Part shown: piece by piece, positions 1 to 64,000 of the stretch
Position numbering within the stretch: position 1 is the first letter of the stretch
Layout: each line of letters starts with the position of its first letter
DNA from: Frankia nepalensis
Lineage (GTDB): Bacteria; Actinomycetota; Actinomycetes; Frankiales; Frankiaceae
DNA: 64,000 bases
Direction: 5' to 3'
Assembly: GCF_016786325.1 (NCBI RefSeq)
Contig: NZ_JADWYU010000082.1
Coordinates: 12,428-76,427, forward strand
Position numbers and translations under genes: made by a program
The notes under the pieces: model-generated
Told to the model about the DNA's origin: nothing
The model's database searches: none
Seen by the model: only the letters and a program-made list of their open reading frames with translations

Positions 1-33
1 GCCGGGGAAGCCGGCCGCGCGGCGCGGGGTTTG

Positions 34-2613
34 TCAGCTCTGCCGAGCAATCGTAGTGATTGTTCCGTTCGGGTCGATTCGGCGCAGTGAATCGTTGCCG
101 GTGTCGGCGACGTAGATCGCCCCGCTGGCGTCGATGGTGAAGCCCTCCGGGGCGTTGAACTGCGCCTGGGCGGCCGGGCCGCCGTCGCCGCTGTTGCCCT
201 CGGAGCCGGTGCCGGCGATCGTCGTGATGATCCCGTCCGGGGCCACCTTGCGGATCGTGTTGCTGCCGTAGTTGATGATGTAGACCGAGCCGTCCTGGCC
301 GAGCGCGGCGACCGGGATCGACAACGCCGCGTCGGTGGCCGGGCCCCCGTCGCCGGCGCGCCCCCGCTTGCCGTTGCCGGCGAAGGGGTGCAGAACGCCG
401 TCCGGCGTGATCCGCTGGACGGTGTCGGAGCCCAGGTTCGCGACGTAGAGGGTGCCGTCCGCGGCGAGCGCGACGGTGCTGGGGCCGTCGAGGTCGGCCG
501 ACGTCGCCGGGGTCGGCGTGCTGGTGTACCCCGCGTTGCCGGTGCCGGCGATCGTCGTGATGGTGCCGTCCGGGGTCACCTTGCGGATCCGCTCGTTCGC
601 GTAGTCGGCCAGGTAGAGGGTGCCGTCGGCGGCGGCCGTGAGGGACTCGACCCCGTTGATCTGCGCCTGGGCGGCCGGGCCGTTGTCGCCGGAGAAGCCG
701 GCCTCGCCGTTGCCGACGACCGTGGTGATCTTTCCGGTCGGGTCGATCTTCCGGACCCGGAAGTTGTTCACGTCCGGGACGTAGATGTTGCCGGCCGCGT
801 CCACGGCGACCCGGCCGGGGCCGTTCAGCCTGGCCTCGGTCGCGGGGCCGCCGTCGCCGGAGAACCCGCCGTCGTTGTCGGAGCTCGACGGGATGCCTGC
901 GACGGTGGTGACGGCGCCATCCTTTGTGATCTTGTGAATGACGTCGCGGCCGTAGCTGCTCACGTACAGCGAGCCGTCGTCGGCGATGGCCACCTTGTAG
1001 GGCGCCATGTTCGGGATTCGCAGGCCTTGCCCGGCGAAGCCGACGGCGCTCGCCGGCAGGGCCGCCGTGCGGTCGGGGTACAGCGAGGCCGCGTCATCCT
1101 GGTCGCCGCCACCGCCACCGCCGCCACTGCTCGCCGCGAGCGCGATCGCGGCGATCAGGCCGACGATGAGGACGAATACCAGCGCTCCCGCGATCCAGGT
1201 CGTGCGCGCCGACAGCCCGAACAGCCCGTTCTTGTCCGCCTGGTGGCGGGGCTGGGGCGGTGGCTGACGTGGTGCCTGTCGTGGTGGCTGTCGCGGCGGT
1301 TGGGGCTGCTGGGTCGGCCCGCCGCCCGTCCAACCGCCCGGGGGTGGCTGCCGGTAGCCGGGCGTCGCCAGCGGCGCGGATGGCGGCGTCGGGCCGAGCG
1401 TGCTTCCGGGCGCGGACCCCGACCAGCCGGTCGGGCTGCCCGTCGGGCCGCCGGCGAAGGGCCGGACGGGAGGAGCCACCGGCTGGCTGGGCATCGAGCG
1501 CCCCGCCACCGGCTGGCCCGGCGCGGGGGGACCGGGCATCGGCTGGAAGCCCGGGCCGCCCGGCATGCCTGGACGCGGCCCGTACGGCTGCCCGGACAGC
1601 GGCTGCGCGGGTGTGAAGCCGCCCGGGTAGCCGGGCCCGCCCGGCGGCGGGGTGCCGGGGCCTGGCGGGCGAAGCGGCTGGGCGGGCGGCACTCCGAACG
1701 GCGGGTTCGGGGTCGAGGAGGTGCCGTGCGCGGCCTCCCGAATCTCGTCGTCCACCCGGATCTTGACGTCGGACCGGGTGAGCCAGTTCGGCCCGAAGGC
1801 CTGCACGGCCGCGCGGGCAAGCTCGAGGGCGAACTCGGTGGCGTCGCCGTAGCGGGCCGTCGGGTCCTTCGTGAGCGCCCGCATGATGACGGCGGAGACC
1901 GGAGCGGGGACGTTGGTCAACCGCTCCGGCATGACGTTGAGGTGGTGGTGCGTGAGCGGCTGCACACCCATCGGCCGGCCGAACAGCGGCCGCTCGGCGA
2001 ACATCTCGTAGAGCACGCCGCCCAGCGCGTAGAGGTCCGTGGACGGGAACAGCCGGCTGCCGAGGATCTGCTCGGGCGCCATGTAGCGAGGCGTGCCGAG
2101 GATGGCGCTCGCGGTCGTCTCGGCGCCGTCGAAGATCTTGGCGATGCCGAAGTCGGTGACCTTCAGCAGCCCGGAGCCGTCGAACATGATGTTGTCGGGC
2201 TTCACGTCCCGGTGCAGCACGCCGGCGGCATGCGCGGTCGACAGCGCCGCCGCGGCCGCGATCCCGACCGAGCAGATGGTCTCCTGGTTGATCTTGCCAC
2301 CCTGGATGCGCTGCTTGAGCGTCCCGCCGGACAGCAGCTCCATCACCAGCAGGCAGGTGCCCTCGTGCTCGACGTAGTCGTGCACGCGGACGATGTGCGG
2401 GTGGTCGAGCTCGGCGAGCACCCGGGCCTCGGAGAGGAACCTGGCCCGCAGCTCGGGATCGTCGGAGGTATCGAGGAGAATCTTGATGGCGACCTTACGG
2501 CCGATGAGCCGGTGCTGGCCGGCGAGCACGAGCCCGTACCCGCCCTTACCGAGGTCGCCTTCGACCTGGTAGCCGGGGAGAGCCGCCTCCACCAGAGAAC
2601 GATCGATTAGCAA
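34..2613 (-). CDS. Membrane Ser/Thr protein kinase with extracellular NHL beta-propeller (PknD-like)
   Basis: Eukaryotic-type receptor kinase of 859 aa. The N-terminal kinase domain (about residues 15-280) has the glycine loop GKGGYG at 22-27, catalytic-strand VAIK with Lys44, HRDVKPDN near 134-141, DFG and APE, so it should be active. A long Pro/Gly/Gln-rich linker follows, then one membrane segment near 471-493 and six NHL-type repeats filling the C terminus, enough for one six-bladed propeller outside the cell. This is the layout of mycobacterial PknD, where the propeller is the sensor. I start at TTG 2613 (MLIDRSLVEAALPGY) because homology begins there; the frame runs on to 2952 but that extension is not protein-like. 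GTG at the Val8 codon is an alternative. Ligand and targets are unknown. Confidence 0.88.
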   Translation of the reverse strand: MLIDRSLVEAALPGYQVEGDLGKGGYGLVLAGQHRLIGRKVAIKILLDTSDDPELRARFLSEARVLAELDHPHIVRVHDYVEHEGTCLLVMELLSGGTLKQRIQGGKINQETICSVGIAAAAALSTAHAAGVLHRDVKPDNIMFDGSGLLKVTDFGIAKIFDGAETTASAILGTPRYMAPEQILGSRLFPSTDLYALGGVLYEMFAERPLFGRPMGVQPLTHHHLNVMPERLTNVPAPVSAVIMRALTKDPTARYGDATEFALELARAAVQAFGPNWLTRSDVKIRVDDEIREAAHGTSSTPNPPFGVPPAQPLRPPGPGTPPPGGPGYPGGFTPAQPLSGQPYGPRPGMPGGPGFQPMPGPPAPGQPVAGRSMPSQPVAPPVRPFAGGPTGSPTGWSGSAPGSTLGPTPPSAPLATPGYRQPPPGGWTGGGPTQQPQPPRQPPRQAPRQPPPQPRHQADKNGLFGLSARTTWIAGALVFVLIVGLIAAIALAASSGGGGGGGDQDDAASLYPDRTAALPASAVGFAGQGLRIPNMAPYKVAIADDGSLYVSSYGRDVIHKITKDGAVTTVAGIPSSSDNDGGFSGDGGPATEARLNGPGRVAVDAAGNIYVPDVNNFRVRKIDPTGKITTVVGNGEAGFSGDNGPAAQAQINGVESLTAAADGTLYLADYANERIRKVTPDGTITTIAGTGNAGYTSTPTPATSADLDGPSTVALAADGTLYVANLGSDTVQRITPDGVLHPFAGNGKRGRAGDGGPATDAALSIPVAALGQDGSVYIINYGSNTIRKVAPDGIITTIAGTGSEGNSGDGGPAAQAQFNAPEGFTIDASGAIYVADTGNDSLRRIDPNGTITTIARQS

Positions 2614-3089
2614 GGTCTGGTCCCGTTCGCCGCCGGCCGCGGTGCTGTACGAGGAAAAAAACAAGACGAGAAGGCCGCGCCCGGGCCGCAAACGCGCCCT
2701 TCGTCGTGTACCCGGCGATACTACGGCCTGGCACCCCCTGGATCGTGCCTGGCGAGGGGTAGATCGTGGTCGTCGGATGTGCGACATGGGGCGGCCGCTC
2801 GAAGGCGCGCTGAGCGCGCCGCTCGCGGCTCGCCGTCGGACGCTTCGCGCCCGACATGTGTGGTTGCGGGGTCGGTGTGGATGACTGGGGTCGATCCGGT
2901 CCTGGGGTTGGTGTGTTGCTGGGAGTGCTGAGCGCCGCTCGAGGTCCGCCATCGTGGCAACAGAGGGCCCATGCGGCCAGGGTCCGGTAGGTCCGTTCGG
3001 GGTGGCTGGGGAGCCGGCGGGGGCGTCCCATACAGACTGGCGGTAGCAGATCTCGACGAGCGGATCTGGAGCGGAAGGGCGGTCCCACG
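2614..3089. other. Intergenic region between divergent kinase and pgi
   Basis: A 476-base gene-free stretch between divergently transcribed genes, so it should hold both promoters. A short A-rich run lies at about 2655-2664 just upstream of the kinase start. Open frames here are Arg/Pro-rich and look like shadows. I see no convincing sigma-70 pair or operator. Confidence 0.5.
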
Positions 3090-4832
3090 ATGCCGGGTTC
3101 GATGCCGAACTCCGAGTCGTCCCACCTCGACGACGAGCCGGTAGTGATCACGGAGACTCCCGAATGGGCGGCGCTGCGCGGGCATCAGAAGCACCTGGCC
3201 GGCACCAGCCTGCGCGCGCTGTTCGCCGCTGACCCCGGCCGGGCCGAGGCCCTGTCCGCCGAGGCCGACGGGCTGTACCTGGACTACTCGAAGAACCTGC
3301 TGACCGCCGAGACCGTCCGGCTGCTGATCGCGCTCGCCGAGCGCGCCGGCCTGGCCGCGCGGATCGAGGCGATGTTCAACGGCGAGAAGATCAACACCAC
3401 CGAGCGCCGGGCCGTGCTGCACGTCGCGCTGCGGGCCCCCGAGGGCGAGCCCGTCCTGGTCGACGGCGGGGACGGCGTGCCCGTGGACGTCGTGCCCGAG
3501 GTGCACAGGGTGCTGGCGAAGATGTACGCCTTCGCCGACCGGGTCCGCTCCGGCGTGTGGACCGGCGCGACCGGCCAGCACATCCGAACCGTCGTGAACA
3601 TCGGCATCGGCGGTTCCGACCTTGGCCCCGCGATGGCCGCCGAGGCGCTGCGGACGTTCGCCGACCGGTCGATCGACTCCCGGTTCGTGTCCAACGTGGA
3701 CGGCTCGGACATCTGGGAGGCGACCCACGACCTGGACCCGGCCCGGACGCTGTTCATCGTCTCCTCGAAGACGTTCACGACGCTGGAGACGATCGCCAAC
3801 GCGAAGGCGGCCCGTCACTGGCTGGTCGCCGCCCTCGGCGAACAGGCCGTCCCGCATCACTTCGTGGCCGTCTCGACGAACGCCCAGAAGGTCGCCGAGT
3901 TCGGGATCGACACGGCGAACATGTTCGAGTTCTGGGACTGGGTCGGCGGCCGGTACTCGATGGACTCGGCGATCGGGCTCTCGCTGGCGGTCGCCATCGG
4001 GCCTGACAACTTCCGGAATCTGCTCGCCGGCTTCCACGCGATGGACGCACATTTCCGCACCGCGCCGCTGGACCGCAACCTCCCGGTCCTGCTCGGGCTG
4101 ATCGGCCTGTGGTACCGGGACTTCTTCGGCCTGCAGACGCACGCCGTGCTGCCGTACAGCCACTACCTGAGCCGCTTCCCGGCCTACCTGCAGCAGCTGG
4201 ACATGGAGAGCAACGGCAAGTCGGTGGACCGCGCCGGCCGGCCGGTGACGACCGCCACCGGGCCGATCGTGTGGGGCACCCCGGGCACCAACGGCCAGCA
4301 CGCGTACTACCAGTTGCTGCACCAGGGGACGACGGTCATCCCCGCCGACTTCATCGGCTTCGTCGCGCCGCCGCACGCCGCAGTCGGCGGTACGGGGGCC
4401 GCCGACCAGCATGTGCTGCTGATGGCGAACTTCTTCGCCCAGACCGAGGCGCTGGCGTTCGGGAAGACCGCCGAGGAGGTCGCGGCCGAAGGGGTCGCGC
4501 CCGAGTTGGTGCCGCACAAGGTCTTCACGGGCGACCGGCCGACGAACACCCTGCTCGCCCCGGAGCTGAGCCCGTTCATCCTTGGTCAGCTGATCGCGCT
4601 CTATGAGCACAAGGTCTTCACGCAGGGCACGATCTGGGGGATCAACAGCTTCGATCAGTGGGGCGTCGAGCTGGGCAAGGTGCTCGCCGGCCGGATCATC
4701 CCCGAGCTCGCCGCCGCGGACGAGCCGGAGCTCGGGCACGACGCCTCGACGAACGCCCTCATTCGTCGCTTCCGCGCCGGCTTCGGGACCGGCTCCGGAG
4801 CCATCGCCCCGGCGGGGGCGAGTCTGGCGTGA
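3090..4832 (+). CDS. pgi: Glucose-6-phosphate isomerase
   Basis: Interconverts glucose 6-phosphate and fructose 6-phosphate in the cytosol (glycolysis and gluconeogenesis). The 580-aa length is normal for the long bacterial form. Visible motifs: the sugar-phosphate-binding [10 protein letters not shown], first family signature around [13 protein letters not shown], catalytic-region MESNGKSV, and C-terminal signature [20 protein letters not shown] purine-rich ribosome site (GGAAGGGCGG) precedes ATG 3090; ATG 3102 is an in-frame alternative. It stands alone between a divergent kinase and a downstream STAS gene about 115 bases away. Identity is certain at family level. Confidence 0.97.
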
Positions 4833-4948
4833 GCCCCGGATAGGCCCCGCGGTCGGCGCCGCGTTCCCCGAGCTGCCAGCGCATGTTACTCTCCGTAACC
4901 ATTCTGCGGCCCGGGGAGGGCGCCGGCCGCCAAAGGATCGGGGGCGTG

Positions 4949-5371
4949 ATGCGGGTCGACGGCGGGGCTCTGCGAATGTCGGTGCACCGCGACGCGGGAG
5001 AGGACGTGCTCCTCGAACTGGTCGGCGAGCTGGACGACGCCGGCCGGCGCTGCCTGCGCGACCAGATCGGAGAACTGCTCGGCCGCGGTGGCGGGACGGT
5101 GACGGTCGACGTGGGCGGCTTGCGCCAGATAGACATCCCGGCGCTTGCCGCGCTGCTGCGCGCCGACCTGCTGCTGCGCCGGGTGCACGGCACCCTGGAG
5201 ATCCGCGCGCCGACGCCGGCGTTCCTGGAGCTGGTCGCCGCGACCGGCCTGACAGACCGGCTCCGGATCGTCCCGGCCACCGGCTCGTCCGTGGCGTCCA
5301 CCGGCTCGCCCCCGGTGTCCGTGGCGGGCGTGGCGGGCGTGGCGGGGGTCGCGCCGGGCAGATCGGCCTGA
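4949..5371 (+). CDS. STAS-domain protein (anti-sigma factor antagonist-like)
   Basis: A 140-aa protein with one STAS domain over about residues 1-115: a beta strand LLELVGELD, the conserved helix turn TVDVGGLRQIDIPALAALL at the site where SpoIIAA-type proteins carry the phosphorylatable Ser/Thr, and a C-terminal helix region. The residue pair at that site reads Gln-Ile-Asp rather than the usual Asp-Ser-Ser/Thr, so phosphorylation by a partner kinase is doubtful. The C terminus has a VAG-repeat tail. I chose ATG 4949 (MRVDGGALRM) with GGATCGGGGG upstream; the frame opens at 4883. No anti-sigma kinase is adjacent, so the partner is unknown. Confidence 0.7.
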   Translation: MRVDGGALRMSVHRDAGEDVLLELVGELDDAGRRCLRDQIGELLGRGGGTVTVDVGGLRQIDIPALAALLRADLLLRRVHGTLEIRAPTPAFLELVAATGLTDRLRIVPATGSSVASTGSPPVSVAGVAGVAGVAPGRSA

Positions 5372-5713
5372 GGCCCTTCCCGCGCATCTTGACCGGGCCG
5401 CTGGAACGCCGATCCGCGCACACATCCGACGATCACCAGCCCGTGGGAGGCATGGCAGCTTCCTTGATCGTTAGATGTGTGCGCCATCCAGCGATTTCTG
5501 CCCGTTTCGTCCCTGAACATCGCACAGATCTGGTGATCTACCGGGGAGGGTGGGGCGGGGCAGGTAGAAGATCGCTGATTGTGCGCGCGGATCGGCGGTC
5601 CAGGGCCCGCCGAACATGATCCACAGTGAGCGGCCTGGTCCGAACCTTCGGCCCGCGCCGTCCATCGCCATGGCCGCGCCCTCGGCGCGGCGCCGTCTCG
5701 ACCCGCCGACGCT
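5372..5713. other. Convergent intergenic region with nested inverted repeats
   Basis: Non-coding stretch between the ends of the STAS gene and the small membrane gene. It contains an 18-bp inverted repeat (arms 5407-5424 and 5580-5597, 17 of 18 matching) that encloses a second perfect 9-bp pair, GATCACCAG at 5431-5439 and CTGGTGATC at 5530-5538. This could fold as one long arm structure in RNA or mark a small mobile remnant. No open frame here looks real. Confidence 0.55.
5407..5597. repeat. Nested inverted repeat element
   Basis: Outer arms 5407-5424 and 5580-5597 (one mismatch in 18) and inner arms 5431-5439 and 5530-5538 (perfect) are collinear, so both can pair at once. The element fills most of the convergent gap. 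No target-site duplication was identified at its edges. Confidence 0.55.
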
Positions 5714-6097
5714 TCAGAGGTGATCCGCGGCGGCCGCGCCGGCCTCGGCCGCCCGGGGTGCCGAGGCGGCGAATCCGGTCGGCCCGGTGGCGAATCCGGT
5801 CGGCCCGGTGACGTGGGCCGCGGTGGCGTGGGTGGCGGTGACGAGGCGGAGGGTGGGGCGCCCATCGGCGGCGCCGAGGAGTTCCCGGCCGCCGCTCGCG
5901 GTCGCCGGCGCGGCCGGCGTCGAGGGTGTCTGGGCGCCGCCGTCTCCACCGGCGCCGGATACGCCGCGCGTGAGGCGCAGCGTCGACCGGCCCGGGCCGG
6001 TCATCCATCGCTCGACGACGCCCATTGCCAGCATGACCATCATCATCAGCAACGGGAACCCGATCACCGCCGCGGCGGCCGGCGCGGTTATTTCCAC
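5714..6097 (-). CDS. Small membrane protein, unknown function
   Basis: A 127-aa protein with an N-terminal hydrophobic segment (about residues 8-27, containing VIGFPLLMMMVMLAMGV) and a hydrophilic Ala/Gly/Thr-rich tail. GTG 6097 is preceded by AGGGGG at good distance, which supports the start. The tail contains a 21-base direct duplication giving GPTGFATGPTGFA. The methionine-rich membrane segment resembles small actinobacterial proteins of the DUF6191 kind, but I am not sure of that assignment. It is divergent from the Pro-rich gene to the right. Confidence 0.55.
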   Translation of the reverse strand: MEITAPAAAAVIGFPLLMMMVMLAMGVVERWMTGPGRSTLRLTRGVSGAGGDGGAQTPSTPAAPATASGGRELLGAADGRPTLRLVTATHATAAHVTGPTGFATGPTGFAASAPRAAEAGAAAADHL

Positions 6098-6546
6098 CTG
6101 AACACCCCCTGATGCCGAAGGCTGATACCGGAAGGAAGGCGCGCGATCGTCGCGGCGGGCCCGGACCGCGTCGAGGCACCCTATTGGTTCAGCTACCCAC
6201 CGTGTTCACTATGTCACCTGACGCTGTCGTTCTCACCCATGCCGGGGGGCGCCGTCCCGCTGGTTCCGTTGGACTGACTCCCCCGAGTTCGGTGGTCCGA
6301 ACCAGGTCCGAGCCGGAATCGTCAGAGATCCCGGCGTCCAAGGAGATCGTTGTGCCAGGGGCGCCTTGCCGGTGGTGTGCGGCGCCGCGTCCACGCTCTC
6401 ACCGTCGTGGCGGCTCGGCAGCGCGACCGCGCGGCCTATCCGGAACCGCCCAACCCGTCCGGGACACGCGAATCGTCAGCGGATACGTCATCCGGGTGGT
6501 CCGGGTGGCGGGCTGCCGGACGGCGGCGTCGTACCCTGCCCTCACC
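6098..6546. other. Intergenic region upstream of the Pro-rich protein gene
   Basis: The downstream frame stays open from 6112, but its translation here is Arg-rich and lacks protein-like features, and the Pro-rich protein most likely starts at ATG 6547. The stretch should contain the two divergent promoters; I could not assign them. Confidence 0.45.
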
Positions 6547-8403
6547 ATGTCTGCGTCGTCGTTCGGCTCGTACGAGGGCCAAACCCCGTATGAGTACGGG
6601 CGCGACCACCGTTACTCGCCTCCCGTGAACGACCCCGCCGGGCCGTCGGAGCGTTGGGCGGCGGACGACGCCGCCTATCCCGACGCCGCCTATCCCGACG
6701 CCGCCTACCCCGACGCGGCCTACCCGGAGGCCGCCTACCCCGGCGTCGCCTACCCCGACGGGGGCGCGCCGGTGGCCGAGTGGCGGAGCTCGGTGGGGCC
6801 CTCGCAGGGTGGCTCCTGGACCTCCCCGGTCGGCGACGTCGATCGGGGAGCGACCCCGGGTCCGGGGGGAGGCTTCGGCCCGTCGTTCCCGCCCGTCCCG
6901 TCGCCGTACCCACTCCCGCGTCCGCCCGCGCCGGAACCCGGGGGGCCGGCGGGTCACCCAGACGGTCCCGCCCGCCCGCTCCCGCCGGCCGCGCCGCCGC
7001 TGGCGCCCGAGCCGCCGTGGCCCGCGCCGCCGGCCGTGGCGTCGTCGGCGCGGGTGGAGGCGGCCGTGTACTCGGCGCCTCCTCCGCCGTCCTACTCGCC
7101 GCCGCCCTACCCACCGCCTCCCGCCTACTCGCCGCCGCTGGCGCCGTACGCGCCGACGGAGCCGTACATCGTCGGCGCGGTCCCGGCGGCACCCGCGCCG
7201 GCCGCGTTCCTGCCTGGCGGGGCCGCCGGCGACGCCTTGACGACGGCCGCCGCCGGGCCGTACCCGACGCTGCCCGCCGTGTCGCCGCCGGCGGTTTCGC
7301 TGCCGGCCGGCGCGTTCGCGCCCGCGTCGGTCCCGGTGCCGGCCGGGAACACCGGCGTCGGCCTGACCGCGCTCGACGACGGCTCGATCGGCGTCGAAGC
7401 CGCCGCGCGCACGCTCGGCCAGAGGCACCCCGCCGCGCCGCCGTACCCGGCCCCCTCCTCACCCCCGCCGTACCCGGCTCCCTTCCCACCCCCGCCGCCC
7501 GCCGGGCCGCCACCCGTGCCCAAGCCGGCGTCGGCCTGGGACGTGATGGTCGACGCCGTGCCGGCGGGCGGCGGCGTCTTCACGGGTGACGTGTCGGTTG
7601 GCGGTGGGTCGGCGGCCGGTGCGTCGGTGGGCGGCGTGTCGGTGGATGGCGTCTCGGTGGACCAAAGGCAGGCCTCGGCCGGGGTCCCGGCGACGCGGGA
7701 GGCACCGACAGGGATCGACCCCACCGGGCCCGCCCACGCCGCGGCGCCCGTGGACGCCACCGCGTTCGTCGGCGCGTCCGGCCCGGTGGATGCCCCCTGG
7801 CTCGTCGACAGCCCCGGGCTCCCCGCCGTGCCCGGTGGCTCGGCCGTGACGGTCGGGCCGATGGTCGTGGACGCGCAGTGGGCCTCGCCGTCGCCCGGGG
7901 CCTCGCCGTCACCCGAGTCATCGCCGCGGCCGGGGTCATCGCCGCCGGCCGGGCCGCTCCTGCCCGCGCCCGGCGGGACGCCGGCGGAGCCGCGGTCGCT
8001 GCCGGCGCTGCTGGCCGAGCTGGCGGCGATGGCGGCGGCCATCGCCACGGGAGCGCCGGCGACCGGAACGGACATCAACGTGTCCGCCGGGGCTACCGGT
8101 CCGATGCCGTTGGCCCCTTACCGAAGCCCGCGTCGGGCCAGTAGGGAGGATGTCGCCGCCCGGTACACGATCGTCCGCGAACAGGTCGACTACGCGCTGG
8201 CGGAGATCGCGCTCGCCAGGGCCGCCTTCCGGCGTGCCCGCGAGGACGAGGGTTTGGGCTGGCCATATCGAGACACGGAGCTGGACCTGCTGCGCCGTCC
8301 CCGGGTGGCGCACGCCCTCGCCTGCGAGCTGGCCGGCGTCGAGCGGCTGCGCGTCTGGGCCCAGGAGCTCTACTGGCTCCAGGAGCAGAACAGGGGTTTC
8401 TGA
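6547..8403 (+). CDS. Long proline-rich protein with a conserved-looking C-terminal helical segment
   Basis: A 618-aa protein, most of it Pro/Ala/Gly-rich and probably disordered. Residues about 38-75 are a run of Ala-Tyr-Pro-Asp/Glu repeats encoded by about six to seven 15-base units. A proline-tyrosine-rich part follows (SPPPYPPPPAYSPP). Only the last 100 or so residues look folded: an acidic/arginine helical segment beginning near SREDVAARYTIVREQVDYAL and ending in RVWAQELYWLQEQNRGF. No signal peptide or membrane segment is seen, so it is probably cytoplasmic. The start at ATG 6547 (MSASSFGSYEGQ) is chosen because sequence character changes there. Function unknown. Confidence 0.6.
   Translation: MSASSFGSYEGQTPYEYGRDHRYSPPVNDPAGPSERWAADDAAYPDAAYPDAAYPDAAYPEAAYPGVAYPDGGAPVAEWRSSVGPSQGGSWTSPVGDVDRGATPGPGGGFGPSFPPVPSPYPLPRPPAPEPGGPAGHPDGPARPLPPAAPPLAPEPPWPAPPAVASSARVEAAVYSAPPPPSYSPPPYPPPPAYSPPLAPYAPTEPYIVGAVPAAPAPAAFLPGGAAGDALTTAAAGPYPTLPAVSPPAVSLPAGAFAPASVPVPAGNTGVGLTALDDGSIGVEAAARTLGQRHPAAPPYPAPSSPPPYPAPFPPPPPAGPPPVPKPASAWDVMVDAVPAGGGVFTGDVSVGGGSAAGASVGGVSVDGVSVDQRQASAGVPATREAPTGIDPTGPAHAAAPVDATAFVGASGPVDAPWLVDSPGLPAVPGGSAVTVGPMVVDAQWASPSPGASPSPESSPRPGSSPPAGPLLPAPGGTPAEPRSLPALLAELAAMAAAIATGAPATGTDINVSAGATGPMPLAPYRSPRRASREDVAARYTIVREQVDYALAEIALARAAFRRAREDEGLGWPYRDTELDLLRRPRVAHALACELAGVERLRVWAQELYWLQEQNRGF
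6668..6761 (+). repeat. 15-bp in-frame tandem repeat (AYPDA-type)
   Basis: About six to seven units of a GCCGCCTAYCCCGAC-like 15-mer inside the Pro-rich gene, translating to Ala-Tyr-Pro-Asp/Glu-Ala repeats. Units differ mostly at third codon positions, so protein sequence is better conserved than DNA. Confidence 0.85.
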
Positions 8404-8417
8404 GCCCGGCCTGGCGG

Positions 8418-8467
8418 CCGGCGCGGCGCCGAGACCCTGGGGACCCAGGAGACCCGGCGCGGCGCCG
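8418..8467. terminator. Candidate bidirectional terminator between convergent genes
   Basis: Between the two converging stop codons lies a perfect CCTGG/CCAGG hairpin (8436-8440 with 8445-8449) flanked by two identical 14-mers CCGGCGCGGCGCCG (8418-8431 and 8454-8467), each of which can itself fold. No U-tract follows, as is usual in this GC range. Confidence 0.5.
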
Positions 8468-8476
8468 GACCGGCGA

Positions 8477-9646
8477 TCAGCTTCCGGAGCAGGTGACGTT
8501 GGACAGGCCCTTGGCGGCGCCGGTCACCTGGTTGTCGCATCCGACGACATTGCCGGTCTCGTCGGCCTTGTGGATGTAGACACCGAAGCCCTCACCGTTC
8601 ACGGTCAGGGTGTTGGCGCGGATGATGTTCTTGCGGCCCCAGCCGTCCTCGACCACGTGAGTCTGGATGCCGTCCGTGACGGTGCCGCCGTCCTGGGTGC
8701 CGACGTTCTTCTCCACCAGCCAGCCGTTGCCCTTGACGTCGATCCAGGAGTCGGTGGCGACCATCGCGTCGCCGCTGAGCTTGTTGCCGCTGACGATCCC
8801 GCCCTCGGTTCCTTCCTTGATGTCGATGTTCTCCGAGGTCGTACCGGCGATGTCGTTGCCGATCACCGAGTTGCGGTCGCTGCGGTCGGGCTCGCAGTTG
8901 GTGTACTCGCACCAGTTGCTGGTGGCGCTGCCGATGTAGATGCCCTCGCCGAACTTCTCGGACCGGTTGCCGGTGTCGCGGATGACGTTCCCGACGACCA
9001 GGTTGTCGCTGCTGCCGGTGCGCAGGTGGATCGCCTCGTCCCCGGTGGCGCTGACGTGCAGCGAGGCGATGACCGAGTGGTTGACGGAGTCGGCCATGAC
9101 GCCCTTTTGGCCGTTACGCACGCTGAAGCCGACCACTCGCACCCAGGACACCTTCTCCAGGTGCAGGAGGTACTTGGCGTCGTCCTCGCCGTCGATGACG
9201 GCCTCCGGAGTGCCGCATACCCAGATCGGGCTCGGCTCCGTTCCCGACTTTGTGATCTTGAAATCGCCGGTGTAGCGACCCGGAGCCATCCGGATGATGT
9301 CTCCCGGTTCCGCCGCCGCCAGGGCGGCGGTCAGGTCGCCGGCGTTGCGCACGGTGATGCCGCCACCCTCCGGGCACGTGACCTGGCCCCCGGCCGGGGC
9401 GACCGGGCCGGAGCCGGCGGCTCCGGTGCTCGTGTCGCCGCCGCCCGACCCCCCCAGGGCATCCGGGTTCAGGGAGGCCGGCGGGATCGAGGCGAACTCG
9501 ATCGGTTCGTCGTCACCTCCGCCACAGGCGCCGGCGGTGAGCGCGATGGCGGCGAACAGGGCGGCCATCCGCCCGCGGCCGGCGCGGGCCCCGGTGGACG
9601 GTGGACTGGGCGGCGTGCGCCATGACGACGTGGACACGCCGTTCAC
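8477..9646 (-). CDS. Secreted beta-helix lipoprotein, polysaccharide lyase-like
   Basis: A 389-aa lipoprotein. The signal peptide ends in the lipobox LTAGAC, giving a lipid-anchored extracellular protein. The mature part is a right-handed parallel beta-helix: the early motif PGDIIRMAPGRYTGDFKI is the first coil typical of PL6-like and pectate-lyase-like proteins, followed by many GI/NV-type coils and two Cys pairs. The start is GTG 9646, six bases after a perfect AAGGAG; the frame opens at 9676. The likely role is binding, cleaving or remodelling an acidic polysaccharide, inferred from fold and neighbours (HAS-like synthase, Ugd, PL14-like lyase). Catalytic residues cannot be assigned by eye. 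Confidence 0.75.
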   Translation of the reverse strand: MNGVSTSSWRTPPSPPSTGARAGRGRMAALFAAIALTAGACGGGDDEPIEFASIPPASLNPDALGGSGGGDTSTGAAGSGPVAPAGGQVTCPEGGGITVRNAGDLTAALAAAEPGDIIRMAPGRYTGDFKITKSGTEPSPIWVCGTPEAVIDGEDDAKYLLHLEKVSWVRVVGFSVRNGQKGVMADSVNHSVIASLHVSATGDEAIHLRTGSSDNLVVGNVIRDTGNRSEKFGEGIYIGSATSNWCEYTNCEPDRSDRNSVIGNDIAGTTSENIDIKEGTEGGIVSGNKLSGDAMVATDSWIDVKGNGWLVEKNVGTQDGGTVTDGIQTHVVEDGWGRKNIIRANTLTVNGEGFGVYIHKADETGNVVGCDNQVTGAAKGLSNVTCSGS

Positions 9647-9710
9647 ATGGATCTCCTTGATCTCCTTGTCTTTCACCGAGACGGCTCCACGACCGCCAGG
9701 GCCGTGCCCC

Positions 9711-11792
9711 CTACGAGGTAGGGGGCTGGCTGTTTTCCTGGTGGCCGTCGTGCCCGCCGCGCCGCGGACGCGGGGCGGACGGAGCCTCGCGCGGCGAGAA
9801 GAAGTCCGACGAGCCGGACGTCCTGGGCGGTGTCAGCCAGGCCGTGGTCTCGTGGTCCTGGACCCGCCCGGCGGGGCCGCCTCGCCGGATCAGCTCGGTC
9901 GGCTCGGCATCCTGCCGTGGCACGGTCGGCTTGGTCCGCGTCGAGGGCTGTCGCCGCGGTGCTGCCTCCGCGAAGACCGACGACCCGTGGGACGGCCCGG
10001 TGCCGGCAGCGGTGAGCTTCTTGCCGGCGCCGTTTCCGGCGGACCTCGATGGGCTGGCCCCGGCGCCGTTCGCCGAGGCGGCGATCAGTGCCAGCTGGGC
10101 CGGCGGCCGCATGGTCCCGCCGGTCAGCCGCTGGAGCAGCAGCTCCGCCTCCGGGTAGGGGTGCTGCCTGGGCGCCTTCTTCGCCTTTCGGCGGCTGCGC
10201 CAGCCCAGGAGTGGCAACAGCACCAGGACGCCCCAGACCAGCAGCGCCGGGTGCTCCTCGATCAGCGAGTACCAGTGGTTGGCCTCGAGGCTGACCCAGC
10301 CGTCGGTGTTGTTGCTGTGGATCTCGCGGGTCTTCACGCCGAGGGCCTTGCGGATGTCGATCGCTCGCCAGCCCTCGCCAGAGAGCTTGTTGTGCTGGAT
10401 CTTGGTGTCGTCCGCCTGGCCGCGCACGGTGATCGCGAAGTCGGAGGCACCGGTCACCGTGTTGCGGCTGACGACGTTGGTCGTGGCGCCCTGGATCACA
10501 ATGCCGCGCCTGTCGTCGGTCAGGGTGTTCTGTACCAGCGCGGTGCGCCGGGCGTCCGGGCCGATCTGGATGCCGGCCTCCGTCGCCGCGATAGCCGTGT
10601 TGCCCTCGATCTGGGTGCCGTTCGCGCCGCTCTTGATGATGATGCCGACGGTGCTACCCGTGACCTTGTTGGCCCGCAGGACGCTGTTCTCGCCGCCGAC
10701 CACGCGGATGCCGTAGCGGCCGTTGCCGCTGACCGTGTTGCCCTCGAGCAGGGTGTCCTTGATCTGGTGTACCTGGACGCCCGTCGCGGTCGCGACCAGA
10801 CCGAGCCCGCGGCCGTCCACCGTGATGCCGTCACCGGAGTTGTCGGTGACCGTGCTCCGCATGACCCGCGAGCCCGAGGCACGGTCGATGGTGATGCCGT
10901 CGCCATGGTTGCGGGTGGACGTGATGCCGGAGACGAGCGTGGTGGTGGCGTCCCGGTTGACGGACAGGCCAGAGCGCTCGTTGTCCTCCAGCCGGACACC
11001 GATCATCTGGATGCCCTCGCTGCCGGAGACGTAGGCACCGAAGACGTTCTGGGAGAACACGGAGTCGGCGGCGCCGCCGGTGCTGGGCTCGCCCTTGCTT
11101 CCGGTCCAGGCGATCCCGCCGGTGCGTCCGGTCCAGAACCCGAGGTTGGTCGCCTTGACGTTGCGGACGATGAGCTCGCCACCCATCGTCCGGATGTAGG
11201 ACCGTCCGTCGGCGGTCGCCGTGTCGGGCCGGAGGTTCTGGACGTCCCAGCCGACGATGGACAGCTTCTTCTCCGGCGAGTCGCCGAAGAACTCCATGGC
11301 ACCGCGCCAGGCGGTGACCGTCGCGTAGCCGCTCGCCCCACTGGCCAGCCGGAGCTCGCCGACCTGCCCGTTGATCACGAGCCGGGCCTGGGGACCGACG
11401 AGCACGTGCGCCGTGAACAGCACGCCGCCGTCCACCTCGCGGCGGCCGCCGCCGGCGGCGACCACGTCCGTGGCGGTGTACGGCTGCGCCCGGGCGGGCA
11501 GCAGCAGGGTCGGCAGGCTGCCGGCCGTCTCGACGATCGTCGGTTCGGTGAGCACCCCGAAGCGCTCGTACATGGTGCGCAGCCGGATGTCCTCCGCGTC
11601 CACCAGCGTCGACTGCTTCTTCGCGTCGGCCGAGCTGGCAGGCGGCAGTGGCGGGACGGGGTCGGCGTGGGCCGGGGTGACGGTGGTCGCGATCGTGGTC
11701 GCGGCGAGCGCCGCCACCATGGTCGCCAGGAGCAGGCCAGCCCGCGCCGCCACCCGTCGGGGTGAGCGTCGCGCCTGGGACGGCCGGGTCAT
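9711..11792 (-). CDS. Membrane-anchored parallel beta-helix protein (NosD/epimerase-like fold)
   Basis: A 693-aa protein with an N-terminal signal peptide (cleavage near TPAHA-DP), a long beta-helix built from NTVTG-like coils (about 130-490), one C-terminal membrane segment (about 512-533, LLVWGVLVLLPLLGW) with a basic stop-transfer stretch, then a Pro/Ser-rich cytoplasmic tail. The fold is that of NosD/CASH proteins and of AlgG-type C5-epimerases; the DPHD active-site motif of AlgG was not found, so catalysis is uncertain. Its ATG shares four bases (ATGA) with the stop of the HAS-like synthase, so the two are translationally coupled, which implies a joint role in making or modifying the polymer at the membrane. 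Confidence 0.8.
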   Translation of the reverse strand: MTRPSQARRSPRRVAARAGLLLATMVAALAATTIATTVTPAHADPVPPLPPASSADAKKQSTLVDAEDIRLRTMYERFGVLTEPTIVETAGSLPTLLLPARAQPYTATDVVAAGGGRREVDGGVLFTAHVLVGPQARLVINGQVGELRLASGASGYATVTAWRGAMEFFGDSPEKKLSIVGWDVQNLRPDTATADGRSYIRTMGGELIVRNVKATNLGFWTGRTGGIAWTGSKGEPSTGGAADSVFSQNVFGAYVSGSEGIQMIGVRLEDNERSGLSVNRDATTTLVSGITSTRNHGDGITIDRASGSRVMRSTVTDNSGDGITVDGRGLGLVATATGVQVHQIKDTLLEGNTVSGNGRYGIRVVGGENSVLRANKVTGSTVGIIIKSGANGTQIEGNTAIAATEAGIQIGPDARRTALVQNTLTDDRRGIVIQGATTNVVSRNTVTGASDFAITVRGQADDTKIQHNKLSGEGWRAIDIRKALGVKTREIHSNNTDGWVSLEANHWYSLIEEHPALLVWGVLVLLPLLGWRSRRKAKKAPRQHPYPEAELLLQRLTGGTMRPPAQLALIAASANGAGASPSRSAGNGAGKKLTAAGTGPSHGSSVFAEAAPRRQPSTRTKPTVPRQDAEPTELIRRGGPAGRVQDHETTAWLTPPRTSGSSDFFSPREAPSAPRPRRGGHDGHQENSQPPTS

Positions 11793-13051
11793 CGGGCACC
11801 CGCCGGCGCCGGGGCGGACGGGCCGCTGGTCCTCGTGGAGGCGTCGCTCTGGCCCTCGCCGCCGATGAGGTCGGCGCGCCTGGTCAGCCAGCCCTGCTTG
11901 TTCATCGACACGAGCGCCCAGGCCTTGATCGGTAGCGCGACGACGATGATCATGAGGACGGTGAGCGGAAGGACGAAGATGTCCCGCGGATGCTCCTTGA
12001 GATGCGACATGCCTCGGATGGCGCGACCGAGGAGCAGCCAGACGATCGCGATGATCGGCGCGTTGGCCTCGGGACGCATCATCCACAGCGCGAAGTAGGT
12101 CATCGCGATGCCCATGGTCACCGGGGTGAGCACGATCTGCAGCACGCCGACCTGGGTGATCAGTGGCTGGCGCCACAGCCAGCCCTTGTAGATCGCGGTG
12201 AGGTAGGTGCGGTAGGAGTTCCGGCTCCAGCGGACGCGCTGCTTGATGAAGGCCCGCAGGCTGTCCGGGAACATCGACATCGCGCGGGCCGTGTCCTGGT
12301 GCACCGTCTTGTAGCCGGAGGCCAGCACCAGCCAGGTGAGCCGGCCGTCGTCGCCGGCGATGCAGCGGCGGCCGAGGAAGAACTCGTGCTCCAGGTTGTG
12401 CAGGACGGGCAGCACCGCGGAGCGGCGGTACGCCGCGGTCCGCCCGGACAGGCAGGCGACCGCGCCGGCCCGGCCCTGGGCCGGCACGTAGTCGAGGTAG
12501 CGGATGTCCACCAGCCAGTTGGCGACTCGCCGCCAGACGCTGGTGCGCGGCTCGTAGACGTTCTGGCGGGTGCCGACGCCGCCGACCTCCGGGTCGACGA
12601 ACGGCATCTGGACCGCCGCCAGCAGGCCGGGCTCCCACGCCGTGTCGGAGTCACACAGCACGATGACGTCGTAGCGTGCCGCCGAGATCCCGACGCCGAG
12701 CGCGGAGCGCTTGCCCTCGTGCACGAATGGGATGACGGTCACAGTCGGGTCGGCGCGCCGGGCGAGCCGCTCGATCAGCTCGGTGTCTTCCACGTCGGGG
12801 ACGATGATGATCTCTGTCGGCTCCTGGGCCAGCCAGGTCTTCAGGCAGCGCTCCAGGACGTCGGGGTCCTCGCGAAAGGAGGGCACGATCACCGAGGTTG
12901 TTGTGCGGAAGTTGTTTCGTACCGGCCGGTATCTGGTGGAAAGAAGCCGGCGTGTGAGCCATACCACCCACGAGACGACGCCCGCGATGCCGATCGGTAT
13001 AAGACTTCGGTGGCTCGAGATGAAGTCGACCGCGGCGCTGAGCCATTGCAT
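11789..13051 (-). CDS. Hyaluronan-synthase-like family 2 glycosyltransferase
   Basis: Processive membrane GT2 of 420 aa, the size of streptococcal HasA. Order: N-terminal membrane segment (about 15-35), catalytic domain with HEGKRSA (111-117), DSD at 134-136, GDD at 233-235 and QRVRW at 271-275, then three or so C-terminal membrane segments (about 300-385). The region from VDIRYLDYV to the FLG and GDD motifs, and the C-terminal HP-x-x-IFVLPL block, follow HasA/NodC order rather than cellulose synthase; no PilZ domain. I start at ATG 13051 (MQWLSAAVDF) with a G-run upstream; ATG 13081 and a GTG at 13192 are possible. Product is likely a beta-linked polymer containing glucuronate, given ugd across the promoter region. 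Confidence 0.85.
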   Translation of the reverse strand: MQWLSAAVDFISSHRSLIPIGIAGVVSWVVWLTRRLLSTRYRPVRNNFRTTTSVIVPSFREDPDVLERCLKTWLAQEPTEIIIVPDVEDTELIERLARRADPTVTVIPFVHEGKRSALGVGISAARYDVIVLCDSDTAWEPGLLAAVQMPFVDPEVGGVGTRQNVYEPRTSVWRRVANWLVDIRYLDYVPAQGRAGAVACLSGRTAAYRRSAVLPVLHNLEHEFFLGRRCIAGDDGRLTWLVLASGYKTVHQDTARAMSMFPDSLRAFIKQRVRWSRNSYRTYLTAIYKGWLWRQPLITQVGVLQIVLTPVTMGIAMTYFALWMMRPEANAPIIAIVWLLLGRAIRGMSHLKEHPRDIFVLPLTVLMIIVVALPIKAWALVSMNKQGWLTRRADLIGGEGQSDASTRTSGPSAPAPAGAR

Positions 13052-13573
13052 TGTCGCTTGGACCCCCCCAGTGCGACTCATGAGTCGAAAGAGCCGCACG
13101 GACCGGATGACCTCCGCCCCGAGGCCTTCTAATCTCGATCCAGATCGTTCTGGCTCTATGGCGGGCGATCGACCGTGATCACCCGCAGGCAACAGTCAGG
13201 CTAGCAGTGGCCACAGTGTGCGCCATCGGCGGGTCAATCCACTCTGCGTGTATGTCTCATCACTGTCGATGCCGATGCGCCACTGATGGACACGTCGCTG
13301 TGTACACGATCAATCACTGTTGGCGTTGGCGATAATGGTGCCATTCCTTGGTGCTATGCGGGTACCGGCGGACCGCGTGGCTCGGTACTAGCACTTCGTC
13401 ACCTTCTGGAAACATCGTTGACGCGAACCGTACGCCTGGGAAAGGCCGGTGTCTCGCCCGCCGGACGCGTTTGCCACTATTGCTAGACCTGCCCCGGGCC
13501 TGCCATCCGGGGAGAGAGTGACGTCACTGGACCAGTCGGGGGACTGGTTTCGCGCGAGTGGGGGGACGCGGTA
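13052..13573. promoter_or_regulatory. Divergent promoter region between HAS-like synthase and ugd
   Basis: A 522-base control region separating the synthase/beta-helix genes from ugd and the lyase gene. It is less GC-rich than its surroundings. The 8-mer ATCACTGT occurs twice (13259-13266 and 13313-13320, 54 bases apart), with a related CCACTGATGG between. These could be operator half-sites for a regulator of the whole locus. No regulator gene is adjacent. Confidence 0.4.
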
Positions 13574-14950
13574 GTGGTTTCTGACAGTGTGTCCGATTTG
13601 GTGGAGCCGTCGGCGGCTGCCGGGACGGTCAACAAGATCAGCGTGGTAGGCACCGGCTACCTCGGGGCCACCCACGCGGTGTGCATGAGCGAGCTGGGCT
13701 TCACCGTGGTGGGCCTGGACGTCGACGAGGCCAAGGTGGCCAGCCTCGGCGCCGGTGTCGTGCCCTTCTTCGAGCCGGGCCTCGAGGAGCTGCTGCGCAA
13801 GAACCTCGAGTCCGGCCGGCTGTCCTTCAGCACGTCGTTCGCCGACGCCGCCGACGCCGACGCGCACTTCCTGTGCGTGGGCACGCCGCAGCGCGCCGAC
13901 TCGCCGGCAGCCGACCTCAGCTACCTCGACAGCGCGATGGACCAGCTGCTGGCGGCCGGCCTCAAGCCGGGTGCCCTGGTCATCGGCAAGTCCACGGTGC
14001 CCGCGGGCACGGCCGCCCGGCTCGCCGCCCGGCTCGCCGCCGAGGCCCCGCACGCCGGCCTCGCCTGGAACCCGGAGTTCCTGCGGGAGGGCTTCGCGGT
14101 CGAGGACACCCTGCGGCCCGACCGGCTGGTCTTCGGGCTGCCGGCGGCCGACGGCGGGGTCGCGGAGGCCGTCCTGCGCACGGTGTACAGCCAGGCGCTC
14201 GAGGCCGGTACCCCGCTGGTCGTCGCCGACTACGCCACCGCCGAGCTGGTGAAGGTCGCGGCGAACTCCTTCCTCGCCACCAAGATCTCGTTCATCAACG
14301 CCATGGCCGAGGTGTGCGAGGTGGCCGGCGCGGACGTCACGACCCTGGCGAAGGCGCTCTCCTACGACACCCGGATCGGCGGCCGGTTCCTCGGCGCCGG
14401 GGTCGGCTTCGGCGGCGGCTGCCTGCCCAAGGACATCCGGGCCTTCCAGGCCAGGGCCCGGGAGCTGGACGCGGGACACTCCGTCGCCTTCCTCGCCGAG
14501 GTCGACGCGATCAACCTTCGCCGTCGGGCGCGGGTGGTGGAGCTGGCGACCGAGTTGGTCGGCGGCGACGTGCGAGGCAAGCGGGTGGCCGTGTTCGGCG
14601 CCGCCTTCAAGCCGAACAGCGACGACATCCGCGACTCACCGGCGCTTGACGTCGCCCGTGCGTTGCACGCCGCGGGCGCCATCGTGACGGTGTGCGACCC
14701 GGCCGCGATCCCGAACGCGGAGCGCCGCTATCCCGAGCTGAGGTACGACCTCAACGCCGTCGAGGCGGCGCGGGACGCCGACGTGGTGCTGCACCTGACC
14801 GAATGGGCGGAGTTCCGCGAGGTGGATCCGGAGCTGGTCGCGTCCGTGACGCGCAACCCGGTCATCATCGACGGCCGCAACACCCTTGACCCAGTGCGGT
14901 GGCGACAGGCGGGTTGGACTTACCACGCGCTCGGCCGCCCGAACGTGTGA
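13574..14950 (+). CDS. ugd: UDP-glucose 6-dehydrogenase
   Basis: Oxidises UDP-glucose to UDP-glucuronate with two NAD+. A 458-aa member of the UDP-glucose/GDP-mannose dehydrogenase family: N-terminal NAD-binding fold with GTGYLGATHA (near 26-35), central WNPEFLREG motif, active-site Cys in GGGCLPKDI, and a C-terminal UDP-binding domain starting near GKRVAVFGAAFKPNSDD. The GTG 13574 start has a G-rich ribosome site. Seventeen bases downstream the lyase gene begins, so the pair is co-transcribed, divergent from the HAS-like synthase. UDP-glucuronate is the expected donor for that synthase, as HasB serves HasA. GDP-mannose cannot be excluded from sequence alone, but motifs fit the UDP-glucose branch. 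Confidence 0.92.
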   Translation: MVSDSVSDLVEPSAAAGTVNKISVVGTGYLGATHAVCMSELGFTVVGLDVDEAKVASLGAGVVPFFEPGLEELLRKNLESGRLSFSTSFADAADADAHFLCVGTPQRADSPAADLSYLDSAMDQLLAAGLKPGALVIGKSTVPAGTAARLAARLAAEAPHAGLAWNPEFLREGFAVEDTLRPDRLVFGLPAADGGVAEAVLRTVYSQALEAGTPLVVADYATAELVKVAANSFLATKISFINAMAEVCEVAGADVTTLAKALSYDTRIGGRFLGAGVGFGGGCLPKDIRAFQARARELDAGHSVAFLAEVDAINLRRRARVVELATELVGGDVRGKRVAVFGAAFKPNSDDIRDSPALDVARALHAAGAIVTVCDPAAIPNAERRYPELRYDLNAVEAARDADVVLHLTEWAEFREVDPELVASVTRNPVIIDGRNTLDPVRWRQAGWTYHALGRPNV

Positions 14951-14967
14951 GGCCTGGAGCACCAGGC

Positions 14968-15933
14968 ATGAGTGGTGAGACGAGCCGGCGGGCGCTGCTG
15001 CGCTCGTCGGCGCTCGGTGTGCTGGGGCTGGCGGGGGCCAGCCTCGGCGGCGGCCTGCTGACCGGCTGCGGGTCGGACGCGAAGCCGTTCGACCCGGCGA
15101 GCGAGATGCTGCCACCGGACACGGCGACGCCGGCGCCCGCGGCGACGACCGCCGCGAAACGCCGCACGCTCGCCGACCCGGCGGTGGCCAAGGAGTTCTT
15201 CGGCGAGAAGCTGGTACCTACGACCCGGGCGAGCTACGGCCTCGACCAGGCCGAGGTGCTGCCGTCCGACGATCCCCGCTTCCCCACCTTCCTCCGGGTA
15301 TCCATCCCGGTCGACGTGACGAACCCGCAGGAAGCGCGGATCTACCAGGACGGACCGACGTACGGCGGCGTGCAGATGTTCGTCGATCACACCCTTCGCT
15401 CGCCGTACGAGCTGTACTTCCGCTATTACCTTCGGTTCCCGGAGAACTTCGACTTCGGCAACGGTGGGCGTCTGCCAGGCTTCTTCGGGACGATCGTCAA
15501 GAACCGGCAGCGCACGGAGACGCTCCGTGCTGGCTTTGCCACGCGGTTTGCCTGGCGGGACGGCGACATGGGGCTCGTGTACGCGAACACGGCCCGTCCC
15601 GACCATCCGGTCAACACCGTGGGCAAGGGGATCTGGCGCTGGCCGCGAGGCAGGTGGATCTGCGTTGAACAGGGGGTGAAGCTGAACTTCGAGGGATACG
15701 CCAACGGGCTGATGCTGATCTGGATCGACGGCCAGCTGGTGTACAAGGACCAGCAGTTCAACCCCCGGATCTCCAATGACCTACGGGTCGGTGGATTTCT
15801 GGTGAACGCGACGTTCGGCGATGGCGGGGCCTCGTTCAAGCCGCCGTCACCGCAGACGATCGACCTGGCGGGGTTCGTCTACGACACGACTCGCCTCAAC
15901 CCGCTCCCGAAACCCGAGTCGACCGCCGGCTGA
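14968..15933 (+). CDS. Tat-exported lipoprotein with PL14-like polysaccharide lyase domain
   Basis: A 321-aa protein. The signal has twin arginines (TSRRALLR) and a lipobox LLTGC, so it should be exported folded and lipid-anchored. The main domain (about 75-310) has the hallmark YYLRFPENFDFGNGGRLPG of family 14 alginate/glucuronan lyases (usual form GGKLPG), and the late block FLVNATFGDGGASF that matches the family's C-terminal beta-sandwich strand. The start ATG 14968 follows GGAG at 8 bases. Members of PL14 cut beta-1,4-linked mannuronan or glucuronan by elimination. Here it probably releases, trims or turns over the polymer made by the adjacent genes. Lys in the signature is replaced by Arg, so activity should be tested. 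Confidence 0.75.
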   Translation: MSGETSRRALLRSSALGVLGLAGASLGGGLLTGCGSDAKPFDPASEMLPPDTATPAPAATTAAKRRTLADPAVAKEFFGEKLVPTTRASYGLDQAEVLPSDDPRFPTFLRVSIPVDVTNPQEARIYQDGPTYGGVQMFVDHTLRSPYELYFRYYLRFPENFDFGNGGRLPGFFGTIVKNRQRTETLRAGFATRFAWRDGDMGLVYANTARPDHPVNTVGKGIWRWPRGRWICVEQGVKLNFEGYANGLMLIWIDGQLVYKDQQFNPRISNDLRVGGFLVNATFGDGGASFKPPSPQTIDLAGFVYDTTRLNPLPKPESTAG

Positions 15934-15936
15934 GCG

Positions 15937-15979
15937 CGGCCGCGCCGGTCACCCCTCCGGGGGCGGGCCCGCGCGGCCG
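15937..15979. terminator. Bidirectional terminator hairpin
   Basis: Perfect 9-bp inverted repeat CGGCCGCGC (15937-15945) and GCGCGGCCG (15971-15979) between the converging lyase and cyclase genes. Confidence 0.55.
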
Positions 15980-16024
15980 AGAGCGGGACGTTGCACCGGC
16001 GGGCGCGCTCAGATCCGCGGCGGC

Positions 16025-19000
16025 TCAGATCTCCGGCGGCATGATGATCGTGGTGTCCGGGCCATCGTCGTCCAGGCGGTCGAACGCGCGGGTGGCCAGC
16101 GCCGCCGCGGTGACGTTGCCCTTGCGGTGGTAACGCTCCAGCGCCGCCGCGAGGCTCTCGGCCGCGTCGTCCTTGCGGCCGCGCCGGTGCAGCACCTCGG
16201 CGCGGGCGAGCAGCGCGGCCGCCTGGCCGTCGAGGTCGTCGGTCTTGCCGGCTAGCTCCACCGCGGTCTCGGCGAACCGCAGCGCCTCGTTGTCGCGGCC
16301 GCGGATCGCCAGCAGGCGGGCGTGCACCCCGCACCAGCCGGCCTGCGCCGGCAGTTGGTCGCCCGCCGCCGCGTCGCGGCAGCGGGTCACGTACTTGCCG
16401 GCGTCGTCGAGCCGGCCGAGCGCCAGCATCACCTCGGCCAACGCCGCCGCCCTGGTGGCCAGGAAGACCTTCTCGCCCATCTTGGACAGGTGCCGGCAGC
16501 TTTTGAGCAGCTCCCGCTCGGCGGTCGCCAGGTCGTCGCCGAGCACCGCCACCCTGGCGACCACGAACCCGCTGTGCAGCGGGTCGAAGCGCGGGCCGCT
16601 CAGGTCCCAGACGATCTCCTCGGCGTCCTTGAGGTGAGTTCTGGCCGCCTCCAGGTCGCCGCCCATCGCGGTCAGCACGGCCAGCTGGGCGAGCAGCGCG
16701 CGGCGCTGGCCGCGGTCGTCACCCGCCTCGGCGAGCGCGGCCAGCGCCAGTGAGATCGACTCCTCCACCGGGCGCGGGGTCCAGCTCAGCAGACTGACCA
16801 GCTCGCGGCGCAGCGACTGCGAGGCCCGTGGCACCCCGGAGTCCTCGGCGTGCTGGACGGCGAGGCGCATCGCCTTCTCCGCCGCCGTGAACTGGCCGGC
16901 GGCGATGTAGGCCGAGGCCCGGCTGCGGGCCGCGAGCGCCGCGCCGACCTCGTCGCCCTCGTGGACAAAGGCGGCCAGCGCCTGCCCGGCCTCCTCGAGG
17001 GTGACGGCGACCAGCCCCTCGGGCTCGGTGGCGAACTGCACCCGCAGGTGCGCGAGCCGGGCGTGCGCCCGCAGCCCCTCCTCGCCCCCGCGCCGGGCCC
17101 GCTCCGTGACCTGGCGCAGGATCCGGTCGGCGTCGGAGAGCCGGCCGAACGAGTACAGCGCCCAGCCCAGGTCGATCTCGGCCCGCAGCCGCAGGGGGTC
17201 GAGCTCGGGCAGCAGCACGATCGCCCGCTTGAGCAGCTGGGCCGCGCCCATCTCGTCGCCCTGGCGGACGCGGTCGGCCGCCTCGATCAGGCAGCTCGCG
17301 GCCTGCCGGCCGAGCTCCACGGTGGTCGCGTCGCGCTGGCCGAGCTCGACGCGGTAGCGGTAGGCCTGCTCCAGGTGGTATCCGACCAGTTCGTCGTGCT
17401 CGCCCGGCCCGCCGAGCATCCGGGCCTGCAGCCAGCGGGCGAACCGCTCGTGCAGGTCCGCGCGCTGCCGCTTGGACGTCGCCTGGTAGGCGCAGTCGCG
17501 CAGCAGCACATGCAGGAACCGGAACGCCTCGACGCCGGGCAGGTCGGAGCGGTCCGGGTGGACCAGTTCCTTGCGCACCAGGGCCAGGCAGTGCGAGGCG
17601 ACGTGTGGGCGCTCCTCCGGGTCGGACAGGTCGACGACGGCGTCCAGGTAGAACCGGCCGCCGACCACCGCGGCCCGCTCCAGCACCCGGCGCTCGGCGG
17701 CGTCGAGCCGGTCGAGCCGGGCGGCGAGCAGCGCGGAGATCGACGGGGGGACCTTGACGTCGCGCAGGTTGCCGGTGGCCGTCCAGCCGTTGCCGTCCCG
17801 GCGCAGCAGGCCGTCGTCGACCAACGCGGCGACCATCTGCTCGACGAACAGCGGGTTGCCGGCCGCCGACGAGGTGATCCGGTCGATCAGCGCTGGGGGG
17901 ACGTCGTCCGAGCCCATCAAACTGCGGATCAGCCGCTGGCAGCGTTCGTCGGTGAGCGGCTGCAGCAGCATCGAGGTCGCGTTGAGCTTGCCCCCGCCCC
18001 ACTGCCGCCGCTCCTCGAGCAGATCGGGGCGGGTCAGGCACAGCAGCAGGATCGGCGCGTCGCGCGACCAGTCGGTGATGTGCTCGATCAGGTCGAGCAG
18101 CGTCGGCTCGGCCCAGTGCACGTCGTCGAAGCACAGCACCAGCGGGCGGCGCTCGGCGAGCGCCTGGAAGAGGGTGCGCACCGCCCAGAAACTCTCCTGG
18201 GTGCCCACCTCGGCGCCGCCGAGGCCGACCAGCGGAGCGAGCGCGGCCACCACCTCGGTCGCCCCCGCCACCCCGAGTTCGTCGAGCAGTTCGCGCAGCC
18301 GGCGCCGCCCTTCCAGGGCGGGCGAGTCGGCCGACATGCCGGTCGCCTGGCGCACCATCTCCATCAGCGGCCAGTAGGCGATGCCCTCGCCGTAGGACAG
18401 GCAGCGCCCGGACAGCACCGTCGCCCGGTTGGCGACGCCGTCGCAGAACTCCTTGACCATCCGTGACTTCCCGATGCCGGCCGGGCCGAGCACGGTGAAC
18501 AGGTGGCAGATGCGTTCCTCAACGACCGCCTCGAAGGCGTCCTGGATGCGGCGGCGCTCCCGGTTGCGGCCGATGACCGGCGCGGCGAGCGAAAGCGACG
18601 GCGTCCGGCTGCCAGGGCCGGCGGAGGGGTCCACCAGCCCGATCAACCGGTGTGCCCGCAGCGGATCGCGCTTGCCCTGCACCACCAGCGGGGGGATGGT
18701 GTCGACGGTGACGCTGTGCCGGATCATCCGGTAGGTGCTGTCGCCGATCAGGATCTCGTCCGGCGCGGCGGCCTCCTCGAGCCGCGAGGCGACGTTGACC
18801 GCGTCTCCGGTGACGGTGCCGCCGGCCACGGCGACCTCGCCGGTGTTGATGCCGGTCCGGATCCGCAGGGTCAGCCCCCACTCACGCCGCAGCTCGTCGT
18901 TGAGCCGCCCCATCGCGACCCGGATGTCGAACGCGGCTCGCACGGCGCGCAGGGCGTCATCCTCGTGGACGACCGGGATCCCGAAGACCCCGAACACGGC

Positions 19001-19258
19001 ATCACCGATGAACTTCTCGACGCTGCCGCCGTGCCTCTTGATGACGCCGCTGACGGTCGAGAAGAACCGCCACTTGACCTGCTGCAGCGGCTCGGAGTCG
19101 ATGCTCTCGCCGATGTTGGTCCAGCCGGCGATGTCGATGAACATGATCGTGACCGTCTTGCGGGTCCCGGTGCGGCCGGTGGGCAGGGGGTTCCCGCAGT
19201 TGGAGCAGAACCGGGCCTGGTCCGGGTTCTGCTCCTTACATACCGGGCACCGCACCAT
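16025..19258 (-). CDS. Zinc-ribbon / class III nucleotide cyclase / AAA ATPase / TPR protein
   Basis: A 1077-aa cytoplasmic signalling protein. It opens with a four-Cys zinc ribbon (CPVCKEQNPDQARFCSNCG). The cyclase domain (about 30-215) keeps the metal Asp in FIDIAGWT, the Lys and second Asp in EKFIGDAVFG, and the Asn/Arg of DAVNVASRLE, so it looks catalytically competent. Next comes a STAND-type ATPase with Walker A GPAGIGKSRM and Walker B LVLCFDDVHWAE, then a long helical TPR-like region. ATG 19258 (MVRCPVC) is the only start that keeps the ribbon tidy. This architecture is common in actinobacteria; it likely turns a signal sensed by the TPR/ATPase part into cAMP. Targets are unknown. Confidence 0.88.
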   Translation of the reverse strand: MVRCPVCKEQNPDQARFCSNCGNPLPTGRTGTRKTVTIMFIDIAGWTNIGESIDSEPLQQVKWRFFSTVSGVIKRHGGSVEKFIGDAVFGVFGIPVVHEDDALRAVRAAFDIRVAMGRLNDELRREWGLTLRIRTGINTGEVAVAGGTVTGDAVNVASRLEEAAAPDEILIGDSTYRMIRHSVTVDTIPPLVVQGKRDPLRAHRLIGLVDPSAGPGSRTPSLSLAAPVIGRNRERRRIQDAFEAVVEERICHLFTVLGPAGIGKSRMVKEFCDGVANRATVLSGRCLSYGEGIAYWPLMEMVRQATGMSADSPALEGRRRLRELLDELGVAGATEVVAALAPLVGLGGAEVGTQESFWAVRTLFQALAERRPLVLCFDDVHWAEPTLLDLIEHITDWSRDAPILLLCLTRPDLLEERRQWGGGKLNATSMLLQPLTDERCQRLIRSLMGSDDVPPALIDRITSSAAGNPLFVEQMVAALVDDGLLRRDGNGWTATGNLRDVKVPPSISALLAARLDRLDAAERRVLERAAVVGGRFYLDAVVDLSDPEERPHVASHCLALVRKELVHPDRSDLPGVEAFRFLHVLLRDCAYQATSKRQRADLHERFARWLQARMLGGPGEHDELVGYHLEQAYRYRVELGQRDATTVELGRQAASCLIEAADRVRQGDEMGAAQLLKRAIVLLPELDPLRLRAEIDLGWALYSFGRLSDADRILRQVTERARRGGEEGLRAHARLAHLRVQFATEPEGLVAVTLEEAGQALAAFVHEGDEVGAALAARSRASAYIAAGQFTAAEKAMRLAVQHAEDSGVPRASQSLRRELVSLLSWTPRPVEESISLALAALAEAGDDRGQRRALLAQLAVLTAMGGDLEAARTHLKDAEEIVWDLSGPRFDPLHSGFVVARVAVLGDDLATAERELLKSCRHLSKMGEKVFLATRAAALAEVMLALGRLDDAGKYVTRCRDAAAGDQLPAQAGWCGVHARLLAIRGRDNEALRFAETAVELAGKTDDLDGQAAALLARAEVLHRRGRKDDAAESLAAALERYHRKGNVTAAALATRAFDRLDDDGPDTTIIMPPEI

Positions 19259-19362
19259 GTGCCGGATGTTAGGCCGATCAGGCGGTCCGGTGGCAGGGGA
19301 TCTCGGTATCCCGCCTCCGCGCCGTGACTCGTGCCACACCGACTCCGCCGAGCGGGCGACAT

Positions 19363-19390
19363 CCCCCGACCGGGGATCCCGGGTCGGGGG
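19363..19390. terminator. Terminator hairpin after the ABC exporter genes
   Basis: Inverted repeat CCCCCGACC (19363-19371) and GGTCGGGGG (19382-19390), perfect over 9 bp, lying just past the stop of the leftward permease gene. Confidence 0.55.
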
Positions 19391-19416
19391 ACCCCCGGAG
19401 TCGCGCGACCGCCCGC

Positions 19417-20283
19417 TCATCCGGGCAGGTCCCGGCGCAGGGCCACGAACGCGGCGGCCGTCGCGACCAGCGCCGAGGCGACGGCCGCCCAGAAGGACAG
19501 AAGGTCAAGCTCCGAGGTTGGCCAGCCGAGCACCCCGAGCGCGCTGGTGACCGGGCCGCGAAACCGGGTGTCGTCCCCGACGAGCTCTCCAAGCCCCACG
19601 CCGAGCAGAGTGAACAGGGCGGCGCTGGAGCCGCGGGCGATCGAGCCGGCGGCCACCCCGACGACGCCCGCGGCGCAGACGGTGACGGCGACGACCGCGA
19701 ACGCCACGGCGAGATCGCCGGGCCGGTCGAGGCGCATGGCCGCCGCGTCGTGGCGGACGGCGCCCGCCACGACCCAGGCGGTGAACGTGAGAGCGGACAG
19801 CGCGACGCCGAGCGCGACGGTGGCGAGCAGCTGCGCGCCGAGCACCCGGTGCCGGGCCGGAGTCACGAGCCAGGTCAGCGTCGCGGTGCGCCAGCGGAAC
19901 TCGCCCGCCGCGACCTGGACGCCGAGCGCCATCAGCAGGTAGCCGAGCAGCAGCCCGGACCGGGCACGCAGCCCGTTCCAGGTGGCCTCGGGCAGCGCGC
20001 CCGCGCCCCAGAACCCCAGCATCGGGATCTGCAGGAGCAGGAAGAGCGCGACGGCGCCCCGCTGGCCGCGGTTGGTGGAGATCTTGAAGAACTCGGTCCG
20101 GACCAGCGTGCCGAGGCCGGCGGGCCTGGGAGGCGGGGCGGGAACAGGCGGGCGGCCGCGGGTCCGGCGCCGCACGCGCACCGTGCTCCGGGCCTCCCCG
20201 CGGCGCGCCGAGGCTCCCGCCTGATCGGCGGCCGTCGCCCCGGCCCGCGGCGTGAACCGGCCGCCGGGCCCGCTGGTCGTCAT
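19417..20283 (-). CDS. ABC-2 type transporter permease
   Basis: A 288-aa membrane protein with a charged Pro/Arg-rich N terminus (about 60 residues) and six hydrophobic segments beginning near VALFLLLQIPMLGFWGAGAL. The motif VRTEFFKISTNRGQ ahead of the first segment is typical of ABC-2 permeases with the adjacent type of ATPase. It overlaps the ATPase gene by four bases (19417-20283 versus 20280-21320), so both form one exporter. The substrate is unknown; such pairs export drugs, peptides or lipids. Confidence 0.85.
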   Translation of the reverse strand: MTTSGPGGRFTPRAGATAADQAGASARRGEARSTVRVRRRTRGRPPVPAPPPRPAGLGTLVRTEFFKISTNRGQRGAVALFLLLQIPMLGFWGAGALPEATWNGLRARSGLLLGYLLMALGVQVAAGEFRWRTATLTWLVTPARHRVLGAQLLATVALGVALSALTFTAWVVAGAVRHDAAAMRLDRPGDLAVAFAVVAVTVCAAGVVGVAAGSIARGSSAALFTLLGVGLGELVGDDTRFRGPVTSALGVLGWPTSELDLLSFWAAVASALVATAAAFVALRRDLPG

Positions 20284-21368
20284 CGGTCAGCCGCCCGGTG
20301 ACGCGGCTGCGCCGGGACGGACGTGTCGCCATGCGGCTCCGGCCCGGCGTACGGTTCCGGCTCGGCGCCGCTGGCCGGGCGGCCGGTCAGCGCGAAGAAG
20401 ACGCCCTCCAGGTCCGGCTCCCTGGTGTGCAGCTCCACCAGCGGGATCTGGTGGCGCGCCGCCACCTGTCCTACCAGCTCGGCCCAGCCGGGCGGCAGCC
20501 GCAGCTCGTCCGGCCCCACCCGGCGGACCGGGCCGCCAGACCGACCGGGGAGGTCCGCGAGCCGATCCGGCAGGCCGGCGGTCCGGGAGGCGTGCTCGGC
20601 GGTGAGCAGCTCGGCCAGCAGATCGGCATGGGGGGTACGGACCGTCACCGAGCCCTGGGCGACATCGGTCAGCGGGCCGGCGGTCGCGCGAAGCTCCGCC
20701 GTGGTCACGCGACCGGCGGCTATCTCGGTCATCGGCGCGTTCAGCGCCACGCGGCCGCGGTCGATGATGACGACCTGGTCGACGACCTGGGTGACCTCGG
20801 CCAGCACGTGGCTGGACAGCAGAGCCGTGCGTCCCTCGTCGGCCCAGGAGCGCAGGAAGTCACGCAGCCAGCGGATGCCCTCCGGGTCCAGGCCGTTCGC
20901 CGGCTCGTCGAGCACGAGCAGCTCGGGGTCACCGAGCAGCGCTCCGGCGAGCGCGAGCCGCTGGCGCATGCCCAGGGAGAAGGCGCCCACGGGCCGCTCG
21001 GCCACGTCCGCCAGGCCGACGGCGTCGAGCACCTCGTCCACTCGGCGCGGCCCGACCCGCATGGGCAGCGCGAGCGCGCGCAGGTGGTCGACCGCGGCGC
21101 GCGCCGGGTAGGCGACCGGCTCCAGCACGGCGCCGACGAGGCGCGCCGGATCGGGCAGCTCACGGTAGCCGCGGCCGTCGATCAGCGCGCGCCCGCTGGT
21201 CGGGGCGACGAGGCCGAGCAGGACGCGCAGGGTGGTGGTCTTGCCGGAGCCGTTCGGCCCGAGGAAGCCGGTCACGGACCCGCGCTGGACCGAGAAGCTG
21301 ACGTCGGTCACGGCGTGCACCCGCCGGTACCGCTTCGTCAGGTGTTCGACGGCGACGATCGGGCTGAC
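20280..21368 (-). CDS. ABC transporter ATPase (unusual start)
   Basis: Energises the neighbouring permease. Walker A GPNGSGKTTT, signature FSLGMRQRLALAGAL, Walker B LLVLDEPANGLDP and the H-loop SSHVLAE are all intact; a long C-terminal regulatory domain follows. The first ATG/GTG/TTG in frame is GTG 21320 (VHAVTDVSF), but the family's first strand (IVAVEHLTKRYRR) is encoded just upstream. The only ribosome site, GGGAGG at 21375-21380, sits six bases before GTC 21368 (Val-Ser-Pro-Ile). I annotate from GTC 21368, giving 362 aa; GTG 21320 would give 346 aa without the strand. A rare GTC start, a mutated GTG or a sequence error are all possible. Confidence 0.85.
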   Translation of the reverse strand, partial: VSPIVAVEHLTKRYRRVHAVTDVSFSVQRGSVTGFLGPNGSGKTTTLRVLLGLVAPTSGRALIDGRGYRELPDPARLVGAVLEPVAYPARAAVDHLRALALPMRVGPRRVDEVLDAVGLADVAERPVGAFSLGMRQRLALAGALLGDPELLVLDEPANGLDPEGIRWLRDFLRSWADEGRTALLSSHVLAEVTQVVDQVVIIDRGRVALNAPMTEIAAGRVTTAELRATAGPLTDVAQGSVTVRTPHADLLAELLTAEHASRTAGLPDRLADLPGRSGGPVRRVGPDELRLPPGWAELVGQVAARHQIPLVELHTREPDLEGVFFALTGRPASGAEPEPYAGPEPHGDTSVPAQPRHRAADR

Positions 21369-21504
21369 GGCAAGCCTCCCGTTCGTGGATGACGCCCGCC
21401 GTCGACGAGGTCGGGGGCTTTCCGCGGATTCCCCGTGGCCGCGACGACGGGCGACGCGACAACGGGTCGTTACCCACGATAGTCAGCGCGTGGGCCGGGT
21501 GCGG

Positions 21505-22089
21505 TCAGGAGATGTCCGCCCAGCGGAAGTCGCCGTTGGGCTCGCGCAGACACGCGACCGGGCGGCCCGACGGGCCGGGCTGTACCACGCCGATGTCCGA
21601 GCTGTCGCACTCGGCGCCGGGCGCCGGGCCGCCCGGCCGCGCCTGCGGCGGGCTCTGCATCCAGCTTCCGGCGCCGGCGGCGCCAGGAGCGCCGGCGGCG
21701 CCCGGGACGCAGTAGAGCATCAGGCCGTTGACCGCGGGCGCGGGCGCCGAGTCCCGCGCCGGTTGGCACGGCTCTCCGACGAACACCGGCGACGCGGACA
21801 GCACCGGCGCGGCCGCCCCCTCGCCCGCCGTGGGACTCGTGCTCTGGCCCGGGTCGCCGGTCCCGCCAGCGGTGCCACCACCAGTGCCACCGCTGGTGGC
21901 GCCCTCCGTCGGCGCGGTCTCGGGTGTCGATCGGGGCGTCGGCGGGTCGGCGGTCGCGGTGGCCGCGCCGCGGCCGGTGGCCGAGTCGACCGGTTCCTCC
22001 TCGCTCCCGCACGCGGCGAGGGCGCTGGCGAGGAGCACCGGCAGCACACTCACCAGGACCGCCCGGCGAACCCGCGCCCACCCGGCCAC
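21505..22089 (-). CDS. Lipoprotein of unknown function
   Basis: A 194-aa protein with a signal peptide and lipobox LAACGS, a Thr/Gly/Pro-rich low-complexity spacer (about 30-95), and a C-terminal part with four Cys (EPCQPARD, LMLYCVPG, AECDSSD, VACLREP) that could form two disulfides. GTG 22089 has an excellent GGGAGGAGG site. It lies upstream of the ABC exporter genes on the same strand, but a gap of about 135 bases leaves co-transcription unsure. No family recognised. Confidence 0.7.
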   Translation of the reverse strand: MAGWARVRRAVLVSVLPVLLASALAACGSEEEPVDSATGRGAATATADPPTPRSTPETAPTEGATSGGTGGGTAGGTGDPGQSTSPTAGEGAAAPVLSASPVFVGEPCQPARDSAPAPAVNGLMLYCVPGAAGAPGAAGAGSWMQSPPQARPGGPAPGAECDSSDIGVVQPGPSGRPVACLREPNGDFRWADIS

Positions 22090-22642
22090 GGCGACCTCCT
22101 CCCACCCGGCGGTTCGCGGGGCGCACGCCCAGTTCGCGGAGAGCGGCTGGACCGCCCGGTGACGGTGCGCTCCAAAGCTATCGCGCTCTGTGGCTCCTGT
22201 GCGGCTCCATCTGGCCGTCTCCGTCGGGTACCCAGCACCCAGCTTAGATATGCCATTGATCTCTAGGTGGGCCTCTCTCTGTCACAAGTAGCTCCATCGG
22301 TGCGATTTTAAGGATTTCTGAAGGCTGTTGGTCACTCTCTGAATTTACTCCGTTTCTTTACGTTCATATCCAATGCGCGGAGCGGGATGGGGTGGGTGCG
22401 GCTCGGCTCGGGGGGCGACGTGTCCGGTCGCAACCTCGAAGGGGGCTTTGCGCCACGGTTACCCGCGAGTAGCATGGGTACAGGTACTGGCGAGTAACAA
22501 CGGCGAGTGGCAGCACGGAGCGTCAACAACACCGAGCGTCATGGCTCGGAGCCGGCCAGGCCTTGGGAAGACGGTCGACGGACGCGGACATCGGGCGCAG
22601 CCCGCGCGGCCGGAGGCCCCTCGATCACACATGGGGGCGGCC
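22090..22642. other. Divergent intergenic region with AT-rich island
   Basis: The 553 bases between the lipoprotein and the acyl-CoA dehydrogenase hold no believable gene. About 22250-22375 is far less GC-rich than anything nearby (runs such as GATTTTAAGGATTTC and GAATTTACTCCG), which suits promoter DNA. The frame leading into the dehydrogenase is open from 22373 but its translation is not protein-like before 22643. Confidence 0.5.
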
Positions 22643-24523
22643 ATGGGTCACTACCGGAGCAACCTTCGGGATATCGAGTTCAATCTGTTTGAGACGCTCG
22701 GGGTCGACCGGATCCTCGGTACCGGCCCATTCGCGGACATGGACCGCGACACGGCGCATGAGGTACTCGCCGAGCTGGAGCGACTGGCGACCGGCCCGCT
22801 TGGCGAGTCGTTCGCGGACGCCGATCGCAACCCGCCCGAGTTCGACCCGGCGACCGGCTCCGTCCGGCTGCCGGAGTCGTTCAAGAAGTCCTTCGCCTCG
22901 CTGCAGGACGGCGAGTGGTGGCGGCTGTTCGTGCCGGCGCACCTGGGAGGGCTTGGCGCCCCGCCAACCCTCGCCTGGGCGGCCTCGGAGCTGATCCTCG
23001 GCTCCAACCCGGCCGTGTTCATGTACATGGCTGGCCCGACGTTCGCCGGCATCCTCGACCGGCTGGGCACCGACTGGCAGAAGAAGCTCGCCGGCTGGGC
23101 CATCGAGCGGCAGTGGGGCGCCACGATGGTGCTCACCGAACCGGACGCGGGCTCCGACGTCGGCGCCGGCCGGACGAAGGCGATCCCTCAGCCGGACGGC
23201 ACCTGGCACATCGAGGGCGTCAAGCGATTCATCACCAGCGGTGACTGGGACGTGCCGGAGAACATCTTCCACATGGTGCTGGCTCGGCCGGAGGGCCACG
23301 GGCCGGGCACCAAGGGGTTGTCGATGTTCGTCGTGCCCAAGTACATGCCCGACCCGAACACCGGCGCCCCCGGCTCCCGCAACGGCGTCTACGTCACGGG
23401 CCTCGAGCACAAGATGGGCCTGAAGGCCTCCGCCACCTGCGAGCTGCGCTTCGGCGAGCGGGCACCGGCGGTGGGCTGGCTCGTCGGCGACGTGCACGAC
23501 GGGATCGCCCAGATGTTCCAGGTCATCGAGCACGCGCGGATGATGGTCGGCACCAAGGCGATCGCCACCCTGTCCACCGGCTACCTGAACGCCCTGGACT
23601 TCGCGCGCACCCGCGTGCAGGGCGCCGACCTGCCGCACGCCGCCGACAAGACCGCGCCGCGGGTGACGATCATCAACCACCCGGATGTCCGCCGGATGCT
23701 GATGGCGCAGAAGGCCTACGCCGAGGGCATGCGGGCGCTGGTGCTCTACACCGCCTCGTTCCAGGACACCGTGGCCATCGCCGAGGCCGAGGGTGGCATC
23801 CCCGGGACGCACCCGCGGGGGACGGGGCTCTCCGGCGACGCGGGAGCGGACGCCGAGCGCGCCGCGCGGATGAACGACCTGCTGCTGCCAATCGTCAAGG
23901 GCGTTGGCTCGGAGCGGTCGTACGAGCTGCTGGCCAGCTCGCTGCAGATCTTCGGCGGCTCCGGCTACCTGCAGGACTACCCGGTCGAGCAGTACATCCG
24001 GGACGCCAAGATCGACACTCTGTACGAGGGCACGACCTCGATCCAGGGGCAGGACCTGTTCTTCCGCAAGATCGTGCGGGACAAGGGCCAGGCGCTCACC
24101 GCGCTGCTCATCGACATCCAGACGTTCGCGAAGGGCGACGCGGGCAACGGCGCGCTCGCTCGGGAGCGCGACCAGCTCGCCACCGCGCTCGAGGACGTCC
24201 AGTCGATGGTCGGCGGCATGGTCGGCTTCCTGACCGGCGCGGCCGACGAGCGGCGCGACGTCTACAAGGTCGGCCTGAACAGCACGCGGCTGCTGATGAG
24301 CCTCGGTGACCTGGTCATCGGCTGGCTGCTGCTGCGGGGCGCCGAGGTCGCCCTGGCCGCGCTCGCGGGCCAGCCGGCCGCCAGGGACGTGTCCTTCTAC
24401 CAGGGGAAGATCGCGGCGGCGAAGTGGTTCGCCGCCAACGTCCTCCCCGAGCTGCGCGCCCGCCGCGTGATGCTCGAGGCCACCACGCTCGACCTCATGG
24501 ACGTTCCCGAGGACGCCTTCTAG
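22643..24523 (+). CDS. fadE5: Acyl-CoA dehydrogenase, FadE5-like
   Basis: FAD-dependent first step of fatty-acid beta-oxidation. The 626-aa protein follows mycobacterial FadE5 throughout: N terminus [37 protein letters not shown] for FAD/substrate binding, the [13 protein letters not shown] block, [21 protein letters not shown], and [17 protein letters not shown] with the C-terminal domain special to long-type ACADs. ATG 22643 gives exactly the family N terminus; upstream ATGs give unrelated sequence. In mycobacteria FadE5 accepts a broad range of saturated acyl-CoAs. It stands alone downstream of the AT-rich promoter region. Confidence 0.95.
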
Positions 24524-24799
24524 GCCCCAGCCTGATGTCGACGGGCGTCCGGGGCAGGTCCCGGACCGCCACCTCCCGCGGCCGCCTCGATGCCCCGTGG
24601 GCGATGCCCCGTGGGCCCCGTCCCGCGTGTCGTCGGACGGGATCCGCGCCGGCGCGGGCCGCGAATCCGGTCGGCGACTCGGAGCCTCGCCGCCGCCGCC
24701 GGGCCTACGAAGATCTTCTGAGAGCCGGTCCGATGGCGGCCGGCTTGTCCGACACGTCAGCGGTTTCCGACCTGCCACCCCCTGGGTACATGCCCGGGC

Positions 24800-25102
24800 A
24801 TGGGAATCATGATGAGTCTGGGGTTCTTCGGCTTCGGCGCGGTGCTCGCGTTCGCGGTGCGCGGGGACCCGCCCGGGCTCGACCTCACGACGGTCGGCGT
24901 CATCGTCATGCTCGTCAGCGCCGCTGGTTTCGCGACGGCTCTCTACCGGGACCGCTGGCGCAGGCGCCTGCTCGAGGAGTCCGTCGAGCAGGGGATGGCC
25001 CCGCCGATCCCGCTCGACGACGACGAGCTCCTGATCGAGCCGACCTCGCCGCTCACGGTGTCGCCGTCCACCCCGGTCATGCGCGCCGAGCCCGGGCGCT
25101 GA
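24800..25102 (+). CDS. Small two-span membrane protein (DUF6458-like)
   Basis: A 100-aa protein with two hydrophobic spans, LGFFGFGAVLAFAVR and VGVIVMLVSAAGFATALY, joined by a short loop with GLDLTTVG, then a basic RDRWRRR stretch and an acidic/Pro tail. Length, loop and order resemble the actinobacterial DUF6458 family, whose function is unknown. ATG 24800 is used; ATG 24809 or 24812 are equally possible because no strong ribosome site is visible. Confidence 0.7.
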   Translation: MGIMMSLGFFGFGAVLAFAVRGDPPGLDLTTVGVIVMLVSAAGFATALYRDRWRRRLLEESVEQGMAPPIPLDDDELLIEPTSPLTVSPSTPVMRAEPGR

Positions 25103-25183
25103 TCGCGCCGGACACCGATCGCGGTGTCCGCGGTCGGGACGACGCCACGGCGGTCACGCCCGCCGGGCTGGCTCAGGCCCTGG

Positions 25184-25432
25184 TCAGGACGTGCGCAGCG
25201 GCGGGAAGGCCTGGTCGAGCTCATTGCGCATGTCGCGCTTGAGGATGTCGTCGCTCTCGGACGACGGCTGGCCTTCCAGCAGGAAGCGCGCGACCCGGAG
25301 CGTGAGATCCACTCGTTCCGCCAGGTTCAGTGCCCCGGTGAAGCGTCCGCCCGTGGAACCAGCGGACGACGCGGAGGTGAGCACCTTGGCGACGAACTCG
25401 TCGGCGGCCATGAGAGCCTCCACGCGCGTCAT
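25184..25432 (-). CDS. Small hypothetical protein
   Basis: An 82-aa soluble protein starting MTRVEALMAADEFVAKVL, predicted mainly helical, with no Cys or membrane segment. ATG 25432 is preceded by AAAGGGGTG at suitable distance. It is downstream of bkdC on the same strand but separated from it by a strong hairpin, so it is probably transcribed on its own. No family recognised. Confidence 0.6.
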   Translation of the reverse strand: MTRVEALMAADEFVAKVLTSASSAGSTGGRFTGALNLAERVDLTLRVARFLLEGQPSSESDDILKRDMRNELDQAFPPLRTS

Positions 25433-25610
25433 GCGGTTCACCCCTTTGTCCGGTAAGCCGGAGCCGTGCCAATAACTGGATGCCGGCGCAACGCTACCAG
25501 GCTGCATCCCACCGCTGTTGTTCGCCCCATCTGCCGCCTTTGGTGCTACCCGCGACTCTTGGCCATCACTGTCCCATCCGTTGTGGCTCCGGGTAGGCGC
25601 CATGACCCGT

Positions 25611-25643
25611 CGAGCCCCGCCGGCCCTGAGCCGGCGGGGCTCG
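25611..25643. terminator. Strong terminator hairpin after bkdABC
   Basis: Perfect 14-bp inverted repeat CGAGCCCCGCCGGC (25611-25624) and GCCGGCGGGGCTCG (25630-25643) with a 5-base loop, just beyond the end of the leftward bkd operon. Confidence 0.75.
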
Positions 25644-25650
25644 ACCGCGC

Positions 25651-25703
25651 GCGTCAGCTCCAGGCCACGCGTCAGCTCCCGGAGGGGCGTCAGCTCCAGG
25701 CCA
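25651..25703. repeat. 18-bp tandem repeat across the bkdC stop codon
   Basis: Three units starting at 25651, 25669 and 25687, each beginning GCGTCAGCTCC; units one and three share 17 bases. Read on the minus strand the units keep the Trp/Arg-Ser-stop context, so the bkdC stop is repeated in frame three times. Confidence 0.85.
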
Positions 25704-27324
25704 GCAGACGGGTCGGGTCGGTGAGCATGGCGGCGACGTCGGCGAGGACGGCGGAGCCCAGCTCGCCGTCGACCAGCCGGTGGTCGAAGGACAGCGCCAG
25801 CTGGCCGACCGTGCGGACCGCCAGCTGCCCCTCGTGGACCCAGGGCGCCGGGCGGATCGCGCCGACCGCGAGGATCGCCGCCTCGCCCGGGTTCAGGATC
25901 GGCGTGCCGATGTCCACCCCGAACACGCCGACGTTGGTGATGGTGATCGTGCCGCCGGTCAGGTCGGCGGGGGCCGCCTGACCGGCCCTGGCCCGCGCCG
26001 TGAGGTCATGCAGCGCGCGGGCCAGCCCCGCCATGTCCAGCCGGCCCGCGTCCGGGATGTTCGGCACCAGCAGCCCGCGCGGCGAGGCCACCGCGACACC
26101 GAGGTTCACGGCGGCCGGGACGACGATCTCCGGGTCGCCCGCGCCGTTCTCGACCCAGGCCGCATTGATCATCGGACGCCGGCGGATGGCCACCAGCAGC
26201 GCCCGCGCGACGAACAGCAACGGCGTGACCTTGACCCCCGCGTACTCCGGCAACGCGGCCAGCCGGTCGCGCGCCGTCATCGTCTCGGTCAGGTCGGCGG
26301 CGAGGAACTCGGTGACGTGCGGCGCGGTGAACGCGCTGCTCACCATCGCCCTGGCGGTCGCCCGGCGCACCCCGGACACCCGGAGCCGCCACGCCTGGGC
26401 GCGCTCGTCGAAGACGGCCTCCGTCGGGATCTGTCCCGCCTGCGCCGTGGCGGCGGCCGCCGCGACCGGAGTGCCAGCCGGGGCGCCGTTCGGAGCGGCG
26501 GCCGGAGCGGCGGCCGGCGGCGGCGGGCCGGGCTCGGTCGCCGGCGCGGCGCCAGGAGCGCCGGGTACCAGGATTCCGGCGGCCGCCTCGACGTCGGCGC
26601 GACTGATCGAGCCGGCCGGGCCGGTGCCGGTCAGCGTGTGGAGGTCGACCCCGAGGTCGCGCGCGAGCCGGCGGACCGGCGGCTTGGCCAACGTCGCGCG
26701 TGCTGGCACCGGCGCGGCCGGCGGATGGCCGGCCGGCCACCCGGCCTGGGCCGGGGGCGGCGCGACGGCGGGCCCGGCCCGGTGGGCGCCGTTGCTGGTG
26801 GCCCGGCCGGCGAGCGAGCCGCCCAGGGGCGCGGGCATGCCACCTGGCCGGCGCCGGCGGCGGGCGCGGCCCGCGCCGGCCGGTCCCCCCGGCGTGGCGC
26901 GCGGGCCGTAGCCGACCAGCATCGGCTCCCGGTCACCGCCGCGCCCGGCCGGTGCTCCCGGCCCATCCGCCGCCGGTCCTCCCGGCGCGGCGCCGGCCGA
27001 GGCGAGCGGCGCCTGTGGGACGGGCGGCGGCATGGCCGTCGCCCCGGGCGCGCCAGGGCCCGCGCCAGCGGTCCTGGCGTCCTCGTTCTCCTCGATGGTG
27101 ACGAGCACCGTGCCGACCAGGACCGTGTCACCGTCCGCGCCGTGCGTCTCGACCAGCCGGCCGGCGAACGGGCTGGGCAGCTCCACCAGCGCCTTCGCCG
27201 TCTCCACCTCGACCAGCGGCTGGTTGACCGCGACCACGTCCCCCACCGCGACGAGCCAGCGGACGATCTCCGCTTCCGCGAGGCCCTCGCCCAGGTCGGG
27301 GAGCCGGAACTCTCGCCGCGCCAC
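25690..27324 (-). CDS. bkdC: Branched-chain 2-oxo acid dehydrogenase E2 (lipoamide acyltransferase)
   Basis: Core acyltransferase of the branched-chain 2-oxo acid dehydrogenase complex, 544 aa. One lipoyl domain (about 1-80) with the lipoyl Lys in EVETAKALVELPSP, a long Pro/Ala linker, an E3-binding domain (PPVRRLARDLGVDLHTLTG), a second linker and the catalytic domain ending in FDHRLVDGELG with its catalytic His and Asp. GTG 27324 follows AGGAGG by five bases. Third gene of bkdA-bkdB-bkdC; no E3 gene is nearby, so dihydrolipoamide dehydrogenase must come from elsewhere. The complex feeds Val/Leu/Ile breakdown and branched fatty-acid primers. Confidence 0.93.
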   Translation of the reverse strand: MARREFRLPDLGEGLAEAEIVRWLVAVGDVVAVNQPLVEVETAKALVELPSPFAGRLVETHGADGDTVLVGTVLVTIEENEDARTAGAGPGAPGATAMPPPVPQAPLASAGAAPGGPAADGPGAPAGRGGDREPMLVGYGPRATPGGPAGAGRARRRRRPGGMPAPLGGSLAGRATSNGAHRAGPAVAPPPAQAGWPAGHPPAAPVPARATLAKPPVRRLARDLGVDLHTLTGTGPAGSISRADVEAAAGILVPGAPGAAPATEPGPPPPAAAPAAAPNGAPAGTPVAAAAATAQAGQIPTEAVFDERAQAWRLRVSGVRRATARAMVSSAFTAPHVTEFLAADLTETMTARDRLAALPEYAGVKVTPLLFVARALLVAIRRRPMINAAWVENGAGDPEIVVPAAVNLGVAVASPRGLLVPNIPDAGRLDMAGLARALHDLTARARAGQAAPADLTGGTITITNVGVFGVDIGTPILNPGEAAILAVGAIRPAPWVHEGQLAVRTVGQLALSFDHRLVDGELGSAVLADVAAMLTDPTRLLAWS

Positions 27325-27419
27325 CGCAGCCTCCTCAGCTCGACAACGAGGTGTGCCTAGTAACGGTGTGTCTGGTGATGGTGTGCCTGGCAACGAGGCG
27401 TGCCCTGGTGGTCAGTGCC

Positions 27420-28448
27420 CTAGTAGCCAAAGGCGCGGTCCACGGCGTCGAGGATGCGGTCGACGTCGGGGAGGTAGTGCTCCTCCAACCGGGACGGCGG
27501 GTAGGGGGTGTCGAAGCCCGTGACTCGAAGGACCGGGGCTTCCAACGAGTAGAAGGCCTGCTCGGTCACTCGGGCCGCGACCTCCGCCGAGATCGAGACG
27601 TTCGACGGCGCCTCGTGCACGACCACCAGGCGCCCGGTCCGGCGCACCGACTCGATCACGGGATCCAGGTCCAGCGGGGAGAGCGAGCGCAGGTCGATGA
27701 CCTCGAGCAGGCGGCCGTCCTCCGCCTCGGCGACCAGCGCCGCGTCCAGGCAGGTCCGGACCATCGGTCCGTAGCCGACCAGCGTGGCGTCCTTCCCGGC
27801 CCGCGCGATCCGGCTGGCGAACAGGGGCCCCGGCGTCCGCGCGGCCGGGATCGCGCCGGTGGCCGTGTCGCCGGCGAGCGCCGAGAGGTCGACGGGGTCG
27901 ACCTCCTCCTTCTCCCAGTAGCGCCGCTTCGGCTCCAGGAAGATCACCGGGTCGTCGGTGGCCACCGCCTGCTGGATCATCACCTGGGCGTCCGTCGGGT
28001 TCGAGCAGGTCACCACCTTCAGCCCGGCGGTGTGGCAGAAGTACGCCTCGGGGGACTCGCTGTGGTGCTCCACCGCGCCGATGCCGCCGCCGACCGGAAT
28101 CCTGATGGTCACCGGCATCCGCACCCGGCCCGCCGACCGGTAGTGCAGCTTGGCGAGGTTGCTGACGATCTGGTCGAACGCCGGATAGACGAAGCCGTCG
28201 AACTGGATCTCGCAGACCGGGCGGAAGCCGCGCATCGCCATCCCGATCGCGGTTCCGATGATCGCCGACTCGGCCAGCGGGGTGTCGATCACTCGTTCCT
28301 CGCCGAACCGCTCGCGCAGGCCGTCGGTCACTCGGAACACCCCGCCGAGCCGGCCGACGTCCTCGCCCATGACGACGACCTTCGGGTCGGCCTCCATCAC
28401 CGCGCGCAGGCCACTGTTGAGCGCGCTGGCCAACGTCAGCGTGGGCAC
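27420..28448 (-). CDS. bkdB: Branched-chain 2-oxo acid dehydrogenase E1 beta
   Basis: The 342-aa beta subunit of the thiamine-diphosphate E1 component. Motifs: VVVMGEDVGRLGGVFRVT, RVIDTPLAESAIIGTAIGMA, HSESPEAYFCHTAGLKVV, and C-terminal VVVHEAPSNVSISAEVAARV. GTG 28448 (VPTLTLASAL) has GGAGG four bases upstream and overlaps the end of bkdA by 13 bases, so expression is coupled. The frame stays open upstream to 29063 but that is a shadow of bkdA. The E1 alpha-beta tetramer decarboxylates the oxo acid and acylates the E2 lipoyl group. Confidence 0.94.
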   Translation of the reverse strand: MPTLTLASALNSGLRAVMEADPKVVVMGEDVGRLGGVFRVTDGLRERFGEERVIDTPLAESAIIGTAIGMAMRGFRPVCEIQFDGFVYPAFDQIVSNLAKLHYRSAGRVRMPVTIRIPVGGGIGAVEHHSESPEAYFCHTAGLKVVTCSNPTDAQVMIQQAVATDDPVIFLEPKRRYWEKEEVDPVDLSALAGDTATGAIPAARTPGPLFASRIARAGKDATLVGYGPMVRTCLDAALVAEAEDGRLLEVIDLRSLSPLDLDPVIESVRRTGRLVVVHEAPSNVSISAEVAARVTEQAFYSLEAPVLRVTGFDTPYPPSRLEEHYLPDVDRILDAVDRAFGY

Positions 28449-29779
28449 GATGCCTCCGGTCCTGGGCTCTGCGGCGGCGGCGCCGCGACGGGACGGCCGG
28501 CCGGAACCAGCCCGACGGCCAGCGGCGAGCCCGGCGCGGACGACCCGGGCGAGGGCGCCGGTGATGACGGTGCCGCGGGCGGCGGCGATGACGCGGCTGA
28601 CGGCGGCGCCGCGGCCGATGGGGATGACACGGCCCTCGGGGAGGACGCCGGGAGGACGGCCGGCGACGGCTCCGGCGCGGTGGGCGGCGGGTCGTCCTCG
28701 GCGGCGAGCAGCTCGGCGAGGTCCGCGCGCTCGGCGGCGACGTGCCCGCTCTCGTCCACGTGGACGTGGTCGAACATCGACAGCGGTGCCGGGTCGGGCA
28801 GCGCGAGGCAGCGGCGGCGCAGGTCGGCGGCGAACTCGTCGGCCCGGGCGGCGATCCCGGCCTCGGCGGCGCCGTCGAGCGTGCCCTGGGCGGCCAGGTA
28901 GGCGCGTAGCCGGGCCAGCGGGTCGCGCTCGGCCCAGCTGGCGACCTCGTCGGAATCCCGGTAGCGGGTCGGGTCGTCGGCGGTGGTGTGCGCGCCCATC
29001 CGGTAGGTGACGGCCTCCAGCAGCGTCGGTCCCTCCCCGGCCCGCGCGCGCGCCAGCGCCCACCGGGTCGCCGCCAGGGTGGCGAGCACGTCGTTGCCGT
29101 CGACCCGCACCCCGGGGAACCCGTAACCGGCGGCGCGCTGGCAGAGCGGCACCCGCGACTGCCGGATGGTCGGTTCCGAGATCGCGTACTGGTTGTTCTG
29201 GCAGAAGAAGACGACCGGAGCGCCGAACACCGCCGCCCAGCCGAACGCCTCGCTCACGTCACCCTGGCTGGAGGCGCCGTCGCCGAAGTAGGCGATCGTC
29301 GCGCACCCGCCGCCGTCGCGGCTGACACCCATGGCGTAGCCGGTGGCGTGCAGCGTCTGCGAGCCGACCACGATCGCGTAGAGCGCGAAGCCGTGCTCGG
29401 TGGGATCCCAGCCGCCGTGGGTGACCCCGCGGAACAGGCTCAGCACGGCGACCGGGTCGACGCCGCGGCAGTAGGCGACCCCGTGCTCGCGGTAGGACGG
29501 GAAGGCCATGTCGTCCGGCGCGAGTGCCCGGGCCGAGCCGACCTGGGCGGCCTCCTGGCCGCGCAACGGCGCCCACAGCCCCAGCTCTCCCTGGCGCTGC
29601 AGGGCGGTGGCCTCCTCGTCGAGCCGGCGGACGATGACCATGTCGGTGTACATCGCCAGCAGGTCGGCCATGTCCACGTCGGCGACGTGCGCCTCCATCG
29701 CGGACTCCCGCTCCGTCGCTGCAGTCACCCGTCGCCCGCTCGGAGTGAGCAGCTGCATCAGCTCCGTCACAGTCGCCAA
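28436..29779 (-). CDS. bkdA: Branched-chain 2-oxo acid dehydrogenase E1 alpha
   Basis: The 447-aa alpha subunit of E1. The thiamine-diphosphate motif GDGASSQGDVSEAF ending in CQNNQYAIS is intact, as is YRMGAHTTADDPTRYR with the conserved phosphorylation-loop region. The last 80 or so residues are an unusual Pro/Ala/Ser-rich extension not needed for the fold, whose DNA overlaps the start of bkdB. TTG 29779 is chosen because GGAGG lies seven bases before it; GTG 29770 and ATG 29758 are alternatives. First gene of the leftward bkd operon, divergent from an LLM oxidoreductase. Confidence 0.93.
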   Translation of the reverse strand: MATVTELMQLLTPSGRRVTAATERESAMEAHVADVDMADLLAMYTDMVIVRRLDEEATALQRQGELGLWAPLRGQEAAQVGSARALAPDDMAFPSYREHGVAYCRGVDPVAVLSLFRGVTHGGWDPTEHGFALYAIVVGSQTLHATGYAMGVSRDGGGCATIAYFGDGASSQGDVSEAFGWAAVFGAPVVFFCQNNQYAISEPTIRQSRVPLCQRAAGYGFPGVRVDGNDVLATLAATRWALARARAGEGPTLLEAVTYRMGAHTTADDPTRYRDSDEVASWAERDPLARLRAYLAAQGTLDGAAEAGIAARADEFAADLRRRCLALPDPAPLSMFDHVHVDESGHVAAERADLAELLAAEDDPPPTAPEPSPAVLPASSPRAVSSPSAAAPPSAASSPPPAAPSSPAPSPGSSAPGSPLAVGLVPAGRPVAAPPPQSPGPEASCPR

Positions 29780-30025
29780 CGATAGGCCTCCACCCGACCA
29801 TCTGCTGGGCACAAGTTGATCTGTACGGTTACGCCCGATCTATGGCCGGGCGGCAGATCGTCGGCGATCCCTGGCACCTGCGACCTGGTCGTCCTCGGGA
29901 CGGTCTCGGTGCCCGGCGATGGTCGAAGCGGACGTCCACAGGCTCGCCGAGGGCGGCCACACTCGATGTGGTCGCCGCCGGGTCGCCGTGCGGTGGCCGC
30001 GACCGGGGCTCGGTACGGTGACGGC

Positions 30026-31015
30026 GTGAGCGCATCCCAGGGTCCGTCCTCGCGGGCCTCCTCGCAGTCCTCCTTCACCGCGCCGGAACAGGCCGGCCAG
30101 GCGGCCCGGCCGCTGGTCGACGGCTCCGCGCTCGGCCGGGTGGGGATCTGGAGCGGACAGTTCGACTTCTCGCCCGCGGGCGTCGTGCGCGAGGCCGTCG
30201 CCGAGCTGGAGGAGCTCGGCTACCCGACGGTGTGGACCGGGGAGGTGAAGGGCCGGGAAGTGCTGGTGACGGCGGGGCTGATGCTTGCCGCCACCTCCCG
30301 GATCACCGTCGCGACCGGCATCGCGCAGATCCTGGCCCGCAACCCGCTCACCATGACGGCCGGTCAGCTGACCCTCGCCGAGGCACACCCGGGCCGGTTC
30401 CTGCTCGGCCTCGGCGTCTCGCACGCGGAGCTCATGCAGATCCGGGGCGTGCCCTACACGAAGCCGCTCGGCCAGATGGCGGCCTACCTCGCCGAGATGG
30501 ACCGGATGGCGGCCGAGCAGTACCGGGCCGTGCCGCCCGGTGACGCGCCGCCGCGGGTGCTCGCCGCGCTCGGCCCGAAGATGCTGGAGCTGGCGCGCGA
30601 CCGCGCCGACGGCGCGCACACGTACTTCGTCCCGCCCGAGCACACCGCGGCCGCCCGCAAGGTGCTCGGCTCCGGCAAGCTGCTCGTCCCCGAGCAGGCG
30701 TTCGTCCTGGACACCGACGCCGAGCGGGCCCGCGAGCTCGCCCGCCGGCATACCGGCTCCTACCTGCGCCTGCCGAACTACACCAACAACCTGCGCCGTC
30801 ACGGGTACGGCGACGATGACTTCGCGAACGCCGGCTCCGACCGGCTCGTCGACATGATCGTCCCGCACGGCGGCCCCGAGGTGCTCGCGCGCCGGGTGGC
30901 CGAGCACCTCGACGCCGGCGCGGACCAGGTCGCCGTCCAGGTCCTGGACTACGACCGCCGCGGCCTGCCGCGCCGCCAGTGGCGGGAGATCGCCCCCGCG
31001 CTGCTCGCGCTGTAG
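30026..31015 (+). CDS. LLM-class (F420-type) oxidoreductase
   Basis: A 329-aa luciferase-like monooxygenase fold protein. Visible family features: GRVGIWSGQFDFSP at the first barrel strand, ELGYPTVWTGE, TGIAQILARNPLTMT, PGRFLLGLGVSH, and the late LAALGPKMLELARDRADGAHTYF block. This group (probable F420-dependent oxidoreductases) uses F420H2 or flavin to reduce or oxidise small molecules; the substrate is unknown. GTG 30026 gives 329 aa with a short Ser/Ala-rich lead; the frame opens at 29816 with non-protein-like sequence. It stands alone, divergent from the bkd operon. Confidence 0.85.
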   Translation: MSASQGPSSRASSQSSFTAPEQAGQAARPLVDGSALGRVGIWSGQFDFSPAGVVREAVAELEELGYPTVWTGEVKGREVLVTAGLMLAATSRITVATGIAQILARNPLTMTAGQLTLAEAHPGRFLLGLGVSHAELMQIRGVPYTKPLGQMAAYLAEMDRMAAEQYRAVPPGDAPPRVLAALGPKMLELARDRADGAHTYFVPPEHTAAARKVLGSGKLLVPEQAFVLDTDAERARELARRHTGSYLRLPNYTNNLRRHGYGDDDFANAGSDRLVDMIVPHGGPEVLARRVAEHLDAGADQVAVQVLDYDRRGLPRRQWREIAPALLAL

Positions 31016-31129
31016 GGCGACCGGCGGTCCGGCCAAGGCTCGCCAACACGCGCCGCCCGGTGGCAAGTGGTCTCCTGGTGTCTGCTTACGGTGTCCCCTG
31101 TCACGGGTCTGAGCAGGGCGGGGTGAGCG

Positions 31130-32425
31130 ATGGTGCGGGTACGGTCGCGCGGGCATGGAGGGCCCGGCGGGGCGGGTGACGCGCGGGGTCGCGTGCCCGC
31201 GGCGCGGTCGGCTGGCCGCCGGCCCAGGAAGCCCGTCGCGGTGGCGCTGGCCGCCGTCGGCGCTGTTCTGGCCGGCTGCGGGATGTTCGGCGGCGACGAC
31301 GGCGCGCCGCCCGGAGTCGTCGAGGCCGGGCTCGGTGCCGCCCCCCCGGCGACGGCGCCCGCCACGCCCGCCAAGCCGACCGTGCCGCCCGGCGGGGCCG
31401 AGCGGGCGCCCACCGGTGAGCCGGTCACGCTCGCGTTCGCCGGCGACACGCACTTCGCCGGATCGTCGGCGGCCGGGCTGACCTCGCTCGGCCCCATCGG
31501 TCAGACGCTGTCGGCCGCGGATCTCACGATGCTCAACCTGGAGACCGCGATCACCACCGGCGGCGACCCGGCGCCGAAGGAGTTCACCTTCCGCGCTCCG
31601 CCGAGCGCGTTCACCTCACTGCGTGACGCCGGCGTCGACGTGGTGAGCATGGCGAACAACCACGGCATGGACTACGGCGTGACGGGGCTGGCGGACTCGC
31701 TGCGTGACGCGCAGGCGGCGGGCTTCCCCGTCATCGGGGTCGGCGAGGACGACACCTCCGCCTTCCGCCCGTACCGGGCCGAGATCAAGGGCCAGCGGAT
31801 CACCATGATCGCCGCGACCCGGGTGCTCGACGACGAGCTCGCGGCCGCGTGGACCGCCGGCCCGGGCAAGCCGGGGCTCGCGTCGGCGAAGGACATGACG
31901 AAGCTGCTGAGCGCCGTCCGGGCCGCGCGCGCCGACTCGGACACCGTCGTGGTGTTCCTGCACTGGGGTGTCGAGCGGCGCGCCTGCCCCGGCACCGACC
32001 AGAGCGGGATCGTGCCCGCCCTGGTCGACGCGGGCGCCGACATCGTCGTCGGCTCGCACGCGCACCTGCTCCAGGGCGGCGGCTGGCATCCGACCGGGGC
32101 GTTCGTTGACTACGGGCTGGGCAACTTCGTCTTCTACTCGTCGGGTATGGGAACCAACACGCAAAGCGGCGTCCTGCGGCTGACGGTCCAGGGCCGCGCG
32201 GTGACCCAGGCCCAGTGGGTCCCGGCCCGCATCTCCGGCGGCCTGCCTCGCCCGGCGACCGGGGCCGACGCGGAGGCCATCCTCGCGACCAAGGGCTCCC
32301 TCCAACAATGCGCCGGCCTCAACCCCAATCCGCCCACCTGGGGCGCCATCCCTGGTGCCACCGGTACGGCCGGCGCCACGGGACCCGCCGGCCAGGCGGT
32401 GGCGAGCCCCACCACCGGCGGCTGA
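31130..32425 (+). CDS. CapA-family lipoprotein (metallophosphoesterase fold)
   Basis: A 431-aa protein with a basic N terminus, signal peptide and lipobox LAGCGMF, a Pro/Ala linker, then a CapA/PGA-type domain (about 95-380). Metal-binding motifs are visible: AFAGDTHFAG, NLETAIT, SMANNHGMDYG, FLHWGVE, GSHAHLLQGGGW and DYGLGNFVFY. CapA takes part in poly-gamma-glutamate capsule export in Bacillus; without capB/capC here it may act on another cell-surface substrate. ATG 31130 follows a G-rich site. Convergent with the membrane glycosyltransferase. Confidence 0.85.
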   Translation: MVRVRSRGHGGPGGAGDARGRVPAARSAGRRPRKPVAVALAAVGAVLAGCGMFGGDDGAPPGVVEAGLGAAPPATAPATPAKPTVPPGGAERAPTGEPVTLAFAGDTHFAGSSAAGLTSLGPIGQTLSAADLTMLNLETAITTGGDPAPKEFTFRAPPSAFTSLRDAGVDVVSMANNHGMDYGVTGLADSLRDAQAAGFPVIGVGEDDTSAFRPYRAEIKGQRITMIAATRVLDDELAAAWTAGPGKPGLASAKDMTKLLSAVRAARADSDTVVVFLHWGVERRACPGTDQSGIVPALVDAGADIVVGSHAHLLQGGGWHPTGAFVDYGLGNFVFYSSGMGTNTQSGVLRLTVQGRAVTQAQWVPARISGGLPRPATGADAEAILATKGSLQQCAGLNPNPPTWGAIPGATGTAGATGPAGQAVASPTTGG

Positions 32426-32540
32426 GCGGAGCGGTTTCGTGCCGGCCCGGTCAGCTCGTGCCGGCCGGCCTGGCGCCCGGCTCACCCCGGGCCCGGGTCG
32501 TCACCGGGTCGGCGACGCGCGACACGGTTGATCAGTAGTC

Positions 32541-32592
32541 GCCCGCGGAAATGGCGACGAGACCAGCCGTCCGGCGAGCCGTTTCCGCGGGC
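32541..32592. terminator. Bidirectional terminator hairpin
   Basis: Inverted repeat with arms 32541-32555 and 32578-32592 (14 of 15 bases pair) between the converging capA-like and glycosyltransferase genes; the loop is 22 bases. Confidence 0.6.
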
Positions 32593-32666
32593 ATCCGGCG
32601 ATCATGCCGGCGGGGCCGCGGACCCCACCCGGAGCGGCACTGGCGCGTCCGAGCGCGGTCGGCCGG

Positions 32667-34655
32667 TCAGCCGCCCGCCGATGGCGCCGCTGACGGGCCG
32701 CCGGCGCAGCCGCCGAGGACGCGCAGCGTGCCCGTGCCCGGGAACTCGAAGGTCTCGGTCGGGCACCAGCCGGCGGCGCGCAGGTCGGCGAGTTCGGCGT
32801 CGGCGCCGCCGCGGTCGTAGACGAGCACGAACAGCAGGAGGCGCTCGGGTGCTGGCCCGGTGCGCGCCGCCAGGGCGGCCCGGGCCTCGCCCTCGCCGAC
32901 CGCCGTGAGGAAGAGCGTCGAGTCCTCGGGCAGGCGGGGGCCGGCCGGGGGCGCGGCGGCCGCGGGCGGCGGCAGGTAGGGGCCGTCGTCGCTGACGCCC
33001 GTCGCGTAGAGCCAGCCGGAGCGGGCCAGCCGGCCGCCGACCACGACGACGTCACCGGGCTGGTAAAGCCCGCGGGCGAGCGTCGTCGCGTCGACCATCA
33101 ACGCCACCGGCCGGATCTCGTGCCGCTCCCGCCACAGCGGCCACAACGCGCTCGCGGACGCCACCGGCGCCGCGGCGAGCACGACCAGCGCGCCCGCGAG
33201 GACGACCCGTCCGGCGGGGACGGCCCTCCAGGCCAGGGCGGTCGCCCGCCACCGGCCGCCCGGCGGGCGACCAGCGCCGGTCCCGTCCCCGGCCGCGGCC
33301 GGGGGTGCCCCGAGGAGGCGGGCCATCCGGTCGGCGCCGACCGCGACGACCGCGACGAGCAGGGGGACGAGAAAGGTGTTGGTGCGGTTGGCGCCGAAGG
33401 GCCAGTAGCGGCCCACGCTGGCGGCGAGAGCGATCAGGAGGGCGCCCAGCACGGCGACGAGCAGCTGCCGCCCGGCCCCCCAGGCGTGCGCCGGAGCCAT
33501 CGCCTGGGAGGCCGGGCTCCCCGCGCGGCCGCCGTCGGGATGGGTCAGCCGGCGCGCGTCACCGGGGTCGCGCATCGGCTGACCGATCTTGTCGAACCGG
33601 TGGAGCGCGACCACGCCGAAGGCGAAGGCGAGGGCGGCGGCGGGGGCGAGCAGCCACGCGGCGGCGAAGGTGGCGTCGGTCGCGGGGTGGACCAGGTTCG
33701 GGTCGTAGCGGTCCACGCCCGTCGGCGCGCCGCCCAGGATCCTGACCAGCTCACCGGCGACGAACCCGACCGCGTCCAGCGGCCCGCGGCCGGCGAGGAA
33801 CTGGGTGTCCCAGAACCGGCTCGCCCGCTGGCTCGACTGGTGGCCGATGAACAGGGCGGTGTGCAGCCCGCAGATCGCCAGCGCGGGCGCGGCGGTCAGC
33901 GCCGCGCGGGCCCGGGGCCGCCACCCGCGGCCGGCGGCGACGACGTCGCCGGCCGCCAGCGGAATGATCAGGAAGGCGGCGGGCACGGCGAACAGCGAGA
34001 CGGCACCGGCCGTCGTCCTGGCCACTGTGGGGCGCCGCGCGGCGCCCCACAGCCAGACGACGGCGAGGGCGGCGAGCGCCTCGACGGCGTAGGGCTTGAG
34101 CTGGGTTCCGAGGTCGACGACCACTCCGGACAGCCCGAGCGACGCGGCCGCCAGCCCGGCCGCCGCCGGGCCGGTGAACCGGCGCACGAAGGCGTAGGCC
34201 ACGGCCGGGAGCGCCACCAGGGCCACCAGTTCGGGCAGGCGCAGCGCCCAGGCGTGCCAGCCGGCGACCTCGCCGACCAGCCTCGTCAGCGCGGCCCAGC
34301 CGAGGGCAGACGGGGTGTTCGCGTGCGCGAGCTCCGACCAGAACGTCGCCGCCGGCTCGGCGAGGAAGTGGGGCCGCCAGATCTCGTCGTACCAGAGCGG
34401 TCGGTCGAGCACCGCGCGCAGCGCGACCAGGGCGGCGACGACGGTGGCGGCGAGCGCCGCCGGCACCGCGAGGTCCACGACCTTCCGGGGGCGCGGCCGG
34501 TGCCGGGCCTGGCCGGCGAGCGGCCCGGCGGTGTCGCGATCCGTGACCTCGACCCCGGATGGTTCGTCATCCGGGGTGTCCACGGCCGTCACGGCGCGTA
34601 GCGGTTCGTTCGACGCCGCGGGGCCGGTGTCCACAGTTGAAGGCGAGTTATCCAC
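32667..34655 (-). CDS. Multi-span membrane glycosyltransferase (GT39/GT-C-like)
   Basis: A 662-aa membrane protein. After a 65-residue hydrophilic lead come about ten hydrophobic segments. The first outer loop has LWYDEIWRPHF, with the Asp-Glu pair that GT-C enzymes use for metal and acceptor, and TQLKPYAVEAL follows in the next loop; both are typical of the GT39/GT83 mannosyl/arabinosyltransferase-like group using polyprenyl-phosphate sugars. The C-terminal 150 residues form an extracytoplasmic domain. GTG 34655 lies inside a DnaA-box-like 9-mer and has no clear ribosome site, so the start is uncertain. Substrate unknown. Confidence 0.75.
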   Translation of the reverse strand: MDNSPSTVDTGPAASNEPLRAVTAVDTPDDEPSGVEVTDRDTAGPLAGQARHRPRPRKVVDLAVPAALAATVVAALVALRAVLDRPLWYDEIWRPHFLAEPAATFWSELAHANTPSALGWAALTRLVGEVAGWHAWALRLPELVALVALPAVAYAFVRRFTGPAAAGLAAASLGLSGVVVDLGTQLKPYAVEALAALAVVWLWGAARRPTVARTTAGAVSLFAVPAAFLIIPLAAGDVVAAGRGWRPRARAALTAAPALAICGLHTALFIGHQSSQRASRFWDTQFLAGRGPLDAVGFVAGELVRILGGAPTGVDRYDPNLVHPATDATFAAAWLLAPAAALAFAFGVVALHRFDKIGQPMRDPGDARRLTHPDGGRAGSPASQAMAPAHAWGAGRQLLVAVLGALLIALAASVGRYWPFGANRTNTFLVPLLVAVVAVGADRMARLLGAPPAAAGDGTGAGRPPGGRWRATALAWRAVPAGRVVLAGALVVLAAAPVASASALWPLWRERHEIRPVALMVDATTLARGLYQPGDVVVVGGRLARSGWLYATGVSDDGPYLPPPAAAAPPAGPRLPEDSTLFLTAVGEGEARAALAARTGPAPERLLLFVLVYDRGGADAELADLRAAGWCPTETFEFPGTGTLRVLGGCAGGPSAAPSAGG

Positions 34656-34712
34656 AGGTCTTGTCCACAGGCTGCGTACGACTGTGGAAATCCCCTTCCA
34701 AGGTGTGGACGA
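34627..34712. promoter_or_regulatory. Cluster of DnaA-box-like 9-mers
   Basis: Five 9-mers within 86 bases end in TCCACA or its complement: GTGTCCACA (34627-34635), TTATCCACA (34648-34656, perfect E. coli-type box), TTGTCCACA (34661-34669, perfect actinobacterial-type box), and on the other strand TGTGGAAAT (34683-34691) and TGTGGACGA (34704-34712). They cover the start of the glycosyltransferase and the gap to the aminotransferase start side. No origin genes (dnaA, dnaN) are nearby. Confidence 0.6.
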
Positions 34713-34721
34713 CGCCTTCGG

Positions 34722-35963
34722 CTAGCCCTGCGAGTAGGAGGCGAGGAAGTGGTCGATCCGGCCGATGGCGTGGGTGAGGTCGTCGACGTTGGGCAACGTG
34801 ACGATCCGGACGTGATCGGGCCTCGGCCAGTTGAATCCGGTGCCCTGCACGAGCAGGATCTGCTCCGCTCGCAGCAGGTCGAAGACGAGCTGCTCGTCGT
34901 CGCGGATCGCGTGCACCTCGGGGTCCAGGCGCGGGAACGCGTACAGCGCGCCCTTCGGCGGCACGCAGGACACACCGGGGATGTCGTTCAGCAGCTTCAC
35001 CACGGTGTCGCGCTGCTCACGTAGCCGGCCGCCGGGCAGCACCAGATCGGCCGCGCCGCCGTTGTGGTCGAGCGCCGCGACCACCGCGTACTGGCCGGGG
35101 ACGTTGGCGCACAGGCGCATGTTCGCCAGGATGTTCAGGCCCTCGATGTAGCTGGTCGCGTGCCCGCGCGGGCCGGAGACGACCATCCAGCCGGCGCGGA
35201 AACCGGCCAGCTGGTAGGCCTTCGACAGGCCGTTGAACGTCACGCAGACGAGATCCGGAGCGAGCGCGGCGGTCGCCACGTGCTCGGCGCCGTCGTAGAG
35301 GATCCGGTCGTAGATCTCGTCGGAGAAGACCATCAGGTTGTGCTGGCGGGCCAGCTCCACCAGCGCCTCGACGGTGGCCCGGTCGTAGACGGCGCCCGTG
35401 GGGTTGTTCGGGTTGATCAGGACGATCGCCCGGGTGCGCGGCGTGATCCGGGCGGCGACGTGCTCGACGTCGGGGAGCCAGCCGGCGGACTCGTCGCACA
35501 GGTAATGCACCGGCTTTCCGCCGCAGAGGCTGACCACGGCCGTCCACAGCGGGTAGTCCGGCGCGGGCAGCAGCACCTCGTCTCCGTCGTTGAGCAGCGC
35601 CTGCAGCGCCATCATGATCAGCTCGGAGACGCCGTTGCCGAGGTACACGTCGTCCGGCCCGACGCCGGCGACGCCCTTGTGCCGGTGGTACTGGGCGACC
35701 GCGGCGCGCGCCGCGGGCAGTCCCTTGGAGTCGCTGTAGCCCTGTGCGCTCGCCAGGCTGGTGACGACGGACGCGAGGATCTCCGGCGGGGTCGAGAAGC
35801 CGAACGGGGCGGGATTGCCGATGTTCAGCTTCAGAATCCGCTGGCCGGTGGCCTCCATCCGGTTCGCCTCGTCGAGGACGGGGCCTCGGACGTCGTAGCA
35901 GACGCCGGCGAGCTTGTCGGACTGGGTGAACTCCATGCCATCCAGGGTAGGCATGTCGTCCAC
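34722..35963 (-). CDS. Alanine-type aminotransferase (class I, AlaA/AlaT-like)
   Basis: PLP-dependent aminotransferase of 413 aa. The N terminus SDKLAGVCYDVRGPVLDEA and KLNIGNPAPFGF are typical of the AlaA/AlaT group that makes alanine from pyruvate and glutamate. The PLP Lys lies in FNGLSKAYQLAGFRAGW; NPNNPTGAVY and FSDEIYDRI are also present. GTG 35963 is the longest start; ATG 35954 and ATG 35936 (MEFTQSDKLAG) are alternatives, and the last matches homologue length best. It lies upstream of the membrane glycosyltransferase on the same strand with the DnaA-box cluster between. Confidence 0.9.
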   Translation of the reverse strand: MDDMPTLDGMEFTQSDKLAGVCYDVRGPVLDEANRMEATGQRILKLNIGNPAPFGFSTPPEILASVVTSLASAQGYSDSKGLPAARAAVAQYHRHKGVAGVGPDDVYLGNGVSELIMMALQALLNDGDEVLLPAPDYPLWTAVVSLCGGKPVHYLCDESAGWLPDVEHVAARITPRTRAIVLINPNNPTGAVYDRATVEALVELARQHNLMVFSDEIYDRILYDGAEHVATAALAPDLVCVTFNGLSKAYQLAGFRAGWMVVSGPRGHATSYIEGLNILANMRLCANVPGQYAVVAALDHNGGAADLVLPGGRLREQRDTVVKLLNDIPGVSCVPPKGALYAFPRLDPEVHAIRDDEQLVFDLLRAEQILLVQGTGFNWPRPDHVRIVTLPNVDDLTHAIGRIDHFLASYSQG

Positions 35964-36120
35964 GGGTTATTCACGGGCAGTGGCCGCGCCGGCCGCCGTC
36001 ACCCCAGCCGAGCGATGACCGAGCCCGGCCGTACCTGCGCGTCTGGGACATCTCGGCTCACCCGGAGTAAACAATCTCCCGTTCGAGGTCGCTACCCTGC
36101 GTGCTGGCCAGGCGTGCCGG

Positions 36121-37062
36121 TCAGGCACCGCCGAAGGTGGGGAACGTCGGCGGGGTGCCGACGCTGCGCGAGGGCGATGGCGAGGGGGCGGCGCTGGTGG
36201 TGGCCGGCGGGGCCGTGGGCGTGGCGACGGGCGGCGTGGTGGCCGCGGTGGTCGGCGCGACCGGGGGCCGGGTGGTCGCCCTCGGCCTCGCGGTCGTCGG
36301 CGCGGGCCTCGGCGGGGTGGTAGTGGTCGGCGGCACGGTGGTCTGCGTGGTGGTCGGCGCGGCGGTGGACGACGCCGGAAGGGGCCCGGCGGTCGCGACC
36401 GGCAGCCCGACGAGGGTGGCGAGCGCGGCCCACTGCTCGTCGCCGCGGGTGAGCCCGGCACGCATCCGCTGCTGGAGCTCGCTGACGGCGACCTGGGTGC
36501 CGTCGAACAGGTTCCCGCAGGCCGTGACTCCGTCGCCGTAGCCGTTCAGGCCCGTGTCGAACAGGTTCTGCGCCGCGCTGTCCGGGCCGGGGGTGAGCGC
36601 CCGCGCCTCGGTCAGGTCGTCGGCCAGCGTCGTGCAGGTGGGCTGCAGCGCGGCGCCGTCCTGCGCGTCCAGGTGGGCGCGGATCTCGGCGACGTCGGTC
36701 GCGATGCGCCCGCGGATCGTGCGCGTCCCGTCGTACCACTCGCTGATCGCGTCGTCGCCGACGGTCGACGCGACATACGCGCTGCCGAGCGGGTTGTTCG
36801 GATCGGACGCCTTGCCGCCGGAGCAGGTGGTCAGCACCCCGGCGATCCCGATCAGGAGGGCGCCGGCGATGGCGAACTTCTTCCAGAGCTCGCTCGACTC
36901 CTCCTCGACGCGCGACGCGCCTCCCGGCCGGGGGTTTCCTGGTGTGACCTTCCCGGGCCGTGGGTCTCGCGCGGAGGCGTCCGGCGGCGCCGTGGCGCCC
37001 TCGGACCGCGGGTTCCGGTCGGTTCGCGTGTCGGTACCCGCGAAGGGGCGAGGACGTGGCAT
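36121..37062 (-). CDS. Membrane-anchored protein with Thr/Pro-rich C terminus
   Basis: A 313-aa protein: a Pro/Arg-rich cytoplasmic lead (about 60 residues), one membrane segment (FAIAGALLIGIAGVLTTC), a helical extracytoplasmic domain (about 85-215) with three Cys, and a Thr/Pro/Ala-rich tail of about 85 residues, likely glycosylated or wall-spanning. ATG 37062 has AAGGAGG seven bases upstream. Divergent from zur. No family recognised; a lipoprotein reading (LTTC as a weak lipobox) is possible but the N-terminal lead is too long for a normal signal. Confidence 0.7.
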   Translation of the reverse strand: MPRPRPFAGTDTRTDRNPRSEGATAPPDASARDPRPGKVTPGNPRPGGASRVEEESSELWKKFAIAGALLIGIAGVLTTCSGGKASDPNNPLGSAYVASTVGDDAISEWYDGTRTIRGRIATDVAEIRAHLDAQDGAALQPTCTTLADDLTEARALTPGPDSAAQNLFDTGLNGYGDGVTACGNLFDGTQVAVSELQQRMRAGLTRGDEQWAALATLVGLPVATAGPLPASSTAAPTTTQTTVPPTTTTPPRPAPTTARPRATTRPPVAPTTAATTPPVATPTAPPATTSAAPSPSPSRSVGTPPTFPTFGGA

Positions 37063-37387
37063 CCGTCGTCCTCCTTCGACCTCTCGGTGACGGGCCGCGT
37101 CCGTCGTGTCCGCGTCCCGAACAGCTCGATCCGGGTGACGGTGACCGGAACGAGTAGCACCTGTAGGTCTGGACGATATCGCCGCTTACGTGAGCCTTCG
37201 GGAGGTGGTCGCGCTGTCGACGCCGCCGGGGCGCCGAATACCGCCAGTTGCCCGGATTTGGCCGTGGGCCGAGCATCGCCGACGCGCTTGGTGGAAATGA
37301 AAACCATTGCCGTATTCGTTGCAAGTCGCGACGGGGATGTCGGCCCGTCGCCCGCGGCCAGCCCGTCGTGGCGCCGGAGGTGAGAAA
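37063..37387. promoter_or_regulatory. Divergent control region with Zur-like site
   Basis: Holds the promoters of the membrane-anchored protein and of zur. A Zur-like element lies at 37293-37317 and contains AATGAAAACC at 37296-37305; it aligns without gaps to the site before znuA (17 of 25 positions). Confidence 0.55.
37293..37317. promoter_or_regulatory. Candidate Zur box upstream of zur
   Basis: The core AATGAAAACCATT (37296-37308) matches the left half and centre of actinobacterial Zur boxes of the AATGAAAA-TTTTCATT type; the right half is degenerate. It lies 70-95 bases before the zur start, which fits autoregulation. Confidence 0.5.
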
Positions 37388-37864
37388 GTGGATGCTGTGT
37401 CGACCGTGAACCGAAGCCGCGTGAACGACGAACCGGACGGCCGCGCGCCGGCGCCGGCCGGGCGCTCACTACCAGCCCGGGGCACCACGCGGTCGACCCG
37501 GCAGGGTGACGCCGTCTCCGCCGCGCTGGCCGCCACCAACGCGTTCACCAGCGCCCAGGACCTGCACGCGCGGCTGCGCGCCGACGGCCAGCCGGTCGGC
37601 CTCACCACCGTCTACCGCCACCTGCAGGTGCTCGCCGACCGCGGCGAGGTCGACGTGCTGCGCCTCGACGACGGGGAGACCGTCTACCGCCGCTGCGCGA
37701 CCGGCACGCACCACCACCACCTGGTCTGCCGCGCCTGCGGGCACACCGTCGAGGTGGCCGGCCCCGAGATCGAGCGGTGGACCGAGCAGGTCGCCGCCGC
37801 CGAGGGCTTCACCGACGTCGCCCACACCCTCGAGATCTACGGCCACTGCTCCTCGTGCTCCTGA
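37388..37864 (+). CDS. zur: Fur-family zinc uptake regulator Zur
   Basis: A 158-aa Fur-family repressor. Winged helix: FTSAQDLHARL then VGLTTVYRHLQVLADRGEVD. Metal sites: GTHHHHLVCRACGHTVEV and the C-terminal GHCSSCS, giving the two CxxC pairs that bind structural zinc. Among Fur paralogues, Zur is favoured because the gene converges with a znuACBB-type operon and a matching operator-like element precedes both. GTG 37388 follows GGAGG by seven bases; the first 35 residues are a variable, Arg/Pro-rich lead. With zinc it should repress the uptake operon. Confidence 0.9.
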   Translation: MDAVSTVNRSRVNDEPDGRAPAPAGRSLPARGTTRSTRQGDAVSAALAATNAFTSAQDLHARLRADGQPVGLTTVYRHLQVLADRGEVDVLRLDDGETVYRRCATGTHHHHLVCRACGHTVEVAGPEIERWTEQVAAAEGFTDVAHTLEIYGHCSSCS

Positions 37865-37959
37865 CGGTTGCGTTCCGTTTGCCGCTTCCGTCGCGTTGTT
37901 GGTTGCTTTTCAGGCTCTATGGTTGATCTTGTCTGGTCAGGTTCCTCCAGATCCGGGGC

Positions 37960-38055
37960 TGCGCCCTGCGGCGCGAGGCTCGGACTGGGTGTGGTTGGTC
38001 CCGACCGGTGAAGTAGCCCTTGATCAGGGTCGCGCCCCGCGGCGCGAGGCTCCGG
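37960..38055. terminator. Duplicated hairpin between convergent zur and znuB
   Basis: Two copies of a GCGCCCYGCGGCGCGAGGCTC-like block (from 37960 and from 38030). The second forms a perfect 7-bp stem TCGCGCC/GGCGCGA with loop CCGC; the first has one mismatch. Placed between converging genes, they probably end transcription from both sides. Confidence 0.55.
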
Positions 38056-38065
38056 CGAGGGGCGG

Positions 38066-38944
38066 TCAGGTGGTTGCCGGGCGAGGGCGGGGGTGGGCGC
38101 GGCCGGTCAGGGCGAGGGAGAGGACGAACATCGCGGCGACGGTGAGGACGATGGCGCCGCCGGCGGCGACGTCCCACTGGGCGCTGACCGCCAGGCCGGC
38201 GACGCCGGCCAGCACACCCAGGCCCATCGACAGGGCCGTCATCGGGCCCGTGCGGTCGCACCACAGCCGCGCCGTCGCCGCCGGGCCGACGACCAGGGCG
38301 ATCGCCATGATCGTGCCGACGGCCGGCACCGTCGTCACCACCGTCAGCTCGAGGGCCGCGAGGACCACGAGGTCTAGCCGACGGGCCGGGTACCCGGCGG
38401 CGGCGAGCGCCGCCGGGTCGAAGGCGCCGAGCAGCAGTTCCTTGCGCAGCGCCGCGAGCAGCGTGAGGACGACGACGGCCGTGACGGCGCTGACCACCAG
38501 GTCGGGCGTGCCGACGGTGAGGATCGAGCCGACCAGGAACGCGGTCAGGTCCCTGGTGAAGCCGTCCTGGGCGGACATGAGCGCGACGCCGAGCGCGAAC
38601 CCGCCGGAAAGCACGACGCCGGTGACGCTGGACAGGTCGCGCCCGCCGCGGCCGGTGGCGGCCGACGGAAGCCCGCCGGCCGGGCCGCCGCGCGCCCCGG
38701 CCACGGCCGCGACCACGCCGACGAGAAGCAGGCCGAAGACGCCGGCGCCGAGGACGAGGTGCACGCCCAGCAGCGCGGCTATCACGACGCCGGGGAACGT
38801 GGCATGCGTGAGCGCGGTGGCGAGGAAACTCAGCCGGCGCAGTACCACGTGCACGCCGACCGCCCCGCACAACACGCCCACGATCGCGGCCTCGGCCAGC
38901 GCGCGCTGGGTGTAGCCGTCGCCCAGGGTCTCCCAGAGCCTCAT
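38066..38944 (-). CDS. znuB: Zinc/metal ABC transporter permease, second copy
   Basis: A 292-aa ABC-3 family permease with about eight membrane segments. Family features: RRLSFLATALTHATFPGVV in the first loop region, LRKELLLGAFDPAALAAAGYPAR (the coupling helix) and GTIMAIALVVGPAATARL. Its ATG overlaps the stop of the first permease by four bases (ATGA), so the two are translated together. Two different permeases with one ATPase suggest a heterodimeric channel rather than the ZnuB homodimer of E. coli. Confidence 0.88.
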   Translation of the reverse strand: MRLWETLGDGYTQRALAEAAIVGVLCGAVGVHVVLRRLSFLATALTHATFPGVVIAALLGVHLVLGAGVFGLLLVGVVAAVAGARGGPAGGLPSAATGRGGRDLSSVTGVVLSGGFALGVALMSAQDGFTRDLTAFLVGSILTVGTPDLVVSAVTAVVVLTLLAALRKELLLGAFDPAALAAAGYPARRLDLVVLAALELTVVTTVPAVGTIMAIALVVGPAATARLWCDRTGPMTALSMGLGVLAGVAGLAVSAQWDVAAGGAIVLTVAAMFVLSLALTGRAHPRPRPATT

Positions 38945-39942
38945 CGGGTCACGGCTCCGTCGGGCCGGGGCTCGCCCGGGTACGGGCTCGCCGGCTCGTC
39001 GCCGCCCACGCGCGGACCCGCCTCCTGGACCGCGGTGTCTGCTGGCGCGCCCACCGCATCGGTTGGCGGGCCCGCCGTCGCGCGGGGCTTCGCCAGTTTC
39101 GCGTGGCGGCGGGCTGTGTCGGCCGCGAGCGCCAGCAGGTAGCCGGCGACGAGGACCAGCACCACGGTCGCGCCGGTGGCGAGCCGGACCCCGTGGTCCA
39201 CCGAGACCTTGTAGCTGACCAGCAGGCCGATCCAGCCGCCCGCCATCCCCAGCGCGGCGGCGAGCACGGTCACCACGGCGAACCGGTCGGACAGCAGCCG
39301 GGCGGTCGCCGCCGGGACCACGATCAGCGCGATCACCAGCACCGTGCCCACAGCGCGCACGGCGGCGACCACGACCAGCGCGATCGCCAGGTTGAGCACC
39401 AGGTCGAGCACCGCCACCCGGTAACCGGCCGCGCGGGCCCCCTGAGGGTCGAACGCGACCAGCAACAGCTCCTTGCGCAGCGCGGCCAGGACGGCGAGGA
39501 CCACGACCGCGACGGCGGCGGTGGCCACGATGTCGGCGACGCGCACCGTCAACACCCGGCCGAACAGGAACGCCGTGAGATCGGCCGTGTAGGACGAGCG
39601 GCGCGACACCAGCACGACGCCGAGCGCGAAGAAGCCCGTGAGCAGGATCGCCAGCGCCGCGTCCTCCGCCACCCGGCGGGTCGCCGCGAGCAGGGTGAAC
39701 AGGCCGGCGGCGACCGCGGCGACCACCAGCGCGCCGGGGAAGATCCCCTGCGTGCCGCCGATCAGGAAGCCGACGACGACGCCGGGGAACACGGTGTGGG
39801 TGAGCGCGTCGGCGAGGAACGCGAGCCGGCGCAGCAGCACGAACACCCCGACGACGGCCGCGAGCCCGCCGAGCAGCAGCAGCTCTACCAGCGCGCGGGT
39901 CAGGTAGGGGCGCTCGAACGGGGCCATCAGCAGGTCGGTCAC
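38941..39942 (-). CDS. znuB: Zinc/metal ABC transporter permease, first copy
   Basis: A 333-aa ABC-3 family permease: RRLAFLADALTHTVFPGVVVGF, LRKELLLVAFDPQGARAAGYR and GTVLVIALIVVPAATARLLSDRF match its partner closely, so the two arose by duplication. A hydrophilic C-terminal tail of about 70 residues is extra. GTG 39942. It follows znuC by 73 bases, a gap that contains four perfect 9-base repeats. Confidence 0.88.
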   Translation of the reverse strand: MTDLLMAPFERPYLTRALVELLLLGGLAAVVGVFVLLRRLAFLADALTHTVFPGVVVGFLIGGTQGIFPGALVVAAVAAGLFTLLAATRRVAEDAALAILLTGFFALGVVLVSRRSSYTADLTAFLFGRVLTVRVADIVATAAVAVVVLAVLAALRKELLLVAFDPQGARAAGYRVAVLDLVLNLAIALVVVAAVRAVGTVLVIALIVVPAATARLLSDRFAVVTVLAAALGMAGGWIGLLVSYKVSVDHGVRLATGATVVLVLVAGYLLALAADTARRHAKLAKPRATAGPPTDAVGAPADTAVQEAGPRVGGDEPASPYPGEPRPDGAVTR

Positions 39943-39963
39943 GGCCGGGACCCGGGCACGCTC

Positions 39964-39999
<36 letters not shown>

Positions 40000-40015
40000 G
40001 GGGGTGGGACGGGCG

Positions 40016-41281
40016 TCATGACCTGGCGACGATGACGCCGTGGCTGCCCAGCTCCACGGCGGCGCCGCCGTAGGCGGCGCGCAGCAGCTCGGGGGTGAGC
40101 GTCGCCGCCGGCGGGCCGAAGGCGAACTGGTGCCGGTTGAGCAGGCAGACCTCGTCGCAGGCGAGGTGGGCGAGCGCCAGGTCGTGGGTCGAGATCACTA
40201 CCGCGGTGCCGGCGGCCGTGAGCTTCGCGAGCGCGGCGAGCAGCGCGTCCTGGGAGACCGCGTCCACCCCGTTGAACGGCTCGTCGAGCAGCAGCAGCCG
40301 GGGCCTCGCCGCGATCGCCCTGGCCAGCAGCACCCGCTGGCGCTGGCCGCCGGACAGCGTGCCGAACCGGTCCCGGGCGCGGTGGGCGAGCCCCACCGTC
40401 TCCAGCGCCTCGGCGGCGGCGGCACGGTCGGCCGCGCCCGGCCGGCGCACCCAGCCGACCTGCCGGTACCGGCCCATCAGCACCACCTGGGCGACCGAGA
40501 CCGGGAAGTCAGGGTCGAGGGTGTCGGCCTGCGGGACGTAGCCGACCTCCCGGCGGGCCCGCGCCGGCGCCTGGCCCAGGACGGTGATCGAGCCCGAGAC
40601 CACGGGGACGAGCCCGAGCACGGCCTTGATCAGCGTCGACTTGCCGGCGCCGTTCGGGCCGATCAGCGCGACCGTCCGGCCGGCCAGTACCCGGCCGCTC
40701 ACCCGTTCCAGGGCGGGGATGCGCCCGTAGGCGATGCTCGCGTCCGCGAGCACCAGCGCGTCCCGGGGCTCCCCCTGGGCCCCGGCTTCCCCTTGGCCCC
40801 GGGGTTCCTCCCGGATCCGCCGCGCCGATCCGGCCGGTCCGCGCGGAGACGGCGCGTCGGCGGCGACGGGCTCGGCCAGCTCCACGGCCCCCGCCGGCTC
40901 GCGCCGGGCGTCCTTGCCCGGCAAGGCACCCGGCAGGGTGTCCGGCAGGACGTCAGGCGGGGCGGCCGGTGGGGCGCCGGGCGCCGCGGGCTCGGCGAGC
41001 GTGGCCAGCCCGAACCGCGGTGTCACGACGACTGGGCCGTGGCCTCCCGGCGGACCCGCCAGCGGAGCTTCCGGCTCGTCGACCTCCAGGACCGGCTGCC
41101 GGGCCTGCCCCGTCGGCGAGGCCGACCGGGCGGGAACCCCGGATCCCGCGGAGTGCCTGGGCTCCCGGACCTCCCAGATCGACTCCGCAAGCTCCGTCGA
41201 TCCGGCAGGGACCCCGGATCCGGCGGGAACTCCGTCGTCGATCCGACGGGGCCCGCGGGCAGCGGGCGCCTCGGAACTCAT
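40016..41281 (-). CDS. znuC: Zinc/metal ABC transporter ATPase with long N-terminal extension
   Basis: The C-terminal 245 residues are a normal metal-uptake ATPase: Walker A GPNGAGKSTLIK, signature LSGGQRQRVLLARA, Walker B LLLLDEPFNGVD, H-loop STHDLALAH, and the family motif GYVPQADTLDPDFPVS. Before it lies a 175-residue low-complexity extension not known in ZnuC, carrying repeated AGSGVPA-type peptides encoded by the dispersed GATCCGGC repeat. ATG 41281 gives 421 aa. An internal GTG before LADASIAYG would give a standard-length protein but lacks a clear ribosome site. It powers uptake by the two ZnuB proteins. Confidence 0.85.
   Translation of the reverse strand: MSSEAPAARGPRRIDDGVPAGSGVPAGSTELAESIWEVREPRHSAGSGVPARSASPTGQARQPVLEVDEPEAPLAGPPGGHGPVVVTPRFGLATLAEPAAPGAPPAAPPDVLPDTLPGALPGKDARREPAGAVELAEPVAADAPSPRGPAGSARRIREEPRGQGEAGAQGEPRDALVLADASIAYGRIPALERVSGRVLAGRTVALIGPNGAGKSTLIKAVLGLVPVVSGSITVLGQAPARARREVGYVPQADTLDPDFPVSVAQVVLMGRYRQVGWVRRPGAADRAAAAEALETVGLAHRARDRFGTLSGGQRQRVLLARAIAARPRLLLLDEPFNGVDAVSQDALLAALAKLTAAGTAVVISTHDLALAHLACDEVCLLNRHQFAFGPPAATLTPELLRAAYGGAAVELGSHGVIVARS
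41199..41234. repeat. Dispersed GATCCGGC repeat, two copies inside znuC
   Basis: GATCCGGCAGGGACCCCGG at 41199-41217 runs straight into GATCCGGCGGGAACTCCG at 41217-41234. Relatives lie at 49019, 54692, 60701 and 61076. Confidence 0.75.
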
Positions 41282-41415
41282 GGCGGCCACAGTATGCGGT
41301 CCGCGACTCGCCGACGGCGGCCGGTCCACCCGAGGGCCACGCCCCGCCGTCGCCGCCGCCCGGGACGCGTCAGGGATCCGCGGCACCCCGGGTAGGGGGA
41401 AGGAGCAGCCGGGGG

Positions 41416-42450
41416 TCACCGCAGCGCCGCCACGATCACGTCGGTGTTGTGCCGCTCGGCCGTCAGGTAGGTGCCGCCCGCCGACCCCGGCGGGCCGAGC
41501 GAGTCGGCGTACAGCGAGTCCTCGCCGGCGATGACCGTGACGTCGGCCTCGCGCCCGATCGTGTCGGCCGTCTTGGGCGAAAGAGACGACTCCGAGAAGA
41601 CGGCCTTGGCCCCGGTCGCGCGGATCTTCGCGACGATCTCCTGGATGGCCTGCCCGGACAGCTCGGCCGAGGTGTCGAAGCTCGGGATGACCGCGCCAAC
41701 ATAGGTGATCCCGTAGCGGGCCGTGTAGTAGCCGAACGAGTCGTGGTTGGTGACCAGCAGGCGCTGGTCCTCGGGGATGGTCGCGATCTGGGCTTCGGTA
41801 TACCGGTCGAGCTCGTCGAGTTCGACCGTGTACGCCGTCAGGTTCGCCAGGTAGTTCCCCGTGTTCTCGGGGTCGGCCGCCGCGAAGGCGCGCTCGATGC
41901 CGGCGACCATGATCTTGGCGTTGCGCGGGTCGTGCCAGACGTGCGGGTCGTGCTCGTGCTCGTCCGCGTGCTCCTCGTCCTCGTCGCCGTGCTCGTGGCC
42001 GCCCTCGCGCAGGGTGACGCCGTCGGCCATGACCACGCGGGTACCGTCGAAACCGGCGGCCTCGACCGCGTCGTCCAGCCACGACTCCAGCCCGACCCCG
42101 TTGGTGACGAGCACGTCCGCCTCGGCGATCGCGTCCAGGTCCGCGGGCGACGGCTCGAAGTCGTGCGGGTCGACGTTCGGCTTGACCAGCTGGGTGACCT
42201 CGACGAGGTCGCCGCCGATGACGCGGCTGAAGTCGCCGGCCTGCGTCGTCGTCGCGACGACGCGCAGCTGGCCGCCGGGTCCCGAGGCGGAACCGTCGCC
42301 GCCGGAGCCGCCGCAGCCGGCGAGCAGCAGCGAGCCGGCCACGCCGAGCGCGGCGAACGCCGTGGCGGCCGTGGTCGCCGTCGACCGCCGGGCGTGGGGC
42401 TGGGCGCGAGGCGGGTCAGATGGCTGGCACACACGGGCAGGGTAGCGCAT
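41416..42450 (-). CDS. znuA: Zinc-binding lipoprotein of ABC uptake system
   Basis: A 344-aa cluster A-I metal-binding protein with signal peptide and lipobox LLLAGC. Metal ligands: His in VDPHDFEPSP, the His-rich loop GGHEHGDEDEEHADEHEHDPHVWHD (quoted in two parts: acidic/His stretch at about 155-172, then DPHVWHD), NHDSFGYY, and Asp in VIAGEDSLYADS. The His-rich loop is characteristic of zinc-specific ZnuA. ATG 42450 is only four bases from a Zur-like site, so the message may be leaderless or start inside the box. First gene of the znuA-znuC-znuB-znuB operon. Confidence 0.93.
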   Translation of the reverse strand: MRYPARVCQPSDPPRAQPHARRSTATTAATAFAALGVAGSLLLAGCGGSGGDGSASGPGGQLRVVATTTQAGDFSRVIGGDLVEVTQLVKPNVDPHDFEPSPADLDAIAEADVLVTNGVGLESWLDDAVEAAGFDGTRVVMADGVTLREGGHEHGDEDEEHADEHEHDPHVWHDPRNAKIMVAGIERAFAAADPENTGNYLANLTAYTVELDELDRYTEAQIATIPEDQRLLVTNHDSFGYYTARYGITYVGAVIPSFDTSAELSGQAIQEIVAKIRATGAKAVFSESSLSPKTADTIGREADVTVIAGEDSLYADSLGPPGSAGGTYLTAERHNTDVIVAALR

Positions 42451-42453
42451 AGC

Positions 42454-42478
42454 GGTAATGAAAACCGTTTCGGATACC
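42454..42478. promoter_or_regulatory. Candidate Zur box upstream of znuA
   Basis: Contains AATGAAAACCGTT (42457-42469) in an imperfect dyad GGTAATG...CGGATACC. It aligns base for base with the element before zur and sits directly before the znuA start, where bound repressor would block the promoter. Confidence 0.6.
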
Positions 42479-42596
42479 GCTGTCAAACGGGCATGCGGCG
42501 GCTGGCGCCCGGGAGGCGCCAGACCGTCACCCGCGTCCCTGGCCGTCGAGGGCCGCCGGGGCGCGTATCGCCGCGTGTCGCGGCGGCGGAGCCGCG

Positions 42597-43577
42597 CTAA
42601 GCCGTGCCGTGCAGCAGCCGGCGAAGCTCCAGGCCGAGCGAGCGCGGCTCGGTGAGCGGGTTGGTGAACGTGACGCGCAGCTCGTCCGCCCCGTCCGTCC
42701 CGACCTGCCACAGCGTCAGGCCCAGCCGGTCGAGCTCGCCGACGGCGACGCCGACGACCAGCGTCGGGTCGGTGGGGTCGCCGAGCCGGGTGGCCGCCCG
42801 CTCGTCCGTGTTCGCGCGGCTCGCGAGGGGGTCCAGGTCCGGGCCCGCCGGCTGGGCCGACCCGCTCACCCGCGCCTGGGCCGGCTCGGTCGATGACGGC
42901 TCGACGGGGACGCCGTGCCTGGCCAGCTGGCGCAGCTGGCCCGCGTGCGCGACGTTGAGGTGCTCGATCAGGTCCGGCGCGTACGCGGCGATCAGGTCCG
43001 GCTCGGCGAGCGCGTAGGCGGCGAGGTCGACCCGGCGCCCGCCCGCCGCGGACGGCCACCGCGGCTCGCCGGCGCGGCCGAGCTCGCCGTCGGCTGGCTC
43101 GGGTCCGGCCGCCGCCGCGGTGCCCAGCCGCCGGACGCGGCGCGAGCGGCCCCGGCGCGGGCCGGGCTCGGCCGTGGACGGCAGGCACAGCAGCACGCCC
43201 TCGACGGACAGCGCGACGGCGGCCAGCTCGGCGTCGGCGCACTCGGGCACCTCGACCGTGAGGCCCGGTCCGGCGAGGCGCCGCGCGACCTGCAGGGCGC
43301 TGCCCGGGACCGTTCGCAGCCTTCCGGTCAGCACCAGGCGCTCACCGGCGGTACCCGGCACGTCCAGGCGGCAGCCGCGTGTCCCGACCATGGCGGCGGC
43401 GTGGGTCGGTGGGCTGCCGGCGCCGACCAGCAGGACGGGCTCGCCCCCGTCGTCGATCAGGCCGGTCCAGCCCTGCACCCGCGCTCCCGGCAGGGTGAGC
43501 AGCGCGTGCCGCGCGCCGGCCAGGACGGTGCGCGCGCGGACCGCGAGCATCGCGTCGTCCGGTTCCTCCGCGAACAT
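42597..43577 (-). CDS. DUF2470-domain protein (heme/iron-related, HugZ-like)
   Basis: A 326-aa cytoplasmic protein. The N-terminal half has a split-barrel FMN-like fold (LLVGAGSPPTHAAAM, RLVLTGRLRTV) and the C-terminal half a DUF2470 domain with DLIEHLNVAHAGQLRQL. This pairing is found in HugZ/heme-utilisation proteins and in glutamyl-tRNA-reductase-binding proteins. A Pro/Arg-rich insert lies between halves. ATG 43577 has GGGAGGA upstream and an iron-box-like palindrome only about 16-34 bases before the start, which supports a role in iron or heme use under IdeR/DtxR-type control. Confidence 0.75.
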   Translation of the reverse strand: MFAEEPDDAMLAVRARTVLAGARHALLTLPGARVQGWTGLIDDGGEPVLLVGAGSPPTHAAAMVGTRGCRLDVPGTAGERLVLTGRLRTVPGSALQVARRLAGPGLTVEVPECADAELAAVALSVEGVLLCLPSTAEPGPRRGRSRRVRRLGTAAAAGPEPADGELGRAGEPRWPSAAGGRRVDLAAYALAEPDLIAAYAPDLIEHLNVAHAGQLRQLARHGVPVEPSSTEPAQARVSGSAQPAGPDLDPLASRANTDERAATRLGDPTDPTLVVGVAVGELDRLGLTLWQVGTDGADELRVTFTNPLTEPRSLGLELRRLLHGTA

Positions 43578-44037
43578 CGGGTTCCTCCCATCACAAGTAA
43601 GGCTTACTTAAGTCGGGGGAGGGCGGCGGGTCAAGCGGTTCGGCCGTGTCGGCCGGTTTTCGGTTGGGCGGCGGTGGCCTCGCGATGCGTGGCCGGCACG
43701 CGCGGCGAGGGTCTTGGCAACCCTCCCCGGAGGTGGTGGCGTGGGTCTGACAACTACCCGACGCCAACGCGGTCCGCGTGTCTCAAGGCCCGGGCAACTA
43801 CGGGCCGGACACTGGTAGTGCTCCGGCGTGGGGACGCAGGATTCTAGGCTGAGGTGGTCGCACGGCCGAGGCGGCGCGAGGATGCGCCGCCCGCGCGCCG
43901 CCCGCGGCGTAGGTTTTCGGCAGTCCGGTGGCCGCGGCGCGCTCGCGGCCACACGGCCCGGTGCCGTCCGGGTGGCTCGGCATCGGGGGTCGGCCCATGG
44001 CGTGAGCCCTGGCCGACGGCACGGCGAGGAGGTACAG
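43578..44037. other. Divergent intergenic region (iron box side and small ParB-like gene side)
   Basis: Apart from the iron-box-like dyad, this 460-base stretch shows no convincing gene. The frame into the next gene is open from 43828 but is Arg/Gly-rich before 44038. Confidence 0.45.
43593..43611. promoter_or_regulatory. Candidate IdeR/DtxR iron box
   Basis: AAGTAAG-G-CTTACTT (43595-43609) is a perfect 15-base dyad. Over 19 bases it agrees with the actinobacterial iron-box consensus TTAGGTTAGGCTAACCTAA at about 12 positions. Centre at 43602, 25 bases before the DUF2470 start codon. Confidence 0.6.
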
Positions 44038-44391
44038 GTGATCTTCAAGTTGGTCGGGGACGGGCGCCCGTATCCCGACCACGGGCTCGGCCAGCGCGAC
44101 TGGGCGAAGATCCCGCCGCGCCAGGTCCGGCTCGACCAGCTGGTGACCACGAAGCGGGTGCTCGCGCTGGACCTGCTCCTCGACGAGGACTCCACCTTCT
44201 ACGGCGACCTGTTCCCGCACGTCGTCGAGTGGGACGGGACGCTCTACCTCGAGGACGGGCTGCACCGCGCGGTGCGCGCCGCCCTCCAGCAGCGCACCTC
44301 CATCCATGCGCGCGTCTACCCCCTGCCCGCCGAGCACCCCGCCTCCGGCTGGCCGGCCGACGAGAGCACCGCCCCGCGCCCGGCGCGCTGA
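44038..44391 (+). CDS. Small conserved actinobacterial protein, ParB-like fold
   Basis: A 117-aa protein starting VIFKLVGDGRPYPDHGL. The segment WAKIPPRQVRLDQLVTTKRVLAL and especially YLEDGLHRAVRAALQQRT recall the ParB/sulfiredoxin-like fold, where an E-D-G-x-H-R motif binds nucleotide. Homologues I recall are widespread in actinobacteria, single copy and of unknown function, sometimes labelled as VapB antitoxin by automatic annotation; no toxin gene is adjacent here. GTG 44038 follows AGGAGG by five bases, a strong start. The tail after 105 is Pro/Ala-rich. Confidence 0.8.
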   Translation: MIFKLVGDGRPYPDHGLGQRDWAKIPPRQVRLDQLVTTKRVLALDLLLDEDSTFYGDLFPHVVEWDGTLYLEDGLHRAVRAALQQRTSIHARVYPLPAEHPASGWPADESTAPRPAR

Positions 44392-44482
44392 CGCCGGCCG
44401 CGCGCCGGCCCGCCGTGGCGTCGCCCGGCACCGGCGGTCCGCGGCCGGCGCCCGGCGGGGCGGTTGTCCGCGGAGTGCGCGG

Positions 44483-44839
44483 TCAGGTGGGGAAGGTGTA
44501 CACGACGAACCGGTCTTCGCCGACCTTGGCGAAGACGTAGCGCGGGCAGGACTTCGCCGGCTTGTAGGCGGCGATCGGGCGCAGCACGGGTGAGCGCATG
44601 ACCTGCTTCACCCGGCCGCCGGCCAGCCGGTTCATCTCCGCGGTGGAGACGTCCGGGGGCTCGTCCCGCCGCTGGTAGTACTCCCCGCAGTAGCGGATCT
44701 CGGGAGGCCGAGACGTCCACGCCGGAGTGTGGAAGAACCACAGCAGATAGAGCTCGCGGAACACCGTCACGATCAGCCCGATGATGAGGAGGGAACGGAC
44801 GAAGTTCCCAGCTCGGGACTGCGCGAGGACAGGGCTCAC
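44483..44839 (-). CDS. Small membrane-anchored protein, unknown
   Basis: A 118-aa protein with one N-terminal membrane segment (FVRSLLIIGLIVTVFRELYLLWFF) and an extracytoplasmic part with two Cys (IRYCGEYYQ and AKSCPRYVFA) and the ending GEDRFVVYTFPT. The composition is clearly protein-like. GTG 44839 is used though the ribosome site is weak. Convergent with the ParB-like gene. No family recognised. Confidence 0.7.
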   Translation of the reverse strand: MSPVLAQSRAGNFVRSLLIIGLIVTVFRELYLLWFFHTPAWTSRPPEIRYCGEYYQRRDEPPDVSTAEMNRLAGGRVKQVMRSPVLRPIAAYKPAKSCPRYVFAKVGEDRFVVYTFPT

Positions 44840-45039
44840 AAGACCGGCAGCCTACGGCAGACTCTCGCCAGATCTGTCACGCCTCGCCCAGTATCGGCCG
44901 GTAGTTCCGGCGCCGGGCCGGTTCGCCGGCCCCGAGGGCGCGGCGGCGCCGACGCGCGGGCCACGACGGCGCCGACACGCCGGTCCGGCACCGCCGACGG
45001 GCGGCCGGACCGGCGCCGCGGTCACGCCGGCGGCGGGCG

Positions 45040-47157
45040 TCAGCGGACCCGGTAGGTGACCGTCGTCGAGTACTGGTCGAAGTCGTTGATCCGCACGGTC
45101 ACCGTCATCTGCCAGTCGCCGGGCAGCGGTACCTGCGCCTCCTGGGTCACCAGCTGGCCGGTGCCGGCCGCGGTCATCGGAACGTCCAGCGGGCCCACCT
45201 GCGCGGACGGCAACGACATCCGCACCGACGCCTCGACCAGCCGCTGCGGCTGGTTCTGGGGGTCGCGGACCACGACCTCGACGGTCTCCAGGCCAACGCG
45301 GGTGGGCGTCACCCGGAGCTCGACCGTCAGCGGCCCCGCGGTGGTCGTCGTGTGGAACGGCGGCGCGTACGAGACGCGGCCGGGCACGCGGTCGACCAGC
45401 GCGGCGGTGACCGCCAGCACCACCAGCCCGACCACCGCCTCGGCCAGCACCCCGCGCCGCAGCCCGGCGACCGCGCCGACGGTCGCCTCCGGCCGGGTAC
45501 CGGAGCCGTCCGGGCCGTCGCCCAGGCCCCCGCCCGCCCCCGCCGGGCCGCCGCGGCGCGCGGCGTCCGCCTCCTGGGTCATCGCCAGCGCGACCGGGCG
45601 GTAGTGCCGCGACACCCACCGCTGGGCGAGCATCCCGAGCCCGAGCATCGCCAGGACGAACCACAGCTTGTAGAGCAGCAGCCGGCCGTACTCGGTGTCG
45701 AGCAGGGCGCCGACGGGGCCGACCTCCCGCCAGGTCTGGTAGGTGCCGGTGAGGACGATCATGGCGACGGCGGCCATCGCCGCGCGCGACCAGCGGGGGA
45801 GCACCGCGGCGAGCTCGGCCGCCTTCTCGGCCGGCACCGGCCGGACGTCGACGACCTGCTCGTCCAGGTAAGCGCGGGCCGCGGCGAGCTCCGCCTCCTC
45901 GTCCTCCTCGCCGTCGCGCGCCTCGTCGCCCCGGCCGGCGCGCTCGCCCGCGCCGCGCGCGACGGCCGCGGCCCATCCGGTCTGGTCGCCCTGGGCCGGC
46001 GCGGCGGCCGTCGCCGGCGCGGTCCGCTCGAGCACCCCGGCGGCGAGCACGGCGAGGCCACCCAGCCAGACCGACATCGCGAGCAGATGCGCGGTGACGC
46101 TGGACGCGGCCAGCCAGGACCAGGAGCCCGCGCCGGCGTGGCCCGTCAACGCGGTGGTCGCGGCGACCGCGACGGCGAGCCCGGCCAGCTCCACCCGCGT
46201 CCAGATCGAGATTCCGGATCGGCGTGGTGGATCTGACTGGCCGGCGGCCCGGGAAGCCGGCGGTGGCCCGGGTACCCCGGCCGGGCCGGCGTCCGCCGCC
46301 CCGGCCCGGTGCGTCGTCCCGGCCGTCAGCAGGGCGCGCAGCAGTGGCACCGCCAGCAGCAGGGCGAGCAGCCGGATCAGCGTGAGCTTGCCGTACCGGT
46401 CGGTGAGGGTGGCACTGAGCGGATCCCAGCGGAACAGTCCCGACAGCCCGAGGCCGGCCGTGTAGGGGCCCTGCAGGAGCAGGCAGGCGACGGCGCCGAC
46501 GACGGCCGTCACCCACCCGGCCACCAGCAGCCGGCGCGGCGCCCGCCGGCGCAGCCCGCCCGGCCAGAGCGTGGCCAGGAAGAACCCGGCGCCGAGCAGC
46601 AGCGCGATGCCCGCGAACGCGACCAGCCGGGCGACGCCGAAGACGAACCCGGTGGCCGACGAGCCACCGCCCGCGGCGCTGGCCGCCGCCGTGGCGCCGG
46701 CGGCCGGGGCCTCGCCGATCCCGAACGCGTACCCGCCCGCGATCGGGTGGCTGTCCGCCGAGACCACCCGCCAGCTGACCAGGTACGTCCCGTTCGGCAG
46801 CCCCGGTTTGAGGTCGACGGTGACCTCCGACGAGCGCTCCCCGCCGCGTGCCCGGCCGGTGTCGACCCGGGTGCCGCGCGCGTCGACCACCTTGATCGAT
46901 CCCGCGCCCGCCTGGACGGACTCGCTGAAGCCGAGCGTGACGCTCGCCGGCGCCGTGTCGACGGCGGTGCCGCCCGCGGGCGTGGCCCGCTCCAGCACCG
47001 CGTGCGCCCACGCCGGCGACGAGGCGCCGCCGAGGAGCGCCACGACCGCCGCCACCGTGAGGGCCAGCAGCGCGGCCGCCCGTCGCCGCCGGGCCCGGCC
47101 CGCCGACGCCCGGGCCGGCCGCGGCCGTCGCGCCGCCGTGTCGGTCTTGCCGCTCAT
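45040..47157 (-). CDS. Copper resistance CopC-CopD fusion with C-terminal YtkA/FixH-like domain
   Basis: A 705-aa protein. Signal peptide ending SPAWA-HAV, so the mature N terminus begins with the His that binds Cu(II) in CopC; the CopC barrel ends with SWRVVSADSHPIAGGYAF. About eight to nine membrane segments of CopD follow, with a charged insert (about 415-450) between two of them. A last span leads to an extracytoplasmic beta domain (RVPGRVSYAPPFHTTTT to the end). CopCD fusions take part in copper uptake or delivery to cuproenzymes. The following genes are ycnI-like and a His-rich membrane protein, so this is a copper cluster. ATG 47157. Confidence 0.88.
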   Translation of the reverse strand: MSGKTDTAARRPRPARASAGRARRRRAAALLALTVAAVVALLGGASSPAWAHAVLERATPAGGTAVDTAPASVTLGFSESVQAGAGSIKVVDARGTRVDTGRARGGERSSEVTVDLKPGLPNGTYLVSWRVVSADSHPIAGGYAFGIGEAPAAGATAAASAAGGGSSATGFVFGVARLVAFAGIALLLGAGFFLATLWPGGLRRRAPRRLLVAGWVTAVVGAVACLLLQGPYTAGLGLSGLFRWDPLSATLTDRYGKLTLIRLLALLLAVPLLRALLTAGTTHRAGAADAGPAGVPGPPPASRAAGQSDPPRRSGISIWTRVELAGLAVAVAATTALTGHAGAGSWSWLAASSVTAHLLAMSVWLGGLAVLAAGVLERTAPATAAAPAQGDQTGWAAAVARGAGERAGRGDEARDGEEDEEAELAAARAYLDEQVVDVRPVPAEKAAELAAVLPRWSRAAMAAVAMIVLTGTYQTWREVGPVGALLDTEYGRLLLYKLWFVLAMLGLGMLAQRWVSRHYRPVALAMTQEADAARRGGPAGAGGGLGDGPDGSGTRPEATVGAVAGLRRGVLAEAVVGLVVLAVTAALVDRVPGRVSYAPPFHTTTTAGPLTVELRVTPTRVGLETVEVVVRDPQNQPQRLVEASVRMSLPSAQVGPLDVPMTAAGTGQLVTQEAQVPLPGDWQMTVTVRINDFDQYSTTVTYRVR

Positions 47158-47281
47158 TGCCGCAGTCTCTTCCTGTCAGCTTCTGTCAGCGCCGCGCGGG
47201 GCCCTGGTTCTCCGGTCCGCGCGGCGCCTGGTCCCGGCCGGTGGCGAGGCCACCGCCGGCCGGGCTCGGACATGTGCCGCG

Positions 47282-48037
47282 TCAGCCGCCCGAGGGGGCC
47301 CGCCGACGCGACGCGACCAGAGCCAGGGCGCCGGTCGCGAGCCCGAGCACGCCGACCACCAGGCCGGCGACGCCCAGGCCCCGGGCGGTGCCGTCGGCGT
47401 CCGACGATCCCGCCGCCGTCACGGCCGAGGTGGCCGCCGCGGTGGCCTGGGCCTTCGCGCCGGTCTCGTCCGCCGCCGGGGAGAGCGCCAGGGTCGGCGC
47501 TGGGTTCTCCGGCTCGGGCTGCCCGGGCTCGCTGGTCTCGATCCAGCGGACCACCTCGCCGTTCGAGTAGGTCTGCAATGTCTTGAAGCTGATCGACGCG
47601 ACGTTCTCGGGCAGCGGCCCGGCGGAGACGACGAAGGTGTCGAACTCGCCGGGCTTGATGCCGCCGGGGCCGTCGGCCGTCCAGATGATCTCGCTGACGA
47701 CCTCGGTGACCTGGGCGCCGTGCGCGGTCAGCGGCTTGCTCGGCGCGCCCTCGCGGATCTCGTAGGTCCAGCCGGCCTTCGGCTGCACGCTGACCGAGGC
47801 GATCGGCGTGTCGAGCGGGAACGCGACGTCGACCTTGGTGGTCGACGCGTCGTCGCGCTCGGTCGGGACCTTGAAGGTCAGCGTCGTGTAGCCGCCGGCC
47901 TGCGCGTCCGGGGCCGAGACGGTGACGTGGGCCGAGGCCGGCAGGGCCGTCGCGACCACGACGGCGACGGTGGCGCCGACGAGGACGGCGGCCGCCCGGG
48001 CGACCCGGGACATGGTTCGGGGCCTGGTTCGAGACAT
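47282..48037 (-). CDS. YcnI-family (DUF1775) copper-associated membrane protein
   Basis: A 251-aa protein: signal peptide ending ALPASA-HVTVS, so His is again the first mature residue and, with a conserved Trp (KAGWTYEIREG and EIIWTADGPG), forms the copper site known in YcnI. The domain (about 37-170) is followed by an Ala-rich linker and one C-terminal membrane anchor with RRR stop. ATG 48037 follows GGAAGGA. It lies between the His-rich membrane gene and copCD on the same strand; all three likely form one operon. Confidence 0.9.
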   Translation of the reverse strand: MSRTRPRTMSRVARAAAVLVGATVAVVVATALPASAHVTVSAPDAQAGGYTTLTFKVPTERDDASTTKVDVAFPLDTPIASVSVQPKAGWTYEIREGAPSKPLTAHGAQVTEVVSEIIWTADGPGGIKPGEFDTFVVSAGPLPENVASISFKTLQTYSNGEVVRWIETSEPGQPEPENPAPTLALSPAADETGAKAQATAAATSAVTAAGSSDADGTARGLGVAGLVVGVLGLATGALALVASRRRAPSGG

Positions 48038-48259
48038 GGTGGTCCTTCCGTACGGGTGAGCGAGTGGAGGGCTGCTCGCGCCCGTCCGTCACCCGGGCCG
48101 CGGCGGCGCGCCGGCGGCGCGCCGGGCCCGGCGGCCTGGCTGGGTGACGGTGCACGGGTGCGCGAGGCGCCCCAGGAGGTCAGGGGTGTTCGGCGCCGAG
48201 GTGGCTCAGGGTCCACCCGCGCCCACTCCCCGCCAGACCGCCCGCCGGCCCGTCGAGGC

Positions 48260-49165
48260 CTAGCAGACCGTGCCGAGACCAGCCCGGACGGGTGGGTGGG
48301 GAGCCGTCGGTACGCGCGGCCACGCGCGGGCGCTGTTCGGCGGGCCGCGCCGCCGGGCGGCGCGCCCGACCGGGAGGCCGCGCCGTCGCGCCGGTGGCAC
48401 GCTGGCCGGTGAGATCGCGCCGGCCTGGGCGGCGGGGGCCGCGCCGCCGGTGGCCGCCAGGGCGAGCAGCCGGCGCAGCCGGGCGGTGGCCTGGCGGAGC
48501 GGGCCGAGTATCCGCGCGGCCGCGGCGGGCAGCGCGGCCCGCAGCGCCGCGGCGGCCCACAGCGCCTGGTCGGCGCGGTGGAGCAGGAGGCCCGTGGTGG
48601 CCGCCGCGACCACGTGGGCGGCCGTCATCAGCGCGGCGCGTGACCAGGACCCCGCGCCGCCCTCGACGAACAGCTCGGCCGGGGCGAGTGTGTGGTGGTG
48701 CCCGGGGCCGCCGTGGTGGCCGGCCAGGGTGAAGGCGACGTGCGCCGCGAGCTGGGAGCAGGCGAGCGCTCCGAGCACCGTCGGCAGGGCTCGCCGCCGT
48801 GCCGCCAGCCCGTGGGCCACCCGGATGAGCAGCGCGGTGGCGACGACGACGAGCGCGACCGGTGGCGGTGTCCCGCCGGCGGCCACGTGAGCCGCCACGG
48901 CGAGGCTGGCCGCGCAGCCCCCGGCGACCGTGGCCCTGACCAGCCGCGTGGACCCGGCCGCCGGGTCGCCGTGCGGGGCCACCGCGACCCCGCCGGGGAC
49001 CTCGGGCTTCGCCTTCGCGGATCCGGCAAGTTTCACGGACCCGGCAAGCTTCGTGGATCCGGCAAGGCTCCAGCCGCCGTTCCGGCGGGAGCCCCGAGCC
49101 ACCTCGGCGGCTCCAGCCAGGCTGGGCCGCCGGAGCGGGCGCGCCCGGCCGGTCGTCACGACCAT
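48260..49165 (-). CDS. His-rich multi-span membrane protein of the copper cluster
   Basis: A 301-aa protein with a low-complexity basic N terminus that includes a threefold LAGS-type repeat (SLAGSTKLAGSVKLAGSAK), then about four hydrophobic segments. The loop HHGGPGHHHT after the third segment is an obvious metal-binding candidate. The tail is Arg/Pro-rich. It is upstream of ycnI and copCD on the same strand, so copper handling is inferred from context. GTG/ATG near 49165; the first folded part begins at about residue 75, so a shorter start is possible. Confidence 0.65.
   Translation of the reverse strand: MVVTTGRARPLRRPSLAGAAEVARGSRRNGGWSLAGSTKLAGSVKLAGSAKAKPEVPGGVAVAPHGDPAAGSTRLVRATVAGGCAASLAVAAHVAAGGTPPPVALVVVATALLIRVAHGLAARRRALPTVLGALACSQLAAHVAFTLAGHHGGPGHHHTLAPAELFVEGGAGSWSRAALMTAAHVVAAATTGLLLHRADQALWAAAALRAALPAAAARILGPLRQATARLRRLLALAATGGAAPAAQAGAISPASVPPARRRGLPVGRAARRRGPPNSARAWPRVPTAPHPPVRAGLGTVC
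49019..49072. repeat. 18-bp tandem repeat inside the His-rich membrane gene
   Basis: Three 18-base units starting at 49019, 49037 and 49055, each GGAYCCGGCAAG followed by a variable six bases. On the coding strand they give the LAGS-type peptide repeat. Related to the dispersed GATCCGGC family. Confidence 0.85.
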
Positions 49166-49405
49166 GACTCTGCCAGATCAAGAGTGATTGGCACATTGTG
49201 ACGCGTAGTCGGATGGGCGCCAGGCCTCGCGGCGCGGCAACGCGGGACCGGAGGTTCGAATCCGCCGGCGGAGCCGTGATCACGTGGAACCTGACGAATA
49301 CGGGTCAGGTTCGCGGATCGAGCCGCGGACGGCCGGTAGCGTCGACGAGCGACACCTCTAGCTGGACGGATCTGGCTGGACGGACGCGGACGAGGAGCTG
49401 TGCGC

Positions 49406-50296
49406 ATGGATGTGCCGGGAGGGCCTCGGGTGGCCGCGCTCTACCGGTACCCGGTGAAAGGGCTGTCCGCCGAACCGCTCGACGAGGTCGAGCTGCGCGC
49501 CGACGAGGGTGTCCCCGGCGATCGGGTGTTCGCGCTCGCGCTGCCCGACACCGAGTTCGACGAGGAGCGCCCGACCGCGCTCCGCAAGCAGCGGTTCCTG
49601 ATGCTGCAGCGTGACGAGGCGCTCGCCCGGGTCCGCACCGGCTACGACCCCGGGACCGGCCTGCTCAGCGTCGACGACGGCAGCCGTCGCTGGTCGGCCG
49701 ACCTCGGTACGGCGGCGGGGCGGCGCGCCGTCGAGGAGTACTTCGGCGCGCTCGCCGCCGCGACCGCCGGCACGGACGGCGCGAATCCTCCAGCTGGCCT
49801 CGCCGGTCCGGAAGGCCGCTCGGGCAGGCCCGGAAGACGATCTGAGCGCCCCGCCGGGAGGTCCGGGCTGCCCCGGCTGGTCACGGCGCGCGGCGGGCAC
49901 CGGTTCACCGACGCCGGGCCGTCCGGGCCGGCGCTCATGCAGGCGGTCTCCGTCGTCAACCTCAGCTCCGTGCGCGATCTCGCCGAGCGGGTCGGCCAGC
50001 CGGTCCACCCCTTGCGGTTCAGGGCGAACGTCTACCTCGACGGCATTCCCGCCTGGGCCGAGCGGGAGTGGGTCGGCAAGGAGATCGTCCTGGGCCCGGT
50101 CCGGGCCCGGGTGCTGGCGGGTACCGTCCGGTGCGCCGCCACCACCGTCAACCCGGACACCGCCGAACGCGATATCAAGGTTCTCAAGGAGCTTTCCGCC
50201 AACTACGGTCACACCGAATGTGGCTGCTACATCCAGATCGGCACTCCCGGCGTCCTGAGGCTCGGCGACGCCGTGGCCCCGCCGGCGGCCGCCTGA
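49406..50296 (+). CDS. MOSC-domain protein
   Basis: A 296-aa protein with an N-terminal MOSC beta-barrel part (VAALYRYPVKGLSAEPLDEVEL) and the C-terminal MOSC domain carrying the conserved Cys in GTVRCAATTVNPDT, the residue that carries sulfur in molybdenum-cofactor sulfurases. The C terminus has two more Cys (HTECGCYIQ). A low-complexity insert (about 125-155) is probably an added repeat. ATG 49406 is preferred because GAGGAG is eight bases upstream; GTG 49400 is too close to it. Such proteins activate or use molybdenum enzymes; the partner is unknown. Confidence 0.88.
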   Translation: MDVPGGPRVAALYRYPVKGLSAEPLDEVELRADEGVPGDRVFALALPDTEFDEERPTALRKQRFLMLQRDEALARVRTGYDPGTGLLSVDDGSRRWSADLGTAAGRRAVEEYFGALAAATAGTDGANPPAGLAGPEGRSGRPGRRSERPAGRSGLPRLVTARGGHRFTDAGPSGPALMQAVSVVNLSSVRDLAERVGQPVHPLRFRANVYLDGIPAWAEREWVGKEIVLGPVRARVLAGTVRCAATTVNPDTAERDIKVLKELSANYGHTECGCYIQIGTPGVLRLGDAVAPPAAA

Positions 50297-50403
50297 CGAC
50301 CGGCCGCTGAATCGTCGGCGGCCAGGGCGGGACCGGTGGGCCAGGAGCGGGGCGGATCACCGACGGCCGGGAGCCACCACCGACCACCAGGACTGGAGGA
50401 CCC

Positions 50404-51051
50404 GTGCGGGTCGTGATCGCCGAGGACTCGGTGCTGCTGCGGGAGGGACTGTCCCGCCTGCTGACCGACGCCGGCTGCGAGGTCGTCGCCGCGGTCGGCG
50501 ATGGCCTGTCCCTGGTGGACGCGATCGGCAGCCACCGCCCGGACGTCTCGGTCGTCGACGTGCGGATGCCGCCGTCGCACCGCGACGAGGGGCTGCGGGC
50601 CGCGATCGCCGCGCGTGCCCAGGTGCCCGGCTCCCCGGTGCTGGTGCTCAGCCAGCATGTCGAGAAGCAGTACGCCGCCGAGCTGCTCGCCGACGGCGCG
50701 GGAGCGGTCGGCTATCTGCTCAAGGACCGGGTGGCCGACGTCCGGGAGTTCGTCGACGCGGTCCGGCGGGTGGCCGCCGGCGGCACGGTGATGGACCCGG
50801 AGGTGGTCGCGCAGCTGCTCATTCGCAGCCGGCGCGACGACCCGATGGCCCTGCTGACCCCGCGTGAGCGCGAGGTGCTCCGGCTGATGGCCGAGGGCCG
50901 CTCCAACGCCGCGATCGCCGCCGAGCTGGTGGTCAGCGCCGGGGCCGTCGAGAAGCACATCTCGAACGTGTTCGCGAAGCTGGGCCTGGAGGCCTCCGGC
51001 AGCGACCACCGCCGCGTCCTGGCCGTCCTGGCCTACCTGCGCGAGGCCTGA
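50404..51051 (+). CDS. NarL/FixJ-family response regulator (orphan)
   Basis: A 215-aa two-component regulator. Receiver domain: acidic pair in MRVVIAEDSVLL, phosphorylated Asp in VSVVDVRMPP, Thr/Ser in VLVLSQHVE and Lys in YLLKDRV. The LuxR-type helix-turn-helix is LLTPREREVLRLMAEGRSNAAIA with VEKHISNVFAKLGL. GTG 50404 has GGAGG close upstream. No histidine kinase is adjacent, so its sensor must be elsewhere. Target genes are not evident. Confidence 0.92.
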   Translation: MRVVIAEDSVLLREGLSRLLTDAGCEVVAAVGDGLSLVDAIGSHRPDVSVVDVRMPPSHRDEGLRAAIAARAQVPGSPVLVLSQHVEKQYAAELLADGAGAVGYLLKDRVADVREFVDAVRRVAAGGTVMDPEVVAQLLIRSRRDDPMALLTPREREVLRLMAEGRSNAAIAAELVVSAGAVEKHISNVFAKLGLEASGSDHRRVLAVLAYLREA

Positions 51052-51109
51052 GCCGCTGTGCCACGGGCCGGCCGGCGCCTCGGCGGCCGGCCGGCCCTGG
51101 CCGGCTGGC

Positions 51110-53324
<2,215 letters not shown>

Positions 53325-53737
53325 CGAGTCCGGATCTCCGCTCTGAAAGTTCGCGACTGATTCCAGCGTGCCCCGCCGGCGAGCATCCTGCCGCCGGCGG
53401 CCCGGCGACGCCAGAAGCGGCCCGCCGGGCATCCATCCAACTCCTCTTCCCAACTCCTCGTCACGGACGATCGCGCCGCGTGGCCCCGCTGGGAAACCCC
53501 CAGTGACGGGGAGGTGTCGTACTTCACATTTCATGCCGCCTGGCCGGTCTGTAACCGGAGGGAAACCTTACGATCGTCCGCCCGGGCGCCCTCCCGGCAC
53601 CGCCACGCCGGGCGATGTGAGGAATGTCGCCAGGTCATGCGGACCCCCGTGGTGGTCGCCGCCGGCGCCGGCCACGCATGGGCGCGGCCCCGGCCGGTGC
53701 CGGCCGGGGCGGCCCCGGTGGTGCCAGGATCGTGCGC
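53325..53737. promoter_or_regulatory. Divergent promoter region between citA and pdxH
   Basis: A 413-base gene-free region. It includes a small hairpin CCGGT/ACCGG (53544-53548 with 53554-53558) followed by GGAGGGAAACC, and less GC-rich DNA at 53518-53535. No regulator site recognised. Confidence 0.4.
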
Positions 53738-54547
53738 ATGGCCGTCGCCGATCCCCTACCCACCACCCCGGGGCCTGACCACGTCGCGCCCCCGGGCGGG
53801 AGCGGCTTCGACGTCGCGATGATCGACGCGGCGGCGATCGACGGCGCGGCGGCGATCGACAACACGGCGGCCCCCAGCGCGGATCTCGGCCGGCTCCGCC
53901 GCGGCTACGGCGGCGGCCGGCTCGACGAACGTGATCTCGCGTCCACCTGGGTGGAACAGTTCGCGCGCTGGTTCGCCGAGGCCGCCGATCCCGGCTCGGG
54001 CGTGCTCGAACCCAACGCGATGATCTTCGCCACCGCCGACGCGGCCGGCCGCCCGAGCGCCCGCACCGTGCTGTTGAAGGGTTTTGACGAGTCGGGATTC
54101 CTGCTGTTCACCAACTACACGTCGCGCAAGGGCCAGGAATGCGCGGTCAATCCGTACGGCAGCCTGGTCTTCCCGTGGTATCCGCTGGAGCGACAGGTGA
54201 TCGTCGTCGGGTCCGTGGAGCGCGTCCCTTCCGCGCGTTCCGCCGAATACTTCCGTTCTCGGCCACGTGGCAGCCAACTCGGCGCCTGGGCGAGTCGCCA
54301 GTCCACGGTGGTGGCTTCCCGGGCGGAACTGGACGGTCGCGCGGCGGCGCTCGCCGAGCGCTGGCCGGCCCAGACGCGGATTCCGGTCCCGCCGTTCTGG
54401 GGCGGGCTGCTGGTCGTGCCCGAGACGGTCGAGTTCTGGCAGGGCCGCCGCGACCGCCTGCACGATCGGCTCCGCTTCCGCCGCCGCGCCGACGCCGGGG
54501 CCGGGGCCGAGGGCGTCGGCTGGGCCGTCGAGCGGCTGGCGCCCTGA
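53738..54547 (+). CDS. pdxH: Pyridoxamine/pyridoxine 5'-phosphate oxidase
   Basis: FMN enzyme that makes pyridoxal 5'-phosphate. The 269-aa protein has a variable 60-residue lead then the PdxH fold: NAMIFATADAAGRPSARTVLLKG, LLFTNYTSRKGQEC, FPWYPLERQVIVVG, SRPRGSQLGAWASRQS and the C-terminal WQGRRDRLHDRLRF...WAVERLAP signature. ATG 53738 is preceded by AGGA at 8 bases. Its product is the cofactor of SerC encoded just across the divergent promoter region, and of the aminotransferase at 35 kb. Confidence 0.95.
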   Translation: MAVADPLPTTPGPDHVAPPGGSGFDVAMIDAAAIDGAAAIDNTAAPSADLGRLRRGYGGGRLDERDLASTWVEQFARWFAEAADPGSGVLEPNAMIFATADAAGRPSARTVLLKGFDESGFLLFTNYTSRKGQECAVNPYGSLVFPWYPLERQVIVVGSVERVPSARSAEYFRSRPRGSQLGAWASRQSTVVASRAELDGRAAALAERWPAQTRIPVPPFWGGLLVVPETVEFWQGRRDRLHDRLRFRRRADAGAGAEGVGWAVERLAP

Positions 54548-54914
54548 GCCCGGCGCGGATCGCGTCCGAGCGGGCGCGATACGCGCCGGCCTCCCCCGGC
54601 CAGGGTCCAGGGATTGTCACCCACTGAAAAGGCGCGTCCGGCTGGACGCGATCCCCCGCGGGCCCGCCGGATGGCGGGCTCCCGGATCGCCGATCCGGCA
54701 GGAACCCCGAACTGATGAGACAAATGGCCCTATGGGAAACCGACGCCCAACAGTGGCGCTAGCGCCCGACCCGGGTCGGGTATCCGGTATGCCTTGTTGG
54801 TACCGTTCCTGACCGGCGACGGCGCGCCCCGAGGGGAGTGCCCCGTCAGATCCGGTCGGCGAGCCGGCGCGGGCGACGACCGCGTGGGTGTGTTCCGCAA
54901 GGGAGAACGGTTTC
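54548..54914. other. Intergenic region pdxH to secreted-protein gene
   Basis: Holds the pdxH terminator hairpin, a copy of the dispersed repeat GATCCGGCAGGAACCCCG (54692-54709) next to a CGGATC/GATCCG dyad, and a less GC-rich stretch at about 54710-54735 and 54785-54815 that probably carries the next promoter. Confidence 0.5.
54633..54650. terminator. Terminator hairpin after pdxH
   Basis: Perfect 7-bp stem CGCGTCC (54633-54639) and GGACGCG (54644-54650) with loop GGCT, 85 bases past the pdxH stop. Confidence 0.55.
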
Positions 54915-55688
54915 ATGCGTAAATCCAGAATGCGGGCCGCCACGGCCGGTGTTCTCGGCGCGGCAATGATCGCCATCGCGGGACCGGCCTGGGCGGCCGG
55001 CTCGCCCAGCCCCAGCCCCGAGCCCAGCCCGACCTCGACGGTCACGCCGACGGCGACGCCGACGCAGGGGTTGGTCATCGACGTCCCGAATCCGCTGGCG
55101 ACCGGCACGGCCACCCCGACGCCCACCGCCACGCCAACCGCGACGGGCACGGCGACGCCCGACGCCACGCCCACCGGCGAGGCGACGACCTCCGCGAGCC
55201 CGAGCCCGACCACCGCCCCCGGCGTGATCGTCATCCCGGGTATCGGTGAGATCGACCTGAACTTCGAGGAAGGCTGCGAGACCTTCAACTCGTTCTCGCC
55301 GATCAAGGTCCCCTGCGAGGCCGAGATCGACGGCATCGAGGACTTCGTGCCCAACCCGCTGCTGATCACCGCCACCTGCGGCCCCAACGGCCCGGACTGG
55401 AAGGTGACCAACACCGGCACCAAGGCGCTCGGCTACGGCTGGTTCGACATCAACCTGGGCGGTGGCATCGCGCTGATCGGCCCAGGTGAGACCCAGACGA
55501 TCAACAGCCACTCGATCGCCGTCATCGCCTCGCCGTGGGACGCCGCGACCAGCACGCTGCTGGTCGCGATCCCGGCGGTCGGCTACTCGACCTGCCCGGG
55601 TGCCCCGGCCGTCCCGGCCATCCCGGCCTCGCTGCCGGGCGCCACCCCGGCGGTCGCCGTCCCCGGCACGCCGTACTACACGGGCTGA
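54915..55688 (+). CDS. Secreted Ser/Thr/Pro-linker protein of unknown function
   Basis: A 257-aa exported protein: signal peptide MRKSRMRAATAG to AGPAWA-AG, a Ser/Pro/Thr-rich spacer (about 30-100) with ATPTPTATPTAT-type repeats, then a folded domain with four Cys (EEGCETF, VPCEAEI, ATCGPNG, STCPGAP) and a Pro/Ala-rich end PYYTG. No lipobox, so it is released or wall-associated. ATG 54915 has AAGGGAGA eight bases upstream. Its stop is one base from the start of the L,D-transpeptidase gene, so the pair is translated together and probably acts in the envelope together. Confidence 0.8.
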   Translation: MRKSRMRAATAGVLGAAMIAIAGPAWAAGSPSPSPEPSPTSTVTPTATPTQGLVIDVPNPLATGTATPTPTATPTATGTATPDATPTGEATTSASPSPTTAPGVIVIPGIGEIDLNFEEGCETFNSFSPIKVPCEAEIDGIEDFVPNPLLITATCGPNGPDWKVTNTGTKALGYGWFDINLGGGIALIGPGETQTINSHSIAVIASPWDAATSTLLVAIPAVGYSTCPGAPAVPAIPASLPGATPAVAVPGTPYYTG

Positions 55689-55689
55689 C

Positions 55690-56460
55690 ATGCGACCAAC
55701 CGGCAAGATCGCCCGCGTCGCGGTGATGGTGGCCCTGGCCGCCGTCACCGCGGCCGGCTGCGGTGGCGACGACGAACCAACCGCCACGTCGACCCAGATC
55801 CCCGAGGCGGTCCAGAACCAGCTCTCCGCCGTGGCCGGCGTCGGCGCGGACAGCACGATCGTCACCGCCAGCGGCAACTCGGTCTCGGTCTACCCGGCGC
55901 CCAGCGCGCCCGGGGGAGCGGCCGCGGCGCCGAAGCTGCAGCTGGCGAACCCGAACGCGAGCGGCGCGCCGCTGGTCTTCCTGGTCACCGCCAAGATGCC
56001 GGGCTGGTGGCAGGTCCTGCTGCCGGTCCAGCCGAACGGCTCCACCGGCTGGATCAAGGCGGAGCAGGTGACGGCGAGCGTCACGCCGTTCCGGATCGTG
56101 GTCTCCCGGGGCGAGCACACGCTGACCGTCTACAAGTCGGGCGCCCCGATCGCCGTGGAGAAGGTGGCGATCGGCACGACGGACACGCCGACCCCCGGTG
56201 GCCGTTTCTACCTGGCGGAGCTGCTCAAGCCGCCGAACCCGAACGGGCCGTATGGCGCGTACGCCTTCGGGCTCAACGGTTTCTCCACCACGCTGGACTC
56301 GTTCAACGGCCGTGAGCCGGTGATCGGGATCCACGGCACCAACCAGCCGCAGCTGCTCGGCCAGGACGTCTCCTCCGGATGTATCCGGCTCAGCAACGAC
56401 GCCGTCACCCGGCTCGCGGGGACCGTCCCGACTGGCACTCCGGTGGACATCATCGCCTGA
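55690..56460 (+). CDS. L,D-transpeptidase lipoprotein (YkuD domain)
   Basis: A 256-aa lipoprotein (lipobox TAAGCGG). A short SH3-like domain (about 55-130, with WWQVLLPVQPNGSTGWIK) precedes the YkuD catalytic domain. The catalytic motif is HGTNQPQLLG...SSGCIRLSN with the nucleophilic Cys. It should form 3-3 cross-links in peptidoglycan or attach proteins to it. ATG 55690 lies one base after the stop of the secreted-protein gene. A strong hairpin 25 bases past the stop ends the operon. Confidence 0.93.
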   Translation: MRPTGKIARVAVMVALAAVTAAGCGGDDEPTATSTQIPEAVQNQLSAVAGVGADSTIVTASGNSVSVYPAPSAPGGAAAAPKLQLANPNASGAPLVFLVTAKMPGWWQVLLPVQPNGSTGWIKAEQVTASVTPFRIVVSRGEHTLTVYKSGAPIAVEKVAIGTTDTPTPGGRFYLAELLKPPNPNGPYGAYAFGLNGFSTTLDSFNGREPVIGIHGTNQPQLLGQDVSSGCIRLSNDAVTRLAGTVPTGTPVDIIA

Positions 56461-56483
56461 GTTCCATGGATTGGGTTACGTTC

Positions 56484-56520
56484 GTGTGGACTCCTGGGAC
56501 CCTCTCCCGGGAGTCCACAC
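56484..56520. terminator. Strong terminator after the L,D-transpeptidase gene
   Basis: Arms GTGTGGACTCCTGGG (56484-56498) and CCCGGGAGTCCACAC (56506-56520), 14 of 15 pairs plus a G-T, loop of seven bases. Confidence 0.8.
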
Positions 56521-57310
56521 CGCGTGGGCGGTCGAGCGGGCCTCGGTCGGCCTTCGGTGTCAGGCATCCGACAGGTCCGTACGCCATTAATGCGGTGGCC
56601 ATCGGCTGACTGATAGCCCACCCTTGGAAGGTCCGTTCACGACAAGCGCTCGCCGATGCCCCGCAGACTGGGGGCGTAATCCCAGCCAAGCTGGGTAGGG
56701 GGCGATAACGTCGCTGGTCAGGCCGTTGTCCGGCCAGACCGGTGGCATGTGGACGACCGAGCCAGGTGGAGGTCGTGGGGACGCCTCCGCCGTGGGGACC
56801 GTGGGCGTGTGGAGTAGGAGGGCTCCACTCGTCGATCACGGTCCCGCCAAGGCCGCGGTCGCGCCGACCCTACGCTCGGAGGGGGGCGTACGGAGGCGCG
56901 ACCGCGGCCGAGCCGTCTCGGCCCTCGGGCGGCCTGGCCGGCGGCCCGACCCCGGTCCAGGGTCTGCCGGCGGATCGCGGTTGGGTACTCGACCACTGAC
57001 GCGCGCGCTTCCGCCGGTCAGGAACCGTCAGCCGCCCCAAGATCTTGGTTGGTCATCGGATCCGCGCGCCCTTCGGCCACGCCTGCCCGTCTTACCCCGG
57101 GACTCGTGCACATCCGCGGTTTGCCGCGCGTCCGCGGATCGGGCCGGATCGGGCCGGGTGGCCCGGAGACCGCTGGTCGCGCGCGGATCGGCGTTCCGGG
57201 ATGCGCGCGGCCTCGCGGACGGCGCTCGCCGTCCCTGCTGGCGCTTTCGCCGTGCTTCGTCCTTGGCTCTGGTCGTCCTTGAACCTGGTCGTCCTCGGGC
57301 CTGGTCGTCT
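56521..57310. other. Gene-free segment with successive hairpins
   Basis: About 790 bases without a believable gene on either strand. The left part holds several local stems: CCCAGC/GCTGGG with loop CAA (56681-56695) and GGTC-a-GGCCG/CGGCC-a-GACC around 56716-56741. The spacing of these stems and the lower GC near 56585-56640 could fit an untranslated RNA. The right part is Arg/Gly-coding-like noise ending in a 16-base tandem repeat. Confidence 0.45.
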
Positions 57311-57315
57311 TCAGG
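57269..57315. repeat. 16-bp tandem repeat at a gene end
   Basis: CTGGTCGTC recurs at 57269, 57285 and 57301, with a decayed fourth unit, running up to the stop of the leftward small gene. Confidence 0.8.
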
Positions 57316-57568
57316 CGCGGTCGCCGCGGACGACGTTGAGGTGGGGGCGGTGAGCTTCCGCCTTGGAGCTGGCGCCGGCCGTCTTCTCGACGGCCGAACG
57401 GTAGCGGTCGAAGGCGGCCTGCGCACGGCTCTCCAGGTCGTCGACGAGCGCCAGCTGGGCACGAACCCGCCGCTCACCGGCCGGGCCGGCCGCCAGCAGG
57501 TCCGACAGGCAGTGATCCACCGCGCGCCGTGCCGCCAGCCACCCAAGGAGCAGGCGGGAACGATCCAT
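57311..57568 (-). CDS. Small helical hypothetical protein
   Basis: An 85-aa protein starting MDRSRLLLGWLAARRAVDHCL, predicted as two long helices with Leu/Ala heptads, then a basic tail ending LNVVRGDRA. Third codon positions are strongly G/C in this frame, supporting coding. ATG 57568 has GAGG eight bases upstream; the frame runs to 57748. No family recognised. Confidence 0.55.
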   Translation of the reverse strand: MDRSRLLLGWLAARRAVDHCLSDLLAAGPAGERRVRAQLALVDDLESRAQAAFDRYRSAVEKTAGASSKAEAHRPHLNVVRGDRA

Positions 57569-57802
57569 GTCCGATACCTCGTCCACCGAGAGTTGTCCCT
57601 CCGGAATGCTGATCGCTCGCTCCGGTCGCGTCTCCTGCCTCGCCTGGGCGGCGCGACGTCTGTCAGCGCCTCCTTGGGCGCCCACGCTGGTGTCCTCTCC
57701 CAGAGTGCCGCACATGAGCCGGCCACGCCCGATAGTTCGCCGAAACACTCCGGTGGGTCGGCGGGTGGAGCAACGGGAGTCCCGGTCAGCGGGCGGCGGC
57801 GG

Positions 57803-57946
57803 TCACCCGGGGTCCGTGACCAGGCTGGCGAACGCCTCATCGCGGATGTCGGGATCCAGGCGTGGGACGGCGCTCGGGTGCGGCATGGCCAGCACCTGGG
57901 CCCGGGTGCCCGGCGGCGCGTCCAGGGCTGGTCCGCGCTCGTTCAC
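57803..57946 (-). CDS. Possible very small protein (47 aa)
   Basis: GTG 57946 follows AGGAGG by four bases and gives VNERGPALDAPPGTRAQ... to VTDPG. Codon use is acceptable but the peptide is short and Pro-rich. It would be the first gene of a pair with the 85-aa protein. Low confidence. Confidence 0.35.
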   Translation of the reverse strand: MNERGPALDAPPGTRAQVLAMPHPSAVPRLDPDIRDEAFASLVTDPG

Positions 57947-58141
57947 GTCGCCTCCTGCTCTTTTCGGAGGGCCGAGCCTCTCCCTGATGGCCGAGCTGCC
58001 CGTGCGCGCCGTCCTCGACGGCTCCGGCGGGAGCGGGGCCATCCGCTGTGAAGCTCGCCATCGTGGGCAAGTGTGCCAAAGCGACCACTGACGGCCATGA
58101 CGGACAACCAGGTGGCCGCGATCTAGGGGCTACCGTCCAGA

Positions 58142-59302
58142 ATGGGCGATGTGTCGGCCGTCCGTCGCCGCCGGGCCGTCACGGTCTGGCTCCTCAGCCT
58201 CGCACTCGTCACCCCCGCGGTCTCGGCTGGCTGCGGCGCGATCCTCGACGAGGACCCGTCCAGCGCCGGGGCCGGTGGCGGCCCGTCGCCGGCCGCCGCC
58301 GCCGTGGCGACCCAGACCTCCGGCCCGGACGCCTACGAGCGTTCCGGCAGGGCGGGCGATTTCCGGTTGGTGCTGCCGGGGCCGGAGACCGCCGGACCGT
58401 ATCCCCTCGTCATCGCCCTCCACAGCCTCTATCACGACGGCAGCGAGACAACCGGGTGGGGGCTGGAGCAGCTCGCCCGGACGGCCGGGTTCGCCATGGT
58501 CAGCCCGGACGGCGTCGGAAAGTCCTGGAACGCCGGCACCTGCTGCGACACCGCGGTGAAAACCGGTGTCGACGACGTCGCCTGGCTGCATGCGCTGATC
58601 CAGCATCTGAAGACCAACTACCCGATCGACCCGGCGAGAGTGATCATCATTGGCCTTTCCAACGGCGGGATGATGGCCTATCGCTACGCCTGCGAGCACC
58701 CGGAGGACCTCGCCGGCATCGCCGTCGTCGCGGGCAGCCTGCAGCAGCTCGACTGCCGCCCGGACGCGCCGGTCAGCGTCGTCTCGGTGCACGGCGGCAA
58801 GGACGGGCATGTGCCGGCGGCCGGCGCCGACTGGCAGCCCACGCTCGGCACGCCGGTCACCTCGACGGCGCGCAGCCTCCTCCCGTTCCGCGAGGTCGCG
58901 CGGTGCCCGACGACGACCGGCCTGGGCGACGTGATGGGGACCGGGGCGGACGGCGCGCCGCGGCTGTCGGACACGCTCAGCGCCGGTGGCGCGGCGGTGA
59001 CCCCGGTCCAGATCCGCGCCGCCCTCGCCTCGCTGGGCCTGCCGGCCCCGGCGGGCGTCCCCGCGCCGGCGACGCCCTCCGCCGGGGTCACCGCGCCCGC
59101 GCTCGTGCCGGTCGACCCGGCGACGAGCCCGGCGTACGCGATCCGTACCGAGACCACCTGCGCCACCGGCGCCCGGGTCGTCGACTACTACCTGCCGGAC
59201 GCCGACCACGGCTGGCCCGGAGCGCTCGGCCCGTCCGCCTTCGCGACGGCCTCGGTGATCTGGCAGCTGCTGGGCTCCGCCCGCGCCCATCCGGCCCGGT
59301 AG
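58142..59302 (+). CDS. LpqC-like esterase lipoprotein (alpha/beta hydrolase)
   Basis: A 386-aa secreted lipoprotein: signal with AGCG lipobox, then a PHB-depolymerase/feruloyl-esterase-type hydrolase. Nucleophile Ser in IIGLSNGGMMAYRYA, acid Asp in HGGKDGHVP, His in DADHGWPG; oxyanion region LHSLYHDGSETTGW. An Ala/Pro-rich insert (about 285-330) lies before the final strand. Mycobacterial LpqC has the same layout. It probably hydrolyses an ester outside the cell; substrate unknown. ATG 58142 or GTG 58151. Confidence 0.88.
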   Translation: MGDVSAVRRRRAVTVWLLSLALVTPAVSAGCGAILDEDPSSAGAGGGPSPAAAAVATQTSGPDAYERSGRAGDFRLVLPGPETAGPYPLVIALHSLYHDGSETTGWGLEQLARTAGFAMVSPDGVGKSWNAGTCCDTAVKTGVDDVAWLHALIQHLKTNYPIDPARVIIIGLSNGGMMAYRYACEHPEDLAGIAVVAGSLQQLDCRPDAPVSVVSVHGGKDGHVPAAGADWQPTLGTPVTSTARSLLPFREVARCPTTTGLGDVMGTGADGAPRLSDTLSAGGAAVTPVQIRAALASLGLPAPAGVPAPATPSAGVTAPALVPVDPATSPAYAIRTETTCATGARVVDYYLPDADHGWPGALGPSAFATASVIWQLLGSARAHPAR

Positions 59303-59456
59303 CCGAATCGGCCCGCGTCGCGCCGCGTCGCCGGCGGCCGGGCGGTCGCCGGCCGACCGGCCCACGCCGACGTCACCCACCCGGCCCGGGCGGTCCACGG
59401 CCGCCCGCCCGCCCTCGCCGCCGCCCGCGGCCCGTCAGGACCAGGGCCGGCGGCGG

Positions 59457-61154
59457 TCAGGCCGGTGGCTGGAAGGAAGCGCGCAGCGAGGCCATCAGGG
59501 TGTCGAGCTCCGCGTCCGAGGCCGCCGGCGCCCGCGCGATCAGTACGTACACCGCGTTCGGAGTCTCGACGGTGCGCATCAGGTAGGAGACCTTCTCGCC
59601 CTGCCTGGTGTAGCTGCCGGTCAGCTCCCGCACCGTGGCGCCGGAGAACGTGTCCTTGACGTCGCCGGAGCCGGTGACCGCGAGTCCTGGCTGCCCACCG
59701 AACTCCAGCGCCTGCACCTTCGAGAGGGCGCCAGCTCCGTCGACCCCCGTGCGCCGGGCGACACCGACCATCCGCGCCCCGGACGGCTCGCCGTAGAAGA
59801 TGCCCACCGAGTCCTGGCGCATCGTCCAGGTCCCCGGGTGCGACCACGTCGTCCCGGAGGCACTGTCATTGGCGGCCACCCAGTCCGAGGGGACCGCGGG
59901 CGTCGGCGACGAGCTGGGCGGCGGTTCGGAGGGCGGCGCCGTGGGGGCCTGGGTCGTCGACGGGGTGGGGCTCGGCCCGGCCGTCGCCTCCTCGCCGCTC
60001 GGGCGGACCTTCTCCCAGACGACACCCGCGCCCACGCCGAGGCCGAGCGCGAACCCGAGCCAGACCAGCGCGATCACGAGACGGCGCAGGAACAGCCCGA
60101 GCCCGACCTCCGGTGCCCTGGCGCCCGGTTCGTCGATGCCCGGCTCGTCCGCCCCGCCCGCCGTGCCGTCCTCCCTGCCGACGGCGGCGCGCCGGCCGGG
60201 ACCGGTGGTCCCCGTGGTCCCGGTGGGCGTCGAGCGGGTGGCCGCCGTCCCGGGGGCCTTGCGGCGCGGACCGGTACCGCCGCCCCGGCTCGGGGAGAAG
60301 CCGCCCTCGTCGCCTTCGGCGGGGCCGTCCTCCTGGTGGCGCCCGGCCTCGTACCCGCCGCCGCGGCCGCCGGCCCTGGTCCGTTCCCCGGTGGCCTCGC
60401 CCGGGCGGCTGGCGAACCGGCCGGTCCCGCCGCGGGCCCGGGCCGGCGGCTCGGCGAACAGCGCGCCCGTGTCGGGCTCCGCGTCGTCCGGCTTGGGCCG
60501 GCCGGCCGCCGGCCGGCCGCCGGTGGCGCCGCCACGGCCATCCTGGCGGCCCCCGCCGCCGGGCGGGTACGGGTCGTCGTCGGGGTACGGCCGCCCAGCG
60601 GGCCGCCCGGTTCGCCGGCCTCCCGGCTCGCCGGCCTCCCGGCTCGGCGACGCCGGCCCGGCGGGAACCCCGTCGCCAGGCCGGGGGGGACGCTGTCGTC
60701 GATCCGGCGGGAACCCCGGGCCGCCCGGCCGGTGGGAACCGGAAGCGTCCCCGTCGACGTCCCGATACCCACGCCCGCGTCTGGGGTCGCTGTCTCGCCT
60801 GTGGGGCTCGTCCTGGCGCCGCGGCCCGGAGCCGTCCCAGTCGTCGGCGCGGCCGGTGTACCCGCGCTCGCCGGCGCCGCGGCCAGCGGCCGGATGATGG
60901 CCCGACCCGGAGCCGGCCGGCCGCTCGTCGCGCCGAGCGGCGTCGAAACCGCGAGTCTCGCGGCCGGCGCGGCGGGGATCCGGCCGCGGGCGGTACCCCT
61001 CCGCGCCCCCGCGGCCGTAGTCGTCCTGGTGGTACTCATCGGGCTCGTCGGCACTGGACCTGCCGGATCGGAGCCGATCTGGCAGGGACCCCGGGCCGGA
61101 CGCCGGAGGTCGACGCGGGTCGGCTGGGCCAGGCCGGCGAGCACCGTCCGTCAC
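59457..61154 (-). CDS. Membrane-anchored protein with long disordered cytoplasmic region
   Basis: A 565-aa protein. The first 370 or so residues are charged, Arg/Gly/Pro/Asp-rich and repetitive, without a fold. One membrane segment (RLVIALVWLGFALGLGVGAGVV) follows, then a Pro/Thr/Ser linker and an extracytoplasmic domain of about 135 residues from DWVAANDSASGTTWSHP to the end, of a PsbP/Mog1-like alpha-beta type seen on some actinobacterial kinases and lipoproteins. GTG 61154 has GGAGG seven bases upstream; the frame opens at TTG 61265. Function unknown; the layout resembles a sensor or scaffold lacking a kinase domain. Confidence 0.65.
   Translation of the reverse strand: MTDGARRPGPADPRRPPASGPGSLPDRLRSGRSSADEPDEYHQDDYGRGGAEGYRPRPDPRRAGRETRGFDAARRDERPAGSGSGHHPAAGRGAGERGYTGRADDWDGSGPRRQDEPHRRDSDPRRGRGYRDVDGDASGSHRPGGPGFPPDRRQRPPRPGDGVPAGPASPSREAGEPGGRRTGRPAGRPYPDDDPYPPGGGGRQDGRGGATGGRPAAGRPKPDDAEPDTGALFAEPPARARGGTGRFASRPGEATGERTRAGGRGGGYEAGRHQEDGPAEGDEGGFSPSRGGGTGPRRKAPGTAATRSTPTGTTGTTGPGRRAAVGREDGTAGGADEPGIDEPGARAPEVGLGLFLRRLVIALVWLGFALGLGVGAGVVWEKVRPSGEEATAGPSPTPSTTQAPTAPPSEPPPSSSPTPAVPSDWVAANDSASGTTWSHPGTWTMRQDSVGIFYGEPSGARMVGVARRTGVDGAGALSKVQALEFGGQPGLAVTGSGDVKDTFSGATVRELTGSYTRQGEKVSYLMRTVETPNAVYVLIARAPAASDAELDTLMASLRASFQPPA
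60701..60719. repeat. Dispersed GATCCGGC repeat copy
   Basis: GATCCGGCGGGAACCCCGG inside the disordered region of the membrane-anchored protein; a second copy, GATCTGGCAGGGACCCCGG, lies at 61076-61094 in the same gene. Confidence 0.75.
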
Positions 61155-61734
61155 CAGGCTGCCTCCATCCGCATATCGTGCCAGTAATGCCTCACACCGG
61201 TGTACCACGGCGTTGGCCGCCCATTGCGTCTGGTCTGCTAGCGAGCGGCCCACCGGTGCGAACAAGTCAAAATGGTCTCTTAGTACGGCCGAGGAGTGTC
61301 AGCCGGGTTATCCACTCGAACTTCCGGCACACCGCCAAAAGATGATCTACTGGCCCCGCCTGGCGGTGCGCTCCCCGCGATTGACCATCAGAGGCCCCGC
61401 CCTAGTCGGGCAGTGGGGCAACCGCTCTTCCCGTTGACTAAGCGGCGACGCCGCCACGGAAGGCCATCCTCCGACCACGCGGCCGCGGCATATCAGTCAC
61501 GTAGCGGCGTCAGGGCAGCCATCCGGCCCCACTTCGGTGCCCCTCCGGATTCGCCCGATTCGGGCCGCTCAATCCCGACTTCTGGACCTTCGTCTACCGT
61601 GGCCGGGCGGGTGGTCGCCTCTCCCTCGGTGCCCTGGGCGCCGGGCGGAACGGGGCGCCGTCCGGGCGGACGGTCACCGCGAGCCGCGCGAGCGGAGCGA
61701 CCGGCGACCGAAGGACTCGACCCCAGGGGGACCG
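61155..61734. other. Divergent intergenic region upstream of mscL
   Basis: A 580-base region with no convincing gene; its left half (61195-61345) is less GC-rich and contains a lone TTATCCACT. It should hold the promoters for the membrane-anchored protein and mscL. Confidence 0.45.
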
Positions 61735-62169
61735 ATGCGAGAGATCCTGAAAGGCTTCAAGACTTTCCTGCTCCGCGGCAACATCATCGACCTAGCGGTC
61801 GCCGTGGTCATCGGCACCGCGTTCACGGCGGTGGTCACGTCGCTGGTGAAGAACATCTTCACGCCGCTCATTGCGGCGATTGCCGGCCAACCGGACTTCT
61901 CGGAGCTTGATTTCCGTATCAATGGAAGTGTCTTCACATACGGCGAATTCATCAACAGCCTGATCGCGTTCCTGATCGTCGCCGCGGTCATCTACTTCAT
62001 CGTCGTGATGCCGCTCGCGAAGCTGAACGAGCGGCGCCAGCGCGGCCAGGTGTCGGTGGAGGAGGACCCGGTTCTTTCTGAGGAGGCCCGGCTGCTCACC
62101 GAGATCCGCGACCTGCTGGCCACCCGGGAGCCGGAGGCCGGGTTCGGCCAGCCGCCGACCAAGTACTGA
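61735..62169 (+). CDS. mscL: Large-conductance mechanosensitive channel
   Basis: Pore that opens under membrane tension to release solutes on osmotic downshock. 144 aa, normal length. N-terminal amphipathic helix MREILKGFKTFLLRGNIIDLA, first span AVAVVIGTAFTAVVTSLVKN, periplasmic loop, second span LIAFLIVAAVIYFIVVMPLAKL, and the charged C-terminal helix RLLTEIRDLLAT. ATG 61735 follows AGGGGG. Stands alone; a large inverted repeat and tandem array follow it. Confidence 0.95.
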   Translation: MREILKGFKTFLLRGNIIDLAVAVVIGTAFTAVVTSLVKNIFTPLIAAIAGQPDFSELDFRINGSVFTYGEFINSLIAFLIVAAVIYFIVVMPLAKLNERRQRGQVSVEEDPVLSEEARLLTEIRDLLATREPEAGFGQPPTKY

Positions 62170-62313
62170 CGGCGCCCGGTTCGGACGGCGCCAGGTTCGG
62201 ACGGCGGTTCCCACGGCTCGCGGCCGGCCCGAGGGACCTGGACGTCGGCGCGAGCGAAGATCCATGGGGCTCGCCCGCCTCCGGCCTCTTCCGGGCCGCG
62301 ACCCGACTTGACC

Positions 62314-62361
62314 ACGGCCGCGCACGATCGACTCCCATGGTCGTCGATCGTGCGCGGCCGT
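62314..62361. terminator. Perfect 19-bp inverted repeat after mscL
   Basis: Arms ACGGCCGCGCACGATCGAC (62314-62332) and GTCGATCGTGCGCGGCCGT (62343-62361) pair perfectly; loop of ten bases. Likely the mscL terminator, though its length exceeds usual need. Confidence 0.7.
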
Positions 62362-62393
62362 CGCGGCCTCTCGCCGCTGCTCGCCGCCACATC

Positions 62394-62470
62394 GGTGGCC
62401 GACGACTTCGGTGGCCGACGACTTCGGTGGCCGACGACTTCGGTGGCCGACGACTTCGGGGGCCGACGAC
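62394..62470. repeat. 16-bp tandem repeat array
   Basis: Four perfect units of GGTGGCCGACGACTTC (62394-62409, 62410-62425, 62426-62441, 62442-62457) plus a partial fifth to 62470. Non-coding, between the inverted repeat and the protease gene. As 16 is not a multiple of three, it is not a coding repeat. Confidence 0.9.
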
Positions 62471-62729
62471 GTGCCTCGGCCCCGGCGGCTCGGTGTCCCG
62501 ACCAAGCCGACCTCGCGCCGCGGCGGCACTCTCATGGGCCAACTCGGTAAGATGACGGGCGATACTCGCTACTTGCTGTCGCGACCACCGCGTGACCTCT
62601 GGGGACGACCCAGGACCCTCGATCCAGAGACGGACCTGTCGGATAGCGGATACCCTGGCCAAGCCCGCTTAGCGGAAACGTTGGTCGGACTTCAGGAATC
62701 GCTCAGGGTCCGACGGGAAAGTGCATCTC

Positions 62730-64000
62730 ATGACAACGCGTCCCACCTTCGATACCACCGCGGTCAGTGGCAGCGACGCGGACGGCCGGCCGATCGGTGC
62801 CCGGGAGGGATCCGACGCCGCGTCTGGGTTTCGTTCGCCCTGGGCCCCGCCCCTCACGGGCTCGTCGCCGGAGACCGCGGGGCCAGGCGCGGCCCCGTTC
62901 GGCCCGCCGCCGGCCGGTCAGATCCCACCCGGCGGGTTCCCGGGCGGTCTTCCCGCCGGGCCGGCGACCGGCGCCCTGCCGGTGAGCGTTTCGCCCGGTG
63001 GGGAGAACCCGCCGCCTGGGCAGAACCCGCCGCCACCCGGGCAGAGCCCTCTGCCGCCCGGGCAGAACCCACCGACCGGCCCCCGGCCCGGTTCGCCGTG
63101 GGGCCCGCCGCCGTCGGCGCCCTGGCCGGGCGGGTCGGGTGGGTCGGGCCAGGGGCCTGGCCAGTCGTGGACGGCGCCTGGCTATCCACCACCGGCTGGC
63201 GCGTTCGGTACCGGTGGCGGCCCCGGCGGCCCTGGTGGCCCGTCGACGGACTCCGCGCGCCCCGGACCGGCCCGCGGCCGGCGGCGCCTCGTCGCGGCCG
63301 CGGTGGCGCTGGCGTTGGTCAGCGGCGGCATCGGCGGTGGGGTCGGTGCTCTGGTCGCGAGCCAGGACGACTCCGGCGGGGTCACCAGCACCGACGCCGG
63401 CCTGAACCGGGACGCGAACGGCGCCCCGGTCGCGCCCGCCGCCAACGGGACGGTCAGCAAGGCGGCGCAGGTGATCCTGCCGAGCGTCGTGACGATCTCG
63501 GAGGTCTCGCGCACCGAGGCGGGCACCGGCTCCGGCGTGATCATTCGGCAGGACGGCTACATCCTGACCAACAACCACGTGGTCTCGGGCGCGTCGAACG
63601 GCGGCTCGCTCACGGTGACGCTGCAGTCCGGTGAGCGTCTCGACGCCACGGTCTGGGGCACCGACCCGAGCTCGGACCTCGCGGTCATCAAGATTGACAA
63701 GACCGGCCTGCCGGCGGCGACCTTCGGTGACTCGGACGCGCTGCAGATCGGCGAGCTGGTGGTCGCCGTGGGCAGCCCTCTCGGCCTGAACGGGACCGTC
63801 ACGTCCGGCATCGTCAGCGCCGTGCACCGCCCGGTGCGCACCGGCGACAGCACCGTGCAGGACCAGAACGCGGTCCTCGACGCGATCCAGACCGACACCG
63901 CCATCAACCCCGGTAACTCGGGCGGTCCGCTGGTGAACAGCGACGGCCAGATCGTCGGCATCAACAGCGCGATCGCCACCGTCGGCGGCAGCAGCGGCCC
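62730..64000 (+). CDS. HtrA/DegP-type membrane serine protease (cut by window end)
   Basis: At least 423 aa; the end lies outside the window. The first 180 residues are Pro/Gly-rich (GQNPPPPGQSP-type repeats), followed by one membrane segment (RRRLVAAAVALALVSGGIGG) and a trypsin-like domain outside the membrane. The triad is visible: His in ILTNNHVVSG, Asp in SSDLAVIKID, Ser in NPGNSGGPL. A PDZ domain is expected past the end. This matches actinobacterial PepD/HtrA envelope-quality-control proteases. ATG 62730 (MTTRPTFDTTAVSG) is the natural start. Confidence 0.9.
   Translation, partial: MTTRPTFDTTAVSGSDADGRPIGAREGSDAASGFRSPWAPPLTGSSPETAGPGAAPFGPPPAGQIPPGGFPGGLPAGPATGALPVSVSPGGENPPPGQNPPPPGQSPLPPGQNPPTGPRPGSPWGPPPSAPWPGGSGGSGQGPGQSWTAPGYPPPAGAFGTGGGPGGPGGPSTDSARPGPARGRRRLVAAAVALALVSGGIGGGVGALVASQDDSGGVTSTDAGLNRDANGAPVAPAANGTVSKAAQVILPSVVTISEVSRTEAGTGSGVIIRQDGYILTNNHVVSGASNGGSLTVTLQSGERLDATVWGTDPSSDLAVIKIDKTGLPAATFGDSDALQIGELVVAVGSPLGLNGTVTSGIVSAVHRPVRTGDSTVQDQNAVLDAIQTDTAINPGNSGGPLVNSDGQIVGINSAIATVGGSSG

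Follow-up and report, generated by a model that had tools for sequence, protein, structure and literature searches.

A Predicted Synthase-Dependent Locus for a Glucuronate-Containing Surface Polysaccharide in Frankiaceae and Other Actinobacteria

Introduction

Synthase-dependent production of polyuronates is known from alginate in Gram-negative bacteria and, with hexosamine in the chain, from hyaluronan. In the hasA-hasB pair the gene for UDP-glucose dehydrogenase (UGD) is linked to that of the synthase, and in the alginate system AlgL cuts the polymer to set its length or to release stuck chains. Lyases of families PL31 and PL14 are best known for acting on mannuronate, not on glucuronate.

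In the accessible part of a survey of synthase-dependent operons, alginate operons are largely those of Pseudomonas together with atypical environmental forms, and no actinobacterial set of the kind described below is given (PMC7112194). PL41 homologues are present in Streptomyces, for which no alginate pathway is known (PMC11468063). An actinobacterial origin of the brown-algal alginate genes has been proposed, as cited in PMC8307928.

The window analysed here is a stretch of 64,000 nucleotides from Frankia nepalensis, whose genome of 10.7 Mb shares its GTDB genus with Pseudofrankia asymbiotica and Pseudofrankia sp. BMG5.36. We read five of its genes as a synthase-dependent locus with which a Gram-positive makes a surface polysaccharide that contains glucuronate; the locus resembles an alginate operon but is based on UDP-glucuronate, and we give this reading a probability of about 0.62. 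No description of glucuronan synthase genes or of an actinobacterial alginate-like locus was found in the open-access literature, most subscription journals being outside the scope of the search; within that limit we agree with an earlier note on this DNA, which knew of no described system of such make-up. The actinobacterial gene block, which in a Gram-positive setting looks like an equivalent of the alginate operon, is apparently undescribed.

Results

Gene Layout

Five open reading frames, here called A to E, were all present at 8477-15933 of the window and placed as the earlier note had placed them:

A, 8477-9676, minus strand: predicted PL31-like polyuronate lyase; surface lipoprotein in Frankiaceae, with a lipobox or N-terminal membrane anchor in relatives
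B, 9711-11792, minus strand: right-handed beta-helix protein of AlgG fold that has a signal sequence and, at the C-terminal end, a transmembrane helix and a disordered cytoplasmic tail rich in basic residues
C, 11789 to about 13051, minus strand: processive family-2 membrane glycosyltransferase (polymer synthase) of hyaluronan synthase (HAS) architecture
D, 13574-14950, plus strand: UDP-glucose 6-dehydrogenase (UDP-glucuronate supply)
E, 14968-15933, plus strand: PL14-like lyase, Tat-type lipoprotein, Frankiaceae accessory

Pfam matches in the five genes were GT2, UDPG_MGDP_dh, Beta_helix/NosD and Polysacc_lyase_14. D and E are oriented divergently to C-B-A, and the arrangement is conserved in relatives, which excludes chance as the source of the adjacency. 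The stop codon of C and the ATG of B overlap as ATGA, and B ends in a transmembrane helix, so that the coupling of B to C and its membrane anchoring, both proposed earlier, were seen again. On the A side lie genes for a glucose-6-phosphate isomerase (3090-4832) and a Ser/Thr kinase with NHL repeats (34-2952), neither of which recurs in relatives; a signalling protein with zinc-ribbon, adenylate cyclase, AAA and TPR parts adjoins E (16025-19420).

Conservation of the Locus

Within Frankiaceae, A was searched against 35 genomes of the order, and 20 kb were then read around each match. The order A-B-C<>D-E was found in 11 other Frankiaceae genomes from three genera, with frequent start/stop overlaps for C/B, B/A and D/E, and one further genome (L043) is rearranged so that E adjoins A. 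In the same survey of 35 genomes the five-gene cluster was absent from the large g2 genus of Frankiaceae. In Protofrankia (L111) a gene-poor stretch separates D from E, and no convincing gene was seen in it. Two observations concern single genomes. The UGD gene of Candidatus Frankia californiensis Dd1 is fragmented (L108:8591-9642), the locus possibly decaying or the assembly being at fault. A genome of the window's own genus that lacks the main cluster (G029) encodes a divergent GT2 and, some 2 kb downstream of it, a beta-helix protein (L100:8951-13479), a possible replacement polysaccharide locus.

For the class, synthase C was searched against 394 genomes, a strong orthologue being defined by E < 1e-160. 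Such orthologues occurred in 15 genomes of other families, with B accompanying C in 15/15 and A adjacent in 14/15. A scan of named genomes with C reduced 253 relatives to 80 loci, and counts were restricted to loci with enough flank. Although these loci had been chosen by C alone, B stood next to C in 76/76, A came directly after B in 68/68 and D was present in 59 of 68; the remaining 9 of 68 had no D nearby. Carriers of C-B-A, with or without D, included Pseudofrankia, Parafrankia, Protofrankia, Streptomyces, Pseudonocardia, Modestobacter, Actinoplanes, Kribbella, Actinomadura, Curtobacterium, Nocardioides, Demequina and others. Actinobacteria of soil and plants keep the block, Frankia relatives among them. 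E was confined to Frankiaceae among the named loci. The earlier expectation that five genes are kept together across actinobacteria therefore holds for C-B-A and mostly for D, but not for the PL14 gene E, which is a Frankiaceae accessory outside the widely conserved core.

Some genera, among them Microbispora, Actinomadura and Actinoallomurus, carry a duplicated B, and related but more distant C-B-A or C-B sets exist outside the class (L199, L200, L202). A single-sequence search of the phylum with B was insensitive (4/396) and was left out of the frequencies. Beyond C-B-A-D, no neighbour recurred within 10 kb in more than three genera when transporter, acetylase, c-di-GMP and glycosidase genes were sought, the widest being an MFS gene in three genera. 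Equivalents of Alg44, AlgK, AlgX and AlgE likewise did not recur within 10 kb of the loci, which matches the earlier description of a system without PilZ/Alg44 or outer-membrane parts. The Curtobacterium plasmid pTCL carries another synthase-dependent uronate-type locus (L051:9941-14512), in which a related GT2 is followed by a GH26-like glycosidase and a UGD with overlapping ends.

UDP-Glucose Dehydrogenase D

D matched the UGD 4a7p at E 5e-99 (335 bits) versus 1.5e-47 (166 bits) for the GDP-mannose dehydrogenase AlgD (1mfz), and among specific models the TuaD and AglM UGD models scored best, which supports the assigned role in UDP-glucuronate supply. The dehydrogenases of two other loci (L123 and L116) are likewise closer to UGD than to GDP-mannose dehydrogenase. 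The UGD subtype differs by lineage, being of PRK15057 type in L095 (622 bits) and of TuaD type, far from the Frankia D profile, in L123 and L155; no GDP-mannose dehydrogenase (AlgD) occupied this slot in any locus examined, only UGD types. The recruitment of distinct UGDs to one and the same locus is the best argument for UDP-glucuronate as the substrate, and UDP-glucuronate is probably the building block. Since two more close UGD paralogues exist in the same genome (76% and 65%), D is not the sole possible source of it.

Synthase C

C has a GT2 Pfam match and matches the HAS profile at 4.5e-28, and DSD, GDD and QxxRW are invariant in its relatives. The structure nearest to its AF2 model was CvHAS (Z 33.1 over 360 residues), hyaluronan synthases scoring 30-33. 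Membership of the cellulose or chitin synthases was tried and rejected, with structural Z of 24 and 25, respectively, versus 33 for HAS. The CvHAS residues around UDP-GlcA, His174, Lys177, Arg341, Trp342 and Arg348 (PMC12987647), correspond to H111, K114, R274, W275 and R281 of C, all invariant; because several of them are general to processive GT2 enzymes, they do not prove that C uses GlcA. The acceptor-site Arg303 and priming-loop Tyr299 of CvHAS (PMC12987647) are not kept, being Gly and Ala in C.

By sequence score C is nearer to NodC (157-158 bits) than to HAS (74-101 bits), and its profile is similar to those of the GlcNAc synthases NodC and PgaC. Since NodC makes a GlcNAc polymer, GlcNAc could be a co-substrate. 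The best NCBIfam model was NodC TIGR04242, but at 136 bits against a cut-off of 550 it was not met. In a tree, which took in no Alg8 or brown-algal sequences, C and its relatives formed their own clade with HAS and NodC outside (support 100/98), the HAS rows being fragments on long branches. The earlier label of a HasA-like processive GT2 is borne out by the architecture, while by sequence C belongs to neither the HAS nor the NodC clade. A grouping with chitin/NodC or cellulose enzymes, which together with the lack of a uronic-acid polymer had been named as a refutation, finds some support in the NodC scores, but tree and structure place C apart. No close paralogue of C was found in its own genome.

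Beta-Helix Protein B

The single-sequence similarity of B to AlgG is weak. A profile of the B family nevertheless matched AlgG (4ozy) at E 1.6e-15, followed by the AlgE epimerases, and the AF2 model (pLDDT 89.5) aligned best to AlgG (Z 37.0, rmsd 2.2 A, 342 residues), with AlgE6 at 32.9 and others at <=30; Foldseek concurs. A transmembrane helix and then basic residues are added in the C-terminal part. The fold agrees with the surface modification proposed for B, although the modifying activity itself is inferred.

The catalytic motif is less well kept than the fold. AlgG has DPHD, which is not met in the window copy (SVNRD), and the family mostly reads xxHR; YG(F/L)DPH is kept only in the distant members L094, L101 and L202. 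The position of AlgG His319 is His in 87/91 relatives, Gln in Candidatus Frankia californiensis (L108) and Asn279 in the window, possibly a loss of activity or a sequencing error, so that the window copy may be inactive. AlgG Arg345, which we take to be the carboxylate-neutralising residue, aligns with R304 of B and is Arg in 81/91. The AlgG equivalog model NF038177 was not met (22 bits vs a cut-off of 700), and B, lacking the DPHD motif, was not filed as AlgG. B is inferred to act at the same site in the pathway as AlgG, and it may or may not epimerise the chain.

Lyases A and E

A matched PsAly, the Paenibacillus alginate lyase 6kfn, at phmmer E 2.1e-37 over 270 residues. PsAly prefers polymannuronate and has catalytic Tyr184 and Lys221, a cation site of Glu181, Glu216 and Asp219 and further active-site residues (PMC6796002). 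All 13 of its functional residues that were checked are present in A (K191, H217, R219, E244, Y247, E282, D285, K287, D309, D313, K315, Q338 and H340), with Tyr184 and Lys221 corresponding to Y247 and K287 and the cation ligands to E244, E282 and D285. Each of the 13 is kept in 75-77 of 77 aligned A proteins, and every complete locus has a uronate lyase with intact active site. The lipobox Cys of A is invariant in Frankiaceae; in relatives the N-terminus carries either a lipobox or a hydrophobic anchor. What had been called a second beta-helix lipoprotein is indeed a lipoprotein, but it is more than a beta-helix: judged by its sequence, A is a PL31-type lyase related to alginate lyases, its polyuronate lyase activity being inferred from the family. 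A search of the same genome with PF14099 (Polysacc_lyase) gave no match. Further PL31-like proteins with 39-51% identity are encoded there on contigs C221, C118 and C66 (L019, L028); no other cluster genes lie near the one on C221 (L046).

E met the Pfam family PF21294 at E 2.5e-25 (89.9 bits vs a curated cut-off of 27) and matched the alginate lyase 5gmt at E 3e-5. The GGRLPG motif, together with the RR leader and the lipobox Cys C34, which are kept in relatives, bears out its earlier description as a Tat lipoprotein with the PL14 GG(K/R)LPG signature. GGKLPG itself, in which the Lys presumably has a catalytic role, is not met: the position is Arg in the window and in 6/10 relatives, and Lys in 4/10. 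A genome from another family of the class (G210, L099:5957-11749) has a parallel logic, with a dehydrogenase, a divergent HAS/NodC-like GT2, a beta-helix protein with C-terminal transmembrane helix, a PL14 protein and a nucleotidyltransferase; there PL14 is the only lyase, and its motif reads GGKLPG. PL14, GT2 and beta-helix genes stand together again in L201, so the pairing arose or persisted outside Frankiaceae.

Discussion

Proposed Mechanism

We observed the gene content, the linkage and synteny, the folds and the conserved active sites of A, C and D, and from these a pathway can be inferred. D would convert UDP-glucose to UDP-glucuronate, which C would polymerise, most likely to beta-(1-4)-glucuronan, and extrude through its own membrane channel in the manner of HAS. 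B, translationally coupled to C, would take the emerging chain on an AlgG-like cleft at the outer face of the membrane and modify it, by C5-epimerisation in the family at large; the window copy, with His changed to Asn, perhaps only guides the chain. Surface-tethered lyases, the PL31 enzyme A and in Frankiaceae the PL14 enzyme E as well, would then cut by beta-elimination, setting chain length or freeing stuck chains. Families, folds and synteny all agree with the earlier proposal of supply, synthesis, modification and trimming in a Gram-positive analogue of alginate or glucuronan assembly, and the composition of the polymer is unproved. The identity and linkage of the polymer, the activity of B and the biological role are inferences; weaker ones are a (1-4)-glucuronan as the polymer, iduronate formation by the B family and a role of the product as matrix, capsule or hyphal surface.

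Several points were counted against the preferred reading. The polymer itself has not been observed, and mannuronate, not glucuronate, is the substrate for which PL31 and PL14 are best known. Nine loci with enough flank are without D, the window B lacks both the catalytic His and DPHD, and the GGKLPG Lys of 5gmt is Arg in E. The higher NodC scores of C and the two further UGD paralogues were counted against it as well.

Alternative Polymers

The alternative that survives best, although we consider it unlikely, is an alternating polymer of glucuronate and N-acetylhexosamine, like hyaluronan or heparosan, for which C would use UDP-GlcA and UDP-GlcNAc, with the uronate residues as the target of B and the lyases. 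It would account for HAS as the nearest solved structure of C, UDP-GlcA-binding positions included, for the profile similarity to NodC and PgaC and for a UGD linkage like that of hasA-hasB. It is weakened by the separate clade of C, apart from both HAS and NodC, by the Gly and Ala in place of CvHAS Arg303 and Tyr299, and by what is known of the other enzymes: contiguous (1-4)-linked uronate is what the characterised members of PL31 and PL14 cleave, and relatives of B act on polymannuronate.

A true alginate (polymannuronate) system in actinobacteria is very improbable. An AlgG-like B, a lyase A related to a polymannuronate-preferring enzyme (PMC6796002), the PL14 protein E and the epimerase DPH motif of L094, L101 and L202 would fit it, as would the actinobacterial source proposed for brown-algal alginate genes (as cited in PMC8307928), but every lineage tested has a UGD in place of a GDP-mannose dehydrogenase, C is nearer to HAS/NodC than to synthases of cellulose type, and Alg44, AlgK, AlgX and AlgE have no recurrent equivalents. 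We give equally little credit to a NodC-type locus for a chitin- or PNAG-like exopolysaccharide or oligosaccharide, with the UGD serving other pathways nearby, as its support, NodC as the best NCBIfam model of C, lies far under the cut-off, no deacetylase or acyltransferase recurs, and a uronate lyase with intact active site is in every complete locus.

Significance

Under the preferred reading of a UDP-glucuronate-based locus, the B family might be of AlgG ancestry and epimerise glucuronyl units at C5 in the polymer, turning nascent glucuronan into a mixed glucuronate/iduronate homopolymer. This proposal is speculative, and we doubt it more than we credit it. If it were true, the locus would be a UDP-glucuronate-based alginate analogue, AlgG-type machinery would be older and wider than alginate, and the result would bear on the disputed actinobacterial origin of the brown-algal alginate genes. 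The locus itself offers a concrete candidate pathway of a related kind. Present in Streptomyces, Frankia relatives, Actinoplanes and many others, a conserved Gram-positive set of AlgG-fold protein, PL31 lyase and UGD would mean that a major surface polymer of actinobacteria has gone unrecognised. Actinobacterial PL31 'alginate lyases' are perhaps enzymes for a self-made polymer, not algal degraders.

Comparison With Known Systems

The alginate operon of Pseudomonas and Azotobacter (Alg8, AlgG, AlgL, AlgD) also joins a processive GT2, an outer-face AlgG-fold beta-helix protein, a lyase and a nucleotide-sugar dehydrogenase in one locus. In contrast, the actinobacterial locus has UGD in place of GDP-mannose dehydrogenase, a GT2 of HAS/NodC type, PL31 (and PL14) in place of the PL5 AlgL, and a membrane-anchored B without DPHD, and it is without PilZ/Alg44, acetylation and outer-membrane parts. 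Streptococcal hasA-hasB, likewise Gram-positive, has UGD next to a synthase of HAS architecture, whereas C falls in a separate GT2 clade and the has operons have neither an AlgG-like protein nor lyases. NodC, the chitooligosaccharide synthase, is about 30% identical to C in the catalytic domain, but C stays far below the family cut-off and has no nodA or nodB nearby. Compared with the PL14 lyases (5GMT; PF21294), E scores above the family cut-off but has, in this genus, Arg for Lys in GGKLPG, together with a lipobox tether and an adjacent synthase. Finally, A keeps the 13 checked functional residues of the Paenibacillus lyase PsAly (6KFN, PMC6796002), but unlike that enzyme it is surface-anchored and lies inside a synthesis locus.

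What the first reader, a model, noticed from the sequence alone, without database searches (positions are those of the whole stretch)
34627..34712. Five DnaA-box-like 9-mers in 86 bases away from any origin genes
One perfect TTATCCACA, one perfect TTGTCCACA and three near matches lie together over the start of a membrane glycosyltransferase. Such clusters outside oriC act as DnaA-titration sites (datA), reactivation sites, or DnaA-regulated promoters.
Basis: partly seen in the sequence, partly recalled or inferred. Interest (0 to 1): 0.5.

Follow-up and report, generated by a model that had tools for sequence, protein, structure and literature searches.

The report
Conserved DnaA-box cluster near oriC
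A short patch of binding sites for the replication-starter protein DnaA sits between two genes of a Frankia-type soil bacterium, is kept in many of its relatives roughly 80-120 kb from the replication origin, and probably soaks up DnaA to help time chromosome copying, as similar patches are reported to do in Streptomyces and Bacillus.

Summary
The five boxes are real: 34627-34712, two perfect (TTATCCACA, TTGTCCACA), two with one mismatch, one with two. 0 of 400 simulated windows had even three (<=1 mismatch) in 86 bp. 'Away from any origin' is misleading: in all 14 family genomes where the adjacent aminotransferase gene and dnaA share a contig they lie 79-124 kb apart; synteny suggests about 145 kb or more here. 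The cluster recurs past that gene's 3' end in 27 of 35 family genomes: 8/8, 13/13 and 6/6 in three genera, 0/8 in the other four. In the window's genus 32 of 36 columns of boxes 1-4 are invariant, against 12 of 80 other columns. It is one of a set: a relative's 320 kb around dnaA holds seven perfect boxes, all in five clusters; a 320-kb control holds none. Downstream of crgA, boxes recur across the class (one or more in 44 of 48 loci, two or more in 36). Best reading: an origin-proximal DnaA-titration cluster like those of Streptomyces and B. subtilis. DnaA control of the adjacent glycosyltransferase gene remains a live rival. No binding data exist. New member of a known kind.

The parts
34627..34635 (+). 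Box 1, GTGTCCACA (1 mismatch to TTRTCCACA); 6 of 9 columns invariant in the 8 genomes of the genus
34648..34656 (+). Box 2, TTATCCACA (perfect); contains the likely GTG start codon of the glycosyltransferase on the minus strand; 9 of 9 columns invariant in the genus
34661..34669 (+). Box 3, TTGTCCACA (perfect), 4 bp from box 2; 9 of 9 columns invariant in the genus
34683..34691 (-). Box 4, ATTTCCACA on the minus strand (2 mismatches); 8 of 9 columns invariant in the genus; a perfect TTGTCCACA at the matching place in 11 of 13 genomes of genus g6
34704..34712 (-). Box 5, TCGTCCACA on the minus strand (1 mismatch); least conserved (2 of 9 columns in 8 genomes; 6 of 9 without G007)
32667..34655 (-). 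Membrane glycosyltransferase-like gene downstream of the cluster (weak PMT_2 match, below Pfam's cut-off), probably translated from the GTG inside box 2
34722..35963 (-). Aminotransferase gene (Aminotran_1_2; called AlaT here for short); its stop codon lies 9 bp from box 5; anchor used to find the site in relatives

Best explanation
The element is a DnaA-binding cluster of the origin-proximal kind. DnaA binds the close pair of perfect boxes (2 and 3) cooperatively, together with the opposing box 4 and the weaker boxes 1 and 5. Because the cluster lies near oriC it is duplicated soon after initiation. It then removes free DnaA from the pool and, with the sister clusters near oriC, delays the next initiation. 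Shown here: the boxes, their selective conservation, the concentration of such sites around dnaA, and the distance to dnaA in relatives. Inferred: binding by DnaA, higher affinity than oriC (this genome's dnaA-dnaN intergenic region has no perfect box), and the effect on initiation.
For: Within the genus (8 genomes) 32 of 36 columns of boxes 1-4 are invariant, against 12 of 80 non-box columns within 60 bp either side of the start of box 2 (Fisher P 2e-14, columns treated as independent). Two or more boxes (<=1 mismatch) lie within 600 bp past AlaT in 27 of 35 family genomes. AlaT is 79-124 kb from dnaA in 14 of 14 family genomes that have both on one contig, of 22 examined for dnaA. Perfect boxes concentrate within 132 kb of dnaA: 25 of 47, 16 of 40 and 21 of 46 in three single-contig genomes of genus g6, against 1.6-1.9 expected each; leaving out the innermost 5 kb, 20 of 42, 10 of 34 and 16 of 41 (positions). 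G006 (own genus): 7 perfect boxes in 320 kb around dnaA, all in 5 clusters; 0 in a 320-kb control. Tandem perfect pairs occur in 34 of 35 family genomes, 0 for the reversed pattern in all 35; inverted pairs of one arrangement in 31 of 35, again 0 for the control. In genus g5 (one genome) a similar pair sits at the 5' end of a different gene (PGA_cap), 1.9 kb past AlaT, while the glycosyltransferase is on another contig without a close pair. In genus g3, which lacks the adjacent glycosyltransferase, two perfect boxes within 42 bp lie 2.5-3.2 kb upstream of AlaT in 4 of 5 genomes. The own dnaA-dnaN intergenic region has eight boxes with one mismatch and no perfect one. A paper's passage says B. 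subtilis and S. [quoted passage not shown]
Against: No DnaA binding or replication data exist for these organisms in what I saw. The exact position of the cluster coincides with an adjacent glycosyltransferase gene in all 35 family genomes (27 both, 8 neither), which a promoter role would also predict. No such pair was found near AlaT in genera g4 and g7 (one genome each) or in G009 of g3. In this genome the site is probably further from dnaA than in the 14 relatives: by synteny with G006 at least about 145 kb. Some close pairs lie far from dnaA: G002 at 419 kb, G012 and G029 at about 2.1 Mb. In E. coli a 4-bp gap between boxes binds poorly, 2-3 bp being preferred; here the gap is 4 bp. One review holds that the B. 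subtilis clusters play no significant role in initiation, the effect being strong only when all six were removed (PMC5295017 passages).
Confidence: 0.6

Rival explanations
1. DnaA-controlled expression of the membrane glycosyltransferase: DnaA bound between aminotransferase and glycosyltransferase blocks transcription or translation start (box 2 covers the likely start codon), coupling a cell-envelope gene to replication.
For: Both genes lie on the minus strand with a 66-bp gap. In the frames printed, an in-frame GTG sits in the box matching box 2 in 8 of 8 genomes of g1 and 8 of 8 of g6. Cluster position and adjacent glycosyltransferase coincide in 27 of 27 genomes.
Against: In g2 the in-box GTG is not regularly kept. 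In g5 the gene lies elsewhere without a close pair and a similar pair stands before another gene near AlaT; in g3 the adjacent gene is absent but 4 of 5 genomes have a perfect pair near AlaT. The paralogue near dnaA on C387 has no box with <=1 mismatch in about 4 kb upstream. Other clusters lie in different contexts, such as downstream of crgA.
Confidence: 0.21
2. A site that changes the nucleotide state of DnaA (datA-like hydrolysis or DARS-like exchange) rather than simply binding it.
For: A close pair plus an opposing box at a kept position; datA and DARS are also clusters outside oriC at defined positions.
Against: Those work with IHF or Fis; no such site was sought here. A 9-mer scan cannot show catalysis.
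Confidence: 0.08
3. A landmark for chromosome organisation or segregation around the origin that uses DnaA binding, unrelated to initiation frequency.
For: Clusters lie on both sides of dnaA; a parS-like 10-mer (GTTTCACGTG, motif recalled) occurs in the 4-kb AlaT loci of 6 of 6 g2 genomes and 3 of 13 g6 genomes.
Against: The 10-mer is in 0 of 8 loci of the window's genus and 0 of 8 of the other four genera; no structural data.
Confidence: 0.07
4. Chance cluster.
For: 9-mers are short.
Against: 0 of 400 simulations; found at the same place in 27 of 35 genomes; boxes more conserved than the columns around them.
Confidence: 0.01

Closest known systems
Streptomyces coelicolor DnaA-box clusters near oriC (Smulczyk-Krawczyszyn et al. 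2006; cluster names H69, H24, D78 recalled, paper not held)
   Same: Actinomycete; clusters of boxes close to oriC; cited as able to repress untimely initiation (PMC4585315 passage; similar in PMC10950094).
   Different: That any Streptomyces cluster corresponds to this site was not shown. Aminotransferase loci outside the family had no cluster (0 of 9 examined of 11 matches). The crgA-linked boxes do recur outside the family.
Bacillus subtilis oriC-proximal DnaA-box clusters (Okumura et al. 2012, not held; described in PMC5295017)
   Same: Several clusters outside oriC; removal of all six gives early initiation (passage).
   Different: Different phylum; strong effect only when all six are removed, and the same review says they play no significant role in initiation; positions not compared.
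E. coli datA
   Same: Five DnaA boxes outside oriC; negative regulator (passage).
   Different: datA is ~1 kb, works with IHF and promotes ATP hydrolysis; this site is 86 bp and no IHF site was sought.
E. coli DARS1/DARS2
   Same: DnaA-box clusters outside oriC.
   Different: They reactivate ADP-DnaA, DARS2 with IHF and Fis (passage); not testable here.
E. coli oriC-proximal enrichment of DnaA boxes
   Same: Enrichment of boxes around oriC, proposed to aid titration (PMC12371093, abstract and one section read).
   Different: There a broad density peak among about 900 loose motifs per genome; here a few discrete perfect-box clusters at orthologous places.

Membership tests
Origin-proximal DnaA-box cluster (Streptomyces / B. 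subtilis type) | Several DnaA boxes close together, beyond chance | tested here: met
Origin-proximal DnaA-box cluster (Streptomyces / B. subtilis type) | Lies outside but close to oriC | tested here: met
   79-124 kb from dnaA in 14 of 14 relatives with both on one contig. In the window's own draft not measurable; synteny suggests about 145 kb or more
Origin-proximal DnaA-box cluster (Streptomyces / B. subtilis type) | Bound by DnaA with high affinity | not testable with these tools
   Perfect boxes here and none in the own dnaA-dnaN region is only suggestive
Origin-proximal DnaA-box cluster (Streptomyces / B. subtilis type) | Deletion causes early or more frequent initiation | not testable with these tools
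   needs experiment
datA | IHF-dependent stimulation of DnaA-ATP hydrolysis | not testable with these tools
   biochemistry needed; no IHF site was sought
DARS | Regenerates ATP-DnaA from ADP-DnaA | not testable with these tools
   biochemistry needed
DnaA-regulated promoter | Boxes stay with the regulated gene when it moves | tested here: inconclusive
   27 of 27 clusters beside the gene, but in G011 the gene is elsewhere without a pair and a pair stands before another gene; one genome only

The most novel reading that the evidence does not exclude
Actinomycetes carry a standing constellation of discrete DnaA-box clusters on both sides of oriC at characteristic distances (in this family about 22-37, 36-62, 79-124 and 95-142 kb where measured), at least one of which (downstream of crgA) is kept across the class. 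Forks duplicate them at successive moments after initiation, so the set acts as a stepwise timer that withdraws DnaA.
Probability: 0.25. Interest if true: 0.7.

Novelty: new member of a known kind. Interest (0 to 1): 0.45.

Why it matters
DnaA titration by chromosomal sites has been debated for decades, mostly in E. coli; a 2025 paper reports evidence for it there (PMC12371093, abstract and one section). A small set of discrete, sequence-conserved clusters at orthologous places near oriC, in genomes with only 32-47 perfect boxes in all (7 genomes), offers a clean system: few sites, identifiable, deletable one by one. It extends the kind of cluster reported for Streptomyces to Frankia-type bacteria, and the crgA-linked boxes to 26 of 29 actinomycete families sampled.

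Tried and rejected
Chance: rejected. Remote from the origin: rejected for relatives. A general feature of this glycosyltransferase family: not supported, since the paralogue on C387 and the displaced gene in G011 lack a close pair. The same site outside the family: 0 of 9 aminotransferase loci, taken from 11 matches. A first guess that the right end of contig C33 faces dnaA was wrong: alignment to G006 shows that its left end does.

The original Streptomyces and B. subtilis papers are not held; passages of citing papers were used. Paper searches: Frankia + DnaA + oriC listed 5 papers, none by title on DnaA sites of Frankia (passages of one seen); crgA + DnaA box found two papers whose passages do not describe such a site; DnaA-binding sites / actinobacteria / ChIP-seq listed 9, none by title a DnaA map of an actinomycete (listing only). 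This does not show absence from print. No structure prediction and no RNA-family search was run, the element being a DNA site.

Rows dropped or chosen before counts: two crgA loci with cut flanks (L219, L223) were left out. The 48 crgA loci are the 30 loci returned of 117 genomes with a match (28 counted) plus 20 picked by hand for family spread. In one search only the three genomes fully listed were used; G001 is cut off in that listing and G002, G006 and G000 are not listed by place. dnaA was sought in 22 of the 35 family genomes.

Full report
What is there. At 34627-34712 five 9-mers resemble the DnaA box TTRTCCACA: GTGTCCACA, TTATCCACA and TTGTCCACA on the plus strand, then ATTTCCACA and TCGTCCACA on the minus strand. 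The two perfect boxes are the only perfect ones in the 64 kb. The window is 73.6% G+C; 400 first-order Markov simulations gave a mean of 0.13 perfect boxes and none reached three boxes with <=1 mismatch in 86 bp. TTGTCCACA is the high-affinity box listed for S. coelicolor, TTATCCACA for E. coli and B. subtilis (PMC4285127 passage).

Which organism. The genome is a 10.7-Mb draft of 398 contigs. The lengths of G012, G016 and G001 are ones I recall for Frankia alni ACN14a, Frankia sp. CcI3 and Frankia EuI1c; that is recall, not a call.

Surroundings. The cluster fills most of the 66-bp gap between an aminotransferase gene (34722-35963, minus) and the likely start of a membrane glycosyltransferase-like gene (32667-34655, minus), and runs past that start into the gene. 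The likely GTG start lies inside box 2; an in-frame GTG is found in the matching box in 8 of 8 g1 and 8 of 8 g6 frames printed, but not regularly in g2.

Conservation. In 35 genomes of the family, two or more boxes (<=1 mismatch) lie within 600 bp past the aminotransferase in 27: 8 of 8 in genus g1, 13 of 13 in g6, 6 of 6 in g2; 0 of 5 in g3 and 0 of 1 each in g4, g5 and g7. Outside the family it is 0 of 9 loci (9 of the 11 non-family matches were fetched). Within g1, boxes 2 and 3 are invariant at 18 of 18 columns, box 1 at 6 of 9, box 4 at 8 of 9, box 5 at 2 of 9, other columns at 12 of 80. In g6 and g2 the pair and the opposing box stay, with pair gaps of 2 bp (g6) or 4 bp (g2), while spacers vary.

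Position. dnaA was sought in 22 family genomes. In 14 it shares a contig with the aminotransferase, and the two are 79-124 kb apart, on either side of dnaA; in 8 they are on different contigs. The pair lies 111-122 kb from dnaA in G001, G002 and G006 (g1) and 80-84 kb in G012, G016 and G029 (g6). In the window's draft the site is on contig C33 and dnaA on C387. Aligned to G006, C387 runs from dnaA to -24.6 kb and then into a stretch inverted against G006 (-72 to -52 kb); C33 begins at -31 to -25 kb, then runs from -72 kb outward, with the site at -111 kb. So the left end of C33 faces dnaA, and the distance here is at least about 98 kb (dnaA to the end of C387) plus 47 kb (C33), about 145 kb, plus whatever lies between. 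This assumes that C387 continues towards C33. It is further than in the 14 relatives, but still about 1.5% of the genome. Three non-family genomes have both genes on one contig: G046 250 kb apart, G037 618 kb (first match), G051 1.0 and 2.4 Mb; no box with <=1 mismatch lies in their fetched loci.

A set of clusters. In G006 the 320 kb around dnaA contain seven perfect boxes, all in five clusters at -110.7 (this site), -41.4, -22.2, +1.4 and +123.9 kb; a 320-kb control region contains none. Seven permuted motifs gave 0-4 hits around dnaA and 0-8 in the control. In three single-contig g6 genomes 25 of 47, 16 of 40 and 21 of 46 perfect boxes lie within 132 kb of dnaA. Tandem and inverted perfect pairs are few, and their reversed-pattern controls are zero in all 35 genomes. 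Exceptions: G002 has a tandem pair 419 kb from dnaA, G006 one on its second contig, G012 and G029 a close pair about 2.1 Mb away; in the drafts many pairs lie on contigs whose place is unknown.

The sister at crgA. Own contig C93 carries TTATCCACA-4 bp-TTGTCCACA-2 bp-TGTGGATAG just past crgA. Of 48 crgA loci in 29 other families, 44 have at least one box (<=1 mismatch) within 250 bp downstream, 36 at least two and 30 at least one perfect box; 26 of 29 families have one. In 28 of these loci the density is 11.0 per kb there against 0.24 elsewhere, and nine permuted motifs reach 0-6 of 28 loci. Loci without any came from families f3, f25, f26 (one of two) and f36.

Titration or promoter. For the promoter rival: co-occurrence with the adjacent glycosyltransferase (27 of 27, and 0 of 8 without it), and the start codon in box 2. 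Against it: in G011 (g5) the gene is on another contig without a close pair, and a similar pair stands at the 5' end of PGA_cap 1.9 kb past the aminotransferase. In 4 of 5 g3 genomes, without the adjacent gene, two perfect boxes with gaps of 6 to 33 bp lie 2.5-3.2 kb upstream of the aminotransferase. Whether these are the same site moved or independent sites is not known. I prefer titration but do not exclude control of the gene; both could hold.

Known context. Passages state that B. subtilis and S. [quoted passage not shown] similar in PMC10950094). PMC5295017 reports that removal of all six B. subtilis clusters advances initiation, yet calls their role not significant (passages). E. coli DnaA prefers pairs 2-3 bp apart and loses binding at 4 bp in one tested site (PMC11317965 passages). 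That the Streptomyces D78 cluster binds DnaA more tightly than oriC, and that its deletion raises replication, is my recollection of the 2006 paper, which is not held. The own dnaA-dnaN intergenic region has eight boxes with one mismatch and no perfect one, which would fit such an affinity order.

Verdict. A real, conserved, origin-proximal DnaA-box cluster, a new member of a known kind. The most interesting part is the set to which it belongs and the class-wide crgA site.

Noticed in passing
L078 (own C93:7000-18598), pair at C93:12846-12867; L194-L223, L304-L323: DnaA boxes just downstream of crgA: one or more in 44 of 48 loci examined across the class, two or more in 36; possibly the Streptomyces H69 cluster (recall).
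   Followed up: partly
L079 (own C361), 6124-6150: Tandem perfect DnaA boxes about 0.1 kb upstream of recA (RecA by Pfam). Pairs with the same gap occur in G004, G005 and G006 (second contig) and related ones in G011, G014 and G017; the recA context was checked only in the own genome. Suggests DnaA control of recA.
   Followed up: partly
own C387:45935-45976; G006:C1:1388112-1388153: Three-box cluster about 24 kb from dnaA (22 kb in G006), syntenic; box clusters also at 31-37 kb in several g6 and g2 genomes.
   Followed up: partly
own C172:7950-7973; G001:C1:8756498; G002:C1:3447879: Inverted perfect box pair 43-62 kb from dnaA in four g1 genomes with dnaA on the same contig, with similar ones in g2 and g3.
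   Followed up: no
G012:C1:7432669-7432814; G029:C1:5692500-5692600: Arrays of four and three perfect boxes spaced 45-47 bp apart, 63-66 kb from dnaA.
   Followed up: no
L018, L024, L027, L030, L031, L065 (g2); L020, L025, L028 (g6): GTTTCACGTG, resembling part of a parS site (motif recalled), occurs in these AlaT loci; close to the DnaA-box cluster in the five g2 sequences printed.
   Followed up: no
own C387:26737-28728: A paralogue of the glycosyltransferase lies about 5 kb from dnaA; similar copies lie near dnaA in several relatives.
   Followed up: no
own C33:1-6678 and C387:48649-68994 against G006: An inversion of roughly 25-72 kb from dnaA separates this genome from G006.
   Followed up: no
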